64,000 nt of DNA from Duganella sp. BJB480. Its GTDB lineage: Bacteria; Pseudomonadota; Gammaproteobacteria; Burkholderiales; Burkholderiaceae_D. The stretch spans positions 517,871 to 581,870 of the forward strand of contig QVIN01000006.1 of assembly GCA_003416985.1 (NCBI GenBank). The letters run 5' to 3'. The translations under genes were made by a program, and so were the position numbers. Below are positions 1-64,000 of this stretch, one piece after another. Position 1 is the stretch's first letter. Each line of letters starts with the position of its first letter. The notes beneath the pieces are model-generated. The model was given only the letters and a program-made list of their open reading frames with translations, was not told where the DNA came from and did no database searches.

Positions 1-1253
1 AGGCCGCCTACACCATCGGCAACGCGGTGCAGGACTTCGCGCAGGAATTCCGCCTCAACTCCAAGGGCGGCGGGCCGCTGAAGTGGACCGCCGGCGCCTT
101 CCTCGAAAGCGGCAAGCGCGACACGCGCCAGGACGAGCCGACCACCGGCTTCGACAAGCGCTTCGCCGTCGCCCACAACTTCCCCGGCTATGACTCGCAG
201 GCCAACGATCTGGCCTTCCAGCCCAACGATTTCTTCTCCGGCACGCAGAACACCAGGTCGCGCCAGGTGGCGTTGTTCGCCGAGGGCACCTACACCGTCT
301 GGGACCAGCTGGACCTGACGGCCGGCCTGCGCCTGTTCAAGGGCACGCAGGACTTCGACCTGCGCTTCACCGGCCTGTTCGGCAACCTGGTTGGCGCCAC
401 GCCGTCGGCGCCGGTGGGCCAGCCGGAAGTGAGCAACAGCAGCGCCACCTCGCGCGGCGCCAACCCGCGCTTCGCCGCCGCGTGGCGCGTCGACCGCGAG
501 CACATGCTGTACGCCTCGGCCGGCAAGGGCTTCCGCTACGGCGGCAACAACCAGCCGGTGCCGTTCAACTTCTGCGGCGTGAACGCGCCGGCCACCTTCG
601 CGCCGGACAGCCTGTGGAACTACGAGGTCGGCTCGAAGAACACGCTGCTGGACCAGCGCATGACCCTCAACGCCAGCGCCTATGTGATCGAGTGGAAGGA
701 CGTCCAGGTGTTCAACAAGCTGCCGTGCACCTACTACTTCACGCAGAACGCCGGCAAGCTGCGCAGCGAAGGGCTGGAGCTGGAGACCGCCCTCAAGCTG
801 ACCCGCCACGCCACGCTCGGCCTGAGCGCCGCCTACAACCACGCCTACGCCACCCGCACCGTGGTCACCGGGATCGCCGCGCAGAACATTCCGGAGGGCA
901 GCCGTGCGCCGTACGCACCGCGCCTGTCGGCCACCGCCACCGCCAGCTACACCATCCCGGTGCGCGGCAACGACGAGGTGGGCATCGCCGCCAGCTACGC
1001 CTACCACAGCGACGCCTACACCAACTTCGCGGCGGCGCAGGGCAGCTACGCACAGATCCCGTCGTCCAACACGCTCAACGCCACCATCACGTACAAGACC
1101 GGCGCCTACGAGTTCGGCCTGTTCGGCACCAACCTGACCAACGGCGCCAAGGTCAGCGACGTCACGCCGAACACCATCGCCATCCAGCCGGGCGATACGC
1201 TGTTCATGGTGCGTCCGCGCACGGTGGGCCTGCGCGCCAAGGCGCGCTTCTGA
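1..1253 (+). CDS. TonB-dependent receptor, C-terminal part
   Basis: The reading frame is open from base 3 at the window edge, so the N-terminal plug and signal peptide lie outside. About 417 residues of beta-barrel remain: alternating aromatic and polar residues, a segment YASAGKGFRYGGNN typical of late barrel strands, and a final strand ending ...RPRTVGLRAKARF with the terminal Phe needed for outer-membrane insertion. By family this is a TonB/ExbBD-energised outer-membrane importer; the substrate cannot be read. No gene follows on the same strand within 150 bp except a chemotaxis receptor, which is probably transcribed separately. The segment style (KGGGPLKWTAGAFLE) resembles the large receptors that many Oxalobacteraceae carry in dozens. 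Confidence 0.85.
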   Translation, partial: AAYTIGNAVQDFAQEFRLNSKGGGPLKWTAGAFLESGKRDTRQDEPTTGFDKRFAVAHNFPGYDSQANDLAFQPNDFFSGTQNTRSRQVALFAEGTYTVWDQLDLTAGLRLFKGTQDFDLRFTGLFGNLVGATPSAPVGQPEVSNSSATSRGANPRFAAAWRVDREHMLYASAGKGFRYGGNNQPVPFNFCGVNAPATFAPDSLWNYEVGSKNTLLDQRMTLNASAYVIEWKDVQVFNKLPCTYYFTQNAGKLRSEGLELETALKLTRHATLGLSAAYNHAYATRTVVTGIAAQNIPEGSRAPYAPRLSATATASYTIPVRGNDEVGIAASYAYHSDAYTNFAAAQGSYAQIPSSNTLNATITYKTGAYEFGLFGTNLTNGAKVSDVTPNTIAIQPGDTLFMVRPRTVGLRAKARF

Positions 1254-1406
1254 GCGAGGAGGTAGCGTCTTGCATGCGTTGTGTTTTGGTAGAAATTTAT
1301 GGTGGAAGTTGCCGCATTGTTATTTTGAGGTAACACCGTTCCGCTATACTGGTCCGTGGCCGCAAAGACGGCCGGCTTCTTCGTCACTACTATGGGAACA
1401 GTCACC

Positions 1407-3131
1407 ATGACTATTACAAAGCGCTTGATCTTGACTCTGTCATTGGCGTTGCTTGCGCTGATTTTTGTCGGTATTACCGGCCTCACTCAACTGTCCACGG
1501 CGCAGCAGCGCCTTGAAATGGTGCAGAGCCGGCTGATCCCCAGCATCGCCGGCCTGAACATGGCAAAAGGCTATCTTGCCGATAGCCGCCTGGCCGGCTA
1601 CCGCCTGTCGGTGTTTTCCAACCTGGCCGACAAGACCGCGCTGGACAAGGCCTACAGCGATGCCCACGCCAAGTTCGACGAGGTGATCGAGACCTACGCC
1701 AAGGAACACATCTTCGACGAGACCGATCGCAAGATGCTGGAGGCGGACAAGGCCAACATGGCCGCCTATCGCCAGGCGCTGATTCCCTTCCTGGTCGGCG
1801 CCCACGCCGGCGACATGGACGCGGTGCGCGCCACGCTGCTGGCCGGCACGCCGCTGGCGCTGTCGGCCGCCGCCGTCAAGAAGGGCTTCGACGATCACAT
1901 CGCCTACAACAACAAGCTGATCGCCGACGTGCGCGAAGCCAGCGACGCCGCCTACAAGTTCGCCTTCCGCCTGCTGGTGAGCGTGGTGCTGCTTGGCCTG
2001 CTGGTGACCGGCGCGCTGGCGTGGCAGCTGTACGTCATCATCAAGGGCAGCCTGGCGTCGATCCGCGGCACGCTGGAGGACGTGAGCCAGTCGCTGGACC
2101 TGACGCACCAGATCAAGATCGAACGCATGGACGAAATCGGCCACACCGCCGTGGCCTTCAACAAGCTGCTGGAGCAGATCGCCGGCGTGATCGACACGGT
2201 GCGCGCCTCGACCATCGCGGTCGGCAGCGCCTCGCAGGACATCGCCAGCGGCACCGGCGACCTGTCGCAGCGCACCTCGTCGCAGGCCGCCGCGCTGGAG
2301 CAGACCGCGGCCAGCATGGAGCAGCTTACCTCCACCGTCGGCCAGAACGCCGACAACGCCCGCCAGGCCAACCAGCTGGCACGTTCGGCGTCGGACGTGG
2401 CGGCGCAGGGCGGCAGCGTGGTGGAGCAGGTGGTCGTGACCATGGGCTCGATCAACGAATCGTCGCGCAAGATCGTCGACATCATCTCGGTCATCGACGG
2501 CATCGCCTTCCAGACCAATATTTTGGCATTGAACGCGGCGGTGGAAGCGGCGCGCGCCGGTGAGCAGGGCCGGGGCTTCGCGGTGGTGGCGACCGAGGTG
2601 CGCAACCTGGCGCAGCGTTCGGCGGCTGCGGCCAAGGAGATCAAGGCGCTGATCGACGACTCGGTGGAGAAGGTCGGCTCCGGCACCAAGCTGGTGGAGC
2701 AGGCCGGGACGACGATGCACGAAGTGGTCGCCAGCATCAAGCAGGTAACCGACATCGTCGGCGAGATCAGCGCCGCCACGCAGGAGCAGAACGACGGCAT
2801 CGCGCAGGTGCATCAGGCGGTGACGCAGATGGACCAGACCACGCAGCAGAACTCGGCGCTGGTGGAGCAGACCGCCGCCGCCGCGCAGACCCTGCGCGAG
2901 CAGGCCGACAAACTGGAACGGGTGGTCAGCGCGTTTAAGATCAACGCCTCGTATGCCGCGCAAGCCGCGCCTGCGGCCCGTCCGGCGCCGGTACGCGCAG
3001 CGGCGCCGGTGGTCGCGTCGCTGCCGAAGGCTGCCGCCGCCCGTCCCAAGCCGGTCGCCAAGCCGGCCGCGCCCGCGCCGAAAAAACTCAAGGCCAGCGC
3101 CGCCAGCGCCGACGAGTGGGAAGAGTTCTGA
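1407..3131 (+). CDS. Methyl-accepting chemotaxis protein
   Basis: Inner-membrane chemoreceptor that controls the CheA kinase. From the chosen ATG (1407, MTITKRL) there is a first membrane helix at about residues 7-30, a periplasmic four-helix-bundle-type sensor to about 185, a second helix (about 188-210), a HAMP domain, and a long coiled-coil signalling domain. The signalling tip, with [20 protein letters not shown], is near-invariant for the family. The protein ends in EWEEF, which matches the xWxxF pentapeptide tether that recruits CheR/CheB in other receptors. A Pro/Ala/Lys-rich linker precedes the tether. An in-frame ATG at 1392 lacks a ribosome binding site. The ligand is unknown. No che genes lie nearby, so it is an orphan receptor feeding arrays encoded elsewhere. 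Confidence 0.95.
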
Positions 3132-3166
3132 CCGGCGGCGCCGTTCGAAAGCCGGGAGGTTGCCAG

Positions 3167-3191
3167 AGGTGGTCACAATTTGTGACCACCT
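3167..3191. repeat. 25-bp perfect palindrome between convergent genes
   Basis: Two 12-base arms (AGGTGGTCACAA at 3167-3178 and its exact reverse complement at 3180-3191) flank one central base. It lies between the convergent ends of the chemoreceptor and a TonB receptor. As RNA it would fold into an 11-bp stem with a three-base loop on either strand, but neither side has a run of T, so it is not a standard intrinsic terminator. It could be a bidirectional terminator or 3'-end stabiliser, or a protein-binding site. Confidence 0.7.
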
Positions 3192-3246
3192 GCCTGGAAC
3201 ATGAAGTCGGTCGGAAAACGCCGCATATTGCGTTTGAAGGCTTGGT

Positions 3247-5319
3247 TCAGAAGTTCTTGACCAGCGTCGCCCGCAGCGAGCGCGATTCGATGGGGTGGAA
3301 GTGGATGTCGTTGACCGGCGCCGCTTCGCCCTTCAGTTGCGAGGGATAGTAGTAGTCGATGGCGGAATCGCGGCGGTTGGTCAGGTTGAAGGCTTCCAGC
3401 TCCAGCTTCAGGTCCTTGCGCAGCTTCCATCCGAGGCGGCCGTTCAGCGTCAGGCTTGGTTTGGAGCGCACGCTGTTGTCCTCGATGAGCGGACGCGGGC
3501 CGAAGTAGCGCAGCTTCAGCGAGCCGGAATACGGGCCGCCATCGTCGATGGTCAGCGCCAGCTGGCCGGTGCCTTCGATGGCGCCGGGGATGTAATCGCC
3601 TTCCGGCGCGGCGTCGCGCGAACGGGCGCGCGCGTAGGCCAGGTCCAAATCGACCGACAGCCATTTCAGCGGCTTGTAGTAGTTCGAAATCTCCACGCCA
3701 TGACGGCGGCTCGGGCGTCCCGCCTCGGTGGTGCCGGCGTCCCCCGCGAAGGTCAGCTCCGAATCGAAATCCAGGCGGTACACCGACAACGATGTCTGCA
3801 AGCCTGGCAGCCAGTTGCCGCGCGCGCCCAGCTCCATGCCGCGTGAGCGCACCAACGGCGCCACCTGGTCGGCCGCCGCGCCGGTCCTGGGATCGATGCG
3901 TATCGTGGCGCCGCGCGCGTCGTTGCTGTGGAAGCCGTTGCCGATGTTGGCGTACAGTTCCGCCGCCCGCCATGGGCCGTAGATCAGGCTCAGGCTCGGG
4001 CTCACCAGATGGTCGCTGGCCTTGCCGGAATTGGCCGCCAGGCTGCTGCGCACGTCGAAGCGGTAGCTGTCGATGCGCGCGCCGGCCACGGTGCGCAAGG
4101 AGCCGTTCCAGCGCGTGTTGTTCTCGACGTACAGCCCCACGCTCGATTCGACGATGTGATCCTGCCGCGTGACCGCCAGCGGCTTGCGCGCCTGCGTGGC
4201 CAGCAGGCCGTTAAAGATATTATCGTTTTGCAGCTGGATGCCGATGGTGGTGGCGCTGTTGCCGTTCTCCGTGTGCTGGTGCCAGCTGTGGCTTGCGTTG
4301 ACGCCGCTGGTCACGCGCTTGTCCGGCTGCGCGAACTGGTCGCCATGCACCGGATCGTCCATGAAGTAGGTGAAGTTGGAATACAGGTCCAGCTGGTTGG
4401 CGATGATGTAGGCGTTGACCCTGGAAGCGCTGTCGTCGCCGGTGCGCCGCCACGCGCCGGATAGGCTGTAGCGGTGCGACTTGCCGCCGTCGCTCGGATC
4501 GATGGCGTCGTTGCGGCCTATCTGCCCATCCCGCACGGCGCGCAGCGGAATCTGGTCGGTCGCGTTCCAGTCGGCGCGGTAGGCCATCAGGCTGACATTG
4601 AAGCCGTTGTTGGCATAGCCTTGGCTGTAGCGCAGCACCGCGTTCAGTTTCTGGTAGTCGTCGGGACGCGTGTAGGGACCGTCGTTGTGCAGCGCCTCGA
4701 CCGCGTACAGCAGGCTGCCGTCGCCGGCATCCAGCGAGTCGGCCAGCAGCGCGCGCCCGTAGCCGTGCTGGCCGGCCGACGCGGAAGCCACGCCTTGCAG
4801 CAGGCGGTTGGCGTACACCACCGACGCCGTGCCGGCCGAGGCGAAGTCGCCTTCTTCGGCGGAGTAGGGGCCCTTCTTGTAATCGAGCCGCACCGCCAGT
4901 TCGGGGATCAGGAAATTGAGGTCGGTCCAGCCCTGGCCGTGCGCGTGGCTGCGCTGGTTGACGGGCATCTCGTCGACGGTGGTGCGCAGGTCGGTGCCGT
5001 GATCGAGGTTGAATCCACGCAGGTAGAACTGATTGGCCTTGCCTTCGCCGCTATGCTGGCTGACGATCAGGCCGGGCGCCGCTTCGAGGATTTCGCCGGG
5101 GCGGTAGACGGTGCGCGCGGCCAGCTCCTGCTGCGACACGCTGCCCGCGCTGGCCGCATCGGCCACGCCCAGCTGGTTGGCGCGCGAGCCATCGACCAGC
5201 ACCTGTTGCAGGATCTGGTCGTCGGCCTGCGCCGAGCCCAATGCGAACAGCAGCAAATATTTAACGGGTGGTTTGATCGACGCTGCCTTGATCGAAGATG
5301 AGAGTCTGGACGGGACCAT
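3247..5319 (-). CDS. TonB-dependent receptor of the M1 peptidase operon
   Basis: Outer-membrane active importer of about 690 residues: N-terminal signal (KYLLLFALGSAQA), plug domain at roughly 40-160 with an FYLRGFNLDHGTDL segment, then a barrel ending in ...LRATLVKNF. The plug is rich in His (RSHAHGQGW), which could suit a metal or metal chelate, but that is inference. The only good start, ATG at 5319, lies 59 bp inside the preceding DUF6702 gene in another frame, with a weak CAGG before it; a TTG at 5256 would truncate the signal peptide. The gene is the last of a three-gene minus-strand operon and is probably translationally coupled. Confidence 0.88.
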   Translation of the reverse strand: MVPSRLSSSIKAASIKPPVKYLLLFALGSAQADDQILQQVLVDGSRANQLGVADAASAGSVSQQELAARTVYRPGEILEAAPGLIVSQHSGEGKANQFYLRGFNLDHGTDLRTTVDEMPVNQRSHAHGQGWTDLNFLIPELAVRLDYKKGPYSAEEGDFASAGTASVVYANRLLQGVASASAGQHGYGRALLADSLDAGDGSLLYAVEALHNDGPYTRPDDYQKLNAVLRYSQGYANNGFNVSLMAYRADWNATDQIPLRAVRDGQIGRNDAIDPSDGGKSHRYSLSGAWRRTGDDSASRVNAYIIANQLDLYSNFTYFMDDPVHGDQFAQPDKRVTSGVNASHSWHQHTENGNSATTIGIQLQNDNIFNGLLATQARKPLAVTRQDHIVESSVGLYVENNTRWNGSLRTVAGARIDSYRFDVRSSLAANSGKASDHLVSPSLSLIYGPWRAAELYANIGNGFHSNDARGATIRIDPRTGAAADQVAPLVRSRGMELGARGNWLPGLQTSLSVYRLDFDSELTFAGDAGTTEAGRPSRRHGVEISNYYKPLKWLSVDLDLAYARARSRDAAPEGDYIPGAIEGTGQLALTIDDGGPYSGSLKLRYFGPRPLIEDNSVRSKPSLTLNGRLGWKLRKDLKLELEAFNLTNRRDSAIDYYYPSQLKGEAAPVNDIHFHPIESRSLRATLVKNF

Positions 5320-5755
5320 CGGCCTGCAGGTTCACGGTGTTCTTTTGAGATGGCAGGAAGTCTACCAGCAAGGCGTTGTGGATGCGCGTCGCCGGCGCCA
5401 GCTTCTTGCCTTCGACCTCCTGGAAGATGACGATGCTGTCGGCATCCGCCTTCATGCCCACCCAATGCAGCGGCAGGCGCTTGCCGTCCGGGCCTTCCAG
5501 GTAGAACTGCCGTTCCACGTAGCGGCGCAGCGGGGCTTCGCTGTCCGCCTGGCCCAGGTCGAAATTGCGGCCGTAAAGATTCGTCAGCAGCGTGGCGACA
5601 TCGTGCGCCGTGTAGGTGTGCACGATCTCGGTGTTGCCGGTGCGGGCGTTGTAGCTGATGTCCGCTATGCCCATGTGAAAATTATGGGCGCCGGCGACCG
5701 CGCCGGCGCATGCCAGCACGGTCGCCACGGCCAGGCGCAAGGCACGCCGCATCAT
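5261..5755 (-). CDS. DUF6702-family secreted protein
   Basis: 164 residues with a signal peptide (AVATVLACAGAVAGA) followed by HNFHMGIADISYN. That start matches the DUF6702 family, whose members begin soon after cleavage with a His-containing strand and are found beside peptidases and TonB receptors. The rest looks like a single beta-rich domain (LPLHWVGMKADADS, VIFQEVEGKKL). The molecular function is not known. ATG at 5755 overlaps the TGA of the M1 peptidase by 4 bp (ATGA), and its own end overlaps the TonB receptor start by 59 bp, so the three genes are one translation-coupled unit. It probably works in the periplasm with the peptidase and receptor. Confidence 0.75.
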   Translation of the reverse strand: MMRRALRLAVATVLACAGAVAGAHNFHMGIADISYNARTGNTEIVHTYTAHDVATLLTNLYGRNFDLGQADSEAPLRRYVERQFYLEGPDGKRLPLHWVGMKADADSIVIFQEVEGKKLAPATRIHNALLVDFLPSQKNTVNLQADGPVQTLIFDQGSVDQTTR

Positions 5756-8121
5756 TCGGCCGACGAGTCCTTGGACGACTTGTCGCCCTTGCCCTTGAGC
5801 GGCGTGTTGTAGTCGCGCATCAGGTTGTTGCGGTCACGGTCGGTCTTGAACAGCTCAAGGCGCGACTGCGTCACCTTGCGCGGCCAGGAGTTGTTGCTGG
5901 TGTCGATGTCGGCGGTCTCCCAGAACGGATCCTGGGTCAGGCCCACCATCGGCTCGTCGGTGACGATCAACTTGGTGATCTTCTTCGGCGAGTAGCGCCA
6001 TACTTCGGCCGGAATGCGCTCGATGTACTTCTTGCCGCTCTTGAGTTCAATCTCCAGGATCAGCGGCATCACCATGCCGCCCAGGTTGGAGAAGTCCACC
6101 AGGTACAGGTGCTTGCCCTGGTCCAGCAGTTTTTTCTCCCACGGCTCCAGCTTCTCGATCGCTTCGGCGTAGGTGTTGCGGTCCTTGTTGGTGACGGTGA
6201 ACTCGTCATGCTCGTTGTAGAAGTCCTTCAGCTCCGGATGCGCGTCCAGGCGCTTGGGCAGCGGCTTGTTGAGTTGTTCGGAAATCGAAATTGGCTGCGC
6301 GTCCTTCTGCGCCTTCTTCCATGCCTTTTCCTTTTCCGGATCCTTGGTGCTCACGCCGTATTCGCTGATGCCGTCGATGCTGATGTCCACCGCGTCGGTG
6401 GTGTAGAACCAGCCGCGCCAGAACCAGTCAAGGTCGGTGCCGGAAGCATCTTCCATGGTGCGGAAGAAGTCGGCTGGGGTGGGGCGCTTGAACTTCCAGC
6501 GGCGCGCGTATTCCCGGAACGCGTAGTCGAACAATTCGCGGCCCAGGATGGTCTCGCGCAGGATGTTCAAGCCGGTGGCCGGCTTGGCGTAGGCGTTGTT
6601 CCCGAACTGGAGCAGCGACTCCGAGTTGGTCATGATCGGCACCTGGTTCTGGCTGCGCATGTAGTCGACGATGTTGCGCGGCTCGCCACGGCGCGACGGG
6701 TAGTTGTCTTCCCACGCCTGCTCGGCCAGATACTGCACGAAGGTGTTCAGGCCTTCATCCATCCAGGTCCACTGGCGCTCGTCCGAGTTGATGATCATCG
6801 GGTAGTAGTTGTGGCCCACCTCGTGGATGATCACGCCGATCAGGCCATACTTGGTCTGCTGCGACCAGGTGAGGGCGCCGGTCTTCTTGTCCTTGTTCGG
6901 GCGCGGGCCGTTGAAGGAGATCATCGGATACTCCATGCCGCCCACCGGGCCGTTGACCGAGATCGCGGTCGGATACGGATAATCGAAGCTGTACTTGTTG
7001 TACTGGTCGATGGTGTGGATGATGGCCTGCGTGCTGTACTTGCCCCACAGCGGGTTGCCTTCCTTCGGATAGTAGGACATCGCCATCACGTTGGTGGAAT
7101 CCTTCTTGAAGCCCTGCGCATCCCAGATGAACTTGCGGCTGGAGGCCCAGGCGAAGTCGCGCACGTTGGCGGCCTTGAAGTGCCAGGTCTTCGACGCGGT
7201 ACTGACCGACTTCTCGGCCTTCTCGGCTTCCTCCTGCGTGACGATGACCACCGGCGCGGACGCGGTCTTCGCCTTGGCCAGGCGGTCGCGCTGCGCGGCG
7301 CTCAGCACGTCGCCGGGGTTTTGCAGTTCGCCAGTGGAGGCCACCACGTGGTCCGCCGGCACGGTCAGCTGCACGTCGTAGTCGCCGAATTCCAGCGTGA
7401 ACTCGCCGGAGCCCAGGAACTGCTTGTGCTGCCAGCCCATCACGTCGTAATAGGCCGCCATGCGCGGATACCATTGGGCGATTTCGAACAGGTCGTTCTT
7501 ATCGTCCTCGAAGTGCTCGTAGCCCGAACGCCCGCCCAGCACCTGCTGCTCGTTGATGTTGTAGGACCAGTCGATATTGAAGACGAAGCTCTGGCCCGGC
7601 TTCAGCGGCGCCGGCAGGTCGATCCGCATCATGGTGCGGTTGATGGTGTACTTCAGCGGCTGGCCGCCGGCGCTCACGGTCTTGATGTTGTAGCCGCCGT
7701 CGAAGTCGCGGCCGGCCAGGATGCCGCGCATGCCTTCGAACTTGTAGCCGTCTTCCGGCGTGCGCGCCTTGGCCCATGCTTCGCGCGAGGGCTGCGTCAG
7801 CATCATGCGGGCGTCGGAGTTCTTCTTGTAGATGTTCTGGTCGAGCTGCACCCACAGGTAGCTCAGCGTATCGGGCGAGTTGTTGTGGTAGTTGATTTGC
7901 TCGCTGCCGGTGATGGCGCGCTTGGCCTCGTCGAGCGTGGCGCGGATCGTGTAGTCCGCGCGCTGCTGCCAGTAGGCGGCGCCGGGCGCGCCGGATGCGG
8001 TGCGGTAGGAATTGGCGGTGGGGAGTATCTCGTCCAGCTGGCGGAACTTGTCGTCGAATGGCTCCGCCGCGAATGCGGACGCCGTAAAGCAGAGAGCCAT
8101 GAAGCCGATGGTTTTTCGCAT
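5752..8121 (-). CDS. M1-family zinc metallopeptidase, exported
   Basis: 789 residues with a signal peptide ending in SAFA. The catalytic zinc site HEVGH followed after exactly 18 residues by Glu (in DEGLNTF) is the HExxH-X18-E signature of M1 gluzincins, near residue 435. GGMEYP before it corresponds to the GxMEN exopeptidase motif, with Y in place of N. Family members cleave N-terminal residues from peptides. The signal peptide puts it in the periplasm or outside. It is the first gene of an operon with a DUF6702 protein and a TonB receptor, suggesting peptide breakdown linked to uptake. GGGGAAG lies 7 bp before the ATG, and an extended -10 promoter is upstream. Confidence 0.93.
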   Translation of the reverse strand: MRKTIGFMALCFTASAFAAEPFDDKFRQLDEILPTANSYRTASGAPGAAYWQQRADYTIRATLDEAKRAITGSEQINYHNNSPDTLSYLWVQLDQNIYKKNSDARMMLTQPSREAWAKARTPEDGYKFEGMRGILAGRDFDGGYNIKTVSAGGQPLKYTINRTMMRIDLPAPLKPGQSFVFNIDWSYNINEQQVLGGRSGYEHFEDDKNDLFEIAQWYPRMAAYYDVMGWQHKQFLGSGEFTLEFGDYDVQLTVPADHVVASTGELQNPGDVLSAAQRDRLAKAKTASAPVVIVTQEEAEKAEKSVSTASKTWHFKAANVRDFAWASSRKFIWDAQGFKKDSTNVMAMSYYPKEGNPLWGKYSTQAIIHTIDQYNKYSFDYPYPTAISVNGPVGGMEYPMISFNGPRPNKDKKTGALTWSQQTKYGLIGVIIHEVGHNYYPMIINSDERQWTWMDEGLNTFVQYLAEQAWEDNYPSRRGEPRNIVDYMRSQNQVPIMTNSESLLQFGNNAYAKPATGLNILRETILGRELFDYAFREYARRWKFKRPTPADFFRTMEDASGTDLDWFWRGWFYTTDAVDISIDGISEYGVSTKDPEKEKAWKKAQKDAQPISISEQLNKPLPKRLDAHPELKDFYNEHDEFTVTNKDRNTYAEAIEKLEPWEKKLLDQGKHLYLVDFSNLGGMVMPLILEIELKSGKKYIERIPAEVWRYSPKKITKLIVTDEPMVGLTQDPFWETADIDTSNNSWPRKVTQSRLELFKTDRDRNNLMRDYNTPLKGKGDKSSKDSSAE

Positions 8122-8161
8122 AGTTTGTCTTCCCCGTGTTTGCCCGAATAAAGGGAGCTAG

Positions 8162-8170
8162 TGTATAGCA
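8162..8170 (-). promoter_or_regulatory. Extended -10 promoter for the M1 peptidase operon
   Basis: Read on the minus strand, TGC TATACA (8170 to 8162) is an extended -10 element about 40 bases before the peptidase ATG. No good -35 is seen at 17 bases, as is common for extended -10 promoters. Confidence 0.42.
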
Positions 8171-8234
8171 ACTTTTCAAAGAATTACCGGGCGATACAAA
8201 AAAATACAAACTAAGTGGCGGTTTTCATTTTTGC

Positions 8235-9764
8235 TTATTTGCTTGTTTGATTTTGCCGCTGCTGCTCCAGGAAAGCGTGGTGGGCGTCGTCGGTGGCGCT
8301 CATCGCGGCCGATGGCACGTCCAGCCGCATCAGGCGGGAACCCTTGCCGCTGCTGGTGCGCGGCCATTCCGGCAGGCCCGCGCCGTTGGGATTGCCGGCC
8401 TTGATGAAGTTGGCGAAGTAGTCCTGCATCTGCGCCGACAGCGCGAAATCGCCGGCGGTCCATGCATACACTTTATTTGATGGCAGGTTACCCAGCGCGT
8501 ATTCGATTTCGACCGAATGTCCGGCGCCGGTCTGGCCCGGACGCGGGCGCGCATAGTAGTAGCGGTAGACCGGCTGGCCGCTGGTGCGCGCGTGCGTGTC
8601 GATCCACTTCCAGGTGCCGTGGGCGATAAACAGGTCGCCGGCCAGGTCGTTCGCGGCCTGCAGCACGTCGCCGCTGTAGGCTTCCTGCGCGGCGGGGGCG
8701 CGGTCGCGGAACATGGTTTGCAGCGCCTTGCCGAAGTTCTCCGGCGTCGGCTCGGCTTCGCCCAGCACCTGCTTGTAGTAGCCCTCGTGCGAATTCCATC
8801 CGGCCAGCAGCGGCACCCTGGCCTGCTCGCCCGCCGTGTACATTTCGACCGGGCTGCGTGGCAGCACATAGCCGTCCTGGATGGCGGCGAACCATGGCGC
8901 GTCCGGCCGCTTCATCGTGTCCAGCAACTGCTGGGCGGGCATGGCGCGCAGCGCGGCCAGCGTCGGCGCGCCGATTTGTGCGGCGAAGGCGGCGCCTTTC
9001 TTTTCCGCGACCGCCAGCGGCTGCGGGGGCTCCAGGCCAAGCAGCGCGCCGCTCTCGCCGATGGCGCCGGCGATCAATCCCTTGGCCAATGGCGACAGCA
9101 TCTGCGCGCTGACCGACCAGGAACCGGCCGATTCGCCGGCGATGGTGACGCGTGCGGGGTCGCCGCCGAAAGCCGCGATATTCCTCGCCACCCATTGCAG
9201 CGCCGCCGCCTGGTCCATCAGGCCGTAGTTGCCGGAGGCCTTGTGCGGCGATTCCGCCGTCAGTTCAGGGTGGGCCAGGAAGCCGAAGATGTTCAGGCGG
9301 TAGTTGACGGTCAGCGTGACGATGCCCTTGGCGGCCATGCTGGCGCCGTCGTAGCGCGGCTCGGAGCCGTCGCCGGCCGCGAAGCCGCCGCCGTAGAAGT
9401 AGACCAGCACCGGCAGCTTGTCCTTGGTCGACTTGGCCGGCGTCCACACGTTCAGGTACAGGCAGTCCTCGCTGACGCCGTCGGAGCGGAACACCATGTC
9501 GCCGAACAGCGGCAGCTGCATGGCGCGCGGCCCGAAGTGGTCGGCCTTGCGCACGCCGCGCCACTTCTGCGCCGGCTGCGGCGCCTTCCATCGGAGATTG
9601 CCGACCGGCGGCGCCGCGAACGGAATCCCTTTGTACGATGTGACGCCGGACGCCTCCAGCGTGCCCTCGACCACGCCGGTGGCGGTGGTGGCGCGCGGCG
9701 CGGCCGCGAAGGAGGGGGCGGCGATCACACCGAAGGCAGCCAGCAGCAAACCGTATTTGTTCAT
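8235..9764 (-). CDS. Type B carboxylesterase, exported
   Basis: Alpha/beta-hydrolase of 509 residues from ATG 9764 (MNKYGLLL); the frame is open for 54 more bases but the signal peptide (to SFAAA) begins here. Visible family marks are the oxyanion-hole GGGF (about 125-128), the nucleophile elbow GESAG with Ser212, EDCLYLNV near residue 100, and a late GHSVEIEYALGN with the catalytic His. Such enzymes hydrolyse carboxylic esters; the substrate is not evident. It stands alone: its start is 142 bp from the end of the PEP-CTERM gene, with a strong hairpin between. Confidence 0.92.
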   Translation of the reverse strand: MNKYGLLLAAFGVIAAPSFAAAPRATTATGVVEGTLEASGVTSYKGIPFAAPPVGNLRWKAPQPAQKWRGVRKADHFGPRAMQLPLFGDMVFRSDGVSEDCLYLNVWTPAKSTKDKLPVLVYFYGGGFAAGDGSEPRYDGASMAAKGIVTLTVNYRLNIFGFLAHPELTAESPHKASGNYGLMDQAAALQWVARNIAAFGGDPARVTIAGESAGSWSVSAQMLSPLAKGLIAGAIGESGALLGLEPPQPLAVAEKKGAAFAAQIGAPTLAALRAMPAQQLLDTMKRPDAPWFAAIQDGYVLPRSPVEMYTAGEQARVPLLAGWNSHEGYYKQVLGEAEPTPENFGKALQTMFRDRAPAAQEAYSGDVLQAANDLAGDLFIAHGTWKWIDTHARTSGQPVYRYYYARPRPGQTGAGHSVEIEYALGNLPSNKVYAWTAGDFALSAQMQDYFANFIKAGNPNGAGLPEWPRTSSGKGSRLMRLDVPSAAMSATDDAHHAFLEQQRQNQTSK

Positions 9765-9858
9765 GTCGTCATCCAGGATTTGAATATCGACGCCCACTAT
9801 AGCTGGAAGCCTTTCCACCCGCGACAGTTATTTTCGCGGCGCCGGGCGCTGAAATGAC

Positions 9859-9882
9859 TGCGGGCGCCGCAAGGCGCCCGCA
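9859..9882 (-). terminator. GC-rich hairpin after the PEP-CTERM gene
   Basis: Perfect 10-bp stem (TGCGGGCGCC at 9859-9868, complement at 9873-9882) with loop GCAA. It lies 25 bp past the stop of the PEP-CTERM gene on the minus strand. The T run expected of an intrinsic terminator is missing, so this may be a weak or Rho-assisted terminator. Confidence 0.4.
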
Positions 9883-9906
9883 TGGCCGACACGGCGAGGC
9901 TGGAGG

Positions 9907-10623
9907 TCAGCCGCGGCGCGCGCGGCGGCGTGCCAGCCCGATCAGGCCCAGGCCGCCGAGCATCATGGCGTAGGTTTCCGGCTCCGGCACGGCGGTGACG
10001 GTGCCGTTGACGGTGAACGGCAGTTCGGACGTCAAGCCGCTGTTGTCGTCGATCAGGGTCGCGAACGGATCGCCGCCGCCGGCTTGAGCCGCGTTGCCTT
10101 CACGCGCGTCGGAGGTCGGCGGTTGCCATGGGCCGGAAGCGGCGGTGCCGGTCACGCCCCAGGTCAGCCAGTAGTGGCCGGAGCTCAGCGTGATGTCGGC
10201 GATATCCGCGTTGATCTGGTAGATGCCGCGCTGCTTGTTGTCCAGGGTGGTGTCGGTGACGCGATAGCCGGCCAGGCCGCCGTTGGTGACCGCGCTGGTG
10301 CCCGAGGCCACCACCTTGCCGGTGTTGACGTCGTCGCCGGAAACGATGCTCCAGGTGGCCGAGGTGAAGCTGAATTTGCCGGCGTTGGTCTGGTAGCCGT
10401 AGAAGCTCAGGCTGGAGACGTTCCAGCTTTTGCCGGCCGTGACATCGAAGTCGTCCGCGACGAAATTGCCGGCGGCGCTTTGATTGCCGAAGCCCAGGGT
10501 CGAGGCGTCCGGCGCCAAAATGGACTTGCCGTCGCCATCGACCACCGGTCCATTGTTGAATAACACGCCGGCGTTGGCGACGCCGGCAACCAAAGCGAGT
10601 ACTGCGAATGCGATTTTTTTCAT
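9907..10623 (-). CDS. PEP-CTERM sorting-domain protein
   Basis: About 238 residues: signal peptide (MKKIAFAVLALVAGVANA), a beta-rich secreted domain with several Asp/Asn/Gly stretches, and a C-terminal VPEPETYAMMLGGLGLIG followed by ARRRARRG. That tail is the PEP-CTERM signal: PEP motif, one membrane helix, basic end. In the known system exosortase (EpsH/XrtA) cleaves there and the protein is passed to the surface or exopolysaccharide matrix. No exosortase is in this window. Two ATGs are adjacent (10626 and 10623); GGGGA lies about 5 bases before the second, so I prefer 10623. The upstream 75 bp is strikingly AT-rich. The central domain matches no family I can name. Confidence 0.88.
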   Translation of the reverse strand: MKKIAFAVLALVAGVANAGVLFNNGPVVDGDGKSILAPDASTLGFGNQSAAGNFVADDFDVTAGKSWNVSSLSFYGYQTNAGKFSFTSATWSIVSGDDVNTGKVVASGTSAVTNGGLAGYRVTDTTLDNKQRGIYQINADIADITLSSGHYWLTWGVTGTAASGPWQPPTSDAREGNAAQAGGGDPFATLIDDNSGLTSELPFTVNGTVTAVPEPETYAMMLGGLGLIGLARRRARRG

Positions 10624-10715
10624 CATTTCCCCATCTTTGTTGTGAGAAATGACAAGCTACCACCATTTAACAATATTGCCAATATATTATTTTTAAATAT
10701 CAATATGATATTTTC

Positions 10716-12389
10716 TTAGCGCAGCGTCTCGGTCAGCACGCGGCCCTCTGCGCCGGCGGGTGGGCGCACGTGCAGCAGGTTGGCCAGCGTCGGCGCGATG
10801 TCGACCACTTCCGCGTACTGGCCGTAGGCGCCCGGCTTGATCCAGCGTTTGCCCATGATCAGCAGCGGTACGTTGGTGTCGTAGGCGTAGGGCGAACCGT
10901 GCGAGGTGCCGCTGGTGCCGGTGCCGAAGTACCAGTAAGGCTTGGTGACCACCATCAGGTCGCCCGACGCCTCGCGGTTCCAGGCGCGGCGCATCAGCGT
11001 GGCCATGCGGGTGGTGTTGGCCGCGCCGCTTTCAAGCTGGGTGCGGGTGTAGGCTTCGACGATGCCGTTCTGCGCCAGCAGGTAGCGGGCGGCGGCGTTT
11101 TCCACGTCCTCGCGTTTCAGGCCGCTCTTGTCGATCTGCGCGTAGTCCAGGTGGATGTTGGGCAGCGACCAGGCGCTCAGCAGCTTGGCGCCGCCGAACT
11201 TGTCCGACAGGTGCTTGTCCAGCGCGGCCATGAGCTTGTCGCCGTCGATGCGCTGGGCGTCGATGTGCTGCGTCTGCGAGAACTCGGGCGTGTTGGGGAA
11301 GCCATGGTCGGCGGTCAGCACCACCAGCACGTTGTCCATGCCGACCCGCTTGTCCAGGTAGTTGAAGAAGTCGGCCAGCATGCGGTCCACGCGCTGCAGG
11401 TGGTCGTGCGACATTTTGCTTTCCGGGCCGAAGGCGTGGTTGACGTAGTCGTGCGCCGACAGGCTCACGCCCAGCAGGTCCGGCACGCCGGCCGGGTTGC
11501 GGCCGAGGTTTTCGCCTTCCACTGCGGCGCGCGCGAAGTCCAGCGTCAGCTGGTCGAGGAAGGGGCCGGTCTTCAGGCGGTTGTAGTAGTCGGCGTCGAT
11601 GCCGCCGTTCTCGCTGTAGTAGGCGTAGGGCAGGCGGTTGTGGGTGCCGGCCTTGACCTGATTCAGGTCCTCGCTGGCGTCGTTGGCGTAGGCCGCTTCG
11701 GGCAGCAGCGGCGTCCACGACTTGCCGTAGTAGCGGTCCTGCGGCTTGGTGGCCTGGTATTGCTTGACCCAGGCCGGATGCGCCTTCATGTAGAAGGTGC
11801 TGCTGGCGAAGTTGCCGCTCTTGTCCATGTACATGTAGGCGGTGCCGGTTTTGCCGGCCAACAGGATCGCGCCGCGGTCCTTGCCGGACACGGTGACCAC
11901 CTTGCTGCGGCCGCCGGTGGCATAGCGCAGCTGGTCGCCCAGCGTGTCGACCTTCAGGCGGGTCGGCGCGGTGCCGTCGCTGGGCTTGGTGTCTTCGTCG
12001 ATGTAGGTGTAGTTGGTGTCTTCGGTGCAGTACACCGATTTTTTGGTGACCGGGTCGATCCAGTTATTGCCGATCACGCCGTGCACATACGGGTAGGCGC
12101 CGGTCAGCACGGCGCTGTGGCCGATCGCGGTGACGGTGATGCCGTGCGCCTGGTGGGCGTTGTTGAACGACGCGCCCTGGTCCAGCATGCGGCGCAGGCC
12201 GCCCTGGCCGAACTGGTCGCGGTAGCGCAGCACCTGTTCGTTCGGCAGGCCGTCCACCACCAGCACCACCACCAGCTTGGGCTGGGCCGCCTCGGCCGGG
12301 TTTGCAGCCGGAGTGGCAGCATAGGCGGCTTGCAGGGCAAGGCAGGAGGTCGCGATTACGAGTGCGGGCAGGGACAGTTTCTTGGTCAT
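10716..12389 (-). CDS. PafA-like alkaline phosphatase, exported
   Basis: 557 residues from ATG 12389, with a signal peptide ending QAAYA. The alkaline phosphatase/phosphodiesterase fold is shown by VVVLVVDGLPNEQ with metal ligand Asp46, nucleophile Thr87 in TVTAIGHS, and later AHDYVNHAFGP and LTADHGFP metal motifs. N109 (GNNW) and the K170-D-R172 set correspond to Asn100, Lys162 and Arg164 that define the PafA type, a calcium- or zinc-dependent phosphomonoesterase with broad specificity that frees phosphate from organic esters in the periplasm. A simple nucleotide pyrophosphatase is less likely because of the KxR motif. It is single, with no Pho-box I could recognise. Confidence 0.88.
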   Translation of the reverse strand: MTKKLSLPALVIATSCLALQAAYAATPAANPAEAAQPKLVVVLVVDGLPNEQVLRYRDQFGQGGLRRMLDQGASFNNAHQAHGITVTAIGHSAVLTGAYPYVHGVIGNNWIDPVTKKSVYCTEDTNYTYIDEDTKPSDGTAPTRLKVDTLGDQLRYATGGRSKVVTVSGKDRGAILLAGKTGTAYMYMDKSGNFASSTFYMKAHPAWVKQYQATKPQDRYYGKSWTPLLPEAAYANDASEDLNQVKAGTHNRLPYAYYSENGGIDADYYNRLKTGPFLDQLTLDFARAAVEGENLGRNPAGVPDLLGVSLSAHDYVNHAFGPESKMSHDHLQRVDRMLADFFNYLDKRVGMDNVLVVLTADHGFPNTPEFSQTQHIDAQRIDGDKLMAALDKHLSDKFGGAKLLSAWSLPNIHLDYAQIDKSGLKREDVENAAARYLLAQNGIVEAYTRTQLESGAANTTRMATLMRRAWNREASGDLMVVTKPYWYFGTGTSGTSHGSPYAYDTNVPLLIMGKRWIKPGAYGQYAEVVDIAPTLANLLHVRPPAGAEGRVLTETLR

Positions 12390-12486
12390 GTTGGTTCGTC
12401 GTCTGGTTGTGAGGGATCGTGGGCGCACAGCCTACCATGCGCCCGCGATATCCTACCCCAACCTTGTGACGGCTCGATGACAGCCC

Positions 12487-12502
12487 GCGCCGCCTGGCGG
12501 CG
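12487..12502 (-). terminator. Hairpin after the XRE-GNAT operon
   Basis: GCGCCGCC, one T, then GGCGGCGC lies just past the GNAT stop codon on the minus strand. There is no T run, so I call it a possible Rho-assisted or 3'-protective hairpin. Confidence 0.3.
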
Positions 12503-12508
12503 CAACGG

Positions 12509-13027
12509 TCACAATTGAAGATGCATGAAAGTGGTCGGGCCCAGCGTGCCGTCGGGCATGGCGGCGTAGTCGGGCACGATGCCGGTGACGGCGAAGCCCA
12601 GCTTCTCGTACATCGTTTGCGCCGGGAAGCCGGTGCAGGTGTCGAGCACGACCAGCGTGCAGCCGAGCGCGCGGGCCCGCTCCAGCGCGTGCCGCATCAG
12701 CGCCTGGGCGATGCCCCGCCGGCGCGCCGACGAATGCACCAGCATCTTGGAAATCTCGGCCCGGTGGCGGCCGTTGGGCAGGCCGCACAACACCAGTTGC
12801 ACCGTGCCGCACAACGCGCCGTCCGCGTCGAACGCCGCGTACAGCAGCCGTTCGCCGCGCTCGACCTGCGGCGCCAGCGCCAGCCAGAACGCCTGCGCTT
12901 CCTCCAGCGGGCATGGCAGCAGGAAGCCGACGCTGGCGCCGTGCAGCACGCAGTCGCGCAGCACATGCGCCAGGTTGGCCGCGTGGCGATGCAGGCCGGC
13001 GGCGTCGAGTTGGATTATGGTGGGCAT
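12509..13027 (-). CDS. GNAT-family N-acetyltransferase
   Basis: 172 residues from ATG 13027 (MPTIIQLDAAGL). The acetyl-CoA site is the segment ISKMLVHSSARRRGIAQALM, which fits motif A of the fold (R/Q-x-x-G-x-A), followed by LVVLDTCTGFPAQTMYEKLG (motif B). It would transfer an acetyl group to an amine; the acceptor is not evident. Its start lies 13 bp inside the end of the XRE regulator gene, so the two are co-translated. Regulators of this XRE-cupin type often control a detoxifying or amine-modifying enzyme, which fits. Confidence 0.88.
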   Translation of the reverse strand: MPTIIQLDAAGLHRHAANLAHVLRDCVLHGASVGFLLPCPLEEAQAFWLALAPQVERGERLLYAAFDADGALCGTVQLVLCGLPNGRHRAEISKMLVHSSARRRGIAQALMRHALERARALGCTLVVLDTCTGFPAQTMYEKLGFAVTGIVPDYAAMPDGTLGPTTFMHLQL

Positions 13028-13575
13028 AGGGCGATCAGGTAGCGGGCCGGCGACGGCCCTGGACAGTAAAAGGCGGTGGCGCCGAACAGGTGGAAGCGCA
13101 GGCAGTCGCCCGTCTCCAGTTTGTGGACCGCGCCGTCGAGGGTGTATTCCAGCGCGCCGTCGAGCATCCACAGGTGCTGCTCCATACCGGCCAGCGGCGC
13201 GCGCTCGTACTCGATGCGGGCGCCGGGCGGCAGCCAGCCTTCGATCAGTTCGACCGCGTAGCCGCGCGCCGGCGGCGACACCATGCGGCGCCTGAAACCG
13301 GTGGCGGGATCCTGCCACAGCGCCTGGTCGGCGGCGCGCAGCAGCTCGCCTGGCTGGGCCTCTGCCTCGGCCACCAGGCGCGACATGGGCAGGCCGAACA
13401 CGGCGCACAGCTTGCCCAGCAGGGCGGCGGTGGGGCTGGTTTCGCCGCGCTCCATGCGCGACAGCGTGGCGCGGCTGATGCCGCTGGCGGCGGCCAATTC
13501 CTCCAGCGACAGGCCGCGTTCCTCGCGCAGGGCGGCCAGGCGCAGGGCCAGGCGGGATTCGATGTCATTTCTCAT
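13015..13575 (-). CDS. XRE-family regulator with cupin domain
   Basis: 186 residues from ATG 13575. A helix-turn-helix at about 10-65 (LRLAALREERGLSLEELA, SGISRATLSRMERGETSP) is followed by a C-terminal cupin sensing domain (GMEQHLWMLDGALEYTLDG, LETGDCLRFHL). By family it senses a small ligand through the cupin and represses a nearby operon, here including itself and the coupled GNAT gene, and possibly the divergent S53 peptidase. A GTG at 13629 would add 18 residues without homology value. Just upstream, GGGATACATTCCC (around 13580-13592) is a small inverted repeat that could be its operator. Confidence 0.9.
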   Translation of the reverse strand: MRNDIESRLALRLAALREERGLSLEELAAASGISRATLSRMERGETSPTAALLGKLCAVFGLPMSRLVAEAEAQPGELLRAADQALWQDPATGFRRRMVSPPARGYAVELIEGWLPPGARIEYERAPLAGMEQHLWMLDGALEYTLDGAVHKLETGDCLRFHLFGATAFYCPGPSPARYLIALCPP

Positions 13576-13703
13576 AAATGGGAATGTATCCCGAATGTGA
13601 GATCTGTGCAAGTGCGCAATCAGCGACACCTCTGCGCTGCATCAATCGCATCGCCATCGCGGCCAGTATCGTCTGAGGACAACCGATACCAAAGGAGACG
13701 ACC

Positions 13704-15269
13704 ATGGCAACGACTTCCCACTCCAACATCATCCCCGGCAGCGGCCAGCTGGCGCTGCAGGGCGCGGTCGCGCTGGGTCCGGTGGCGGACGAGCAGACCA
13801 TCGAAATCACCGTGCGGCTGCGCCACGCGCCCGAGCGCGCGCAGCTGGACCTGCAGGCCGCCGCGGCCGACACCCGGCCGATCGCGCGCCAGTATCTGAG
13901 CCGCGAGCAGTTCGCCCAGTCGCACGGCGCCAGCGACGCCGACATCGCCACGGTCGAGGACTTCGCGGCCCAGCACGGCATGGTGGTCATCAGCAGCAAC
14001 GCGGCCCAGCGGCGCGTGGTGCTGGCCGGCACCGCCGCCCAGATGTGCAGCGCCTTCGGCGTCCAGCTGGAGGAATACGAATACCCGGACGGCAGCTACC
14101 GCGGCCGGGTCGGCGAGCTCAGCGTGCCGGACCAGCTGGCCGGCGTGGTCGAGGGCGTGTTCGGGCTGGACGACCGGCCGGTGGCCACGCCCAAGTTCCA
14201 GCGCCTGCAGGCGGACGGCTTCGCCTCGGCGGCGGCGGCCAACATCGCGTTCTCGCCGCCGCAGCTGGCGAGCCTGTACAACTTCCCGCAGGGGCTGGAC
14301 GGCAGCGGCCAGTGCATCGGCATCATCGAGCTGGGCGGCGGCAGCCGGCCGCGCGACCTGAAGATCTACTTCCACGAACTGGGCCTGAAGCCGCCCTGCG
14401 TCAAGACGGTCAGCATCGACCACGCCAAGAACCGGCCCACGACCGCCAACAGCGCCGACGGCGAAGTGATGCTCGACATCGAAGTGGCGGCCTCGGTGGC
14501 GCCGGGTGCGACGATCGCGGTGTACTACGCCCCCAACACCGAGCGCGGCTTCCTGGACGCCATCACCGCCGCCGTGCACGACGAGGTCAACCAGCCGTCG
14601 GTGATCTCGATCAGCTGGGGCGCGCCCGAATCGGCCTGGACCGGGCAGGCCATGACCGCCTTCGAGCAAGCCTTCACCGACGCCGCCGCGATGGGCGTGA
14701 CCATCCTGTGCGCGGCTGGCGACAACGGCTCCACCGACGGCGTGGCCGACGGCGCGCAGCACGTGGACTTCCCGGCCTCGGCGCCGCACGCGCTGGCCTG
14801 CGGCGGCACCCGCGTGGCGCTGCAGGACGGCGGCCCGGCGGTCGAAACCGTCTGGAACAGCGGCCCCAACAGCGCCACCGGCGGCGGCTACAGCAACTTC
14901 TTCAGCCGGCCGGACTATCAACTGGGCGTGGCGGACGGCCAGTCCAAGCGCGGCGTGCCCGACGTGGCCGGCGACGCCGATCCGGCCAGCGGCTACAAGG
15001 TGCGGGTGGACGGCCAGAACCTGGTGTTCGGCGGCACCAGCGCGGTGGCGCCGCTGTGGGCCGGGCTGCTGGCGCTGATCAACCAGCGCCTGGGCCGTCC
15101 GGTCGGCTTCCTCAACCCGTTGCTGTACGGTTCCCTGCAGGGCAAGGGTGTGACCCGGGACGTTACGAACGGCAACAACGGCGCGCAACAGGCGACCGCC
15201 GGCTGGGATGCTTGCACCGGTTGGGGCTGTCCCGATGGGGAAAAACTATTGCAGGCGTTAAGTGATTAA
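13704..15269 (+). CDS. S53-family (sedolisin/kumamolisin-like) serine peptidase
   Basis: 521 residues with AAAGGAGAC well placed before the ATG. A pro-domain (about 1-180) with LSREQFAQSHGAS and ISSNAAQRRVVLAGTAA matches the pro-kumamolisin activation domain. In the catalytic domain, Glu254 and Asp258 (DGEVMLDIE) and Ser446 (FGGTSAVAP) give the sedolisin Glu-Asp-Ser set, and DVTNGNNG...GWDACTGWG near the end is the calcium site. Such enzymes act at acidic pH on proteins outside the cell. No signal peptide is visible, as in several bacterial kumamolisins, so the export path is unclear. It is divergent from the XRE-GNAT pair. Confidence 0.93.
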   Translation: MATTSHSNIIPGSGQLALQGAVALGPVADEQTIEITVRLRHAPERAQLDLQAAAADTRPIARQYLSREQFAQSHGASDADIATVEDFAAQHGMVVISSNAAQRRVVLAGTAAQMCSAFGVQLEEYEYPDGSYRGRVGELSVPDQLAGVVEGVFGLDDRPVATPKFQRLQADGFASAAAANIAFSPPQLASLYNFPQGLDGSGQCIGIIELGGGSRPRDLKIYFHELGLKPPCVKTVSIDHAKNRPTTANSADGEVMLDIEVAASVAPGATIAVYYAPNTERGFLDAITAAVHDEVNQPSVISISWGAPESAWTGQAMTAFEQAFTDAAAMGVTILCAAGDNGSTDGVADGAQHVDFPASAPHALACGGTRVALQDGGPAVETVWNSGPNSATGGGYSNFFSRPDYQLGVADGQSKRGVPDVAGDADPASGYKVRVDGQNLVFGGTSAVAPLWAGLLALINQRLGRPVGFLNPLLYGSLQGKGVTRDVTNGNNGAQQATAGWDACTGWGCPDGEKLLQALSD

Positions 15270-15437
15270 TTTCGCAAATTGGAATAATTCCTAAGTGCAA
15301 GTTTCGCATGGGAAAAAGACACTTTTTCGTCTGTCAGGCCGCCAAAAATGGTGATTGTTGCCAATTCCTTGATAGAATGATGGGGTAGAAGTTTTTATTG
15401 TTCGGCCGCTTCACGCGTCGTCAAACAGGAGTCGATT

Positions 15438-16049
15438 ATGATTATGGTGAACAACATTGGTGGTGCCACCCTCGCTGCGGCCACGGCTGCGGAGAAGACG
15501 CTTGAGCCCAAAAAAGTCGCCTCGCCTGTCGCCGACGCCGACCTGAACGCCTCGGTCGCCGCCTATCTGTCGCTGCCGGGCTTCAACGCCCCGCTGCAAA
15601 TCGATCCCTCGCACACGGTCAACGCCGCCGACCGCGCCAGCGCGGTGGTCAAGGCGGTAGCGGAATCGGACGACGATGGCATGAAGCTGGCGTTGAAGCA
15701 ATTCGACGAAGGCTTGAAGCGCTTGGTGCAGCGTCCCGAGACCCAGTTTTTCCACGCCAAGTTCGGCCTGGACGCCAGCGCGGACGACAACGCCAAGCTG
15801 GTATCGCCGGAACCATTGCCGGGTGTCGATGAAAACGGCGTCCTGGGCAGCGGCAAGGTCGACCTGGCCGTCGCCGACACCAACAAGGATGGCAAGATCA
15901 GCCCTGAGGAACTGCGCCGCTACCTGATGCCGATCACCTACCGCAGCAGCGAGCGCGCGGCCGATTCCGTGGTGAACGGCCCGTCGGCCTTCTCCCTGAC
16001 CGAAGCCAACCGCGCCTACGGCGTGGTGGCCACCGCTGAAGCAGCCTGA
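15438..16049 (+). CDS. Single EF-hand protein of unknown function
   Basis: 203 residues, no signal peptide or membrane helix seen. The one clear element is an EF-hand calcium loop, Asp147 to Glu158 (DTNKDGKISPEE), with ligands at positions 1, 3, 5, 7, 9 and 12 as expected. The N-terminus is Ala-rich (IGGATLAAATAAEKTLE) and could be an export or targeting tail, as in small EF-hand proteins secreted by type I systems, but I see no repeats that prove it. AACAGGAG precedes the ATG. It is monocistronic: a strong terminator follows 23 bp past the stop. Function unknown; calcium binding is likely. Confidence 0.82.
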   Translation: MIMVNNIGGATLAAATAAEKTLEPKKVASPVADADLNASVAAYLSLPGFNAPLQIDPSHTVNAADRASAVVKAVAESDDDGMKLALKQFDEGLKRLVQRPETQFFHAKFGLDASADDNAKLVSPEPLPGVDENGVLGSGKVDLAVADTNKDGKISPEELRRYLMPITYRSSERAADSVVNGPSAFSLTEANRAYGVVATAEAA

Positions 16050-16071
16050 TCCAGCCCCCCCCATCCGGAAG

Positions 16072-16106
16072 CGGGCTTCGCCTTGACGGCGGAGCCCGTT
16101 TTTTTT
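16072..16106 (+). terminator. Intrinsic terminator after the EF-hand gene
   Basis: Stem CGGGCTTCGCC (16072-16082) pairs with GGCGGAGCCCG (16088-16098) through one G-T wobble; a five-base loop and an eight-T run (16099-16106) complete a canonical Rho-independent terminator. Confidence 0.92.
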
Positions 16107-16160
16107 CGTCCAGCAAGTTTCTGAGCCCGCACCTCATATAAAAAACACACTCAGCACAAA

Positions 16161-16189
16161 AAAAGTGCGAATATGTCGGGCAAAAGTGC
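16161..16189 (+). promoter_or_regulatory. Direct repeat AAAAGTGC before the efflux operon
   Basis: AAAAGTGC occurs at 16161-16168 and 16182-16189, start-to-start 21 bp, i.e. two helical turns. The first copy is also half of an inverted GCAC-N7-GTGC. It lies 50-80 bp before the efflux lipoprotein start, a place for an operator. No regulator gene adjoins the operon. Confidence 0.35.
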
Positions 16190-16239
16190 AGTTCAGTTAA
16201 CCTTTTGGTCGGGCGTCAAGCTCAGGTGGGAGTTTTTTT

Positions 16240-17778
16240 GTGAGAAATCAAAACTTCATGCAATTCCGGCGGCATGCGTTGCGCGCCGGCATGGCGGCGC
16301 TGGTCGCGGCGGGATTGGGCGGCTGCGCGCTCGGCCCGGACTTCAAGACTCCCGCCGCGCCCGCCGCGGCAGGGGACGGCTACACCCCCACGCCGCTGGC
16401 GTCCACGACCGCGTCGGCGCCCGGCGCGGCCGGCGGCGCCCAGCAGTTCGTGGCGGGGCAGGACATCCCCGCGCAATGGTGGACGGTGTTCCGCTCGCCC
16501 GCGCTGGACCAGCTGATCCGTGGCGCGCTGGCGCAGAACCCCAACATGGCGGCGGCCGAAGCATCGCTGCGCCAGGCGCAGGAAAGCTACAACGCACAGG
16601 CCGGCAGCCTGGTCTATCCCTCGGTCAACGGCCAGCTCGGCGTGGCCCGCCAGAAGACCGCCGAGACCGGCGGCGCCAAGGGCGGCGTCTTCAACCTGTA
16701 CAACGCCTCGGTCAACGTGGCCTACACGCCGGACGTGTTCGGCTCCACGCGGCGCACGCTGGAAGGCGCGCAGGCGCAGGTGGACTACCAGCGCTTCCAG
16801 GTCGAGGCCACCTATCTGACGCTGAGCGCCAACGTGGTCACCACCGCCATCCGCGAAGCCTCGCTGCGCGCGCAGCTCAAGGCCACCCGCGAAGTGCTGG
16901 ACGCGCTCAACCAGCAGCTGGGCGTGATCGACAAACAATTCCAGCTGGGCGCCGTGCCGCGCAACACCCTGCTCAGCCAGCGCAACCAGGCCGCGCAGGT
17001 GGCCGCGACCTTGCCGCCGCTGGAAAAGGCGCTGGCGCAAAGCCGCCATCAGCTGTCCGTGCTGGCTGGTAAGCTACCGAGCGAGGCCGGCATGCCCGAG
17101 TTCGCGCTGGAGTCGCTGACCCTGCCGGACGCGCTGCCGGTGTCGCTGCCGTCGGCGCTGGTGCGCCAGCGGCCCGACATCCGCGCCAGCGAGGAACAGC
17201 TGCACGCGGCCAGCGCCGCGATCGGCGTGGCGACGGCGGCGCAATATCCGCAGTTCACGCTGAGCGGCAGCTACGGCTCCTCGGCCCAGACCTTCGGCAA
17301 GCTGTTCGACGCCGAGACCACGGCCTGGAACCTGGCCGCCGGCCTGACCGCGCCCATCTTCAACGGCGGCGCGCTGAGCGCCAGGAAGCGCGGGGCCGAG
17401 GCGGCCTACGACGTGGCGGCGGCCCAGTACCGCGCCACCGTGCTCAACGCCTTCCAGAACGTGGCCGACAGCCTGCGCGCGCTGGACTCCGACGCCGCCG
17501 CGCTGAAGGCGCAGGCCGAGGCCGAATCGCTGGCGGCCGAATCGCTGGCGCTGGCCACCCAGCAGTACAAGCTGGGCGGCATCAGCTACCTGACGCTGCT
17601 GGACGCGCAGCGCAGCTACCAGCAGGCCCATGTGGCGCTGGTGCAGGCGCAGGCGGCCCGCTACGCCGACACGGCCGCGCTGTTCCAGGCGCTGGGCGGA
17701 GGCTGGTGGAACCGCGCCGGCGGCGCGCCTGCCGCCACGGCGGTCTCGGCGGCCGCGCCGTATGGCAGCGCCAAGTAA
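16240..17778 (+). CDS. RND efflux outer-membrane lipoprotein (NodT/TolC-type)
   Basis: 512 residues. I take GTG 16240 because GGTGGGAG lies 7 bases before it; ATG 16258 has no such site. The lipobox LGGC (Cys29) marks an outer-membrane lipoprotein, and ALGPDFKTP follows as in the NodT/OprM family. Two OEP repeats (about 80-290 and 300-495) with long Ala/Gln/Glu coiled helices and FGSTRRTLEGAQAQVDY, PDIRASEEQLHAASAAIG are the trimeric tunnel. It forms the exit duct for the adaptor and pump encoded next: spacings are 37 and 13 bp, so one operon. Confidence 0.95.
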   Translation: MRNQNFMQFRRHALRAGMAALVAAGLGGCALGPDFKTPAAPAAAGDGYTPTPLASTTASAPGAAGGAQQFVAGQDIPAQWWTVFRSPALDQLIRGALAQNPNMAAAEASLRQAQESYNAQAGSLVYPSVNGQLGVARQKTAETGGAKGGVFNLYNASVNVAYTPDVFGSTRRTLEGAQAQVDYQRFQVEATYLTLSANVVTTAIREASLRAQLKATREVLDALNQQLGVIDKQFQLGAVPRNTLLSQRNQAAQVAATLPPLEKALAQSRHQLSVLAGKLPSEAGMPEFALESLTLPDALPVSLPSALVRQRPDIRASEEQLHAASAAIGVATAAQYPQFTLSGSYGSSAQTFGKLFDAETTAWNLAAGLTAPIFNGGALSARKRGAEAAYDVAAAQYRATVLNAFQNVADSLRALDSDAAALKAQAEAESLAAESLALATQQYKLGGISYLTLLDAQRSYQQAHVALVQAQAARYADTAALFQALGGGWWNRAGGAPAATAVSAAAPYGSAK

Positions 17779-17815
17779 GCACATCAAACAACACTAAAAA
17801 GCAGGAGAACGATAC

Positions 17816-18961
17816 ATGACCAAGCGTATGTTCATCATGATAGGCGCCGTCCTTGTCCTGATCGCCGTGCTGGCGTTCGGCAAATATTTGCAGATCAAGC
17901 AGCTGATCGCCAACTCGCCCAAGCCCGGCGCGCAGACCGTCACGGCGATCAAGGCCGAGGTGTCGGAATGGCAGCCGCAACTGAGCTCGGTCGGCACGCT
18001 GGTGCCGGTGCGCGGCGTCGACGTCACCTCCGAGATCGCCGGCCTGGTGCGCCAGGTGCACTTCAAGTCCGGCGACGAGGTCAAGGCCGGCCAGCTGCTG
18101 TTCGAGATGAACGCCGACGCCGACATCGCCCAGCTGCGCGCGCTGCAGGCCGCCGCCGACCTGTCGGCTTCCGTGCTCAAGCGCGACAAGCTGCAGTTCG
18201 CCGCCCAGGCCATCAGCCAGGCCCAGCTCGACAACGACGAGGCCGACCTCAAGAGCCGCAAGGCGCTGGCCGCGCAGCAGCAGGCCGTGGTCGACAAGAA
18301 GACCATCCGCGCGCCGTTCGCGGGCAAGCTGGGCATCACCGCCGTCAATCCGGGCCAGTACCTCAATCCCGGCGACAAGCTGGTCACGCTGCAAACCATC
18401 GATACTGTTTATGTCGATTTCTTCGTGCCGCAGAAACAGCTGGCCGGCCTATCCATCGGCCAGAAGCTCAACCTGAGCGCCGACGCCTATCCGGGCGTGG
18501 CCTTCCCCGGCAAGGTCACCTCGATCAGCCCCAAGGTCGATGCCGCCACGCGCAACGTGCAGGTCGAGGCCACCGTGCCCAACGCCAAGCGCCAGCTGCT
18601 GCCGGGCATGTTCGCCAACGTCAGCCTGGACCAGGGCGACAAGAAGAAATACCTGACCCTGCCGCAGACCGCCATCACCTACAACCCGTACGGCTCGACC
18701 GTGTTCGTGCTGGCGCCGCCGCCGGCCAACGCCAAGGACACGCTCAAGGATGACAAGGGCAACGCCCACCTGGTGGCGCAGCAGGTGTTCGTCACCACCG
18801 GCCCGACGCGCGGCGACCAGGTCGCCATCCTGACCGGCCTGAAGGAGGGCCAGACCGTGGTCACCAGCGGCCAGTTGAAACTGAAGAACGGCACGCCGGC
18901 CGTGATCGACAACAAGGTGCAGCCGGCCAACAACCCGAATCCGACGCCGCAGGAACACTAA
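17816..18961 (+). CDS. RND efflux periplasmic adaptor (HlyD-type)
   Basis: 381 residues. A membrane anchor (about 6-24) leads to a lipoyl-type barrel-sandwich half (EIAGLVRQVHFKSGDEVKAG), a helical hairpin (about 100-150), the second half (IRAPFAGKLGITAVNPGQYL) and a beta-barrel/membrane-proximal region (ATRNVQVEATVPN, LLPGMFANV). It joins the pump to the outer-membrane duct. By sequence style it is nearer to MexH-type adaptors than to lipidated AcrA-type, having an uncleaved N-terminal helix and no lipobox. AGGAG is 8 bp before the ATG. Confidence 0.95.
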   Translation: MTKRMFIMIGAVLVLIAVLAFGKYLQIKQLIANSPKPGAQTVTAIKAEVSEWQPQLSSVGTLVPVRGVDVTSEIAGLVRQVHFKSGDEVKAGQLLFEMNADADIAQLRALQAAADLSASVLKRDKLQFAAQAISQAQLDNDEADLKSRKALAAQQQAVVDKKTIRAPFAGKLGITAVNPGQYLNPGDKLVTLQTIDTVYVDFFVPQKQLAGLSIGQKLNLSADAYPGVAFPGKVTSISPKVDAATRNVQVEATVPNAKRQLLPGMFANVSLDQGDKKKYLTLPQTAITYNPYGSTVFVLAPPPANAKDTLKDDKGNAHLVAQQVFVTTGPTRGDQVAILTGLKEGQTVVTSGQLKLKNGTPAVIDNKVQPANNPNPTPQEH

Positions 18962-18974
18962 GGGAAGGCGCGTT

Positions 18975-21900
18975 ATGAATTTCACCGACATCTTCATCAA
19001 GCGGCCGGTGCTGGCCAGCGTGGTCAGCCTGCTGATCGTGGTGCTGGGCCTGCGCTCGCTGTTCAGCCTGCCGATCAACCAGTATCCGAAGACGCAGAAC
19101 GCGGTGGTGACCATCTCCACCACCTACTACGGCGCCGACGCCTCCACCGTGGCCGGCTTCATCACGCAGCCGCTGGAGTCCGCCATCGCGCAGGCGCAGG
19201 GCATCGACTACCTGTCCTCGTCGTCCAACAGCGGCGTGTCGGTGATCACCGCCACCTTGCGGCTGAACTACGATTCCAACCGCGCGCTGACCGAGATCAC
19301 CACCCAGGTCAACTCGGTGCGCAACCAGCTGCCGCAGCAGGCGCAGCAGCCGGTGCTGACGGTGCAGACCGGCCAGACCACCGACGCCATGTACATGGGC
19401 TTCTACAGCGACACGCTGCCGACCAACAACGTGACCGACTTCCTGGCGCGCGTGGTCAAGCCCAAGCTGGACTCGATCCAGGGCGTGCAGACCGCCGAAC
19501 TGCTGGGCGCGCGCCAGTTCGCGCTGCGCGCCTGGCTGGACGCCGGCAAGATGGCCGCGCACGGCGTCACCGCGACCGAGGTCAGCGCCGCGCTGGCGCA
19601 GAACAACTACCTGACCGGGCTGGGCGCCTCCAAGGGCCAGATGGTGACCGTGCCGCTGACCGCCGGCACCGACCTGCACACGGTCGACGAGTTCAAGGCG
19701 CTGGCCGTCAAGCAGGTGGGCGGCGCCATCGTCCACCTGGAGGACATCGCCACCGTCACGCTGGGTTCGGAGAACTATGACTTCAACGTCGCCTTCAGCG
19801 GCGTGCGCTCGGTGTTCATCGGCATCAAGGTCGCGCCCGAGGCCAACATCCTGGACGTGGCCAAGCGCGTGCGCGAGGCCTTCCCGCCGATCAAGGAGCA
19901 GCTGCCGAACGGCCTGACCGGCGAGATCGTCTACGACTCCACCGAGTTCATCAACACCTCCATCGACGAGGTGGTCAAGACCCTGGTCGAGGCGCTGATC
20001 ATCGTCACCATCGTCATCTACCTGTTCCTGGGCAGCTTCCGCGCGGTGATCGTGCCGGTGATCGCCATGCCGCTGTCGCTGGTGGGCACCTTCTTCGTGA
20101 TGCTGATGCTGGGCTACTCGATCAACCTGCTGACCCTGCTGGCCATCGTGCTGGCCATCGGCCTGGTGGTGGACGACGCCATCATCGTGGTGGAGAACGT
20201 CGACCGCCACATGAAGGAGGGCATCAAGCCGTTCGACGCCGCCATCATCGCCGCGCGCGAGCTCGGCTCGCCCATCCTGGCGATGACGGTGGTGCTGATC
20301 GCCGTGTACGTGCCGATCGGCTTTCAGGGCGGTCTGACCGGCGCGCTGTTCACCGAGTTCGCCTTCACGCTGGCCGGCGCGGTCGCGGTGTCGGGCATCG
20401 TCGCGCTGACCCTGTCGCCGATGATGTGCGGCCACTTCTTCGACGCCAAGCAGGACGAGGGCCGCTTCGTCAAGGCTATCGACAAGGTGTTCGAGAAGGT
20501 CCACAACGGCTACCTGCGTTTGCTGCACAGCCTGCTCAACACCTGGCCGGTGCTGATCGTCATGGGCGTCATCCTCAGCCTGCTGCTGGGGCTGATGTTC
20601 AAGATGTCGCAGTCCGAGCTGGCGCCGGAGGAGGACCAGGGCATCGTGCTGTCGCAGGTGGTCGGCGCGCCGACCGCCACCTCGGACCAGATGCAGGCCT
20701 ACGCCAAGCAGATCTTCGACATCTCGCACTCGCTGCCCGAGTACGAGCAGATGTTCCAGATCACCGGCGTGCCGACCACCAACGCCGGCATCGGCGGCGT
20801 GCTGTTCAAGTCGTGGGACAAGCGATCGCGCTCGGCGCACGAGATCCAGCAGGAGCTGCAGCAGAAGTGGAACCACGTGGCGGGCGGGCGCGTGGCGGCG
20901 TTCCAGTTCCCGGCGCTGCCGGGCAGCTCGGGCTTGCCGGTGCAGTTCGTCATCACCACCACCGAGCCGTTCGAGAACCTCAACACGGTGGCGCAGGCGG
21001 TGCTGGACAAGGCCCGCAAGGACAACAAGTTCTACTTCGCCGACGTCGACCTGAAGATCGATTCGCCGCAGGCGCGCGTCGAGGTCGACCGCGACAAGCT
21101 GGCCACGCTGGGCCTGACGCAGCAGGACTTCGGCAACGCCATGGGCGCGGCGCTGGGCGGCGGCTACGTCAACTACTTCTCGATCTCGGGCCGCTCGTAC
21201 AAGGTGATCCCGCAGGTGCAGCAGGTCGACCGCCTCAACCCGTCCGACGTGCTGGACTTTTACATCAAGACCCCGAGCGGCGCCATGATCCCGGCCAGCA
21301 CCGTGGCCAGCATCAAGTACAGCGTGCAGCCGGAGTCGGTGACCCGCTTCCAGCAGCTCAACTCGGCCACCATCTCCGGCGTGACCGGCGCCTCGCAGGG
21401 CGAGATCCTCGAATACCTGCGCAACACCGTCAAGGAAGTGGCGCCGACCGGCTACACGGTCGACTACTCGGGCGGTTCGCGCCAGTTCATGAGCGAGTCG
21501 GGCGGCTTCCTGGTGACGATGGCGTTCGCCGTCATCATCGTGTTCCTGGCGCTGGCGGCGCAGTTCGAGAGCTTCCGCGACCCGATCGTGATTTTGTTCT
21601 CGGTGCCGATGGCGCTGTTCGGCGCGATGACCTTCATCTTCCTCGGCTTCGCCTCGATCAACATCTACACCCAGGTCGGGCTGGTGACGCTGATGGGGCT
21701 GATCTCCAAGCACGGCATCCTGATCGTCGAGGTGGCCAACCACCTGCGCATCGCCGGCAAGAGCAAGCGCGAGGCCATCGAGGAGGCGGCCGCCACCCGC
21801 CTGCGCCCCATCCTGATGACCACGGCGGCCATGGTGTTCGGCGTGGTGCCGCTGGTGGTGGCCTCCGGCGCCGGCGCGGCCGGGCGCCACGCGATGGGCC

Positions 21901-22064
21901 TGGTGATCTTCACCGGCCTGTCGATCGGCACGCTGTTCACGCTGTTCGTGGTGCCGGCCATGTATATGTTCCTGTCCGGCCAGCACAAGGCCGATCCGCA
22001 GGCCGACCCGCACGCCGCCGGCCACGGCGGCGCGGCGCCGGCCCCCGCCGGCCAGCCGACCTGA
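18975..22064 (+). CDS. RND multidrug efflux pump, inner-membrane
   Basis: 1029 residues, the standard HAE1 length, with 12 expected membrane helices and two large periplasmic loops. The family start MNFTDIFIKRPVLASVVSLL is intact. GLVVDDAIIVVENVDRHMKEG carries the paired Asp of the proton relay in helix 4, and FAVIIVFLALAAQFESFRDP and LISKHGILIVEVAN mark the second half. It exports toxic compounds using the proton gradient. It resembles the MexI group; substrates cannot be read. A poly-His/Ala/Pro tail (residues 1008-1029) is probably disordered. Confidence 0.96.
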   Translation: MNFTDIFIKRPVLASVVSLLIVVLGLRSLFSLPINQYPKTQNAVVTISTTYYGADASTVAGFITQPLESAIAQAQGIDYLSSSSNSGVSVITATLRLNYDSNRALTEITTQVNSVRNQLPQQAQQPVLTVQTGQTTDAMYMGFYSDTLPTNNVTDFLARVVKPKLDSIQGVQTAELLGARQFALRAWLDAGKMAAHGVTATEVSAALAQNNYLTGLGASKGQMVTVPLTAGTDLHTVDEFKALAVKQVGGAIVHLEDIATVTLGSENYDFNVAFSGVRSVFIGIKVAPEANILDVAKRVREAFPPIKEQLPNGLTGEIVYDSTEFINTSIDEVVKTLVEALIIVTIVIYLFLGSFRAVIVPVIAMPLSLVGTFFVMLMLGYSINLLTLLAIVLAIGLVVDDAIIVVENVDRHMKEGIKPFDAAIIAARELGSPILAMTVVLIAVYVPIGFQGGLTGALFTEFAFTLAGAVAVSGIVALTLSPMMCGHFFDAKQDEGRFVKAIDKVFEKVHNGYLRLLHSLLNTWPVLIVMGVILSLLLGLMFKMSQSELAPEEDQGIVLSQVVGAPTATSDQMQAYAKQIFDISHSLPEYEQMFQITGVPTTNAGIGGVLFKSWDKRSRSAHEIQQELQQKWNHVAGGRVAAFQFPALPGSSGLPVQFVITTTEPFENLNTVAQAVLDKARKDNKFYFADVDLKIDSPQARVEVDRDKLATLGLTQQDFGNAMGAALGGGYVNYFSISGRSYKVIPQVQQVDRLNPSDVLDFYIKTPSGAMIPASTVASIKYSVQPESVTRFQQLNSATISGVTGASQGEILEYLRNTVKEVAPTGYTVDYSGGSRQFMSESGGFLVTMAFAVIIVFLALAAQFESFRDPIVILFSVPMALFGAMTFIFLGFASINIYTQVGLVTLMGLISKHGILIVEVANHLRIAGKSKREAIEEAAATRLRPILMTTAAMVFGVVPLVVASGAGAAGRHAMGLVIFTGLSIGTLFTLFVVPAMYMFLSGQHKADPQADPHAAGHGGAAPAPAGQPT

Positions 22065-22084
22065 AGCCGCGCGAGGTGTCCGGC

Positions 22085-23122
22085 ATGGGCAAGGGCGCGG
22101 GCGGCCGCTTCGGCTGGCTGTCCGGCCGGCGCAAACGCAGCATCGAGGAAGTGATCCTGATGCTGCTGTGCGCGCTGACCATCCCCAGCATCCTGCCGTT
22201 CGGCGTGTACCGGCTGGTGCAGCGCCAATGGATGGCGGCGGCGGTCGACATGGCGCTGGTGCTGGCCATGCTGGCGGTGATCGTGCACGTGTGGCGCACC
22301 GGCCGCCACCGCGTCGCCGGCTTCTGCGTCACGCTGTTCTACTCGGCCGGCCTGCTGGCCATCGTGTACCTGCGCGGCGTGTCGCTGATCTACTGGGTCT
22401 ACCCGACCATGATCGCCTGCTACTTCGTGCTGCGGCCGCGGGTGGCGGTGGCGATCAACAGCGTCACGCTGGCGGCGCTGGTGGCCATCCTGGTGTCGCA
22501 GATGGCGGTGCTGAACCTGTTGACCATCATCGTCACCATCGGCCTGGTCAACCTGTTCGCCTACATCTTCGCCTACCGCACGGGCGAGCAGAACAAGGCG
22601 CTGCACACCGAGGTCGAGCTGGACTTCCTGACCGGCATCGGCAACCGCCGCGCGCTGGACCGCAAGCTGGCCGAGCATGCCGACGAGCGCCGTCCGCAGC
22701 TGCCGGCCTGCCTGCTGTTGCTGGACCTGGACCATTTCAAGCAGGTCAACGACAGCTACGGCCACGCGGCCGGCGACCAGGCGCTGCGGCGGCTGGCCGA
22801 GGTGATGCGCCTGCACACGCGCTCGACCGACCGCCTGTTCCGCTACGGCGGCGAGGAGTTCGCGGTGATCGCCAACGGCGCCGAGCTGGGCGCGGCCACG
22901 CGGCTGGCCGAGAACCTGCGGGCCGCCGTGGCCGGCGCCACGCTGATCGACGGCCACCCGCTGACGGTGTCGATCGGCGTGGCCTTCATGGACAAGCGCG
23001 GCACGCCGGCCGGCTGGCTCCAGCAGGCCGACACCATGCTGTACGCGGCCAAGCAGGGCGGCCGCGACACCGTCCGCGTGGCGGCGGTCGAGCCGGCGTC
23101 AGACTATGCCCATCGCGCGTAG
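22085..23122 (+). CDS. Membrane diguanylate cyclase (GGDEF)
   Basis: 345 residues. About six hydrophobic helices (residues 20-175) form an uncharacterised membrane sensor, followed by a GGDEF domain: DFLTGIGNRRALD, DLDHFKQVNDSYGHAAGD and GGEEF at residues 255-259, so the active site is intact (Glu for Asp is common). An RxxD inhibitory site (246-249) sits five residues before it, so the enzyme should be product-inhibited. It makes c-di-GMP. The start ATG 22085 follows GAGG by 9 bases and lies only 20 bp past the pump gene, so it is in the efflux operon. Its end overlaps the convergent methyltransferase gene by 24 bp. Confidence 0.92.
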   Translation: MGKGAGGRFGWLSGRRKRSIEEVILMLLCALTIPSILPFGVYRLVQRQWMAAAVDMALVLAMLAVIVHVWRTGRHRVAGFCVTLFYSAGLLAIVYLRGVSLIYWVYPTMIACYFVLRPRVAVAINSVTLAALVAILVSQMAVLNLLTIIVTIGLVNLFAYIFAYRTGEQNKALHTEVELDFLTGIGNRRALDRKLAEHADERRPQLPACLLLLDLDHFKQVNDSYGHAAGDQALRRLAEVMRLHTRSTDRLFRYGGEEFAVIANGAELGAATRLAENLRAAVAGATLIDGHPLTVSIGVAFMDKRGTPAGWLQQADTMLYAAKQGGRDTVRVAAVEPASDYAHRA

Positions 23123-24634
23123 CAGCGGCAGCCGGCGTTCGCGGAACTCGGTGGCCTGGGCGGTCAGTTCGCTCAGGTTCTGTTCGTCGCCGGCCAGCAC
23201 GACGCCTTCCTTGGAGATGGTCTGCTGCGACGCCTTGATCACCTGCCACGCGTGATGCGCCCATTCCGACGGCTGCTGCTTGCCCTGCAGGATGGCGCCG
23301 ACGAACAGCTGCTGGAAGCGGCCGACCGGAATGCCGGAGCCGGTCACCGGGCTGGCCAGCGTGGACACCTCGCCGCTCCAGCTCGCCTGGCGCAGCAGGC
23401 GCCGGTTCAGGCGGTCGGTTTGCGGACGGCGCGCGTTGGCGACGGTTGGGTCCTGGGCGGCGGCCAGTACGCCCTTGCTCGCCAGTAGCAGGCAGGCCTC
23501 GTGCAGCTGGCCGAGCACGATGCCCTCGCTGCGCAGCGACGCCTCGATGTCGCCGATGGTACGCACCGCGTGATCGCCCAGCAGCTTGATGATGGGGGCG
23601 TAGATGGCCTCGGTCAGCGCGGCGTCGCCCAGCGCGCCCTTGATGGCGAGGGTGACCGATGCCGGCGCTTCGCACAGCACCACGCGCTGGGCGCGCAGCT
23701 GTTCGGCGCACTCGACCGCCCGCAGCGGGCGCTTGCCCTTGACCCAGTAATCGCGGCGGAACTGCTGGCACACCATGAAATCGTAGACGCTTTCGCGGAA
23801 CGTCGGGTCGCCCAGTTCCTTGAGCAGCAGCTGCTGGTCCGGCGTCAGGTTGAGCGCCGGGACCAGGTCGGTGAAAGCGGCCGAGCAGGCGAAGTCCAGC
23901 TTGGCCGTGGACAGCAGCTGCGCCATGTCGGCAAACGACATCGGCAGCCAGTCGCGGTTGAAGTACTCGTGGGCCAGGTAATGGCGGTCGAGGGTTTCCA
24001 TGAACTTCAGCCGCTCCGCGATCTGCGGATTGGTGCGCGCAAACAGGGGATTGGTGGCCATCAGCCGGTTGGCGAAGGCGAGGGCGCCATCGACCTTGGC
24101 CAGCACGCCGGCGCCCGGCGGCGTCAGCGTGGCGGCGTGCTGCGTCATCAGATCGCGCATGGGGACCATGGCCGCATAGCCGGGCTGGGTGTTGTAGCTG
24201 ATGTACAGCACGCCGCCGACCCTGAGCTTGCGCCGCACGAAGTCGACGATGATGGCGCGGTTTTCGTCCGAGATCCAGCTCCAGATGCCGTGTACGCCGA
24301 TGAAGTCGAAGTCCGGCAGGTCGGCGCGGCTGCAGAATTCGGCGAAGGCCTGGTCGAACAGGCGGGGGCCGCCGTCGATGCCGGCGGCCAGTTCCTGCGC
24401 GTAGCCGGCCTGCGCCGGATTGAAGTCGGTGCCGTACCACTGGACGCCCGATGCGGCGCCGTGGACGTTGATGCTGAGTCCCTGGCCGAAGCCCAGTTCG
24501 CACGCGGTGGCGACCTGCGGCGGCGCCAGGCCCTCCTTCAGCAGCGCCAGATTGGCCCGCAGCGGGTTGAGCGCATCATAGTAACCGTAGGTATAGCCGA
24601 TGTCCGCGACGTAGCCGCTGGTCCAGTCCGTCAT
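23099..24634 (-). CDS. Class I SAM methyltransferase with regulatory domain
   Basis: 511 residues. The N-terminal half is a class I methyltransferase: ACELGFGQGLSIN (SAM-binding motif I), YGTDFNPAQAGYA (motif II) and FDFIGVHGIWSWIS. The central part (about 220-310) with NPQIAERLKFMETLDRHYLA and YFNRDW matches the methyltransferase regulatory domain found in proteins such as the rickettsial outer-membrane protein lysine methyltransferases, and a C-terminal helical region follows. The target may be a protein lysine, by that analogy; this is inference. It has its own promoter region, divergent from a small secreted protein. Confidence 0.85.
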   Translation of the reverse strand: MTDWTSGYVADIGYTYGYYDALNPLRANLALLKEGLAPPQVATACELGFGQGLSINVHGAASGVQWYGTDFNPAQAGYAQELAAGIDGGPRLFDQAFAEFCSRADLPDFDFIGVHGIWSWISDENRAIIVDFVRRKLRVGGVLYISYNTQPGYAAMVPMRDLMTQHAATLTPPGAGVLAKVDGALAFANRLMATNPLFARTNPQIAERLKFMETLDRHYLAHEYFNRDWLPMSFADMAQLLSTAKLDFACSAAFTDLVPALNLTPDQQLLLKELGDPTFRESVYDFMVCQQFRRDYWVKGKRPLRAVECAEQLRAQRVVLCEAPASVTLAIKGALGDAALTEAIYAPIIKLLGDHAVRTIGDIEASLRSEGIVLGQLHEACLLLASKGVLAAAQDPTVANARRPQTDRLNRRLLRQASWSGEVSTLASPVTGSGIPVGRFQQLFVGAILQGKQQPSEWAHHAWQVIKASQQTISKEGVVLAGDEQNLSELTAQATEFRERRLPLLRAMGIV

Positions 24635-24661
24635 AATCCATCCTTCGCCATGAATGTGGTC

Positions 24662-24690
24662 TGTCGATTTTAATGCTGTTTTGTTATGAT
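24662..24690 (+). promoter_or_regulatory. Probable promoter for the small secreted protein
   Basis: TATGAT (24685-24690) preceded by TGT forms an extended -10; TGTCGA at 24662-24667 is a weak -35 at 17 bp. It is 43 bp before the start codon at 24733. Confidence 0.38.
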
Positions 24691-24732
24691 GAGCGGGTTT
24701 AGTGCCTTATTGTGTGCGGGATGGGAGCCGGG

Positions 24733-25131
24733 ATGAAGGAAATCGTTGTTGCGGCCTGTCTGGCGGCCATGCCGTTGGCCGCCTGGTCGCTGCCGGAAGC
24801 GCCGGCGGTGAAGCCGGCCGAACCGGTCGCGGGCGACCTGAGCCAGCCGCCGCCGCTGTCCGACGCATTGATCCGCAAGGCCGTGCGCGACACCATCGCG
24901 GAAGACCCGCATCCGGTTGATCCGGCCAAGGCGTCCTCCGGGGTCTACGGCACCACCACGCCCAGCATGCACGACAAGATGAGCGCCGCCTTCGAACAGG
25001 CCAAGGTGCCCGACTGCCTGCATGACGACGCGCTCAAGCTGCAGCCGGCCTACATCGGGCCGGTCGCGGTGGTGGGGCCGTACTCGCTGCCGTGGGTGAT
25101 CGCGGCGGTGATACGGGGCAAATGCCGCTGA
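24733..25131 (+). CDS. Small secreted protein, unknown
   Basis: 132 residues from ATG 24733, with GGGAGCCGGG before it; the frame is open upstream to 24712 but the signal peptide (MKEIVVAACLAAMPLAAWS) starts here. The mature part is Pro/Ala-rich then has MHDKMSAAFEQAKVPDCLHDD and a final hydrophobic LPWVIAAVIRGKCR, with two Cys that could pair. I recognise no named domain; proteins of this pattern (signal, DCLHDDALK, C-terminal KCR) recur as hypothetical proteins in related bacteria. The stop lies 4 bp from the end of the convergent NnrU gene. Confidence 0.72.
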   Translation: MKEIVVAACLAAMPLAAWSLPEAPAVKPAEPVAGDLSQPPPLSDALIRKAVRDTIAEDPHPVDPAKASSGVYGTTTPSMHDKMSAAFEQAKVPDCLHDDALKLQPAYIGPVAVVGPYSLPWVIAAVIRGKCR

Positions 25132-25135
25132 GCCT

Positions 25136-25711
25136 TCAGAACGGGCTCACGCCGATCAGCATCCGGTGCAGCCAGTGGGCGAACAGCACCGACACCGCGA
25201 TCCCCGCCACCACCGTGACCGCCGTCGCCACGCCCTTGCCGGGCGGGTAGACGGTGCCGGCGGCGGCGTCGCGCTTGCGGGCCGAGCGGAACAGCAGCAC
25301 CGACCACACCAGGAAGCCGCCGAACAGGATGATGTCGTGCAGCGTGCCGTTGGCCAGCAGGTGGGCCAGCGCCCAGACCTTGACGGCCAGCGTCATCGGA
25401 TGATGCAGGCGCGCCTTGATGCCGTTGCGCGGCACGTAGGCGGCCACCAGCAGGATGAAGGACAACACCATCAGCGGCGCCGCGATGTGCCGCATGAACA
25501 CCGGCGGCGACCACACCACCACCGGCTGCTGGCGCGCCAGCCCGTAGCCCCACAGCAGCAGCCCGAAGCCGGCCAGCGACACCAGCGAATACAGCCCCTT
25601 CCAGCCGTTTTCGCCCAGGCGGGCGCGCATGGCGGTGCGCCAGTCGTCGGCGAAGATGCGGACCGAATGCAGTCCGAGGAATATCAGCAAGCCCAGTATC
25701 ATTGGCGTCAT
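25136..25711 (-). CDS. NnrU-type integral membrane protein
   Basis: 191 residues from ATG 25711 (MTPMILGLLIFLGLHSVRI). Five to six hydrophobic helices and the segments LLIFLGLHSVRIF, HHPMTLAVKVWALAHLLANG and DIILFGGFLVWSV match NnrU, a membrane family related to the isoprenylcysteine methyltransferase/NnrU fold first seen beside denitrification genes. No nir or nor genes are here. The actual reaction is unknown. It is transcribed away from the MaoC operon, with a 64-bp gap on the same strand downstream of it. Confidence 0.8.
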   Translation of the reverse strand: MTPMILGLLIFLGLHSVRIFADDWRTAMRARLGENGWKGLYSLVSLAGFGLLLWGYGLARQQPVVVWSPPVFMRHIAAPLMVLSFILLVAAYVPRNGIKARLHHPMTLAVKVWALAHLLANGTLHDIILFGGFLVWSVLLFRSARKRDAAAGTVYPPGKGVATAVTVVAGIAVSVLFAHWLHRMLIGVSPF

Positions 25712-25775
25712 CGTCGCGTCCTTGGTGTTGGTTGAACTGCGCAGACGATACACCGGCCGGCGGCGGCACGCAACG

Positions 25776-26696
25776 TCAACGCAGGCGGCCGGCCAGGTGG
25801 ACCGTGTCGTTGGCGCCGGCCAGGCGCAGCGCGCGCCAGCCGTCGGTGTCGGCCTGCTGCGCCAACTGCACCGACAGCGCGCCGCTGGGCAGCGCGACCG
25901 GGCGCAGGAAGCGCACATCGAGCTCGGTGTAACTGCCCGGCGCCAGCGTCTCGACGCTGCGCGCCAGGCTGCCGAAGCCGTGCAGCACCAGGCCGCCGAA
26001 CAGCGAGCGGCGCGCCAGCGGCCCGCACCAGTGGATGGGATTGAAGTCGCCCGTCAGCAGCGCGAAGCGCAGGCCGTCGCCGGCTTCGGCGCGCCACGTG
26101 CCCGCCGTCCGCCACTCGGGATCGGGCGGCCGCGCCGGCGCCGCAGCGGCGACGCGCGCACCGGGCAGGCGCACGCGCAGGTGCAGCCGCGTCTCCACCA
26201 GACAAGCCTGCAACGCCGTTCCGGTGACGACGGCGACCACGATCCTGGCCCAGCCATCCGCATGCGTCACCTGCTCGACCGACGCGCGCAGCACCAGCGG
26301 CGTGGCGCGCGGCAGCGGCCCGTGCACCGTCAGCGACACGCCCTGGTTGATGATGCCGGTGAGGCGGTAGGGCAGTTGCATCAGCAGCGCGCTCACCAGC
26401 GGCAGGCTCCATTGCGAGACCATGTGCGGCGGCAGCTCGCCGTCATAACGGCCGGCCGCGCCGCACCAGCGGATGTAGTGGCCGACCAGCTGCGCCGGCG
26501 GCGCATCGATGCGGCGCCCGATGGGCGCGATGGCGTGCCGCTGCGTGCCATGCGCCGACGGCGGCATATGGTCGACCACTTCCCGGCGCGGCGGCAGCAG
26601 CACGCGGCCGGCCGCCTGCAGCAGCATGCCGGCGCTGGCCCGCAGCATCGTCCCCTGGTGGCGCAGCAGGCTGTATGGGACGACACCCGCCGTCAT
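25776..26696 (-). CDS. MaoC-like hydratase/dehydratase
   Basis: 306 residues. The C-terminal hot-dog domain has TGDFNPIHWCGPLA (Asp near residue 217), which fits the hydratase-2 active-site pattern GDxNPxH with catalytic Asp and His, and LFGGLVLHGFGSLARSVE. The N-terminal half looks like a second, degenerate hot-dog unit. Such enzymes hydrate enoyl-CoA or dehydrate 3-hydroxyacyl thioesters. ATG 26696 overlaps the serine hydrolase stop by 4 bp, so it is the last gene of the TonB-hydrolase-MaoC operon. The substrate is open: acyl-CoA from a lipid, polyester or aromatic chain are possible. Confidence 0.82.
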   Translation of the reverse strand: MTAGVVPYSLLRHQGTMLRASAGMLLQAAGRVLLPPRREVVDHMPPSAHGTQRHAIAPIGRRIDAPPAQLVGHYIRWCGAAGRYDGELPPHMVSQWSLPLVSALLMQLPYRLTGIINQGVSLTVHGPLPRATPLVLRASVEQVTHADGWARIVVAVVTGTALQACLVETRLHLRVRLPGARVAAAAPARPPDPEWRTAGTWRAEAGDGLRFALLTGDFNPIHWCGPLARRSLFGGLVLHGFGSLARSVETLAPGSYTELDVRFLRPVALPSGALSVQLAQQADTDGWRALRLAGANDTVHLAGRLR

Positions 26697-28084
26697 TCCA
26701 GCGCCTTGATCACGGCCGCCACCAGCGCCTGCGGTTGATAGTTCAGGCGGTCCGGCGTCAGTCCCAGCCGCACCACCACCAGATCCTTCGACGGTATCAC
26801 CGTGATGGTCTGGCCGTCGTGGCCTTCCAGCCAGTAGGTGTCGGCGGGCAGCTTGAATGGCGGGTCCGGGTCCTGTCCCTCCGGCGTGGTGCCTGAAGGT
26901 CCCCAGCGCCAGACCTGGCCTTGTCCATACTGGCCGCCGGAAGCAGGAGCCACCAGCTGCATGCCGGCCACGAAGCCTTCCGGCAGCAGGCGCTTGCCTT
27001 GCCAGACGCCGTCCTGCAGCAGGAACTGGCCGAAGCGCGCCCAGTCCTGCGTGGTCGCATACATATAGCTGGAGCCGACCAGGTTGCCGCGCGCGTCTGC
27101 CTCCATCACGGCGCTGCTCATGCCCAGCGGCTCGAACAGGCGCTCGTGCGGCAGCGCCAGCACGGCCGCCGACGTCGGCGCCTGCTTGCCGCCGGCCGCG
27201 GCCGCGCGCTGCCAGATCCGCGACAGCAGCAGCGTGGTGCCGCTGGAGTAGTTCCACGCGCTGCCCGGCGCCTGCGCCAGCGGCCGGGCGGCGCTGTAGG
27301 CCGCCATGTCCGGCTCCAGGTACAGCATGCGCGTCACATCCGAGACATCGCCGTAGCCCTCGTTGAATTGCAGGCCGCTGCTCATCGCCATCAGCTGCAC
27401 CAGCGTGATGGCGGCACGCGGATCGGCGGCGTCGGGCCAGAAGCCGCTTTGCCGCGGCGCGAGCTTGCCGTCGGCGATCTGGATGCCGACCAGCGCGGCG
27501 GTGACGGTCTTGGTCATCGACCATCCCAGCAGCGGCGTCGCGACATTGAAACCATCGCCGTAGCGCTGCGCCACCAGCCGGCCGTGGTGGATCACGGCCA
27601 CGCCGCGCATGCCGGGACCTGCCAGCGCATCCTGGTCCAGCAAGGCCTGCACCGCCGGCATGGCCAGCGGCAGCGAACCTGTCGGCCACGGCACGGTGGC
27701 CGACGGCGCCCAGATTTTAAGGGGAGAGTAGGTGTACCGCGCGGCCGTCCCGACATCGCCGTCCGGCACCACCGCGCAGCCGGTGCCGGGCCGGTACACG
27801 GCCAGGCCATTGCCGACAAAGCCCAGCAGGTCGGCGCGCACCAGCTTGCGCTCCTGGTCGACGCGCACCCTCAGCAGCTTGAGTATGGGATGGCCCGGCG
27901 CCTGCACATCGTCGGCCAGCACGGCCTGCGCGTCGCGGCCGGCGATGAAGACGTTGGAGCACACCATCTTGGCGCCGTAGTTCGCGCCGACGCGCAGCAG
28001 CTCCGGCGGATGCAGCGCCAGCGCGAGCACGCCGCCGGCCAGCACCACGGCTGCCACGGCGGCGAGCTTCAACCACTTGGCCAT
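26693..28084 (-). CDS. Serine hydrolase, beta-lactamase/esterase fold
   Basis: 463 residues with an N-terminal membrane helix or signal (VAAVVLAGGVLALAL). The three active-site motifs of the class C/DD-peptidase fold are present: SMTK (Ser near 188), YSS (near 278) and HDG (near 420) in place of KTG, as in esterase-like members such as EstB and nylon hydrolase. It thus probably hydrolyses an ester or amide rather than a beta-lactam. It starts directly after the TAG of the TonB receptor with no gap and overlaps the MaoC gene by 4 bp. Location is probably periplasmic or anchored in the inner membrane. Confidence 0.9.
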   Translation of the reverse strand: MAKWLKLAAVAAVVLAGGVLALALHPPELLRVGANYGAKMVCSNVFIAGRDAQAVLADDVQAPGHPILKLLRVRVDQERKLVRADLLGFVGNGLAVYRPGTGCAVVPDGDVGTAARYTYSPLKIWAPSATVPWPTGSLPLAMPAVQALLDQDALAGPGMRGVAVIHHGRLVAQRYGDGFNVATPLLGWSMTKTVTAALVGIQIADGKLAPRQSGFWPDAADPRAAITLVQLMAMSSGLQFNEGYGDVSDVTRMLYLEPDMAAYSAARPLAQAPGSAWNYSSGTTLLLSRIWQRAAAAGGKQAPTSAAVLALPHERLFEPLGMSSAVMEADARGNLVGSSYMYATTQDWARFGQFLLQDGVWQGKRLLPEGFVAGMQLVAPASGGQYGQGQVWRWGPSGTTPEGQDPDPPFKLPADTYWLEGHDGQTITVIPSKDLVVVRLGLTPDRLNYQPQALVAAVIKALE

Positions 28085-30481
28085 CTACAGGCTGGCCCGG
28101 AATTCCACCGCGATCGTGCGCGGCGGCGTCAGGTAGGCATAGGGCGCGCCGTATTGCTCCGTTTGTCCTCCCAGATTGGTGATGTAGCGCTGGTCGAACA
28201 CATTGTTGACCAACAGCGCCACGCCATAGCGCGAGCTCGGGCTGTCCCAACCCAGGCGCAGATCGAACTTGCTGGTGGCGCCGCCGGTTTTCAACTGCGC
28301 GGTGCTCAGGCATTGAAGCTTGGCGGTGTCGCTGTTGCAGCGCTGCGCGGTCGAATGCGTGCCCTGGAAATTCAGGCTGCTCCGGCCACCCATCGTCTCC
28401 CAGTTGACGTTCACGCCCGCCATCGCCGTCATGCGCGGCGTGCCCACCGGCTGGCCGCCCAGGTCCAGCGTGACATGGCCGGCCGCGTCGAGGCGCTGAT
28501 AGCGGGTGTAGGTCTGGTCGATGTACTCCATGCCGCCGAACACCGTCACGCGCGGCGTGACGCGCATGCGGCCGTCGAGGTCCAGGCCATGCGCCTTCTG
28601 GTCGCTGGACACCACGTTATAGGTCGGCACTGTGCCCACGCTGTACAGCTGGATGTCCTGCAGGTTCTTGAACTTGTAGGCGAACAGCGAGGCGTTGACC
28701 GTGGCGCGCAACTCGGGCAGGGCCAGCTTCATGCCGGCTTCGACGTTGGTCATCTTCTCGGGCGCGAAGCTCGGGTCCTGTCCGGCGGCGGCCGGCGCGG
28801 CGGGATTGGGCGGCGTGAAGATATTAAAGCCGCCGGCCTGGTAGCCGCGCGACAGGGATGTGAACAGCAGCGTGTCCTTGTTCAGCTTATGGTCCACCAC
28901 CAGGCGCGGACTCCAGTCGCTCCAGTCCTTCTCGCGCGTGACGGGCGATCCCGCCAGTTGCGCCGCCGTGCTGAAGATCACGTTGGAAGGGAAGGCCGAC
29001 GCGTCCAGCCCGGCCAGCGGCCCGAAGCTGTTGAGGAAGGTGTCCAGCTGCGGCGACACGCGGCCCGGCACGTACCACGTCATGCGCTTCTTGTCCTGCG
29101 TATAGCGCAGGCCGGCGGTGACGTTGGTGGACGGCGTCACGTGCCAGATGGTGTCGCCGTAGAGCGAGGCCGATTTGGTCCGGACGTCGCTGTAGTGCGT
29201 CTCGTCCCAGCTGAACACCGTGTCCGCGCCGATGCCCGGCAGGCCCGCCGCGCCCAGGCCGGCGAACAGCATGGCGAAATTCGGCTGGCCGCCGGCGAAC
29301 TGGCTCAGGGTGTCCAGCGTGCCGGTGGTGACGAAGGCGCCGGCGTCCTGATGCTCGTTGTTATGGTAGAAGCTCAGGCCCGCGATCCAGTCCAGCTTAT
29401 CGTTTTTGCCCGACAGCTTGAACTCCTGCTGGAAGCTGTGGGCGCGCTTGGCGTCCAGCGTGGTCAGGAATAGGTCGGGCCGTGCACCGCCGTCGTTGTC
29501 GGTGATGTTGTGGGTGCTGAAGCGGCGATAGGCGGTGGTGGAAGTGAAGTTCATGCCGGCCAGCGGCGTTTCGAAGCGCAGCGTGGCGCCGTCGAACATC
29601 CTGCCCTCGCTGCCCTGGTCGTCGTTCTGCAGCGGCGCGTTGAAGGGATTGACGAAGTTGGCGGTGTAGGCCGCGTCATAGACGCCGGTGTAGCCGCCCA
29701 GCGGCAGCCTGGGGTCCTTGATGACGCCGAACGCCGGACGGCCGTACTGCTCCATGTTCTCGTGCTCCCACGCGAACACCAGCTTGGCGGCGTCGAAGTC
29801 CTTGCGCAGCGTCAGCCGGGTGGCCCAGTCCTTGTCGCCGCCGGACTTCTTGCCGGTGGACGTGTTGTCGATCCAGCCCTCGCTGCCCGAACGCACCGCC
29901 ACCAGCCGCGCGGCGAAGGTGTCGGTGATCGGGATGTTCAGCATCGCGTCCGCGTTGGCGCGGCCGTACTTGCCCAGCTTGACGTGGCCCGAGGCGTCAA
30001 GCTCCTTGCCCGGTTCATTGGTGGTGATGGCGATGGCGCCGGCCGCGCTGTTACGGCCGAACAGCGTGCCTTGCGGGCCCTTGATCACTTCGATGCGCTG
30101 GACGTCGATGAAGTTCATCAGCGCGCCGCCCGTCTTGCCGGTGTAGACGCCGTCGACATAGATGCCGACCGGCGAATCGGTGGCGATGCCGAAGTCGCCC
30201 GTCTGCACGCCGCGTATGCCGAAGCCGGGCTGCGTCGGCTCGGACGCGTCGACCACCAGGCCCGGAACGTAGCCATTCAGGTCGCCCAGGTCCTTGGCGC
30301 CGATGGCGTCGAGGTCCTTGTTGGTCAGTACCTGGATGGTCATCGGCACGTCCTGCACGAACTGCTTGCGGGACTGCGCGGTGACGACGACCGACGGGAT
30401 GTCGTCGGCTGCCCACGCGGGCGGGATGAGGAAGGCTGCGGCGAGGCTGGCGGAAATTACGGTGCGGGCAGGGATGCTCAA
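28085..30481 (-). CDS. TonB-dependent receptor leading the hydrolase operon
   Basis: About 798 residues: signal peptide (SASLAAAFLIPPAWA), TonB box region (SVVVTAQSR), plug with PMTIQVLTNKDLDAIGAKDL, GVYTGKTGGALMNFID and IEVIKGPQGTLFGRNSAAG, then a barrel ending in ...TIAVEFRASL. I choose TTG 30481 because GGAGGA lies 5 bases before it and that site overlaps the other candidate, ATG 30493, which itself has no site upstream. The plug style resembles receptors for catechol, aromatic or terpenoid compounds, but ligand is not determined. It is the first gene of the operon with a serine hydrolase and MaoC hydratase, suggesting uptake then breakdown of one compound class. Confidence 0.9.
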   Translation of the reverse strand: MSIPARTVISASLAAAFLIPPAWAADDIPSVVVTAQSRKQFVQDVPMTIQVLTNKDLDAIGAKDLGDLNGYVPGLVVDASEPTQPGFGIRGVQTGDFGIATDSPVGIYVDGVYTGKTGGALMNFIDVQRIEVIKGPQGTLFGRNSAAGAIAITTNEPGKELDASGHVKLGKYGRANADAMLNIPITDTFAARLVAVRSGSEGWIDNTSTGKKSGGDKDWATRLTLRKDFDAAKLVFAWEHENMEQYGRPAFGVIKDPRLPLGGYTGVYDAAYTANFVNPFNAPLQNDDQGSEGRMFDGATLRFETPLAGMNFTSTTAYRRFSTHNITDNDGGARPDLFLTTLDAKRAHSFQQEFKLSGKNDKLDWIAGLSFYHNNEHQDAGAFVTTGTLDTLSQFAGGQPNFAMLFAGLGAAGLPGIGADTVFSWDETHYSDVRTKSASLYGDTIWHVTPSTNVTAGLRYTQDKKRMTWYVPGRVSPQLDTFLNSFGPLAGLDASAFPSNVIFSTAAQLAGSPVTREKDWSDWSPRLVVDHKLNKDTLLFTSLSRGYQAGGFNIFTPPNPAAPAAAGQDPSFAPEKMTNVEAGMKLALPELRATVNASLFAYKFKNLQDIQLYSVGTVPTYNVVSSDQKAHGLDLDGRMRVTPRVTVFGGMEYIDQTYTRYQRLDAAGHVTLDLGGQPVGTPRMTAMAGVNVNWETMGGRSSLNFQGTHSTAQRCNSDTAKLQCLSTAQLKTGGATSKFDLRLGWDSPSSRYGVALLVNNVFDQRYITNLGGQTEQYGAPYAYLTPPRTIAVEFRASL

Positions 30482-30614
30482 ATCGTCCTCCATTGGAAAA
30501 CAGCGGCCACCTGGGTGGTGCAGACGATTATGCCTACATCCATGCTATATACACAAGAATTAACGGCAACGTTGAGGCTTGTGAAACACAAATCGGTCGG
30601 ATTCACATCGATAG

Positions 30615-31136
30615 TTAATCCAGTTGTAGCCTGGGCTTCCTGAACGGCAGGGTGAGGGCGCCGGCGATCACGCCCAGCAGGTGCGCCTGCCATGCGACCA
30701 CCACGTCCAGCGGCAGGTTGGACCAGCCGTGGACCGCGCCGGCGGCTTCGGCGGCGATCTTGGCGACCAGCGTGGCGGCCATCAGCAGCAGGGCCGCGCG
30801 CATGGAGCGGGTGGCGCGCGGCCACAGCGCGCCGCCGGCCATCACCACCAGCATCGCGGCGATGGCGGACGCGCCGCGATAGTACAGGCAGTGCGGCGCG
30901 ATCAGCAGCATGCCCAGCGAGATGAAGGGCGCGCCCAGGCCCACCGCCAGCAGCAGGCGGCGCATGCCGTCGGCCGGCGAGGCGCTCAGCTGCACCACGA
31001 TCACGGCGGCGGCCAGCACCACGGCAAAGTCGATCAGCGCATGCTGCGCCGAGTAGTGGGCCAGATGGCCGGTCCACAGCCGCCAGAACTCGCCGGCCAG
31101 CAGTGCACGGCGGTCGAACTCCAGCAGCTCAACCAC
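30615..31136 (-). CDS. rrtA: Rhombosortase (rhomboid-type protease)
   Basis: Intramembrane serine protease of the rhombosortase group, which cleaves GlyGly-CTERM tails. Seen: GEFWRLWTGHLAHYSAQHAL (loop motif after helix 1), YYRGASA with the catalytic Ser, and VAWQAHLLGVIAGA with the catalytic His. Five hydrophobic helices follow the start. The start is uncertain: GTG 31136 overlaps the lipoprotein stop by 8 bp and leaves no first helix, whereas ATG 31253 would add 39 residues that share DNA with the lipoprotein tail and are Trp-rich, not clearly a helix. It directly follows its likely substrate gene. Confidence 0.82.
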   Translation of the reverse strand: MVELLEFDRRALLAGEFWRLWTGHLAHYSAQHALIDFAVVLAAAVIVVQLSASPADGMRRLLLAVGLGAPFISLGMLLIAPHCLYYRGASAIAAMLVVMAGGALWPRATRSMRAALLLMAATLVAKIAAEAAGAVHGWSNLPLDVVVAWQAHLLGVIAGALTLPFRKPRLQLD

Positions 31137-31959
31137 GGCGGCGCAACCGCCATGCCAACCCGGCCAGCAGCGCCACCAGCGCCAGGCTGGCCCAGTCCAT
31201 CGCGCCGCCGCCCTTGTAGCCTTGCTTGTTTTCGACCTGGTAGTTGGCGTCATGCTTGATGCGTTCGCGGAAGTTGTCCAGCTCCGCCTGCAGATTGGGG
31301 ATCAACTGGTCGACGGCGGCGTTGTAACCCTCGGTCTGCGCGGCGCGCGACTTTTCGCTGAAGCCCGCCATGCTGGCGCTGCCCTTGACCTGGCTGGTGC
31401 CGGGCGCGCGGAACAGCAGCTTGTGGCTCTGCACATCGAACACCGACGCGTCGAGCATGGTCTGCACATCGTACTGGTCGCCGTGCACCACGTAGGCGCC
31501 GATGATGGTCCAGTACAGCATCGACAGCGCATTGGAGTCGTTGAACTGCACCTGGTCGTAGGACAGCAGCGCCACCACTTCGACGTCGAACATGCGCGCT
31601 ACTTGTTCAAGGTTGGTGAAGCCGCCCCTGGCGCGCATGTACTGGGTCGGGATGATTTCGATCTTGCCGATGTACGGGTGCTTGGAGAAGGAGTCGCGCA
31701 CGCGCTCCAGCAATTTCATGCGGGCCGTTTCAGGCAGGCCGTTGCCCCAGCCGGCGCCGGGAACGAAGGCGATGCCGACCCGCACCGGCGGCCGCAGTCG
31801 CGTGACGGTGGGCGTCATGACCGGCGCATCCTTGGCGTCGGGGTAGAGATAGTCGACCATGCTGCCGGTCTGCTTGACGCTGCGGCCACTGGTCATGAAG
31901 GCGCAGCTGGACAGCAAGGAAGCGGCCAGCGCGATGAGCAGGATATTCAGGATACGCAT
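31129..31959 (-). CDS. Rhombotarget lipoprotein with GlyGly-CTERM
   Basis: 276 residues. The signal peptide ends in the lipobox LSSC (Cys19), and the C-terminus has KGGGAMDW, a hydrophobic helix (SLALVALLAGLAW) and RLRRRG: the GlyGly-CTERM sorting signal cut by rhombosortase. The body (RVGIAFVPGAGW, MFDVEVVALLSYDQVQF) matches the rhombotarget lipoprotein family, whose function is not known. It is encoded directly before the rhombosortase with an overlap, the usual pairing. GGAG stands 8 bases before the ATG and a TATAAT promoter about 23 bases before it. Confidence 0.87.
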   Translation of the reverse strand: MRILNILLIALAASLLSSCAFMTSGRSVKQTGSMVDYLYPDAKDAPVMTPTVTRLRPPVRVGIAFVPGAGWGNGLPETARMKLLERVRDSFSKHPYIGKIEIIPTQYMRARGGFTNLEQVARMFDVEVVALLSYDQVQFNDSNALSMLYWTIIGAYVVHGDQYDVQTMLDASVFDVQSHKLLFRAPGTSQVKGSASMAGFSEKSRAAQTEGYNAAVDQLIPNLQAELDNFRERIKHDANYQVENKQGYKGGGAMDWASLALVALLAGLAWRLRRRG

Positions 31960-31981
31960 GGGGATTCTCCGGTGATCGCGG

Positions 31982-32010
31982 ATTATATGGCCCTGTACCT
32001 CCCGGCTGAA
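31982..32010 (-). promoter_or_regulatory. Promoter for the rhombotarget-rhombosortase pair
   Basis: On the minus strand TATAAT (31987 to 31982) is a perfect -10; TTCAGC at 32010-32005 is a partial -35 with 17-bp spacing. The -35 lies in the loop of the hairpin at 31992-32027, so terminator and promoter overlap. Confidence 0.5.
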
Positions 32011-32027
32011 AGGCCGGGAGGCACAGG
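31992..32027 (-). terminator. Long hairpin after the redoxin gene
   Basis: CCTCCCGGC (31998-32006) pairs perfectly with 32013-32021 around a six-base loop; CCTGT/ACAGG extends the stem by five pairs beyond one mismatch. It sits 3 bp past the redoxin stop. A T run is missing, so termination is likely but may be weak. Confidence 0.55.
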
Positions 32028-32029
32028 CA

Positions 32030-32542
32030 TCACCGGATGCTACAGGCGGTATCGTCGCAGTGTACTTCGGCCCCGGACGGAGCTTCGGCCAGCAGCTGTC
32101 CGATCAGCGCGCCGACCTGCATGTCGTCGGCGCGGCCGAAGTGGTTCAGCCGCAGCCGGCCCTGGCGATCGATCACCAGCAGCGTCGGCGTGCCGCGCAG
32201 CTGGTACTGCGCCATCGTCATCGGCACGGCGCCGCGCGGCGAGGGCCGGTCTATCGCCACCGGGAACTGGATGCGGTACTCGTGCACAAAGGCTTCCAGC
32301 GCCTTCGCCGTCATGGCGTCGTGGTGTTCGAAGACGGAATGCAGTCCGATCACGGCGACGTCCTGTTCGTCGAAATTGCTGCGTATCGTCTTGGCCTGCG
32401 GGATGCCGTGCGAAACGCAGCCGGGGCACAGCATCTGGAAGGCATGGACGGCGACGACCTTGCCGCGCAACTGCCGCAACGACAGCGGCTGCGCGGTGTT
32501 CAGCCAGGCCGCGACCTGGAGCTCGGGGGCGATAGTGTGCAT
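32030..32542 (-). CDS. AhpC/TSA-type redoxin with CPGC motif
   Basis: 170 residues, no signal peptide, so cytoplasmic. Thioredoxin-like fold with the active-site Cys39-Pro-Gly-Cys42 (FQMLCPGC), a cis-Pro segment RGTPTLLVIDRQG, and DEQDVAVIGLHSVFEHHD. Proteins of this kind reduce or relay disulfides, or act as peroxidases; CPGC is more reductase-like than the TxxC of true peroxiredoxins. It follows the AhpD-like gene by 9 bp on the same strand, so they form one operon behind a MarR-family operator, and may act together against peroxides or electrophiles. Confidence 0.85.
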   Translation of the reverse strand: MHTIAPELQVAAWLNTAQPLSLRQLRGKVVAVHAFQMLCPGCVSHGIPQAKTIRSNFDEQDVAVIGLHSVFEHHDAMTAKALEAFVHEYRIQFPVAIDRPSPRGAVPMTMAQYQLRGTPTLLVIDRQGRLRLNHFGRADDMQVGALIGQLLAEAPSGAEVHCDDTACSIR

Positions 32543-32551
32543 GGCGGCTCC

Positions 32552-33094
32552 TTACTTGGCGCGCAGTTTCACGGCGGGGAAGTCGACCGGCACCTTGAAC
32601 GCCACGTTGACGTAGTTGGTGAACAGGTTCAGCGCGACGTGGGCCATGATCTCGACGATGGCCTCGTCGTTGAAGCCAACCGCGCGCAGCGCTTCCACAT
32701 CCTCGTCACTGATCTGCGCGCGGTTGGCGACGACCGCGATGGCGAAACGCAGCGCGGCGGCGGTCTTCGGATCGCTGGAGTGGCCGGCTTGCGCCTCGCT
32801 CATCTCCTCGGCGCTGGCGCCGGCCTTGCGTCCCAGGACGGTGTGCGCGGCCAGGCAGTATTCGCAGTCGTTGCGGTCGGCGATGGCGACGGCGATCTGT
32901 TCGCCCAGTTTGGCGTCGATCACGCCGCCGCCCAGCGCGCCGAAGGAACCCCACATGCTTTTCAACGCGGCGGTGGAATTGGCGACGGCCTTGAACATGT
33001 TCGGCGTGGCGCCGAACGCGCCCTGGATTTGCGCCAGCAGTTGTTGGCGTTCGCCGGTGGTGTCGGCAGGGGAGACGAGGGAGATGCGGTTCAT
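32552..33094 (-). CDS. AhpD-like carboxymuconolactone decarboxylase-family protein
   Basis: 180 residues. The start is ATG 33094, with AAAGGAAA well placed; the ATG 33109 overlaps that site. The peroxidase-type signature of AhpD, Glu65-x11-Cys77-x2-Cys80-x3-His84 (DRNDCEYCLAAH), is complete, so it is likely an alkyl hydroperoxidase-like protein rather than a decarboxylase. The segment LRFAIAVVANRAQISDEDV is typical. It is cytoplasmic, cotranscribed with the CPGC redoxin, which could be its reductant, and sits behind an operator shared with the MarR regulator gene. Confidence 0.92.
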   Translation of the reverse strand: MNRISLVSPADTTGERQQLLAQIQGAFGATPNMFKAVANSTAALKSMWGSFGALGGGVIDAKLGEQIAVAIADRNDCEYCLAAHTVLGRKAGASAEEMSEAQAGHSSDPKTAAALRFAIAVVANRAQISDEDVEALRAVGFNDEAIVEIMAHVALNLFTNYVNVAFKVPVDFPAVKLRAK

Positions 33095-33140
33095 GGTGTT
33101 TCCTTTCATGGTTTAAAAAAGCACTGCGGTAAAAACAAAT

Positions 33141-33155
33141 AGGAGTCCTAACTAA
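33141..33155. promoter_or_regulatory. MarR operator copy 1, before the AhpD-like gene
   Basis: AGGAGTCCTAACTAA, 47 bp before the AhpD-like start. Fourteen of its 15 bases equal copy 2 at 33861-33875; only the central base differs. The centre AGGAGTCCT is a near-palindrome, as a dimeric winged-helix protein needs. Confidence 0.65.
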
Positions 33156-33172
33156 TTTGGTCAAAAAAAATC

Positions 33173-33826
33173 TCAGGCGAACACCTTCCAGTTGCGCTGG
33201 CGCGTGGCGGGATCGGCCGGCACCTGTTCCGGGCAGTCCATGCGCAGCAGCGCCACCGACAGCGGTGCGTTCACCAGCCCGCAGTGATGCGGCGCAGGCT
33301 TGCCGGGATGGCGGTTCGCTTCGAAATACTGGCACGACAGGCAGGCGCGCATCTCGGGGAAGCGCTCGGTCTTTTGCAGCTGGGCGATCAGCTTGAACAG
33401 GCCGGCCAGCAATTCCGTCTGCTGGGCCGAGGGCAGGGCGGCCGCCGCGTTTTCGGCGAAGCTCAGCGCGTCGCCGATGCGGGCCGCCGTGGCGGCGCCT
33501 TCGTCGGTCAGGAACAGGGCGGTGGCGCGGCCGTCGTCCTCCGCCCTGGCCTTGTACAGCAATCCCTTGGACACCAGCGCCGACACCGAATCGCTGGCGC
33601 TGGCCGCGCTGATCGACAGCTGCGACGCCAGCCAGGACAGGCGCACACCCTGCTTGCGGCCTTGCAGCAGCTGCAGGATCTCGGCCTGCGCCGGATTCAG
33701 GTTTTCGGCCGTGGCGAACTCCCACATACCGGAGCGCATCACACTGGCGATGCGTCCGATAGCGGTGACGATGCGCGCCGAGACGTCGGGCGTATCCTTC
33801 CACGGTTTGTCTGCTTTGGTGTCCAT
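33173..33826 (-). CDS. MarR-family regulator with Cys-rich tail
   Basis: 217 residues from ATG 33826. Winged helix at about 40-115 (LNPAQAEILQLLQGRKQG, LSISAASASDSVSALVSKG, the wing ARAEDDGRATALFLTDEG). The C-terminal extension carries Cys162, Cys165, Cys182 and Cys198 with His180-His181 (CLSC, HHC, DC), a plausible zinc or redox centre; this is a known variant of the family. It probably represses itself and the AhpD-like/redoxin operon, because the same 15-base motif lies before both. The -10 hexamer TATAAT ends 8 bases before the ATG, so the mRNA may be leaderless. ATGs farther up overlap the promoter. Confidence 0.9.
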   Translation of the reverse strand: MDTKADKPWKDTPDVSARIVTAIGRIASVMRSGMWEFATAENLNPAQAEILQLLQGRKQGVRLSWLASQLSISAASASDSVSALVSKGLLYKARAEDDGRATALFLTDEGAATAARIGDALSFAENAAAALPSAQQTELLAGLFKLIAQLQKTERFPEMRACLSCQYFEANRHPGKPAPHHCGLVNAPLSVALLRMDCPEQVPADPATRQRNWKVFA

Positions 33827-33833
33827 GCTGTGC

Positions 33834-33861
33834 ATTATACACAGGGATTTCAATTTAACAA
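33834..33861 (-). promoter_or_regulatory. Promoter for the MarR gene
   Basis: On the minus strand, TTGTTA (33861 to 33856), 16-bp spacer, TATAAT (33839 to 33834). The expected transcription start is at or within about 2 bases of the ATG at 33826. The operator at 33861-33875 abuts the -35. Confidence 0.72.
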
Positions 33862-33875
33862 GGACTCCTAACTAA
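33861..33875. promoter_or_regulatory. MarR operator copy 2, before the MarR gene
   Basis: AGGACTCCTAACTAA abutting and sharing a base with the -35 hexamer of the MarR promoter, so bound repressor would block RNA polymerase. It matches copy 1 (33141-33155) at 14 of 15 positions and lies 1 bp from the end of the upstream TonB receptor gene. Confidence 0.65.
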
Positions 33876-33876
33876 A

Positions 33877-36048
33877 TCAGAATCCCACCGAAAGGCCGGC
33901 GTACAAGGTGCGGCGGGCGCCGTACTGCGGCGCGCCCACGCCGACGCCGGAACCGTCGCGCAGCAGATAGCTCTTGTCGAAGGCGTTGACCAGCGCTAGG
34001 CGGCCTTCGACATTGCCGATCGGCGTGTTCTTCCAGTTGTGCGTCAGCGACAGGTTGACGGTGGTGTAGTGCGGCAGCGTGCCGGAGTTGGGCGCGGCGC
34101 CGTCTGGCGTCATGCGCAAGCCGCTGCCGTACAGGAAGTCGCCGCTCAACTTCGTCTCGCCCCAGTGGTAGTGGGCACCGCCCGATATCGTGTAGGTCTG
34201 GTCGTGGTCGACGTAGATGTAGTGGTTGGCGATGTAGGCCAGTTCGTCCGGCCCGAACAGCGATTGGCCGGAGACGATGTTCTGTCCCTTGGCCTGCTGC
34301 GTGGTCAGGTTGAGGAAGCCGCCCCAGTTGGACTGGTTGTACACGGCCGACAGTTCCAGTCCCTTGGCGTAGCCACGGTCGTAGTTGAACGGCGACAGGA
34401 TCAGCGCTTGGCCGAACTGGCCCTCGTCCAGCATGTTGCGGATCTTCTTGTAGTAGGCGTCGGCGGTGACGGTCAGCTGCTCGTTGAACTGGTGGCTCAA
34501 GCCGATGTCGTAGTAGTTGGCGCGCTCGGCCTTGACGTTGTCCGACACCGGCACCTGCGGCGCGTTGGAGGTGTTGGCGTATTTGTCGATGCTCGATTGC
34601 GCGGCCAGTTCCTGCGGCGGCGGGGTGAAGTAGCGCGAATAGCCGGCGTGCAGCGCCGTGCCCTTGGCCACCTGGTACGCCAGGTTGACGCGCGGGCTCC
34701 ATTGCTGCTCGTCGACGAAGGCCGAGACCTTGTCGAAGCGTACGCCGTAGTTCAGCGTCAGCGGCGCGGCGATATGCCATTCGTCCTGCAGGTAGAAGCT
34801 TGACAGCTTGCCGGTCTTGCTGCTGTTGTCGATGATGGTGCGCGGATCGGTGCCCGATTGCGCGCCGTCGACGGTGTCGAACACCGCCACCGCGTTGTCG
34901 CTGTGGGTGGTCTGGCGCGAGTAGGCCAGGCCGGCGCGCACGGTGTGGCCGGCGTTCAGTTTGTAGCTGGCGTCGAACTGCGCGCCGCTGGCGGAGTTGG
35001 AGCGCAGCGTGTCGGAGGCCACGCCGTTGTAGATCAAGTCGCCCAGCGCGTCGGGCATGTAGTGCAGCTCCGAATACTGGTGGAAGGCCGAGACCTGGTA
35101 ATTCAGGTCGCCCACGCTTTTTTGCAGCGACAGCACCAGGAATCGGTTCACTTCGCGCTGGTTCTCGTTCAGCTGCGACGAGGGCAGCTTGCTGATGCCG
35201 GTGGCGGCGTCGCTCTGGCCGGTGAGCGAGAAACCGGGCGCCTGGTCGGGATTGTTCGGGATCTGGAAGCGGCCGTTGTAGGTGCCGAACATCAGGCCCA
35301 ATCGGGTCTGGTCGTCCAGGAACCACGACAGGGCGCCGAACGATTTGCTTTGCTTGGTGCGGTCGTGCAGCGCGCTGCGGGCCGGCAGCGGATTTTCGAT
35401 GCCCTGCGCGTTCGACAGGTAGCTGCCGGACAGGTAGTAGTTGAAGGCGCCCTGGGTGCCGAAGAATTCCGCGCTCGGCTCGACATAGTCGTTGCCGCCC
35501 ACCAGAACGCCGACGCGGCCACCGGATTTGACCGTGCCTTCCTTGGTCTGGATGTCGACGATGCCCGAGGTGCGCAGGCCGAATTGCGCCGGCAGCGCGC
35601 CGGTGATGAAGTCGGTCTGCTGGACGAAGCGGGTGTCGATCGACTGTCCGAAGCCGCTGATACTCTCCGGCAGCTGCACGCCGTTGACGCGGTACTGCAC
35701 ATTGGCGTGGTCGTCGCGCACGTGGATGGAGCCCGAGCCCTTCGAATCCTGGCTCACGCCCGGAAGGCGCAGCAGCACTTCATTGAACGGCGTATTGTCG
35801 CCACGGCCCAGCTGTTCGATCATGTGGCGGTCGATCGAATAGACGGTGGTGCCGACATTCGGCGACAGGTCGATGCGGGCACTCTTCAGATGGGCGGCGG
35901 TCACTTCCACCTGCTGCATCGGGCTGCCGTCGGCGTTGGCCGGCGCGGCGGGGCTGGCGGCGGCATCGTCGGCGGCGCTGGCGTGGTGGGCGTAGAAGGC
36001 GGCTGCCAGCAGCAGTGGCAGGGTGCGGAGTTGTGGCGTGTGTTGCAT
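33877..36048 (-). CDS. TonB-dependent receptor after a DUF2946 gene
   Basis: 723 residues: signal peptide (LPLLLAAAFYAHHASA), a TonB-box-like MQQVEVTAAHLKSARIDLS, plug (NEVLLRLPGVSQDSKGSG, IHVRDDHANVQYRVNGVQLP, FGLRTSGIVDIQTKEG) and barrel to the terminal ...TLYAGLSVGF. Outer-membrane importer, ligand unknown. The preceding DUF2946 gene on the same strand, 123 bp away, is a family often placed next to copper or other metal receptors; here that is only a hint, since no Met-rich metal motif is visible. The stop overlaps nothing but almost touches the MarR operator. Confidence 0.9.
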   Translation of the reverse strand: MQHTPQLRTLPLLLAAAFYAHHASAADDAAASPAAPANADGSPMQQVEVTAAHLKSARIDLSPNVGTTVYSIDRHMIEQLGRGDNTPFNEVLLRLPGVSQDSKGSGSIHVRDDHANVQYRVNGVQLPESISGFGQSIDTRFVQQTDFITGALPAQFGLRTSGIVDIQTKEGTVKSGGRVGVLVGGNDYVEPSAEFFGTQGAFNYYLSGSYLSNAQGIENPLPARSALHDRTKQSKSFGALSWFLDDQTRLGLMFGTYNGRFQIPNNPDQAPGFSLTGQSDAATGISKLPSSQLNENQREVNRFLVLSLQKSVGDLNYQVSAFHQYSELHYMPDALGDLIYNGVASDTLRSNSASGAQFDASYKLNAGHTVRAGLAYSRQTTHSDNAVAVFDTVDGAQSGTDPRTIIDNSSKTGKLSSFYLQDEWHIAAPLTLNYGVRFDKVSAFVDEQQWSPRVNLAYQVAKGTALHAGYSRYFTPPPQELAAQSSIDKYANTSNAPQVPVSDNVKAERANYYDIGLSHQFNEQLTVTADAYYKKIRNMLDEGQFGQALILSPFNYDRGYAKGLELSAVYNQSNWGGFLNLTTQQAKGQNIVSGQSLFGPDELAYIANHYIYVDHDQTYTISGGAHYHWGETKLSGDFLYGSGLRMTPDGAAPNSGTLPHYTTVNLSLTHNWKNTPIGNVEGRLALVNAFDKSYLLRDGSGVGVGAPQYGARRTLYAGLSVGF

Positions 36049-36171
36049 GGTAAATCCTTGAATGTTCGGGCGTGGCTAGCCTCCGGCCTGCGCGATCGTG
36101 TCGGGCAGGCGCGCGGCTGCGCGCACGGGACGCAAAAGTGCGGCCGTGTTAAACGTAACGGAAAAAGCGGA

Positions 36172-36504
36172 TCAGGCGGAGAAAGGGGCTACGCCGGGCG
36201 GCGCGTGCGAGGGCGGGGTGAGGAAGTCGATCCGGCGGGCCCGGATGGAATGCTGCGGGACGAGGGCGGGCAGGGAGACCAGCATCGCCACCGGCACCAC
36301 CACAACCGCCGGCGGCGGAACACCGGCCGGCATGTGCGCGACTGCGCAAGCCGCGCAATCGTTTTGGGTGTCGGTATAGGCGTGCTTGTGCGAGCTCGCC
36401 CCGATCAGCTGCAGCGACAGGAACACCAGCACGAACAGCATCAGGACGCGCTGGATGCGCGTTTGCCGATGCGAGGTGCCTACGGAGAGTGTATGTGTTT
36501 GCAT
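36172..36504 (-). CDS. DUF2946-type small membrane protein
   Basis: 110 residues: basic N-terminus, one hydrophobic helix (VLMLFVLVFLSLQLIGA), then SSHKHAYTDTQNDCAACAVAH, and a Pro/Val-rich second hydrophobic stretch. The Cys-x2-Cys next to several His is the hallmark of DUF2946, a family encoded beside metal-related TonB receptors and transporters. It may bind a metal at the periplasmic face, by inference. The first gene on the strand before the TonB receptor. No clear ribosome binding site precedes ATG 36504. Confidence 0.75.
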   Translation of the reverse strand: MQTHTLSVGTSHRQTRIQRVLMLFVLVFLSLQLIGASSHKHAYTDTQNDCAACAVAHMPAGVPPPAVVVVPVAMLVSLPALVPQHSIRARRIDFLTPPSHAPPGVAPFSA

Positions 36505-36559
36505 GCGCGGATTTTACAGGGCTTCCGCAAGATACGCCAATGACATTCTCGTCATGCGT

Positions 36560-37246
36560 TCAATGCCGGCTGGCGGAGCCTTCGCCCACCAGGCCGCGTC
36601 GCGTGGCCAGCACCACCGCGTGGGTGCGCGCGGTGGCGCCCAGTTTATCGAACAGGCCCTTGACGTGGGTCTTGACGGTGCCGACGCCTATTCCCAGTTC
36701 TCGCGCGATGGACTTGTTGCACTGGCCTTGCGCCAGCAATTGCAGCACATCGGTCTCGCGGCTGGTCAGGTTGATGCGGGTGAAGCTGTCGGCCACGCAG
36801 CGGCTCAGGTCCGCGCTCAGGTAGCGCATGCCTCGGCTCAGCGTGCGTACCGCCGTCAGCAGCTGGTCGGCGGCGCAGTTCTGCAGCAGATAGCCGTGGA
36901 TGCCGGCCATCATCGCGCTGCGCACTTCCCATTCGCGCTCCATCTGGGTCACGATCAGCACGCGCGCCTGCGGCTCGCCGTGCTGCGGCGCGTTGGCCCG
37001 CTGGCGCATGTGTTCCAGTGCGCCCTTGTAATCGAGGATGATGACGTCCGCCGTTGCCGCTTGGGTCCCGGCCAGCTGCATGTCGCATTCCGCGCCGAGC
37101 AGCGCGGCAAGGCCGGCGCTGACGATGGCGTCGCCGTGCGCGATCAGCACGCGCACCTTGCTGTCATGGTTGTCGATGGCGCCGCCGGCCGCCATGCCAT
37201 TGCCGCTGTGAGCGGCGTGTGACCAGTTCCTGGTATCCAGTCGCAT
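36560..37246 (-). CDS. LuxR/NarL regulator with degenerate receiver
   Basis: 228 residues from ATG 37246 with GGGGAG 7 bases before. C-terminal LuxR helix-turn-helix (LTSRETDVLQLLAQGQCNKS, ELGIGVGTVKTHVKGLF) is intact. The receiver-like N-terminal part is short and altered: the acidic pair of the active pocket is replaced by His-Gly (IAHGD), the conserved Lys by Gln (GYLLQNC), though the phospho-Asp position (IILDYKG) is kept. It is probably not switched by ordinary phosphorylation. It is divergent from a canonical regulator across 177 bp. No histidine kinase is nearby. Confidence 0.88.
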   Translation of the reverse strand: MRLDTRNWSHAAHSGNGMAAGGAIDNHDSKVRVLIAHGDAIVSAGLAALLGAECDMQLAGTQAATADVIILDYKGALEHMRQRANAPQHGEPQARVLIVTQMEREWEVRSAMMAGIHGYLLQNCAADQLLTAVRTLSRGMRYLSADLSRCVADSFTRINLTSRETDVLQLLAQGQCNKSIARELGIGVGTVKTHVKGLFDKLGATARTHAVVLATRRGLVGEGSASRH

Positions 37247-37423
37247 CTCGTTTCTCCCCAAATGATTCCGTTGTCGGTTGCTGTCCTACGGCAGAAGAGT
37301 AAACTGGATTAACGATTTCACCACGCCCCGATCCGGGGTGCGTCCGCTAACCCGATAGGGTGATGGTTGAAGCGGCGCGTTTGTGGCATGCTGCCGGGTT
37401 CCGGTACGACCAGTGAGAACGCG

Positions 37424-38089
37424 ATGACAACGGCCCAAACAACGCCGATTACCGTGCTAAGCGTCGACGATCACCCCATGCTCAGGGAGGGCATCGCCAG
37501 CGTGATCGCCGCCGAGGAGGACATGCGGCTGGTCGCCGAAGCCTGCAACGGCCTGCAGGCCATCGAGTGCTATCGCAGGCTGCGGCCCGATGTCACGCTG
37601 ATGGACATCCAGATGCCGGACATGAACGGCATCGACGCCACCATCGCCATCCGCGCCGAATTCCCCGACGCGCGCATCGTGGTACTGACCACCTACGAGG
37701 GCGACGCCCTGGCGCGGCGCGCGATCGCCGCCGGCGCCGCCGGTTATCTGTTGAAAAGCATGCTGCGCAAGGAGCTGCTGGCGACCGTGCGCAACGTGCA
37801 CGAAGGCCGCCGCTGCATACCGGCGGCGGTGGCCAACTGCATCGCCCAGCACTGGCACGAGAGCGCGTTGAGCAAGCGCGAGGTGGAGGTGCTGCAGCTG
37901 GTGGCCGCGGGCCAGAGCAACAAGCGTATCGGCGTGCACCTGGCGATTTCGGAGGAAACCGTCAAGGTGCACATGAAGAGCATCCTGGCCAAGCTCAACG
38001 CCAGCGACCGCACCCACGCGGTGACGCGGGCGATCGAGCGCGGCATCATCGACCTGCATGCCTGCGGCCAGGTTGGCGGGCCTTACTGA
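37424..38089 (+). CDS. NarL-type response regulator (canonical)
   Basis: 221 residues from ATG 37424. Receiver with the acidic pair (VDDHPMLREG), phospho-Asp (TLMDIQMPDMNG), Thr (VVLTTYEGD) and Lys (GYLLKSM) all present, followed by a LuxR helix-turn-helix (LSKREVEVLQLVAAGQSN, AISEETVKVHMKSIL). It should be a phosphorylated transcription factor; the kinase is not here. It is closely similar to the regulator at 41449-42087 and lies 113 bp before the XapX-amidohydrolase operon on the same strand, so it may control it. Confidence 0.92.
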   Translation: MTTAQTTPITVLSVDDHPMLREGIASVIAAEEDMRLVAEACNGLQAIECYRRLRPDVTLMDIQMPDMNGIDATIAIRAEFPDARIVVLTTYEGDALARRAIAAGAAGYLLKSMLRKELLATVRNVHEGRRCIPAAVANCIAQHWHESALSKREVEVLQLVAAGQSNKRIGVHLAISEETVKVHMKSILAKLNASDRTHAVTRAIERGIIDLHACGQVGGPY

Positions 38090-38202
38090 CCCGTATCTAT
38101 CTCCAAAGGATGAGGAAACGGCGATCAATACCGGTGATGGCAAAAGCGGCGCGGATCTCTAGACTGGAACCATGTTGTTCCACCCTTATCTGAGGAAATC
38201 CC

Positions 38203-38472
38203 ATGTCCAAAATGTATATCGTGTCGCTGGCCGTAGGCCTGCTGGTTGGATTAATCTATGGCTTCCTGAACGTGCGTTCGCCGGCGCCGCCGGTGGTGGC
38301 GCTGGTTGGCCTGTTGGGTATCCTGCTCGGCGAGCAGCTGCCGCCGCTGCTGCGCCAGCTGTGGCAGCCCGAGGCCAAGCAGGTCTCGTGGATCGAGGAC
38401 CACGTCAAGCCGCATTGCTTCGGCCAGCTGCCGTCCGCGCAGAAGAATGATGAAACCAAGGGGAACGCATAA
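38203..38472 (+). CDS. XapX-domain small membrane protein
   Basis: 89 residues: two hydrophobic helices (IVSLAVGLLVGLIYGFLNV and PVVALVGLLGILLGEQL) joined by RSPAPP, then a soluble tail. That pattern, with the RSPAPP turn, is XapX (DUF1427), a small inner-membrane family without known function that travels with amidohydrolases. The TAA stop and the ATG of the amidohydrolase share a base (TAATG at 38470-38474), so the two are translation-coupled. GAGGAAA precedes the start. It probably helps anchor or transport for the enzyme. Confidence 0.85.
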   Translation: MSKMYIVSLAVGLLVGLIYGFLNVRSPAPPVVALVGLLGILLGEQLPPLLRQLWQPEAKQVSWIEDHVKPHCFGQLPSAQKNDETKGNA

Positions 38473-40382
38473 TGAATCCAGACCTGATCCTGCACCGCGG
38501 CCTGTTCACCACGCTGGACCGCTCCAATCCCCACGCGGAGGCGGTCGCCATCAAGGACGGCCGCTTCACGCACGTGGGCCGCGCCAACGAGATCATGGCG
38601 CTGGCCGGTCCGCACACCAAGATCATCGACCTGCAAGGCAAGCGCGTGCTGCCAGGCCTGATCGACAACCACCTGCACATCATCCGCGGCGGCCTGAATT
38701 TCAACCTGGAGCTGCGCTGGGACGGCGTGCGCAGCCTGGCCGACGCCATGGGCATGCTGAAGGCGCAGGTGGCGATCACGCCGGCGCCGCAATGGGTGCG
38801 CGTGGTGGGCGGCTTCACCGAACATCAATTCGCCGAGAAGCGCCTGCCGACCATCGAGGAACTGAACGCGGTGGCGCCGGATACGCCGGTGTTCATCCTG
38901 CACCTGTACGACCGCGCGCTGCTCAACGGCGCCGCGCTGCGCGCCGTCGGCTACACCAAGGACACGCCCGAGCCGCACGGCGGCCAGATCCTGCGCGACG
39001 GCGCCGGCAATCCCACCGGCCTGCTGCTGGCCAAGCCGAATGCGGCCATCCTGTACCAGACGCTGTCGAAGGGCCCCAAGCTGCCATTGGAATACCAGGT
39101 CAACTCGACCCGCCACTTCATGCGCGAGCTCAATCGCCTCGGTGTGACCGGCGCCATCGACGCCGGCGGCGGTTTCCAGAACTATCCCGAGGACTACCAG
39201 GTGATCCAGCAGCTGTCGGACGCCAAGCAGTTGACGATACGCCTGGCCTACAACCTGTTCACGCAAAAGCCGGCGCATGAGAAGGAAGACTTCCTGAACT
39301 GGACGCAGAGCGTCAAGTACCAGCAGGGCGACGACTACTTCCGCCACAACGGCGCCGGCGAGATGCTGACCTTCTCGGCGGCCGACTTCGAGGACTTCCG
39401 CCAGCCGCGTCCCGACATGCCGGAGACCATGGAGGACGACCTGGAAGGCGTGGTGCGCGTGCTGGCGCAGAACCGCTGGCCGTGGCGCATGCACGCGACC
39501 TACGACGAAACCATCAGCCGCGCGCTGGACGTGTTCGAGCGCGTCAACCAGGACATCCCGCTGACGGGACTGAACTGGTTCTTCGACCACGCCGAGACCA
39601 TCTCCGACCAGTCGATCGACCGCATCGCCGCGCTGGGTGGCGGCGTCGCCGTGCAGCACCGCATGGCCTATCAGGGCGAATACTTCGTCGAGCGCTACGG
39701 CCACGGCGCGGCCGAGGCCACGCCGCCGGTCAAGAAAATCCTGGAGGCGGGCGTGAAGGTCTCGGCCGGCACCGACGCGACCCGCGTGGCCTCGTACAAC
39801 CCGTGGGTGTCGCTGTCGTGGCTCATCACCGGCAAGACCGTGGGCGGCATGCAGATGTACCCGCGCGCCAATTGCCTGGACCGCGAGACCGCGCTGCGCA
39901 TGTGGACCGAGAACACCACCTGGTTCTCGAATGAGGTGGGCAAGAAGGGCCGCATCGAAGCGGGCCAGCTGGCCGACCTGATCGTGCCGGACAAGGACTT
40001 CTACGCCTGCGCCGAAAGCGAGATCGCCGACATGACGTCGCGCCTGACCATCGTAGGCGGCAAGATCGTCTACGCGGCGGGCGAATTCGCCAGCCACGAC
40101 GAGGCGCCGCCGCCCGCCATGCCGGATTGGTCGCCGGTGCGCCGCTTCGGCGGCTACGCCGGCTGGGGTGAACAGATCGGTAACAACCGCGCCGCGCTGA
40201 AGGAGCTGGAGCAGCGCAAGCGCCAGCAACAGCAGCTGCGCCAGCAGCAGGCCGCGTGCGGCTGCGCCAACCAGTGCAACGTCCACGGACACCAGCACGC
40301 CAGCGCGTGGGCCAGCAAGCTGCCCACGTCGGATCTGAAGAGCTTCTGGGGCGCGCTGGGCTGCGCCTGCTGGGCGGTGTGA
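38472..40382 (+). CDS. Amidohydrolase (YtcJ-like) with Cys/His-rich tail
   Basis: 636 residues, cytoplasmic by lack of a signal peptide. Amidohydrolase fold marks: beta-sandwich start (DLILHRGLFTTLD), metal ligands His67-x-His69 (LIDNHLHII), a later His (WFFDHAETIS), QHRMAYQGE, and the metal Asp in AGTDATRV. YtcJ-type enzymes hydrolyse amide or carbamate-like bonds; substrate unknown. The last about 50 residues are odd: a Gln-rich helix, then CGCANQCNVHGHQH and a final GCACW, five Cys and three His. The tail may bind metal. It shares start/stop bases with both neighbours (TAATG, TGATG). Confidence 0.9.
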   Translation: MNPDLILHRGLFTTLDRSNPHAEAVAIKDGRFTHVGRANEIMALAGPHTKIIDLQGKRVLPGLIDNHLHIIRGGLNFNLELRWDGVRSLADAMGMLKAQVAITPAPQWVRVVGGFTEHQFAEKRLPTIEELNAVAPDTPVFILHLYDRALLNGAALRAVGYTKDTPEPHGGQILRDGAGNPTGLLLAKPNAAILYQTLSKGPKLPLEYQVNSTRHFMRELNRLGVTGAIDAGGGFQNYPEDYQVIQQLSDAKQLTIRLAYNLFTQKPAHEKEDFLNWTQSVKYQQGDDYFRHNGAGEMLTFSAADFEDFRQPRPDMPETMEDDLEGVVRVLAQNRWPWRMHATYDETISRALDVFERVNQDIPLTGLNWFFDHAETISDQSIDRIAALGGGVAVQHRMAYQGEYFVERYGHGAAEATPPVKKILEAGVKVSAGTDATRVASYNPWVSLSWLITGKTVGGMQMYPRANCLDRETALRMWTENTTWFSNEVGKKGRIEAGQLADLIVPDKDFYACAESEIADMTSRLTIVGGKIVYAAGEFASHDEAPPPAMPDWSPVRRFGGYAGWGEQIGNNRAALKELEQRKRQQQQLRQQQAACGCANQCNVHGHQHASAWASKLPTSDLKSFWGALGCACWAV

Positions 40383-40786
40383 TGGAGGCGTTGTTCAAAC
40401 CACTGCGCGCGCCGTGGCTGCGCTGGATCTGCCTGTTGCTGATCTGCGCCGCCTATCTGCAGGGCGGCATCAATAAGCTGATGGACTTCCAGTCGGCCAT
40501 CGGCGAGATGCATCACTTCGGCCTGTCGCCGGCCGGCCCGATGGCCGCGCTGGTGATCGCCGGCGAGTTGGGCGCGTCGCTGATGATCCTGACCGGCTAC
40601 CACCGCTGGCTGGGCGCTGGCTACCTGGCCGCGTTCACCTTGATGGCCACCTTCGTCGCCAACCGTTTCTGGGAAGTCGCGGGACCGGAGCGCTTCATGA
40701 TGGCCAACGGCTTCTTCGAGCACCTGGGCCTGGCCGGCGCCTTCCTGCTGGTGGCATGGCACGACATCCAGAAGAAGGAAGCCTGA
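40382..40786 (+). CDS. DoxX-family membrane protein
   Basis: 134 residues from ATG 40382, which overlaps the amidohydrolase stop (TGATG). Four hydrophobic helices and the segments AAYLQGGINKLMDF, AALVIAGELGASLMIL and GAFLLVAWHD match DoxX, a family of small inner-membrane proteins linked to quinol oxidation or to redox complexes in other species. Its role here is unknown; the shared start/stop bases on both sides place it firmly in the XapX-amidohydrolase operon. Confidence 0.87.
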   Translation: MEALFKPLRAPWLRWICLLLICAAYLQGGINKLMDFQSAIGEMHHFGLSPAGPMAALVIAGELGASLMILTGYHRWLGAGYLAAFTLMATFVANRFWEVAGPERFMMANGFFEHLGLAGAFLLVAWHDIQKKEA

Positions 40787-41442
40787 TGCAGCGCGGCGAT
40801 ACCAAACAAAGCATGACGCTGGGCTTCCTGGCCGGCTACGTGGACACGCTGGGCTTCATCGGCCTGTTCGGATTGTTCACGGCCCACGTCACCGGCAACT
40901 TCGTGCTGCTCGGCCGCGCGATGGCGCGGCCGGCGCAGGACATCTGGCTCAAGCTGCTGGTGTTCCCGGTGTTCGTGCTGGCGGTGGCGCTGGCGCGGCT
41001 GCTGATCCTGCGCTGGGAACGCGCCGGCAGCCGCCAGCTGCGCAACAGCTTCCTGCTGCAGACGGCGCTGATGGCGGGCAGCGTCGCCAGCGCGTGGGCG
41101 GGCGCGCCCATCGAAGCGCCCGAGGCGCCGCTGACGCTGTTGACCGGCATGCTGTGCGCCGCCGCGATGGCGGTGCAGAACGCCTACGGCAAGCTGTTAT
41201 TGGGGAAGGTGGCCGCCACCACCGTCATGACCGGCAACGTGACGCAATTGGTGATCGACCTGGTGGACACGCTGCGCGGCGACGGCGAAGCGCGTGGGCG
41301 CCTGAAGAAGCTGGCCTGGCCGGTGCTGGCGTTCGCGGTGGGATGCATCAGCGGGGCGCTGGCCTTCATGCAGGCCGGGTTCAACGGCCTGCTGCTGCCT
41401 TGCGCGCTGCTGCTTTGGCTGGCCTGCACGGCCGCCGATTGA
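40786..41442 (+). CDS. DUF1275 (YoaK-type) membrane protein
   Basis: 218 residues from ATG 40786, overlapping the DoxX stop (TGATG), with GAAGGAAG as ribosome binding site. Six to seven hydrophobic helices; LGFLAGYVDTLGFIGL, FTAHVTGNFVLLGRA and TTVMTGNVTQLVIDLVD are the repeated TGN signatures of DUF1275/YoaK, putative transporters of unknown substrate. Last gene of the operon; the next gene is convergent 6 bp away with no hairpin between. Confidence 0.9.
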   Translation: MQRGDTKQSMTLGFLAGYVDTLGFIGLFGLFTAHVTGNFVLLGRAMARPAQDIWLKLLVFPVFVLAVALARLLILRWERAGSRQLRNSFLLQTALMAGSVASAWAGAPIEAPEAPLTLLTGMLCAAAMAVQNAYGKLLLGKVAATTVMTGNVTQLVIDLVDTLRGDGEARGRLKKLAWPVLAFAVGCISGALAFMQAGFNGLLLPCALLLWLACTAAD

Positions 41443-41448
41443 CGGCCG

Positions 41449-42087
41449 CTAGATCGACATGATGCCGCGCTTGAGGGCGATTGTCACCGCATGGGTGCGA
41501 TCGTTCGCGGCCAGCTTGGCCAGCACATTCTTCATGTGCGCCTTCACCGTCTCTTCGGAGATCGACAGCTGCTCGGCGATGCGGCGGTTGGACTGGCCGT
41601 TGGCCGCGTGACTCAGCACCTCCGTCTCGCGCGCGCTCAACGGCCCCTGGCCCATGTGCTGGGCCAGTTCCATTGCGATCTCCGGCGGGATGCGGCGCTG
41701 CCCCTGGTGCACGCCGCGTATGGTGTCGAGCAAATCCTTGCGCAAGGTACTCTTCAACAAAAAGCCGGCGGCGCCGCCCTGCACGGCGCGCAGGATCTGC
41801 ACGTCGCCCTTGTAGGTGGTGAGCATGACCACGCGCGCCGAGGGATGCGCCGCGCGGATCGCCTCCAGCGCGGTGACGCCGCACATGCCCGGCATGACGA
41901 TGTCCATGATGACGACGTCCGGCCGCAGCGCCTCGTACTGTTCGACCGCCTCGTGGCCGTTGCAGGCCTCGCCGGCCACGCGCATGTCGTCCTGGCTGGC
42001 GATGGCTTCGCCCAACCCCATGCGCAGCAAGGGGTGGTCGTCAACGACCAGCACGTCGATGGGGCGAGGGATGAGACTCTGTTCCAT
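41449..42087 (-). CDS. NarL-type response regulator, paralogue
   Basis: 212 residues from ATG 42087. All receiver residues are present: VVDDHPLLRMG, phospho-Asp in VIMDIVMPGMCG, Thr in VMLTTYKGD, Lys in GFLLKSTLRKDL; the LuxR part is LSARETEVLSHAANGQSN and SISEETVKAHMKNVL. It is clearly a paralogue of the regulator at 37424-38089 (shared TTYxGD, LLKSxLRK, NASDRTHAV/ANDRTHAV), and the pair bracket the XapX-amidohydrolase operon. No partner kinase is visible. It overlaps no gene; its start is 10 bp from the MBL hydrolase end, so it may be cotranscribed with that gene. Confidence 0.92.
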   Translation of the reverse strand: MEQSLIPRPIDVLVVDDHPLLRMGLGEAIASQDDMRVAGEACNGHEAVEQYEALRPDVVIMDIVMPGMCGVTALEAIRAAHPSARVVMLTTYKGDVQILRAVQGGAAGFLLKSTLRKDLLDTIRGVHQGQRRIPPEIAMELAQHMGQGPLSARETEVLSHAANGQSNRRIAEQLSISEETVKAHMKNVLAKLAANDRTHAVTIALKRGIMSI

Positions 42088-42097
42088 GCTGCCCAGT

Positions 42098-43051
42098 TTA
42101 ACGCAGCTGGGTATAGTTGGTCGCCACCCACACATAGGCCTTGCCGGTGCTGCGCAGGTGGCCCAGGCCGGGGAAGGGCAGGTGGGCCGCGCCGATCAGC
42201 GTGCCGTCCTTGGCGGCGGCGGTGAAGAATTGGTGGCGGGCGGCGGCGGCGGCCTTCGGATCGCTGTCGAAACCGATGGTCACCTCGGGATGGTCGAACT
42301 GCACCGCGCCGGCGTGGATCAGGTCACCCACCAGCAGCAGCTTCTTGCCCTTGCTCTCCACCAGATAGCTGATGTGGCCAGGCGTGTGGCCGTAGCTGGC
42401 GACCGCGCGGATGCCCGGCGTGATCTCGGTGGCGCCGTCGAACGGCTTCAGGTGCTGGCTGGCGGCGTATGGACCCACCGACGCCATCGCGCCCTGGAAG
42501 AAGCCCTTGCTGTCGGCCGGCGCCTTGTCCATGTTGGCCTGGCTGAGCCAGTAGTCGGCGTCGTGACGGTCGGCGCGCACGGTGGCGTTGGGGAAGGCCG
42601 CCTGGCCGTTGGCCGCGAGGCCGCCGACGTGGTCCGGGTGCATGTGGGTGATCAGCACCTCGTCGACCTGTTCCGGCTGATAGCCCGAGGCTTTCAGGTT
42701 GGCCAGCAGCTTGCCCAGCGTCGGCCCGAACAGATTGCCGGCACCGGTGTCGATCAGCACCAGCTTGGCGCCGGTGTTGACCAGGTAGCCGGTCACCGAG
42801 GTCTCCAGCGGGCTGGCCAGATAGGCGCGCGCCAGTTCCTGGTCGGTCTTGGCCTGCGGCTGGTGCAGCAGCTTGTTCATCGGCAGATCGACGGTGCCGT
42901 CGCTGATGGCGGTGACTTCAAAGTCGCCCAGCATCACGCGGAAGAAACCGGGGGCGTTGGTGCCGGCCAGCGGCGCGGCGGCGTAGGCGGGGGCGCTGGC
43001 GGCGAAGACCAGGGCGGCGGCAAGCGGGCTGAGTTTGCTGATGAATTGCAT
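42098..43051 (-). CDS. Exported MBL-fold metallo-hydrolase
   Basis: 317 residues from ATG 43051 with AAAGGAAC placed before. Signal peptide (LAAALVFAASAPAYA), then the metallo-beta-lactamase fold: His136-x-His138-x-Asp140-His141 (THMHPDHVGG), later GHTPGHISYL and LLLVGDLIHAG for the other metal ligands. Members include lactonases, glyoxalase-like and arylsulfatase-type hydrolases; the two-metal site is complete, so it is active, but the substrate is open. It is divergent from a LysR regulator, a common pairing, and its start region carries putative LysR sites. Confidence 0.92.
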   Translation of the reverse strand: MQFISKLSPLAAALVFAASAPAYAAAPLAGTNAPGFFRVMLGDFEVTAISDGTVDLPMNKLLHQPQAKTDQELARAYLASPLETSVTGYLVNTGAKLVLIDTGAGNLFGPTLGKLLANLKASGYQPEQVDEVLITHMHPDHVGGLAANGQAAFPNATVRADRHDADYWLSQANMDKAPADSKGFFQGAMASVGPYAASQHLKPFDGATEITPGIRAVASYGHTPGHISYLVESKGKKLLLVGDLIHAGAVQFDHPEVTIGFDSDPKAAAAARHQFFTAAAKDGTLIGAAHLPFPGLGHLRSTGKAYVWVATNYTQLR

Positions 43052-43120
43052 TATTGTTCCTTTTGTTGAATTTACTAAACGCAGTATGCATCTTTGCAAA
43101 AAATGGCACAATATGGATTA

Positions 43121-43139
43121 ATGCAAATTAATTTTGCGT
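43121..43139. promoter_or_regulatory. Putative LysR operator between divergent genes
   Basis: ATGCAAATTAATTTTGCGT is an imperfect inverted repeat (ATGCAAA against TTTTGCGT). Further TTTGCA or ATGCAAA half-sites occur at 43093-43098 and 43143-43149. All lie in the 111 bp between the MBL hydrolase and LysR genes. Confidence 0.5.
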
Positions 43140-43162
43140 GATATGCAAAGATTGGAGGCGTG

Positions 43163-44134
43163 ATGATAGACGGATTGAGGTGCCTGTTGGCGGTGGTGGA
43201 GCACGGCAGCCTGTCGCGCGCGGCGGTGGAGTTGAAGATGGCGGTGTCGTCGGTGTCGCGCAAGCTCGATGCGCTGGAGGCCGAAGTGGGCTCGCGCCTG
43301 CTGTTGCGCAGCTCGCGGCAAATGCTGCTGACCGACGCCGGCGAACGCTTCCTGCCGCGCGCCCGCAACATCCTGGCCGAGCTGGCCGAGGGCAAGGCCG
43401 ACGTGCGGGAGCTCGACAGCGAACCGCGCGGCCTGCTGACCGTGACCGCGCCGGCCGCATTCGGGCGGCTGCACGTGGCGCCGGCCGTCGCCGATTTTCT
43501 GCGGCACTGCCCGCTGCTGGAGGTCGATCTGCACGTCAGCGACGATATCGTCGACCTGTCCGCGCGCCGGGTCGACGTGGCGGTGCGCGCCGGCGTGCTG
43601 CCCGACAGCGGCCTGGTGGCGACCCGGCTGGCGGTGCAAAACCGCGTGGTCAGCGCCAGCCCGGCCTATCTGGAGCGCCACGGCTGGCCGAAAACGCCGA
43701 TGGACCTGCTCAACCACCAATGCCTGACCGTGACCGGACGCACCGCGCCGCGCGGCTGGTGGCGTTTCGAGGGGGTGAACCAGAACCAGCCGCTCGCCGT
43801 CAAGGGCAAGCTGCGCTGCGACGACACCGACACGCTGCTGCACGCGGCCATCGGCGGCGCCGGCCTGGTGCACCTGGCGAACTGGCTGGTGAGCGACGCC
43901 ATCGTGGCGGGCCAGTTGGTGCCGGTGTTCCCGATGGCGCCGGTGCAGCGGGGCGCGGCGTCGGGCCGGCGCGAGCCGCACGAGTCGGCGGTGCACGCGG
44001 TGCACATGCCGGGCCGCTCCAACCAGGTCAAGGCCCAGCTGCTGATACGTCATTTGAAGGAGTATTTCGGCGATCCGCCGTATTGGGATCTTGCGATGGA
44101 AGCTGCCGGGGCGGGCGAGCGCCGCGCCCCGTGA
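43163..44134 (+). CDS. LysR-family transcriptional regulator
   Basis: About 323 residues. I prefer ATG 43163 because GGAGG ends 4 bases before it; GTG 43160 is too close. N-terminal helix-turn-helix (LLAVVEHGSLSRAAVELKMA, VSSVSRKLDALEAEVG, LLLRSSRQMLLTDAG), then the effector-binding domain (RGLLTVTAPAAFGRLHVAP, DLSARRVDVAVRAG). By family it activates the divergent gene in answer to a small ligand, here the MBL hydrolase, and represses itself. The last stretch (about 300-323) is not conserved. Confidence 0.92.
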   Translation: MIDGLRCLLAVVEHGSLSRAAVELKMAVSSVSRKLDALEAEVGSRLLLRSSRQMLLTDAGERFLPRARNILAELAEGKADVRELDSEPRGLLTVTAPAAFGRLHVAPAVADFLRHCPLLEVDLHVSDDIVDLSARRVDVAVRAGVLPDSGLVATRLAVQNRVVSASPAYLERHGWPKTPMDLLNHQCLTVTGRTAPRGWWRFEGVNQNQPLAVKGKLRCDDTDTLLHAAIGGAGLVHLANWLVSDAIVAGQLVPVFPMAPVQRGAASGRREPHESAVHAVHMPGRSNQVKAQLLIRHLKEYFGDPPYWDLAMEAAGAGERRAP

Positions 44135-44141
44135 GGTGGGA

Positions 44142-45059
44142 TTAGTCCCAGTCGCCGCCGCCACCGCCGCCGCTGTCGCCGCCGCCGCTGCCGCCGTCGT
44201 CCCAGCCGCCGCTGACGCCGAAGTCGTTGCCGCCCATGTCGTCGCGGCGCAGCAGTTCATCGCGTGACGGATCGTCGTAGACGATGTCGTTGCGTGGCTG
44301 GTCGCGGTTGCCGGAATCGTGATTGCCGCCGGTGAACTGGCGTGCGATCGCCTCGCCGGCCACGATGCCCGCGCCCACCGCCGCGCCGGTCGCCAGGCCG
44401 CCCATGATGCGCGAGCCAATGCCGCTACCCTGCGGCTGGCCGTAGCCTGGCTGCGGATAGCCCTGTTGCGGATAGGCGCCGGGCGCATAGCCGGGAGCCG
44501 CGCCGCCGCCGGGGTTGAAGCCGGCCGGGTTGTTGTAGCTGTCGGTCTGCTGGTTACGGCGCGACATGAAGCGCGTCGCCAGCCAGATGAAGCCCAGCAG
44601 GCCGCCACCCAGGATCAGGATGGTGCCCCAGGGGATGTCGCTGCTCTGCGGTGCGCCGTAGTTGCCATTGCTGTAGCCGGCGTTGCTGCGGGCCGGCTGC
44701 TGCTGCGAGTAGTTGGCGCGCGGCTTCTGGCCGTCGGCCAGCAGCGTGCGCAGCTTGGTTAGCGCGGCGGGGTCCACTTTCGGCAGGCCGGGCGACAGGC
44801 GTTCGGCCGTGGCCAGTTCGCCCTGCGCGGCGGCGAACTTGCCTTGCTTGGCCAGCAGTTCGGCCTCCACGAAGTGCGCGGTGCCGCTCTTCGGGTGGGC
44901 TTTCAGGACCTGGTCCATCAGCGCTTGTGCGTCGGTGTACTTGCCTGCTTCAGCGGCGACATACACATCGTGTATCGTGGGTTCGGCCGCAAACGCCGGC
45001 ACCGCCAGCGCCAGGGCGCTGGCCAGCAGGGTCATACGTGCGAAAGATTTTGCCGTCAT
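44142..45059 (-). CDS. TPR-type protein with Gly-rich tail
   Basis: 305 residues: signal peptide (LLASALALAVPAFA), one or two TPR-like helix pairs (about 25-110; YVAAEAGKYTDAQALMDQV, LLAKQGKFAAAQGELATAER), a membrane helix near 145-165 (GTILILGGGLLGFIWLATRF), a Gly/Pro/Tyr/Gln-rich stretch and a C-terminus of Gly and Asp only (DWD end). The layout resembles a family of uncharacterised inner-membrane proteins. It has AAGGAGAT before ATG. The C-terminal low complexity is coding, not a frame error: the frame stays open in the family style. Function unknown. Confidence 0.78.
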   Translation of the reverse strand: MTAKSFARMTLLASALALAVPAFAAEPTIHDVYVAAEAGKYTDAQALMDQVLKAHPKSGTAHFVEAELLAKQGKFAAAQGELATAERLSPGLPKVDPAALTKLRTLLADGQKPRANYSQQQPARSNAGYSNGNYGAPQSSDIPWGTILILGGGLLGFIWLATRFMSRRNQQTDSYNNPAGFNPGGGAAPGYAPGAYPQQGYPQPGYGQPQGSGIGSRIMGGLATGAAVGAGIVAGEAIARQFTGGNHDSGNRDQPRNDIVYDDPSRDELLRRDDMGGNDFGVSGGWDDGGSGGGDSGGGGGGDWD

Positions 45060-45100
45060 GTCAGATCTCCTTGTAGGGACAGGCTCGATATGGTGGCAGT

Positions 45101-46372
45101 TTACGCCATTTTCAAGTCTTGGGCGGTACGTTGGCTAACCGATATCGATGGCGCGCCCAGTGCGGCCAGCACCGAGTCGGCGATGATGTCGGCGGTGGCG
45201 GCCGATAAAGTCCAGCCCAGGTGGCCGTGGCCGGTATTGTAGAACACCGTGGGCGCCTTGCCCCGGCCCACGCGCGGGACCAGGTTGGGCATCATCGGCC
45301 GCAGGCCGGCCCAGGGCGTCGCCTCGCGCGTGGAGACGCCGGGGAAGCACTGCCGCACCCAGTCGGTCAGCGGCGCGATGCGGTCGGCGCGGATGTCGCG
45401 GTTGTAGCCGTTGAACTCCGCCGTGCCGGCCACGCGCAGGCGGTCCGCGCCGAGGCGGCTGGCGACCAGCTTGGTGGCGTCGTCCACCAGGCTGACGTTG
45501 GGCGCGGCGGCCTGGCTGGCGGCGTCGTTCAGGTGGACGGTGATCGAGTAGCCCTTGACCGGGTAGACGTTGACGCGGTCGCCCAGCATGGCCGCGATCT
45601 CGCGGCTGGCGGTGCCGGCGCAGACCACCACCGCGTCGTAGCGTTGGGTGTCGTCGCTATCGTCGTGCGTGACGGTGATGTGCGCGCCGGCGGCATCGGC
45701 GCGGACCCTGGTCACGTGCTGGTCGAAGCGCAGGTCCACGCCCAGGCGCTGCGCCGCTTGCGCCAGGCCGGTGGTGAACTTGTGGATGTCGCCGGAGCTG
45801 TCGCTCTCGGTGTAATGGCCGCCGTGGAACTGGCCGGTCAATGTGGGTTCGATGGCGCGCATCTCGTCCGGCGTGACGGCGCGGCGCGGCAGGCCGCCTT
45901 GCGCCAGCAAATTCGAGACCTCGGCCGCGTGTTCGAAGTCGGCGCGGTCGCGGTGGATGTGCAGGATGCCTTCGCGCTTGAGGTCGAAGTCTATGCCTTC
46001 CTCCTCGGCCCAGCCGAACAGATGCCGGCGCGCGGCCACGGCCAGTTTGGCGGTGGCGATGGTGTTGGCGCGATAGTGGGGAATGGCGGCGATGAACTCC
46101 GCGAACCACGACAGCTTATGCCAGCTGGGTTTCGGATTGACCAGCAGCGGCGCGTCGTTCCTCAGCATCCACTTCAGGCCCTTGACGACGGTGTCCCTGT
46201 GATTCCATGCCTCGGCGTTGGAGGCGGACAGCTGGCCGCCGTTGGCGAAGGAAGTCTCCATCGCCGCGTAGCGATGGCGTTCCAGCAGCGTGACGGCGAA
46301 GCCGCGCCTGGCGAGCGCGTAGGCGGTGGTGACGCCGGTGATGCCGCCGCCAATGATGGCTATGGTTTTCAT
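45101..46372 (-). CDS. dadA: D-amino acid dehydrogenase (DadA-like)
   Basis: 423 residues, the usual length. FAD-binding start IIGGGITGVTTAYALARRG (GxGxxG), VKGYSITVHL, and near the end GRGKAPTVFYNTGHGHLGWTLS, a signature of the DadA/glycine oxidase family. It oxidises D-amino acids (D-Ala and others) to 2-oxo acids, passing electrons to the respiratory chain at the inner membrane face. It is single, without alanine racemase (dadX) nearby, unlike the E. coli dad operon. A DadA-like enzyme with other substrates cannot be excluded. Confidence 0.88.
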   Translation of the reverse strand: MKTIAIIGGGITGVTTAYALARRGFAVTLLERHRYAAMETSFANGGQLSASNAEAWNHRDTVVKGLKWMLRNDAPLLVNPKPSWHKLSWFAEFIAAIPHYRANTIATAKLAVAARRHLFGWAEEEGIDFDLKREGILHIHRDRADFEHAAEVSNLLAQGGLPRRAVTPDEMRAIEPTLTGQFHGGHYTESDSSGDIHKFTTGLAQAAQRLGVDLRFDQHVTRVRADAAGAHITVTHDDSDDTQRYDAVVVCAGTASREIAAMLGDRVNVYPVKGYSITVHLNDAASQAAAPNVSLVDDATKLVASRLGADRLRVAGTAEFNGYNRDIRADRIAPLTDWVRQCFPGVSTREATPWAGLRPMMPNLVPRVGRGKAPTVFYNTGHGHLGWTLSAATADIIADSVLAALGAPSISVSQRTAQDLKMA

Positions 46373-46415
46373 CCAGATGTATAAATTTTCCCGCGTAGAG
46401 GCGAGAGTTTATCAT

Positions 46416-47012
46416 CTAAAGGTCGTCCAGGCCCTTGCCCTTGAGGATATGTGGCACACATTTAGCCACGCGCGACTCGCGGGTCTTGGCCTGTTTGGCC
46501 GAGGAGAAGTGGAGCAGGTAGCCGCGTTGCCGGCCCGGCGTCAGCGCGGCGAAGGCTTCCTGCAGCTCGGGGGATTCCTCCAGCTGGTTCAGGAATTCCT
46601 CAGGCATGGCGAATTCGGCGGTCTTCTTGAATGCCACTTGCGCGCCGGACCGCTCCACCTTGATGGCTTCGCGGATGTAGGACTTCAAGGTCGACGCCAT
46701 CTTGGCGATCTCGTCGGCGCTGGTGAAGCGAATCTGGCGGCCGGCCTGCACGTTCTCGGTTTGCTGGATCAGGATGGATTTGGGATCCTGCATCAAGGCG
46801 CCCTTGAAGAACAGCAGCGCGCAGTATTCCTTGAAGCCGTGCATCAGCACGATGTTCTGATCGTCGAGCGTGTAGCAGGGATGGCCCCATTTGAAGTCCT
46901 CGGCCAGGTCGCAGTCGAGGGCGATGGCGCGCAACTTCTTGAATGCGTCCTGCCATGTGCCTGGCTTGCCGACGTAGGCATCAACCCTGGGATTCAAAGT
47001 CTTCTCTGTCAT
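46416..47012 (-). CDS. YdeI/OmpD-associated-family protein (DUF1801)
   Basis: 198 residues from ATG 47012 with GAGGCG 5 bases before; the frame is open well upstream but without homology. DUF1801-like part (FKWGHPCYTLDDQN, FKEYCALLFFKGALM) and a C-terminal OmdA/YdeI part (MPEEFLNQLEESPELQEAFA, LTPGRQRGYLLHFSSAKQ, TRESRVAKCVPHIL). The family is involved in stress or antimicrobial peptide response in a few species, but the biochemical role is unknown. It is single and convergent with nothing; 44 bp separates it from the dehydrogenase gene. Confidence 0.88.
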   Translation of the reverse strand: MTEKTLNPRVDAYVGKPGTWQDAFKKLRAIALDCDLAEDFKWGHPCYTLDDQNIVLMHGFKEYCALLFFKGALMQDPKSILIQQTENVQAGRQIRFTSADEIAKMASTLKSYIREAIKVERSGAQVAFKKTAEFAMPEEFLNQLEESPELQEAFAALTPGRQRGYLLHFSSAKQAKTRESRVAKCVPHILKGKGLDDL

Positions 47013-47175
47013 GGTGCGCCTCGATGGAATCAACAGTGGCAAAAAAATAATTATACCCGGCCCGCTGGCGCGACTGCGCAGGGTACTAAAGGGCGTGTTC
47101 GGCCGGCCGGGTGGAGTAGAATCAAAGCAACGTCGCGAACGCGCGACCAGTTCTTTCGACGAAGATGGGGACACG

Positions 47176-47655
47176 ATGAACACACTGTTGCGTAATTCGC
47201 TGGGCGCCGTATGCTGTTTGACCCTGTTGAGCGCGGCGCCGGCCGGCGCGGCCGAGCACGGCAGCGAGAAGGAGGCGCAGGAGATGGTGAAAAAGGCCGT
47301 CGCGCTGGTTAAGTCGGCCGGGCCGGAGAGCGCCTACAAGGCTTTCACCGAACATCCGGACGGCGCCTTCAAGGACCGCGACCTGTATGTGTTCGTCTAT
47401 GATTTCGGCGGCATCTGCCTGGCGCAGGGCGCCAATCCCAAGATGGTGGGCAAGAACCTGGCCGCCATCAAGGATGTCGACGGCAATCCATTCATCCAGG
47501 GGATGATCGACATGGTCAAGAGCACATCGCGTGGCTGGTACGGTCCCTACAAATTCACCAATCCGAACAGCCAGGGCTATGAATTGAAACGCTCGTATTG
47601 CGAGCGCGGCGCGGGGGACACCATGGTCTGTGTCGGCACGTATTTCGTCAAATAG
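47176..47655 (+). CDS. Secreted single cache-domain protein
   Basis: 159 residues with a signal peptide (LGAVCCLTLLSAAPAGAA). The mature part is a cache domain: EAQEMVKKAVALVKSAGPES, YVFVYDFGGICLAQGANPKM, VGKNLAAIKDVDGNPFIQGM and GWYGPYKFTNPNSQGYELKR, the pattern of small periplasmic cache proteins and of chemoreceptor sensor halves. It lacks any signalling domain. It probably binds a small ligand (an organic acid or amine) and may pass it to a chemoreceptor. Located beside a flagellin gene, with a possible flagellar-type promoter upstream (47087-47113). Confidence 0.85.
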   Translation: MNTLLRNSLGAVCCLTLLSAAPAGAAEHGSEKEAQEMVKKAVALVKSAGPESAYKAFTEHPDGAFKDRDLYVFVYDFGGICLAQGANPKMVGKNLAAIKDVDGNPFIQGMIDMVKSTSRGWYGPYKFTNPNSQGYELKRSYCERGAGDTMVCVGTYFVK

Positions 47656-47672
47656 GCGGCCGCGCCGCCGCC

Positions 47673-48818
47673 CTATTTGAGCAGCGACATCAGCAGGGAC
47701 GAGATGCTGCCGCTGTCCCGTAGCATGGCGCTGCCGGTCTTCATCAGCAATTGATCGCTGGCCATCTCGGCGCTTTCTTGCGCGAAATCGGTGTCCATGA
47801 TGCGGCCGGTCGCCTGGATGGTATTGGCGCTCATATTGGCCAGATTGCTGTCCGAATGGCTCAGGCGATTGGTCGTGGCGCCCAGGCTGGAGCGCACTGT
47901 GGCGACGGCGTCCAGCGCCTGGCTCAGTTTGTCGATGGAGGCGGAGGCCGCCGACGCGATGACGAGGTCGGTGCCGCTGCCTTTGACCGAGATGCCGAAG
48001 GTGTCGTACGTGGTCGAGGCAGCGTGCAGGGCGGTGTGCATATTGCTTAGCAAGGGCGTCAGGTTATAGACCAGCACCTCGCTGGCGGAGGCGCCAATCT
48101 GGAACGAGACCGTGCGGGAAAACGTGCCGTCGACCGCCGCCGCCATGGCCACTGCGGCGGCGTAGTCCTGGGCGTCGGTGGAGGCGATCGCGGCGATGCT
48201 GGCGGTATCGGCCGCCGTGGCGGCCGCACCCGAAGTGCTGGCGACGGCCGCTTGCGTGGCCGGCGTCGGTCCGGCGGCGTTGGCGGCGACGGCGGCATTG
48301 TAGGCGGCCACGGCGGCGGCGTGCGCGGCGGCCGTGTTGGCCGCGTTGGCCACCGCGTTGGCGGTCGCCGTCACCACCCCCGCCCGCTCCGCCGCCGTGT
48401 CGCCCAGCAGCAGCTTGCTGCCGCCGAAGGTGGTCGCGCTGGAAATATTGCTCAACTCATGACTGAGCGCCGTGTATTCGGCCTGCATCGCGACGCGGTC
48501 GCCGGACGTGGCCGAGGCGTCGGCGGCCTGGGTGGCCAAGTCCTTCATGCGGATCAGGATGGCGCTGCTCTCGTCGAGCGCGCCGTCGGCCGTCTGCAGG
48601 ATCGAGATGCTCTTCTGGATATTGCTCCGCGCCGCCGCCATGCCATGAGACTGCGAGGTCAGCCGGGTGGCGATCTGCAGGCCGGCCGCGTCGTCGCGGG
48701 CCGAGTTGACGCGGAAGCCGCTGCCCAGTCGCGTCATGGCGATCGCCGTCCTGCCCTCCATGTGGAACAGGGCGTTTTGTGCGGACAGCGAGGCGGCGTT
48801 GGTGCGTATGCTCAGCAT
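47673..48818 (-). CDS. Flagellin with Ala-rich variable domain
   Basis: 381 residues starting LSIRTNAASLSAQN. Conserved D0/D1 ends are present: SGFRVNSARDDAAGLQIATR and, at the C-terminus, LGATTNRLSHSDSNLANMSA, TDFAQESAEMASDQLLMKTG and a terminal SSLLMSLLK. The middle (about 145-225) is a low-complexity Ala-rich region, unlike the Gly/Ser/Thr-rich middle of usual flagellins. It forms the filament of a polar or lateral flagellum. No other flagellar gene is near. There is no visible ribosome binding site before ATG 48818. Confidence 0.92.
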   Translation of the reverse strand: MLSIRTNAASLSAQNALFHMEGRTAIAMTRLGSGFRVNSARDDAAGLQIATRLTSQSHGMAAARSNIQKSISILQTADGALDESSAILIRMKDLATQAADASATSGDRVAMQAEYTALSHELSNISSATTFGGSKLLLGDTAAERAGVVTATANAVANAANTAAAHAAAVAAYNAAVAANAAGPTPATQAAVASTSGAAATAADTASIAAIASTDAQDYAAAVAMAAAVDGTFSRTVSFQIGASASEVLVYNLTPLLSNMHTALHAASTTYDTFGISVKGSGTDLVIASAASASIDKLSQALDAVATVRSSLGATTNRLSHSDSNLANMSANTIQATGRIMDTDFAQESAEMASDQLLMKTGSAMLRDSGSISSLLMSLLK

Positions 48819-49173
48819 GCGGCGATAGATGCGGTGTCAGGCCCGTCCCTGTGTATCCCGGACGAAGGCGGGCCAAATGCGACGGTCGCGACCCGGTCTT
48901 CGTCTTGTCCAGGACGAAGTTCGACTTTACCACTTTGTGCTCTCGCTTGGGGCGATCATATACCTCTACGGAAAAATTCCCTCGGCGCGCGGCAACAGAC
49001 AAGGCGGCTGCAGGGGCGAAAACGCGCCGGTGACAAAGTGTGAATCTTTTCAGACTGGCAAGATGCTACTCTGCGTCGCGGTGGCCGGTACGGCCAGCGA
49101 TGCCCATTGCCCATTCGCTAGGCAGACAGCTAGGGCAATGACAAATCGATAGACCACTATTAGGCAGGTATTG
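48819..49173. other. 355-bp intergenic region between flagellin and S41 peptidase
   Basis: Divergent promoter region. It holds a possible flagellar-type promoter for the flagellin and a run AAGTTCGACTTT (48917-48928) that is a small inverted repeat. I see no convincing small gene or RNA in it, only short frames without supporting evidence. Confidence 0.6.
48903..48929 (-). promoter_or_regulatory. Possible sigma-28 (FliA) promoter for flagellin
   Basis: On the minus strand TAAA begins TAAAGTCG (48929 to 48922), followed after 15 bases by GGACAAGA (48910 to 48903). The -35 is a good match to TAAAGTTT; the -10 differs from GCCGATAA at several sites. It is about 85 bp before the start codon. Confidence 0.35.
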
Positions 49174-50907
49174 ATGCTCAGAAATATACTTCGCAACACG
49201 CTTGTCGCCTGTGTTTTCACTTTGAGCATGGCCACAGCCCAAGCCGACACACAGGCGGTCGACTGGAACCACGAATTTGATGCGGGCTCCCGCATCAGCC
49301 TCAAACAGCTCAGTCCCATACAAGTCGACAACCTCGCCATCGCCGCCAAGGTCTGGGGATTCTTGAAGTACCACCATCCCTCCGTGGTCGGTGGGCAGCA
49401 CCAGTGGGACTACGAACTGCTGAGGATACTGCCGGCGGTTCTGGCGGCACCCGATCGCGGCAGTGCCGATGGCATTCTGCACGGATGGATCGCGAAACTA
49501 GAACCGATCGCGGAATGTAATCCTTGCGCCAAACTGGACAAGCAGGACTTCCAATTGTTGCCGAATCTGGAGTGGTTGAACGATACGCATCTGCTCAGCG
49601 CGGAGCTCAGGAACGATCTGAACAGGATCTACTTGAATCGTAGCAGCGCGAAAACGCAGTCCTACATTTCCTTGGTGCCCCAAATAAGCAATCCCATATT
49701 CGACAAGGAAGCCGAGTATAAAGCGCTGATTTTTCCGGATGCCGGCTTCCAGCTGCTCGCCTTGTTCCGGTTCTGGAATATTGTCGAGTATTGGGCGCCA
49801 TACCGCGAAGAGATCGGCGAAAACTGGGACAACGTACTACGGGAGTCCATCATCCCTGTGGCCCTGGCAAAAGATCGCCCAGCCTATGAATTGGCGATGA
49901 TGGCCGTCATTGCGCGCATCAACGATACTCACGCCAATTTATGGAGTTCGCTTCAGGTGCGCCCACCGGTGGGGGCATGCCAGCTGCCGCTCCGGATCCG
50001 CTTCGTGGAAGGGGTGGCGGCGGTCACCGGCTACACGAACGAAGAAGCTGGCGCGGCAACTGGGCTACGCCCAGGCGATATCATCGAAGCGATCGATGAC
50101 GTCCCGGTTTCCCGGCTTGTCGATTCCTGGCGGCCTTATTACGCGGCCTCGAATGAGCCGACGCGCTTGCGAGATGTGGCTGAAAACATGACCGTCGGCG
50201 ATTGCGGGATCGCGCGACTGAAGGTGCGGCAAGGCGATGGCTTAAGGGAGATGTCGGTCTCCCGGCCACCGCGAGCCGCGTCCAAGGCGCGGCTAACCCA
50301 CGACAAAGCGGGCGAAACCTTCCAGCTTCTTGGTGAGGACATCGCGTATATCAAACTGTCGTCCGTCAAGCGCGACAATATTCCGGACTACATGGAGCGC
50401 GCCGCGCATACCAAGGGCTTGATCATCGATATCCGGAACTACCCGTCGGACTTCATGCCTTTTGTCCTCGGTCCGTATTTCATCGATAAGCCAACCAAGT
50501 TTGTGCGATTCACGGCGGGGGATCTCTCCAATCCGGGTGGCTTCAAATGGGGGCCTGAGCTCACGATTGCGCCGAAGGCGGCCCATTATCCAGGCAAGGT
50601 GATGATACTGGTCGATGAGAAGTCACAGAGCCAGTCCGAATACACGGCAATGGCCTTGCGGGTGGGGGCACGCGCCAAGGTGGTCGGGAGCACGACGGCC
50701 GGCGCCGATGGCAACGTGTCCTCGATTCCCTTGCCTGGCGGCTTAAGGACCATGATCAGCGGTATCGGCGTGTTCTATCCCGATAAGCGGCCCACCCAGC
50801 GTGTCGGGATCATTCCCGACATCGAGGTCAAGCCGACCATCAAGGGACTACGTGCGATGCGCGACGAAGTGCTGGATGCCGCGATCGCCGAAATACAGCG
50901 GGAATAA
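49174..50907 (+). CDS. S41-family serine peptidase, exported
   Basis: 577 residues from ATG 49174 (49171 is a TTG alternative). Signal peptide (LRNTLVACVFTLSMATAQA), an N-terminal helical domain (VDNLAIAAKVWGFLKYHHPS), a PDZ-like part (ATGLRPGDIIEAIDDVPVS) and the S41 peptidase domain with the Ser in EKSQSQSEYTAMALRVGAR, about residue 487, and GSTTAGADGNVSSI. It cleaves proteins at their C-terminal side, by family. The base composition is visibly lower in GC than neighbours (many A and T third positions), a possible recent acquisition. It stands alone, with a 355-bp region before it. Confidence 0.9.
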   Translation: MLRNILRNTLVACVFTLSMATAQADTQAVDWNHEFDAGSRISLKQLSPIQVDNLAIAAKVWGFLKYHHPSVVGGQHQWDYELLRILPAVLAAPDRGSADGILHGWIAKLEPIAECNPCAKLDKQDFQLLPNLEWLNDTHLLSAELRNDLNRIYLNRSSAKTQSYISLVPQISNPIFDKEAEYKALIFPDAGFQLLALFRFWNIVEYWAPYREEIGENWDNVLRESIIPVALAKDRPAYELAMMAVIARINDTHANLWSSLQVRPPVGACQLPLRIRFVEGVAAVTGYTNEEAGAATGLRPGDIIEAIDDVPVSRLVDSWRPYYAASNEPTRLRDVAENMTVGDCGIARLKVRQGDGLREMSVSRPPRAASKARLTHDKAGETFQLLGEDIAYIKLSSVKRDNIPDYMERAAHTKGLIIDIRNYPSDFMPFVLGPYFIDKPTKFVRFTAGDLSNPGGFKWGPELTIAPKAAHYPGKVMILVDEKSQSQSEYTAMALRVGARAKVVGSTTAGADGNVSSIPLPGGLRTMISGIGVFYPDKRPTQRVGIIPDIEVKPTIKGLRAMRDEVLDAAIAEIQRE

Positions 50908-50918
50908 GGGCCGCAGTT

Positions 50919-52772
50919 CTATCGCGCGCCGTTGATGTAGCGGTCCACCACCGTCGGCAGCACGGTCAGCGGCACGCCGCAGCTTTGCACCAGCGCGTCG
51001 TTGAAGGCGGCCAGGTCGAACCTGCCGCCCAGCGCGGACTTGGCGCGTTCGCGCTGACGCAGGATCTCGTTGTGGCCCATCTTGTAGCCGCAGGCCTGGC
51101 CCGGCGACACGCAATAGCGGTCGATCTCGCTGGTCATCGCCTGCAGGCCGCGCCCCGTATTCTCGACCAGGAAGCGGATCGCCCGCTGGCGCGTCCACTT
51201 CATCGCGTGGATGCCGGTATCGACCACCAGCCGGCACGCACGGAACTGCTGCGCCTGGAGATAGCCGATCTCGCTGAACGGATCGTTGGCGTACAGGCCG
51301 AATTCGTCGACCAGCTGTTCCGCATACAGCGCCCAGCCTTCGACGAAAGCGTTGAAGCCCATCAGCGATGCGATCAGCGGCAGCTCTTCGTGATGCTCGG
51401 CCAGATAGGCACCCTGGAAGGCGTGACCCGGCAAGCCTTCGTGCGCGGTCAGCGTGGCCAGCTCGGACTTCGGCCACAGCGTGGTCGATTTCAGGTTGAT
51501 GTAGTAGATCGCCGGGCGTGAGCCGTCCAGCGAGGCGAAGTTCATATAGCCCAGCGCCGCGCCGGCCTCGATATCGGCCGGCACGCGCTTGACCTGCAGC
51601 GGCACTTTCAAATCCATGTGCGAGATCTTCGGCATCAGCGCGCGCACGGCCTGGATGCGCTCATTGCAGTAGGCGATCAGCTGTTCGCGGCCCTGGTCGT
51701 TGTCGGCATAGAAGCGCTTCGGATCCTTGGCCAGCGCCGTCAGGCGCGCGCCCACCGTGCCATGCGTGATGCCCTGCGCCTTGAGGATGGTGTCGATGCG
51801 CGCCTGCAGCTGCTTGTTCTGTTCCAGGCCGATCGCGTGGATCTCCTTGGCGCTATGACTGGTCGAGGTGCCCAGCTTGAGCGCCCATTCATAGTACGCG
51901 GCGCCGTCGGGCAGGCGGTGCACGCCGGCGACGTCGGTCGCCTTGGCGGTGGCCTTGGCGAAGGCGGCGATCTGCCGGTCCAGCGCCGGATAGACCATGC
52001 CGTCAACCAGCTTGGCCGCGCGCGCGGTCCAGTCGCCGGCGATGCCCAGTTTCTCGGTGCGTTCGCCGATCGACGTCACCAGCTTTTGCGCGGCGACGGC
52101 GGTCTTGCGGTAGTCCTTCAACTGCCCCAGCGCGGTGCGGGCGATGAAGTCCGGCGGCATGACGCCGTGGCCTGCCTGTTCGACGATGCGGGCGGTCTCC
52201 TGGTCCAGCATGCGCGCCATGCCGGCCACGCGTTCCAGGTAGGCCTCGGCATCGGCGGCGTTGGCGATCTGGTGCTGCGAGTCGAGGAATTCGGGGATGC
52301 GGGTCAGCGCGCCGTCCTGCTGCGTGACGGGGAAGGGCGAGGTGCCGCCAAAGAAGCCGCTGGCGGCGCCGCCGAACGGGAAGCGCAAGCCCGCCACGCC
52401 TTCGCCGGCGGCATAGCGCACCGTGTCGTAGCGCAGTTGCGCGTCGGCGCCGAGGGCCGCGCGGTCCAGCGCGGACAGGCGGCCCAGCATGGACTTGACC
52501 TGCGCGGCCCAGGCGGCATCGCCAACCGGCGACACATCTTCCAACTGCGCCTTCAGGCCGGCGCGCGCGTCCTTGTCCAGTCCCAGCGAGGTGGCACTGG
52601 TCGGCGCCAGCCGCAGAATCTCGTCGGCGAAGTTCTCCAGCAGCGTGGAGAACCTGGCGTCGGCCGGCGCGGCCTGCGCCAGCGCGAAGCCGGGCAGCGC
52701 GTTGACCGTGGCGGCGGACAGTGCGGACAATAGCAGTTGGCGGCGGGAGAAATTCTGGGGCTGGTGGTTCAT
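50919..52772 (-). CDS. DUF885 zincin, Tat-exported
   Basis: 617 residues. Twin-arginine signal (FSRRQLLLSALSAATVNAL). The family motif HEGLPGH near residue 444 (HExxxH form) and MGFNAFVEGWALYAEQLVDE supply the putative metal ligands of DUF885 peptidase-like proteins; GMARMLDQETARIVEQAGHG is also typical. Likely a metallo-carboxypeptidase or oligopeptidase acting in the periplasm, after folding in the cytoplasm. Divergent from the S41 peptidase end by 11 bp. ATAAAGGAAG precedes ATG. Substrate unknown. Confidence 0.88.
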   Translation of the reverse strand: MNHQPQNFSRRQLLLSALSAATVNALPGFALAQAAPADARFSTLLENFADEILRLAPTSATSLGLDKDARAGLKAQLEDVSPVGDAAWAAQVKSMLGRLSALDRAALGADAQLRYDTVRYAAGEGVAGLRFPFGGAASGFFGGTSPFPVTQQDGALTRIPEFLDSQHQIANAADAEAYLERVAGMARMLDQETARIVEQAGHGVMPPDFIARTALGQLKDYRKTAVAAQKLVTSIGERTEKLGIAGDWTARAAKLVDGMVYPALDRQIAAFAKATAKATDVAGVHRLPDGAAYYEWALKLGTSTSHSAKEIHAIGLEQNKQLQARIDTILKAQGITHGTVGARLTALAKDPKRFYADNDQGREQLIAYCNERIQAVRALMPKISHMDLKVPLQVKRVPADIEAGAALGYMNFASLDGSRPAIYYINLKSTTLWPKSELATLTAHEGLPGHAFQGAYLAEHHEELPLIASLMGFNAFVEGWALYAEQLVDEFGLYANDPFSEIGYLQAQQFRACRLVVDTGIHAMKWTRQRAIRFLVENTGRGLQAMTSEIDRYCVSPGQACGYKMGHNEILRQRERAKSALGGRFDLAAFNDALVQSCGVPLTVLPTVVDRYINGAR

Positions 52773-52838
52773 GGCTTCCTTTATGGGCTGGCAAAGAATT
52801 CGTGCGGTGAAGACCTTAGCCTGATGCCGGGAAGCGTG

Positions 52839-54368
52839 TCAATCAATTTTGCGGTGGGCGAAGCGCAAGTGGTGGCGCGCCGCGACGTCGTGCAGGGTGT
52901 CGAGTTCCTGGCGCGGCATGGCCAGCGCCACGTGCATGTCCGGCCGGACCAGGTAGGCCGCGTCGCGCAGCAGGCCGGCGTCGGCGGCGGCCTCGGTCCA
53001 TGGATAGACGTGCAGCGGCAGCGACAGCCCGCAGGCCGTGGCGTCCAGCGCGGGCGAGGCCGCGCCGTAGACGTGCAGCTGCCACTCCAGCGATTGCAGC
53101 GCCTCGAAGTTGTCGCCGCCGTCGGCCTGCGGTACCCACGGCAGACGGTCGCCGCCGATCACGTCGCCGGCGCGGCCCGCGCTCAGGGGACTGTCGGGAT
53201 AGTGGATCTGCACTTGCGACAAGGTCTTGAACGCCGTGCGGCGCGCGGCCGCAAAGCCGGCCAGCATGGGCAGCAGGTGCGGCACCAGCCAGTTGCGCAG
53301 CAGCTGCCCGCCGGCGCCTTGCGACACCACCAGCTGGAACACGCGGTCGGTGGTGGCCACCAGCTTGCGCGCGAAGACGATGCGTTCGGCCTGGTAGGTG
53401 TCGAGCAGGGCGGGATCGGCGCGGGCTTGCAGCACCTGGGCCAGTTTCCATGACAGGTTGACGGCGTCGCCGATGCCGGTGTTCATGCCCTGGCCGCCGG
53501 CGGGGCTGTGGACGTGGGCGGCATCGCCGCTCAGGAAGCAGCGGCCGGCGTGGAACTGCGACGCCACGCGATGATGCACGCGGTAGGTGGAGAACCAGTT
53601 GACCTGTTCCACCTGGATGCCGAGCAGCGGCTCCAGCACCGGACGCACGTCCTCGAATCCCGGCTCCGGCATGGCCTCCGCCTGCGGCGGCATGATGCCG
53701 ATCAGGCGCTGCATGCCGCGCGAGCGTACCGGCAGCATCAGCGCGAAGGTGTTGGCGCCGATATGGCCGACCAGGTCGCGGTTTTCCGGGCCCGAGGTCT
53801 TGACGTCGGCCACGTAGTACAGATGGTCGTAGGTGCCGCCGGCGAAATCGAGCTTGAGCGATTCGCGCACGCGGCTATGGGCGCCGTCGCACCCGCACAG
53901 GTAGGCGCTGTTGCAGGCCGCATGGGCGCCGTCCCGTTCCAGCATGGCGCGCACGCCCCATTCGTCCTGCGTGAACGATGCCAGCGCGGTGTTCCATTCG
54001 ACTTCGACGCCGAGCGCCTTCAACTGCTCGACCAGGAAGCGTTCGTGATCGTCCTGCGGGAAGGCCAGCACGAAGGGGTAGGGGCTGATCCCCGCGCCGA
54101 TGTCCTTGAACGGCAACTCGATCACATCCTCGCCGCCTTCGCGCAGGTGGATGGCTTCGACCTTGATGCCGAGGTTGACGACGACATCGGCAAAGCCCAG
54201 CTGCCGGTAGAACTCCAGCGTGCGCGCATGCACCGCCATGGCGCGCGAAGCCTGGCCCGGGCCGCTGTTCTTGTCGATGATGCGCAGGGCAACGCCATGC
54301 CGAGCCAGGCGGATGGCGAGCACCAAGCCGGTGGGACCGGCGCCGACGATGAGGACTTGAGGGGCCAT
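52839..54368 (-). CDS. FAD-dependent aromatic monooxygenase
   Basis: 509 residues with LIVGAGPTGLVLAIRLARHG (GxGxxG) at the start, HLYYVADVKTSGPENRDLVG region, and GDAAHVHSPAGGQGMNTGIG (near residues 276-295), the group A flavoprotein hydroxylase GD and FAD ribityl motif. It ends in a thioredoxin-like C-terminal part (about 400-509), as in phenol hydroxylase/MhpA-type enzymes. It adds one oxygen to a phenolic or similar ring using NAD(P)H; the substrate is unknown. Its 105-bp divergent region with the beta-lactamase holds no clear operator. It has no adjoining ring-cleavage genes. Confidence 0.92.
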   Translation of the reverse strand: MAPQVLIVGAGPTGLVLAIRLARHGVALRIIDKNSGPGQASRAMAVHARTLEFYRQLGFADVVVNLGIKVEAIHLREGGEDVIELPFKDIGAGISPYPFVLAFPQDDHERFLVEQLKALGVEVEWNTALASFTQDEWGVRAMLERDGAHAACNSAYLCGCDGAHSRVRESLKLDFAGGTYDHLYYVADVKTSGPENRDLVGHIGANTFALMLPVRSRGMQRLIGIMPPQAEAMPEPGFEDVRPVLEPLLGIQVEQVNWFSTYRVHHRVASQFHAGRCFLSGDAAHVHSPAGGQGMNTGIGDAVNLSWKLAQVLQARADPALLDTYQAERIVFARKLVATTDRVFQLVVSQGAGGQLLRNWLVPHLLPMLAGFAAARRTAFKTLSQVQIHYPDSPLSAGRAGDVIGGDRLPWVPQADGGDNFEALQSLEWQLHVYGAASPALDATACGLSLPLHVYPWTEAAADAGLLRDAAYLVRPDMHVALAMPRQELDTLHDVAARHHLRFAHRKID

Positions 54369-54473
54369 GTAATGAGTCTACATCCGCCGCCCGACGGGGC
54401 GCGTTCGATTGAATACGGGCTTAAGAAACGGCTGGTAAGATGCGAAACATTGTTTAACTTGCACCTATGCGCC

Positions 54474-55361
54474 ATGACCGTTTCCGCCACTCGCCGTACC
54501 CTGTTGCTGGCGCTTGCCGTCGCTCCTTTCGCCAACGCCGCCGACCTGCTCGACAACGCGCCGTCATCCATGCCGCTGTCGGCGGCGGCGCTGTTGGCCA
54601 AGCTGGAGGCCGATTCGGGCGGCCGGCTGGGCGTGGCCGCGATGAACACTGCCGACGGCCGGCGCCTGCTGCATCGCGCCGATGAGCGCTTCCCGTTCTG
54701 CAGCACGTTCAAGATGATGCTGGCGGCGGCGGTGCTGGCCAAGGGGCCGGCGCTGCTGAAGAAGCGGGTGCGGTATTCGAAGGCCGACATGGTGACGTAT
54801 TCGCCGGTCACCGAAAAGCATATCGGCCGGGGCATGACCGTCGCGGCGCTGTGCGAGGCCACCATCCAGACCAGCGACAACACGGCGGCCAACCTGCTGA
54901 TGAAGCAGATCGGCGGGCCGGCCGCGGTGACGGCGTTCGCGCGCTCGATCGGCGACATGGAATTCCGCCTGGAGCGCATGGAGACGGAGCTCAACACCGC
55001 GCTGCCCGGCGATCCGCGCGACACCACCACGCCGGCGTCGATGGTGGAGTCGCTGCACAAGCTGGTGCTGGGCGATGGCCTGGGCGCGGCGCAGCGCAAG
55101 CAGCTCAAGGACTGGATGCTGGGGACCACCACCGGCGACACCCGCATCCGCGCCGGCGTACCGGCCGGCAGCCAGGTGGCCGACAAAACCGGCACCGGAG
55201 ACTACGGCACCACCAACGATATCGGCGTCATTTGGCAGCCGGGCAAGGCGCCGGTGGCGCTGGTGGTCTACCTCACCCAGCCCGGCAAGGACGACAAGGC
55301 GCGCAGCGAGATCATCGCCGAAGCGGCCAGGATAGTCGTCGAGGCCTTCCGAGTCGGTTAA
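54474..55361 (+). CDS. bla: Class A beta-lactamase
   Basis: 295 residues from ATG 54474. Signal region with twin Arg (ATRRTLLLALAVAPFANA), a possible Tat signal as in PenA-type enzymes. All class A motifs are present: Ser77-Thr-Phe-Lys80, Ser134-Asp-Asn136, Glu170-T-E-L-Asn174 (Glu166 of the common numbering) and Lys238-Thr-Gly240. Cys76 precedes the nucleophile, as in CTX-M and carbapenemase types, but position 238 (common numbering) is Gly, so no C69-C238 bridge. Periplasmic; hydrolyses beta-lactams. No ampR or penR regulator adjoins; expression may be constitutive. Confidence 0.94.
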   Translation: MTVSATRRTLLLALAVAPFANAADLLDNAPSSMPLSAAALLAKLEADSGGRLGVAAMNTADGRRLLHRADERFPFCSTFKMMLAAAVLAKGPALLKKRVRYSKADMVTYSPVTEKHIGRGMTVAALCEATIQTSDNTAANLLMKQIGGPAAVTAFARSIGDMEFRLERMETELNTALPGDPRDTTTPASMVESLHKLVLGDGLGAAQRKQLKDWMLGTTTGDTRIRAGVPAGSQVADKTGTGDYGTTNDIGVIWQPGKAPVALVVYLTQPGKDDKARSEIIAEAARIVVEAFRVG

Positions 55362-55390
55362 ACTACGGCCTTACACTTTAAGGCCTGACC

Positions 55391-55906
55391 ATGACGAACC
55401 AAAAACAAGCGCCTGCGGGCCGGGTAGCGAATCCCTTCCTGAACGCCGACTTCTACGCGCGCATGCGCGACTACACGGAGCGCGACGCGGCCTTTTCCAA
55501 GGAAGCGAAGGCGATCGGCGAGAGCGGCGCCGGCAAGCAGGGTACCGATGCGCGCCATGCGCCGTCGCTGCAGGTGCTGCGCGCCACGGTCAAGAAGGGC
55601 CTGACGCTGGAGGTTATGTTGAATCGCATCGTGCAGGGAGTGGAGTCGGGCCTGTGGGAGCCTTGGCTGGCGGCCTACGGCATCGAACTGCGCGGCGTGA
55701 ACTACGCCAAGACCGGAGAGCGCAATGCGCGCCTGGCGATCGACATGAGCATGAGCTCCAAGGCGCATACGATATTCTCCGCCGCCGGTGTCGGCAACTG
55801 GCGCAGCCTGGTGGCCGAGGACTGCGCCCAGATCCAGATCGACAAGCCCACCGAGAAGACACCGGCCAAGCTGACCGCCATCTTCTTCCTCGACGCTCCC
55901 GCCTAA
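55391..55906 (+). CDS. Unknown protein after the beta-lactamase
   Basis: 171 residues, no signal peptide or membrane helix. AAGG precedes ATG. Regions DFYARMRDYTERDAAFSKEA, LEVMLNRIVQGVESGLWEPW and LRGVNYAKTGERNARLAIDM look folded and conserved in style, but I recognise no family. It starts 29 bp after the beta-lactamase stop on the same strand, so may share its transcript. It overlaps the convergent deacetylase gene by 4 bp. Possibly a nucleic-acid-modifying or immunity-type protein, but no motif supports either. Confidence 0.62.
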   Translation: MTNQKQAPAGRVANPFLNADFYARMRDYTERDAAFSKEAKAIGESGAGKQGTDARHAPSLQVLRATVKKGLTLEVMLNRIVQGVESGLWEPWLAAYGIELRGVNYAKTGERNARLAIDMSMSSKAHTIFSAAGVGNWRSLVAEDCAQIQIDKPTEKTPAKLTAIFFLDAPA

Positions 55907-56622
55907 TTCCACGCCAGGTGGACCACGCTGTAGCCGCGCTGCTTGAGTAGCTTGAGCAGCGACGGCAGCGCCTTCGCGGTCGGCACGTTCACGTCGTGCA
56001 TGAGAAGGATGCCGCCGCCGGTGGTGTCCAGGCTTTTGACCAGGCGCTCGACCAGGATCTCGGTGGTGTCCTCCGGCAGCCAGTCGTTGATGCCGAGGTC
56101 TATCGACATCACGGTGATGCCGGCGTCCTTGAGCGCGGCCAGCGTGGCTGGCGTCTCGGCCAGGTAAGGGAAGCGATAGGCCGGCGTGGCCTTGCCGAAG
56201 ACAGTCTGGTAGGCCGCCTGCACCTGGCGCAGATCGGCCAGCTGCGCCGGTTCGCTCATCGTGGTCAGGTTTGTATGCGTCTGGCTGTGCACTCCGGCCG
56301 AGTGGCCTTCCGCCACCACGCGCCGCGCCAGCTCGGGCGATTTCTCCAGATTGGTCCCGACCATGAAGAACGTGGCCCGCGCGCATTGGTCCGCCAGCGC
56401 CTTGAGCACCAGCGGCGTGGTTTCCGGCATCGGGCCGTCGTCGAAGGTCAGTACGATTTCGTTCTTTTGCAGCGGCAGCGGCGCGTGCTGCAGCGCGCCG
56501 TACAGCGCGGCCTCGCGCTTCAGCGTGATGGTGCGGGCGGTGCCCAGCTTATCGGGGCCGCAGTCGGCGGCGTTGGCCAGGCCGGCCAGCGTGACCAGCA
56601 AGCCTGCTATCGCGATTCTCAT
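55903..56622 (-). CDS. Polysaccharide deacetylase (NodB domain), exported
   Basis: 239 residues with a signal peptide (IAGLLVTLAGLANA). The NodB active site is complete: TFDDGP (Asp61 base, Asp62 metal), HSQTH (His112, His116 metal), RFPYL, and LLMHDV near the end. It removes acetyl groups from N-acetylated sugars, or possibly other N-acyl groups, in the periplasm. ATG 56622 overlaps the PPTase stop (TGA at 56619-56621) by 4 bp, so it is the third gene of the synthetase operon. Its presence suggests a deacetylation step in product maturation or release. Confidence 0.9.
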   Translation of the reverse strand: MRIAIAGLLVTLAGLANAADCGPDKLGTARTITLKREAALYGALQHAPLPLQKNEIVLTFDDGPMPETTPLVLKALADQCARATFFMVGTNLEKSPELARRVVAEGHSAGVHSQTHTNLTTMSEPAQLADLRQVQAAYQTVFGKATPAYRFPYLAETPATLAALKDAGITVMSIDLGINDWLPEDTTEILVERLVKSLDTTGGGILLMHDVNVPTAKALPSLLKLLKQRGYSVVHLAWN

Positions 56623-57209
56623 TGTGCTTGGTCCTGAAGTGGGAGTGCCAGCGAGGCTACCAGATTATTCGGCAGCATGGTGGACGCCGTGACCGTCGCC
56701 GGCACCGCGAGATCCTCCGACCATTCGACAAGCTGTATGCCGTGGCATTTGAGCGTGGCCTCGTGCCGGGTCCACGCCAGGACGAATGCGAGCGTGCTGT
56801 CGGCGGCGGGCGTGGCGGCCAGCGCGGCGCAGGCCTCCGGGCCGAGATAGTCGCGCGCCACGGCCTGCCAGTTGAAAACTTCATACACGCGCATCAGGTC
56901 GATGCCGACCGCGCCGTGCAGGTTGACCGCGGCGATCGAGCATCCGTCCTCGTGGCTGAAGGAGCAGCCGATATCGCTGTCATGTCCGTCCACGACGACT
57001 TTCAGGGGATGGCCCGGGAGCGAGTGGATGCCGAAGCTTGCCGCGGGCTTGCCGGTCAGCGCGGCCAGCACCTCGGATATCGCACGCCGGATTTCAGCCC
57101 GCTGGTGCGCCCGGGGCATGTCGTGGGCGACCGTTATGTAGATCGCCACGACGCCGTCCTGCGACGCCGGCACGGGCCCTGGCCAGGGATGGACGATCAG
57201 CTCCATCAT
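56619..57209 (-). CDS. 4'-Phosphopantetheinyl transferase (Sfp-type)
   Basis: 196 residues from ATG 57209. Sfp-type motifs: SFSHEDG, GIDLM (Asp104 metal) and WTRHEATLK (Trp146, Glu150, Lys154; the usual Lys before Glu is His). It transfers the phosphopantetheine arm from CoA to a Ser of a carrier domain. Start and stop each overlap the next gene by 4 bp (ATGA), so it is co-translated with the synthetase and the deacetylase. This dedicated enzyme very likely activates Ser607 of the synthetase. Confidence 0.9.
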   Translation of the reverse strand: MMELIVHPWPGPVPASQDGVVAIYITVAHDMPRAHQRAEIRRAISEVLAALTGKPAASFGIHSLPGHPLKVVVDGHDSDIGCSFSHEDGCSIAAVNLHGAVGIDLMRVYEVFNWQAVARDYLGPEACAALAATPAADSTLAFVLAWTRHEATLKCHGIQLVEWSEDLAVPATVTASTMLPNNLVASLALPLQDQAQ

Positions 57210-60200
57210 CGCGCCGGCGCGGCGGGACAGCCGGCCCAGTAGCCATTGGCGGGAATCTGCTCGCCCTTCATAACCAGCGTCAGCGCGCCGACGCGGGCGT
57301 TGTCGCCGACGACGGCGCTGTACAGCACCGCGCTGCGCGGTCCCATGTAGACGTTCTTGCCGATGGTGACGCGGTCGATCTTCATCACGCGGTCCTCGAA
57401 CAGGTGGGTTTGCGGGCAGGTGAGCGCATTCAGTTCGCTGTGGTCGCCGATGTGGACGCAGTCGAATTCCGTGATGTCGGTGGTGTCGAGATAGACACCC
57501 TTGCCGATGCGCGAACCCAGCATGTTGAACGCCAGCGGCAGCCACGGCGTGCCGCGCAGGTAGCGCATGAAGTTCGGCACGGCGATGCCTTCGTACAGGT
57601 TGGTCACGCCCTCGGACAGCCACACGAACGGCGTCCACATCGGCTCCGACTGTTTGCGGTAACGGCCGATCAGCAGCCATTTAAGCAGCACCACGAAGAT
57701 GTAGTTGCCGATGCCGTAGCCCAGGCCCGCCAGCGTCAGGTCCCACGTCACCTCGGCCCAGCGGCCGGCGCCGGCGGCCGGCATCACCGCCAGCACCAGC
57801 GTGTAGCCGACCGCGATCACCAGCGCATGCGGCGCGACGATGCGGAACGCCTCGATCAGGCCGCGGCCCAGGCGGCGCATGGGCGACGGGTGGAAGGTCA
57901 GGTTCTCGGGATAGCCGCTGGTCTGCTCGCGCGCGGGCAGGTTGATCGGCGGGGAGCCCAGCCAGGTGTCGCCGCTTTTCATCTGTTCGTTGTCCGGCGC
58001 GCGCGAGTGCACGCCGATCAGCACATGCTCCGGCAGCACCGTGCCGTCCGGGATGTAGGCGCCGTTGCCGACGAAGCTGCGGTGCGAAATCACGGTCGGC
58101 TTCATGATCATCCAGCCGCCGTCGATCTCCTCGTCTCCCAGCATGACCGCGTCGGCGATGAAGGTTTCGTCGCCCAGGGTCAGCATGTCCGGCACCACGC
58201 CCAGCGCGGTGGAGATCTCGGCGTCCTTGCCGACCTTGGCGCCGAGCAGGCGATACCAGTACGGCGCGAACACGGTGGCGTAAATGCCGTGCAGGACGTT
58301 GAGGCTCGATTCCTGGATCTGGCTCACCAGCCACTTGGCGCAGTAGGTGTTGCTGTGGATGGCCGAGCGGCCCGGCTGCAGGCGTGGCAGCACGCTCCAG
58401 CGGATGCCGGCCGACAGCAGCGCCGTCAGCACGATCAGCACAGTGCTGGCGGGGAAGGCCAGCAGGAAGTAGCGCAGCAGCTGGACGCGCACGTCGTCGC
58501 CCTGTATCCATGGCAGCCATCCTGCTTCGTCGAACCAGTCGATCAGCACGAAGCTCGGGAACACCGGCATGAAGAACAGCGTGACGATCAGCAGGATGCC
58601 GAAGATGAAGAACAAGCCTTCACCCATGCGGCGCGCGGCGCTGGCTTGTGGGCGCGGCGGCAGGCGGGTGGTGTCGAAGGCGCCGGTGTCGCGCGCCGGC
58701 GAACCGGCCCACACGCGGCCGGCCGGCACGCGCATGCCGTCGCCCAGCGCCGACTGGCCTTCCAGGTGGCCCAGCGCTTCGATATGCGTATTGCCCTCCA
58801 TGACGGCGAAGGAGCTGACGCAGGTGTCGTCTTCCAGCGTGATTTGGCCCAGCAGCAGGCGGCCGCGCTGCACACGGGCGTTCTCGAAGTTGACGGCGTT
58901 GCCGATGCTGACGTTGTCGCCGATGCTGAGCAGGTCCGGCGAACGCAAGGTCATCGAGCCGATGATGACGTCCTTGCCCACCTTGGCGCCCAGCGCGCGC
59001 AGCCACCAGGCGTTGAGCGAGGAGCCGCTCAGCAGGTAGGCAGGCGCCGCCTCCACCAGTCGGTCGGCCAGCCACCAGCGATAGTAGGTGATGCCCCACA
59101 GCGGATAGTCGCCGGCCTGCAGGCGGCCGGCGATCAGCCATTTGCCGGCGATGGCGATGCCGAATTCGCCGATCGTCGCCAGCAGGAACACGCCGACCGA
59201 GGCGGCGATCGCGATCGCCACGGAGTCGCCAGGATCGCCGGTGAAGAAGTGGTAGGTGAAGAACGGCGCCAGCCACTGCGCCATGCGCAGCGCCACCAGC
59301 GCCGGCATCGCGGCCACTTGCGCCATGCCGCAGGTCCAGCGTTTGAACGAGGAGGGCGGCGTCCAGTCGGCCTCCGCCTCGGCGGCCTTGGGCGCGTCGG
59401 CCAGCACCAGGGCGATCTTGCCGACCTGGCGCTGCTGGTAGATGTCGCGCACGGTGATGTGGGCGAAGCGCGGATCGGCGCGCAGGGCCGAGGCCAGGCG
59501 CGCCGCGAAGAACGAGTGGCCGCCAAGGTCGGTGAAGAAGTCGGCCTGGCGCAGCACCGGCTGGCCGGGGAACAGCGTGGCCAGCGCGGCGAACAGCGCT
59601 TCCTCACCCGGGGTCTCGGGCAGGTCGGATTCCTCGTTGCCGCCGGCCGGCGGTGCGCTCAGCGGCATGGCCTTCAGCGCCTTGCGGTCGATTTTGCCGG
59701 AGGTCAGGCGCGGCATGGCGTCCTGCATTTCGTAGCGGCCGGGGACCATGTACGGCGGCAGCGTGGCGGCCAGGCTGGCGCGCAATGTCTTGGGATCCAG
59801 CGTAGCTCCAGCTGCGGCTTCCGGCACGATGTAGGCCACCAGCTGGTCGATGCCGTCGTCCTTGCGCAGCAACACCGCGACCGTGCCGACGCCTTCCTGC
59901 TGCGCCAGCACGGCCTCGATCTCGCCCAGCTCCACGCGGAAGCCGCGTATCTTCACCTGGTCGTCGGCACGGCCCAGGCACAGCACCTCGCCGTCGGCGT
60001 CGATGCGGGCCAGGTCGCCGGTGCGGTACAGGCGGGCGTCGTGCTGGCCGCTGGACCATGGGTTGACCAGGAATTTTTCCGCCGTCAGGTCTGGTCGGCC
60101 AAGGTAGCCGGCCGCCAGGCCAGGGCCGGTGATGCACAGCTCACCGATCTCGCCGCGCGGCAGCAGGCGCAGCGCCGGCTCGTGCGGCGCCACGGCCGCT

Positions 60201-61333
60201 TGCGCCAACGGATTGTCGGTGTCGATGCCGGCCGGCGCGTCGGGACCCTGCGCGACGGCTGCGGCGGCGATGGCCGGTTCGGTGCTGGTGTCGATCACCA
60301 GCAGGCCGTAATTGGGCAGCGGCGTGCCGATGGTGACCGGATGGCCCGGCTGCAGGCGCGCCAGGCTGGCCGACACCGTCGCCTCGGTCGGACCGTAGGT
60401 GTTGAACATCTGCCGGCCGGGGCGCGACCAGCGCTCCACCAGCGATTCCGGGCACATCTCGCCACCCAGGTTGATCAGGCGCAGGCTGGGCACTTCCTGA
60501 TTGAACAGCGCCAGCAGGGTCGGCACCGCGTGCAGCACGGTGACCCGGTTCTCGTCCAGCATGCGCGGCAGCGTTTCGGGATCGCCGCTGATTTCCTTGG
60601 GGCCGATCCACAGCGTGGCGCCAACCAGGTAGGCGATCCAGATCTCTTCGAACGACATGTCGAAGGCCACCGAGAAGCCTTGATACACCTTGTCCTGCGC
60701 GCTCACGCCGAGCACCGCGTTCTCGCTGCGCAGGAAGTGGCAGATGCTGCGCTGGGTGATCAGGATGCCTTTCGGCTTGCCGGTCGAGCCGGAGGTGTAG
60801 ATGACGTAGGCCGGCACGTCGGGCGATACCGCGCTGCGGCGCGACAGCGTTGCGCCGGCCGGCGGCGCGGCCAGCAGCGCCTCGGCGGTCCACACGGGAC
60901 GGCCGATGTCCGCCAGGCGCGGCGCGAAGGCGGCGCAGGTCAGCACGCCGGCGCCGTCGGCGTCGTCCAGGCACACTTGCAGGCGGTCGACCGGGATGTC
61001 CTCGTCGACCGGCAGCCAGGCCGCGCCGGCCTTGGCGATGCCCGCCTGTAGCACCAGCAGCTCGATGCCGCGCGGCAGCCACAGGCCGACGATCTGGCCC
61101 GGGCGCACGCCGGCGTCGATCAGGCGGGCCGCCACCAGGTCGGCCTGGGCGTTCAGTTCGCGGTAGCTGAGGCTGCGGGCGCCGAAGATCAGCGCGGTGT
61201 GGTCGGGGGTGCGGGCGGCGCTTGCTTCCAGCAGGTCCGCCAGGATTTCCTCGCGCAGCAACTCGCTTTGCGGTTTCCCGTAAAGAATGTCTGGATGCGA
61301 TTGCGGAATGTGCGGTGTTACTGGGTCGTTCAT
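57206..61333 (-). CDS. Pls/PosA-type single-module NRPS (poly-amino acid synthetase)
   Basis: 1375 residues, close to the about 1320 of epsilon-poly-lysine synthetase (Pls). Adenylation domain (about 25-570): YTSGSTGKPKG, FDMSFEEIW, NTYGPTEATV, YRTGDLAR, RGFRVELGEIE. Carrier domain: DLGGHSFF with Ser607. The rest has six membrane helices in three pairs, separated by three left-handed beta-helix (hexapeptide) domains (AKVGKDVIIGSM, AKVGKDAEISTA, SRIGKGVYLDTT starts). There is no condensation or thioesterase domain, the Pls/PosA layout in which the membrane part polymerises one amino acid. The start is ATG 61333. Divergent from amn; overlaps the PPTase by 4 bp. Confidence 0.9.
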   Translation of the reverse strand: MNDPVTPHIPQSHPDILYGKPQSELLREEILADLLEASAARTPDHTALIFGARSLSYRELNAQADLVAARLIDAGVRPGQIVGLWLPRGIELLVLQAGIAKAGAAWLPVDEDIPVDRLQVCLDDADGAGVLTCAAFAPRLADIGRPVWTAEALLAAPPAGATLSRRSAVSPDVPAYVIYTSGSTGKPKGILITQRSICHFLRSENAVLGVSAQDKVYQGFSVAFDMSFEEIWIAYLVGATLWIGPKEISGDPETLPRMLDENRVTVLHAVPTLLALFNQEVPSLRLINLGGEMCPESLVERWSRPGRQMFNTYGPTEATVSASLARLQPGHPVTIGTPLPNYGLLVIDTSTEPAIAAAAVAQGPDAPAGIDTDNPLAQAAVAPHEPALRLLPRGEIGELCITGPGLAAGYLGRPDLTAEKFLVNPWSSGQHDARLYRTGDLARIDADGEVLCLGRADDQVKIRGFRVELGEIEAVLAQQEGVGTVAVLLRKDDGIDQLVAYIVPEAAAGATLDPKTLRASLAATLPPYMVPGRYEMQDAMPRLTSGKIDRKALKAMPLSAPPAGGNEESDLPETPGEEALFAALATLFPGQPVLRQADFFTDLGGHSFFAARLASALRADPRFAHITVRDIYQQRQVGKIALVLADAPKAAEAEADWTPPSSFKRWTCGMAQVAAMPALVALRMAQWLAPFFTYHFFTGDPGDSVAIAIAASVGVFLLATIGEFGIAIAGKWLIAGRLQAGDYPLWGITYYRWWLADRLVEAAPAYLLSGSSLNAWWLRALGAKVGKDVIIGSMTLRSPDLLSIGDNVSIGNAVNFENARVQRGRLLLGQITLEDDTCVSSFAVMEGNTHIEALGHLEGQSALGDGMRVPAGRVWAGSPARDTGAFDTTRLPPRPQASAARRMGEGLFFIFGILLIVTLFFMPVFPSFVLIDWFDEAGWLPWIQGDDVRVQLLRYFLLAFPASTVLIVLTALLSAGIRWSVLPRLQPGRSAIHSNTYCAKWLVSQIQESSLNVLHGIYATVFAPYWYRLLGAKVGKDAEISTALGVVPDMLTLGDETFIADAVMLGDEEIDGGWMIMKPTVISHRSFVGNGAYIPDGTVLPEHVLIGVHSRAPDNEQMKSGDTWLGSPPINLPAREQTSGYPENLTFHPSPMRRLGRGLIEAFRIVAPHALVIAVGYTLVLAVMPAAGAGRWAEVTWDLTLAGLGYGIGNYIFVVLLKWLLIGRYRKQSEPMWTPFVWLSEGVTNLYEGIAVPNFMRYLRGTPWLPLAFNMLGSRIGKGVYLDTTDITEFDCVHIGDHSELNALTCPQTHLFEDRVMKIDRVTIGKNVYMGPRSAVLYSAVVGDNARVGALTLVMKGEQIPANGYWAGCPAAPAR

Positions 61334-61471
61334 GCTGAGACTTTATTTTGTGTTGGCGGGTGTCATTGTACGGTACGGATGTGCGTTCCAATAGAGGAAG
61401 AATGCAAGTTCCGCTGTCAGCCTTTACAATGGGAAATATAGGGAGATTTTCCTGTGTCACCGAGGAGCCGC

Positions 61472-62974
61472 ATGTCAATGAACCGTCCGTTTATCGCCCC
61501 CATGCAATTTGACGATCCGATTGCCGCTTATGAACAGGTTTTGGCCATTTACGAGGCCAACGTCGCCCACCTGCGCGATGCCATGAAACGCTTTGTGGCC
61601 GGCGAGGATGTCGGCGAGCACGTGCGCGGCTGCTACCCGTTCGTGCGGGTCCACACCGACACCGTGGCGCGCGCCGATTCGACGCTGGCGTTCGGCTTCG
61701 TGGCCGGCCCCGGCACCTACGAAACCACGCTGACCCGGCCCGACCTGTTCGCGCGCTACTACCAGCAACAGTTCAAGCTGCTGCTGAAGAACCACGGCAG
61801 CCACCACCTGCGCATCGAGGTGGGCACCAGCTCGCAGCCGATCCCGATCCACTTCTCGTTCGCCGAGCACGAGCACATCGAAGGCAATATGAGCGCGGAG
61901 CGGCGCCTGCTGATGCGCGACGTTTTTGATCTACCCAACCTCGCCGCGATGGACGACGGCATCGCCAACGGCACCCACGAGCCGCCGCCGGGCGAGGCGC
62001 AGCCGCTGTCGCTGTTCACGGCGCCGCGCGTGGACTACTCGCTGCAGCGCCTGCGCCACTACACCGGCACCTCGTGCGAGCACTTCCAGAAGTTTGTGCT
62101 CTTCACCAACTACCAGTTTTATATCGATGAGTTCGTCAAGCTGGGCCATGAGCTGATGGGCCAGGCGTCCGGCGCGCCGGGAGACGACTACATCGCCTTC
62201 ATCGAACCGGGCAACATGGTCACGCGCCGTGTCGGCCAGGCGGTGCAGGCCAGCGACGCGCACGGCGCGCAGCCGCCGCGCCTGCCGCAGATGCCGGGCT
62301 ACCACCTGGTGCGCGCCGACGGCACCGGCATCTCGATGGTCAACATCGGCGTCGGCCCGGCCAACGCCAAGACCATCACCGACCACATCGCCGTGCTGCG
62401 CCCGCATGCGTGGCTGATGCTGGGCCACTGCGCCGGCCTGCGCAACACGCAGCAGCTGGGCGACTACGTGCTGGCGCACGGCTATGTGCGCGAGGACCAC
62501 GTGCTCGACGAGGACCTGCCGCTGTGGGTGCCGATCCCGCCGCTGGCCGAGGTGCAGGTGGCGATCGAGGCCGCCGTGGCTGAGGTCACGCAGCTCACCG
62601 GCCACGATTTGAAGCGCGTGATGCGCACCGGCACCGTCGCCAGCACCGACAACCGCAACTGGGAGCTGCTGCCGCAGCGCACGCCGGAGCGCCGGTTCAG
62701 CCAGAGCAGGGCGATCGCGCTGGACATGGAAAGCGCCACCATCGCCGCCAACGGCTTCCGTTTCCGCGTGCCGTACGGGACTTTGTTGTGCGTGAGCGAC
62801 AAGCCCATGCACGGCGAGATCAAATTGCCCGGCATGGCTAACCAGTTTTACCGCGAGCGTGTGGACCAGCATTTACGGATCGGCATCCGCGCGCTGGAAC
62901 TGCTGCGCGCGCTGGGCGTGGACAAGCTTCACAGCCGCAAGTTACGCAGCTTCACGGAGGTCGCGTTCCAGTAA
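61472..62974 (+). CDS. amn: AMP nucleosidase
   Basis: 500 residues from ATG 61472 with GAGGAG before. N-terminal domain (about 10-190; DDPIAAYEQVLAIYEANVAH, HFSFAEHEHIEGN), then the catalytic purine phosphorylase-like domain: SMVNIGVGPANAKTITDHIA, LMLGHCAGLRNTQQLGDYVL, and IALDMESATIAANGFRF with the Glu-containing MES motif, and RERVDQHLRIGIRALELLR. It splits AMP into adenine and ribose 5-phosphate, a nucleotide-balance enzyme; cytosolic. It is divergent from the synthetase and ends at a strong terminator. Possible -10 TACAAT at 61425-61430, without a clear -35. Confidence 0.95.
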   Translation: MSMNRPFIAPMQFDDPIAAYEQVLAIYEANVAHLRDAMKRFVAGEDVGEHVRGCYPFVRVHTDTVARADSTLAFGFVAGPGTYETTLTRPDLFARYYQQQFKLLLKNHGSHHLRIEVGTSSQPIPIHFSFAEHEHIEGNMSAERRLLMRDVFDLPNLAAMDDGIANGTHEPPPGEAQPLSLFTAPRVDYSLQRLRHYTGTSCEHFQKFVLFTNYQFYIDEFVKLGHELMGQASGAPGDDYIAFIEPGNMVTRRVGQAVQASDAHGAQPPRLPQMPGYHLVRADGTGISMVNIGVGPANAKTITDHIAVLRPHAWLMLGHCAGLRNTQQLGDYVLAHGYVREDHVLDEDLPLWVPIPPLAEVQVAIEAAVAEVTQLTGHDLKRVMRTGTVASTDNRNWELLPQRTPERRFSQSRAIALDMESATIAANGFRFRVPYGTLLCVSDKPMHGEIKLPGMANQFYRERVDQHLRIGIRALELLRALGVDKLHSRKLRSFTEVAFQ

Positions 62975-62994
62975 ATCCATGCAAAAAATGCATG

Positions 62995-63021
62995 AAGCCC
63001 GCCAAGCGCGGGCTTTTTTTT
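62995..63021 (+). terminator. Intrinsic terminator after amn
   Basis: AAGCCCGC (62995-63002) pairs perfectly with GCGGGCTT (63008-63015) across a five-base loop, followed by an eight-T run to 63021. It ends the amn transcript and insulates the TonB receptor gene that follows. Confidence 0.93.
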
Positions 63022-63156
63022 CGTTTGCTCCGCCTTTGGTGATACCTTTTTCGATATCAAAAACCGGAAAAAATTGATTGGTTTGTTTTTTTGCCAGCCC
63101 ATAAGATGAATTCCGAGTTAGTCGAAAACACATAAAAAAGATAACACTGGAGACAT

Positions 63157-64000
63157 ATGAACAAGCAAATGACCGGGACTGTCGAGTCCCAGGCGAAGCA
63201 TCGCCTTGTCCTGAAAACCGGCGTCGCGGTACTGGCTGCGGCCGGCCTGCTCAGCAGCGCCTCGGTGTGGGCACAAGCCGCCGCCGAAAAGACGCAACCG
63301 GCCGACGCCCCGACCGACGCCGCGACCGTGGTCGTCACCGGCGTCAAGGCATCGCTGATCAAGAGCCTGGCGATCAAGCGCACCAGCGACCAGGTGGTGG
63401 AATCGATCGTCGCCGAAGACATCGGCAAGCTGCCCGACAACAATGTCGTCGAAGCGCTGCAGCGCGTGACGGGCATCCAGGTCACCGACCGCGCCGGCGG
63501 CGAGGTCGGCACCCTGTCCATCCGTGGCCTGCCCGACGTCCAGACAACCTGGAACGGCCGCACCATTTTCACCGCGTCCGGCACCCAGGTCGCGCTCCAG
63601 GACATCCCGTCGACCCTGGTTCGCCAGATCGACGTCTACAAGACGCGCGACGCCAGCCAGCTGGAAACCGGCATCGCCGGCCAGGTCGACGTGAAGTCGC
63701 TGCGGCCGTTCGATTTCAAGGGCCAGAAGATTTCGCTGTCGGCCCGTGAAACCTACCTCGAACCCGCGAACAAGGCCAACCCGCAGCTCAGCGCCATGTT
63801 CAGCAACCGCTGGCAAACCGGCATCGGCGAAGTCGGCGCGCTGGTCAACCTGTCGGAAGTCAAGACGAAATATCGCAACGAAAGCGTGACGCCGGGCGCG
63901 ATGGTGCCGTTCACCAGCCCGAACGCCGCCGAGGTTCCCGCGGGTTACACGCCGCTGCAGCGCATCTTCGACAACAACATCTGGACGCCCGGCACCCATG
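63157..64000 (+). CDS. TonB-dependent receptor, N-terminal part
   Basis: Open from ATG 63157 (GGAG before it) to the window edge, 281 residues. Signal-like segment (VLKTGVAVLAAAGLLSSASV), then a TonB-box region (ATVVVTGVKASL) and plug: IKRTSDQVVESIVAEDIGKL, PDNNVVEALQRVTGIQVTDR, GTLSIRGLPDVQTTWNGRTI, RQIDVYKTRDASQLETG. The KASLIKSLAIKRTSDQVVESI pattern belongs to the large outer-membrane receptors found with carbohydrate-use genes in Xanthomonas-like and Massilia species, suggesting uptake of a glycan or a related molecule. The barrel is outside the window. Confidence 0.87.
   Translation, partial: MNKQMTGTVESQAKHRLVLKTGVAVLAAAGLLSSASVWAQAAAEKTQPADAPTDAATVVVTGVKASLIKSLAIKRTSDQVVESIVAEDIGKLPDNNVVEALQRVTGIQVTDRAGGEVGTLSIRGLPDVQTTWNGRTIFTASGTQVALQDIPSTLVRQIDVYKTRDASQLETGIAGQVDVKSLRPFDFKGQKISLSARETYLEPANKANPQLSAMFSNRWQTGIGEVGALVNLSEVKTKYRNESVTPGAMVPFTSPNAAEVPAGYTPLQRIFDNNIWTPGTH

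Follow-up and report, generated by a model that had tools for sequence, protein, structure and literature searches.

The window, as we call the entire 64,000-nt stretch of DNA analysed, carries three minus-strand genes within positions 55903–61333, encoding a posA-like synthetase, a phosphopantetheinyl transferase (PPTase) and a CE4 (NodB-type) deacetylase (Table 1). Coordinates and junction letters agree with the earlier note, which had described three genes joined by two 4-bp ATGA overlaps. Downstream of the operon lie a gene for a 171-aa protein, for which the domain search returned no family match, a class A beta-lactamase gene and an FAD monooxygenase gene. A promoter and terminator scan gave 0 promoter-like sites and one terminator-like site, and shuffled sequences give as many. 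The source genome belongs to the Duganella/Rugamonas group, judging by its closest named loci, those of Rugamonas sp. A1-17 and Duganella sp. BJB476, each 97% identical over the terminal domain.

Table 1. Positions of the operon genes, their junctions and the synthetase domains in the window.
Feature	Position	Strand	Basis
posA-like synthetase, 1375 aa	57206..61333	-	TIGR02353 832.4 bits; PosA adenylation domain 8g95 519.7 bits; AlphaFold2 model
Adenylation core, residues 35-351	60281..61231	-	Pfam; alignment to PosA 8g95
Adenylation C-terminal subdomain, residues 471-547	59693..59923	-	Pfam
Carrier-domain motif LGGHS, residues 603-607	59513..59527	-	motif; Ser607 is the predicted phosphopantetheine site
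Pls/PosA terminal (polymerising) domain, residues 671-1371	57221..59323	-	TIGR02353; AlphaFold2 model
TM pair 1, residues 673-691 (weak) and 704-722	59168..59317	-	hydrophobicity; model helices 2-28, 35-64
TM pair 2, residues 907-925 and 956-974	58412..58615	-	hydrophobicity; model
TM pair 3, residues 1165-1183 and 1199-1217	57683..57841	-	hydrophobicity; model
Synthetase stop / PPTase start overlap, ATGA	57206..57209	-	sequence
PPTase, 196 aa	56619..57209	-	PF01648 33.4 bits
PPTase stop / deacetylase start overlap, ATGA	56619..56622	-	sequence
Predicted secreted CE4 (NodB-type) deacetylase, 239 aa	55903..56622	-	Polysacc_deac_1 108.1 bits (cut-off 23.1)
AMP nucleosidase gene, divergent, upstream of the operon	61478-62974		

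The synthetase is laid out as an adenylation (A) domain, a carrier (T) domain and three units that each comprise two transmembrane (TM) helices and a left-handed beta helix. Pfam reports AMP-binding (245.8 bits, cut-off 29.9) and AMP-binding_C (35 bits, cut-off 24.5) domains; neither a condensation nor a thioesterase domain is among its hits up to E 0.01, in line with the earlier description of a one-module NRPS lacking both condensation and release domains. Pfam recognises the carrier domain only weakly (PF00550 16.3 bits, below the cut-off of 20.8); its region aligns with a solved carrier domain in phmmer (E 0.00077). The kinship to Pls and PosA that the earlier note had proposed to check by domain search is confirmed by TIGR02353, the model of the Pls/PosA terminal domain, which scores far above chance and well over its cut-off of 423.1 bits, and by the PosA adenylation domain, the best sequence match in the PDB. 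Six hydrophobic segments form three pairs; the first segment (residues 673-691) scores 1.32, and a threshold of 1.6 leaves five only. An AlphaFold2 model of residues 671-1375 (pLDDT 71.8, pTM 0.78) contains three helix pairs with beta-helical strands after each, and only one hexapeptide domain exceeds its Pfam cut-off. From the six paired segments and the three-repeat model, the layout claimed earlier, six membrane helices and three hexapeptide domains, is therefore right. Among the 50 Foldseek matches listed for the polymerising domain, hexapeptide acetyltransferases match weakly (TMq 0.09-0.18). The synthetase thus carries the defining features of the Pls/PosA family for which it was tested, and homology supports its assignment as a putative non-template homopolymer synthetase.

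Two characterised systems frame this assignment; what we cite for them comes from one study (PMC10522769). The delta-poly-L-ornithine synthetase PosA of Acinetobacter baumannii (PDB 8G95-8G98) belongs to the same family and shares the A-T-membrane layout, and its own model has the three repeats of helix pair and beta-helical strands seen in the window model. As of that 2023 paper, PosA was the first such synthetase characterised outside actinomycetes, and a wide spread of the Pls/PosA family had already been published there. Streptomyces Pls, which makes epsilon-poly-L-lysine, likewise has A and T domains and three pairs of predicted TM helices (PMC10522769), but its adenylation domain (7wew) is further from the window synthetase, at 262.9 bits versus 519.7 for PosA. 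In our family search the synthetase model is over its cut-off in 42/74 genomes of the genus, 120/294 of the family, 15/250 of the order and 26/398 of the phylum. Separately, a stand-alone TM/beta-helix protein was considered as a companion of posA, but this co-occurrence seemingly does not hold in genus g6 of the family set.

The substrate pocket, mapped through an ungapped stretch of the alignment to PosA, consists of D225, M226, E229, H268, N288, G290, T312, V320 and S321; the tenth code residue, a lysine, is assumed to be K547, placed by the SGKIDRKAL motif. These nine residues equal the corresponding positions of the PosA code, D M E H N G T V S K (PMC10522769). D225 and E229 of the single adenylation domain supply the Asp and Glu at pocket positions 1 and 3 that are given as a rule for Pls/PosA adenylation domains, and position 2 is Met in the window versus Ala in Pls (PMC10522769). 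The same nine letters recur in 41/41 synthetases of the genus set, from which the partial G056 gene was left out, in 18/19 family loci from other genera, in 78/79 named loci and in 8/8 loci of the order set, from which the partial L263 was left out. At phylum level they occur in 2/19 loci; the remaining 17 pockets fall into D L E D and D F E A types. Because the pocket is identical to that of PosA, ornithine is the most likely monomer predicted for the synthetase. Hence we regard the enzyme as very probably a polyornithine synthetase, with a delta linkage predicted from PosA.

The second gene product matches PF01648 (ACPS; cut-off 25), the family of Sfp/AcpT-type PPTases, and none of the NCBIfam equivalogs at cut-off (HetI 32.8 of 370). 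GxD and W-x-x-x-E-A-x-x-K are kept in the window protein and among its aligned relatives, except in one truncated row (L109); the conserved Asp, Glu and Lys presumably have functional roles. The source genome has two further PF01648 genes. Its other Sfp-type protein reads GLDIE where the window PPTase reads GIDLM, and has Lys before the conserved Glu where the window PPTase has His; among relatives this residue is His, Arg, Leu or others.

A PPTase gene lies directly 3' of posA in 35/42 loci of the genus (34/41 plus the window) and in 10/19 family loci from other genera, which were hand-picked from hits across the family at one to three loci per genus. Counts fall to 3/9 order and 1/24 phylum loci, for which at most about 1.5 kb downstream was covered (591 bases in L262, none in L286), so that genes farther away would be missed. 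Among named loci, the best 80 of 467 confirmed relatives, which overlap with the genus and family sets, 65 have the PPTase, including 17/19 from Janthinobacterium and 13/15 from Massilia; L109 scored as positive on a partial match. The gene is missing from this position in 7/41 genus loci, 9/19 other-genus loci and all 3 named Undibacterium loci, and its presence on the genus tree needs two changes. In the 19 other-genus loci we found neither the deacetylase nor the 171-aa gene, AMP nucleosidase, beta-lactamase or monooxygenase. Because these other neighbours are absent there, the synthetase-PPTase pair is kept beyond general synteny, and the PPTase is very likely the partner of the synthetase.

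The deacetylase begins with a hydrophobic signal segment (residues 3-21) and is secreted by prediction. Its CE4 site is intact, with TFDDG, HSxTH, RFP, SxD and LMHD, which we take to be the five CE4 motifs; TFDDG 59-63, H112, H116, R150, D175, H209, C21 and C80 are invariant in 25 aligned deacetylases. NodB proper, the chitooligosaccharide deacetylase of nodulation, is not indicated by TIGR04243 (95.6 bits, under the cut-off of 240), nor does any PgdA model match at cut-off. The best fold match is the Bdellovibrio peptidoglycan deacetylase Bd3279 (5jp6), from which, as from other CE4 enzymes, the window protein differs in being encoded in a polymer-synthetase operon and in an N-terminal stretch with the invariant C21. 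Fold matches also include PuuE allantoinase and ArnD, which act on other amides.

The deacetylase is far more restricted than the PPTase. It is found downstream of posA in 24/42 genus loci (23/41 plus the window; L071 is scored as positive despite an in-frame stop in the gene) and, over the downstream spans covered, in 0/52 loci outside the genus (0/19 family, 0/9 order, 0/24 phylum). Among the best 80 of 467 relatives it occurs in 16/20 Duganella, 1/6 Rugamonas and 0/54 other loci. A whole-genome search (E up to 1e-40) returned orthologues in 32/74 genus genomes: 24 belong to posA-bearing genomes, where each starts no more than 3.3 kb downstream of posA, and eight are homologues, 53-61% identical to the window protein, in genomes without posA. 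At the same threshold, 18/42 posA-bearing genomes of the genus have no orthologue. The deacetylase as an obligate part is rejected by these 18 genomes and by the 0/52 outside the genus. Thus, of the trio whose conservation the earlier note wished to survey, the PPTase recurs across genera and the overlapping trio in one clade, but the NodB gene was not found downstream of posA in the loci covered outside the genus. The synthetase-PPTase pair is the core, and the deacetylase is an accessory, a lineage-specific addition in one clade of one genus.

With start codons chosen by script as those nearest to the aligned start, the 4-base overlap of PPTase and deacetylase is present in 18/20 genus loci that have both genes, window included; in the exceptions the genes are 56 (L066) and 2608 (L074) bases apart. 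The synthetase-PPTase overlap is present in 23/35 genus loci with a PPTase, again including the window. Six close pairs of deacetylases give dN/dS values of 0.08 to 0.28, and comparison of the window with five others gives 0.21 to 0.47; the gene is mostly under purifying selection. Because the overlap is kept in 18/20 loci and selection is mostly purifying, the coupling is real within this clade; on the same overlap we reject the reading of the trio as mere synteny. Four loci (L091, L097, L099, L103) have no PPTase and a NodB gene about 0.9-1.1 kb behind posA. In the three with genes called (L091, L097, L103), another gene lies between the two, and the L091 copy of it is assigned to the PEP-CTERM type by TIGR02595 (21.5 bits, cut-off 16).

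Seven of the eight posA-less deacetylase loci have at least two neighbour families in common; L249 is the exception, with none of them. At L246, the only one of these loci to be typed, the deacetylase gene is surrounded by genes for GH31, GH97, alpha-galactosidase, alpha-L-fucosidase, SASA carbohydrate esterase and BNR/sortilin-type proteins. Such a set resembles hemicellulose degradation, the xyloglucan-type label being our reading of it. Because of its fold, its catalytic motifs and this homologue context, the deacetylase probably acts on a glycan rather than on the polymer, most likely peptidoglycan or another N-acetylglucosamine glycan.

These data can be joined in a pathway, built by homology. 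The PPTase would attach phosphopantetheine to Ser607 of the carrier domain; the adenylation domain, given its identical pocket, is predicted to activate L-ornithine and load the carrier; and, by analogy with PosA, the three-fold membrane/beta-helix domain would build the polycation delta-poly-L-ornithine by joining ornithines through isopeptide bonds. The secreted deacetylase, joined to the operon in one clade, would then deacetylate an envelope or matrix glycan, which could make the producer's own surface less anionic, so that the polycation is tolerated or spaced. A primed PosA-type polyornithine synthetase with an accessory glycan deacetylase is the best overall explanation, and one we hold with moderate confidence. 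That self-protection is the purpose of the deacetylase is a tentative suggestion. Doubtful is the fuller idea of a self-contained polycation module, in which a synthetase, its priming enzyme and a clade-added envelope-charge deacetylase let polymer making and self-immunity or anchoring be translated together. Should the module exist, the deacetylase would, as far as we know, be the first factor for immunity or anchoring to be linked with a synthetase of cationic homopolymers.

The organisation differs from that in A. baumannii, where posA is a single-gene operon, alone on the chromosome (PMC10522769), whereas in the window posA is followed by a PPTase gene and a CE4 gene, each joined on by an ATGA overlap. 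The operon type extends the known synthetase family by a PPTase that adjoins posA in many Oxalobacteraceae and by a secreted deacetylase specific to one clade. The earlier note had believed the trio undescribed, and in the open-licence literature (including passages of PMC4668381, PMC8949500, PMC9606270 and PMC8117764) we too came across no account of a PPTase or deacetylase as partner, a weak negative.

Alternatively, the deacetylase could be a passenger of the locus that serves degradation of plant or environmental polysaccharides and shares only its translation with the polymer genes. The glycoside-hydrolase-type context of its nearest homologues in posA-less genomes (8/74 in the genus) would fit, as would the five changes that the NodB label needs on the synthetase tree (for example, one gain and four losses) and an in-frame stop in one posA-linked copy (genome G002); the beta-lactamase, monooxygenase and AMP nucleosidase genes also keep largely the same neighbourhood in the genus, with no stated link to the polymer. 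Yet the 4-base overlap persists even though PPTases outside the window's two closest trio relatives fall to 40-51% identity to the window's, the 17 tested posA-linked deacetylases separate from the 8 others in the tree (support 94/92), and within the genus homologues of 63% identity and up occur only downstream of posA (24/24). We consider a passenger unlikely.

The glycan could also be an acidic exopolysaccharide, from which the enzyme would strip O-acetyl groups so that the polycation is bound and held in the biofilm matrix. Predicted secretion, the carbohydrate esterase and glycoside hydrolases encoded beside its homologues, the PEP-CTERM-type neighbour in the tested copy of the four PPTase-less loci and the modestly increased biofilm of an A. 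baumannii posA knockout (PMC10522769) are consistent with this, but the direct neighbours of the operon include no exopolysaccharide genes and the best fold match is a peptidoglycan deacetylase, and we consider such a role unlikely. Transfer of ornithine or short chains onto an acceptor in the envelope, in place of free homopolymer synthesis, is improbable: the predicted membrane location of the synthetase and the weak hexapeptide-acyltransferase-like matches of its terminal domain would allow it, but PosA shares the pocket and layout of the enzyme and yields 7-12-mers in vitro (PMC10522769). The earlier proposal of polymer deacylation by the deacetylase, for which only operon coupling and the PuuE and ArnD matches speak, is very improbable, as the three-gene operon has no polymer-acylating acyltransferase, the sections consulted of PMC10522769 do not mention acylated products and 18/42 genus genomes manage without the enzyme.

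For the favoured pairing of a polyornithine synthetase with an accessory glycan deacetylase, the genus offers a natural comparison. Three of the window's five nearest relatives are without the deacetylase, and synthetases of close relatives with and without it are 91-93% identical; because these relatives are so close, the surface role of the polymer and the tolerance of its producer are testable by simple gene deletions.

The polymerising domain of PosA has a smaller look-alike elsewhere in the window's own genome, a stand-alone protein of ~250 aa that combines TM segments with a beta-helix. It is similar to one third of the domain (59.5 bits against TIGR02353, the model of the Pls/PosA terminal domain). 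Across the genus, second TIGR02353 matches of about 55–73 bits occur in 39/42 genomes with posA versus 1/31 without it, a count that excludes the partial genome G056 and in which the matches may represent more than one gene. In the family survey, with only three candidates scored per genome, just five genomes of the genus coded g6 had a second match; the co-occurrence of the stand-alone protein with posA may therefore be a clade effect.

Coordinates of features near the operon and at other loci
Feature	Location	Strand	Remark
Class A beta-lactamase gene, PEN-like type	window 54471-55361	+	NF033103 354 bits, cut-off 200
171-aa protein gene	window 55391-55906	+	tail-to-tail 4-base overlap with deacetylase gene
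Stand-alone TM/beta-helix protein	L002 1498-2277; G000:C30:191741-192076	-	own genome
Other Sfp-type PPTase gene and NodB-type gene	L206 1168-2640; G000:C2		own genome
NodB gene with in-frame stop	L071; G002:C66:170127-170828		relative

Downstream of the operon, the beta-lactamase gene lies close to posA in many loci of the genus. The 171-aa gene, whose product has no match in Pfam or NCBIfam, adjoins the operon in a subset of relatives.

The PPTase gene is absent downstream of posA in four genomes (loci L091, L097, L099, and L103). At the three of these loci with gene calls, L091, L097, and L103, a gene of 234–236 aa precedes NodB; the L091 copy is of the PEP-CTERM type. The other Sfp-type PPTase gene of the window's own genome is followed directly by a convergent gene for a second, distant NodB-type deacetylase. 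In one relative (L071), the NodB gene contains one in-frame TAG and thus may be decaying there, or the assembly may be misread.
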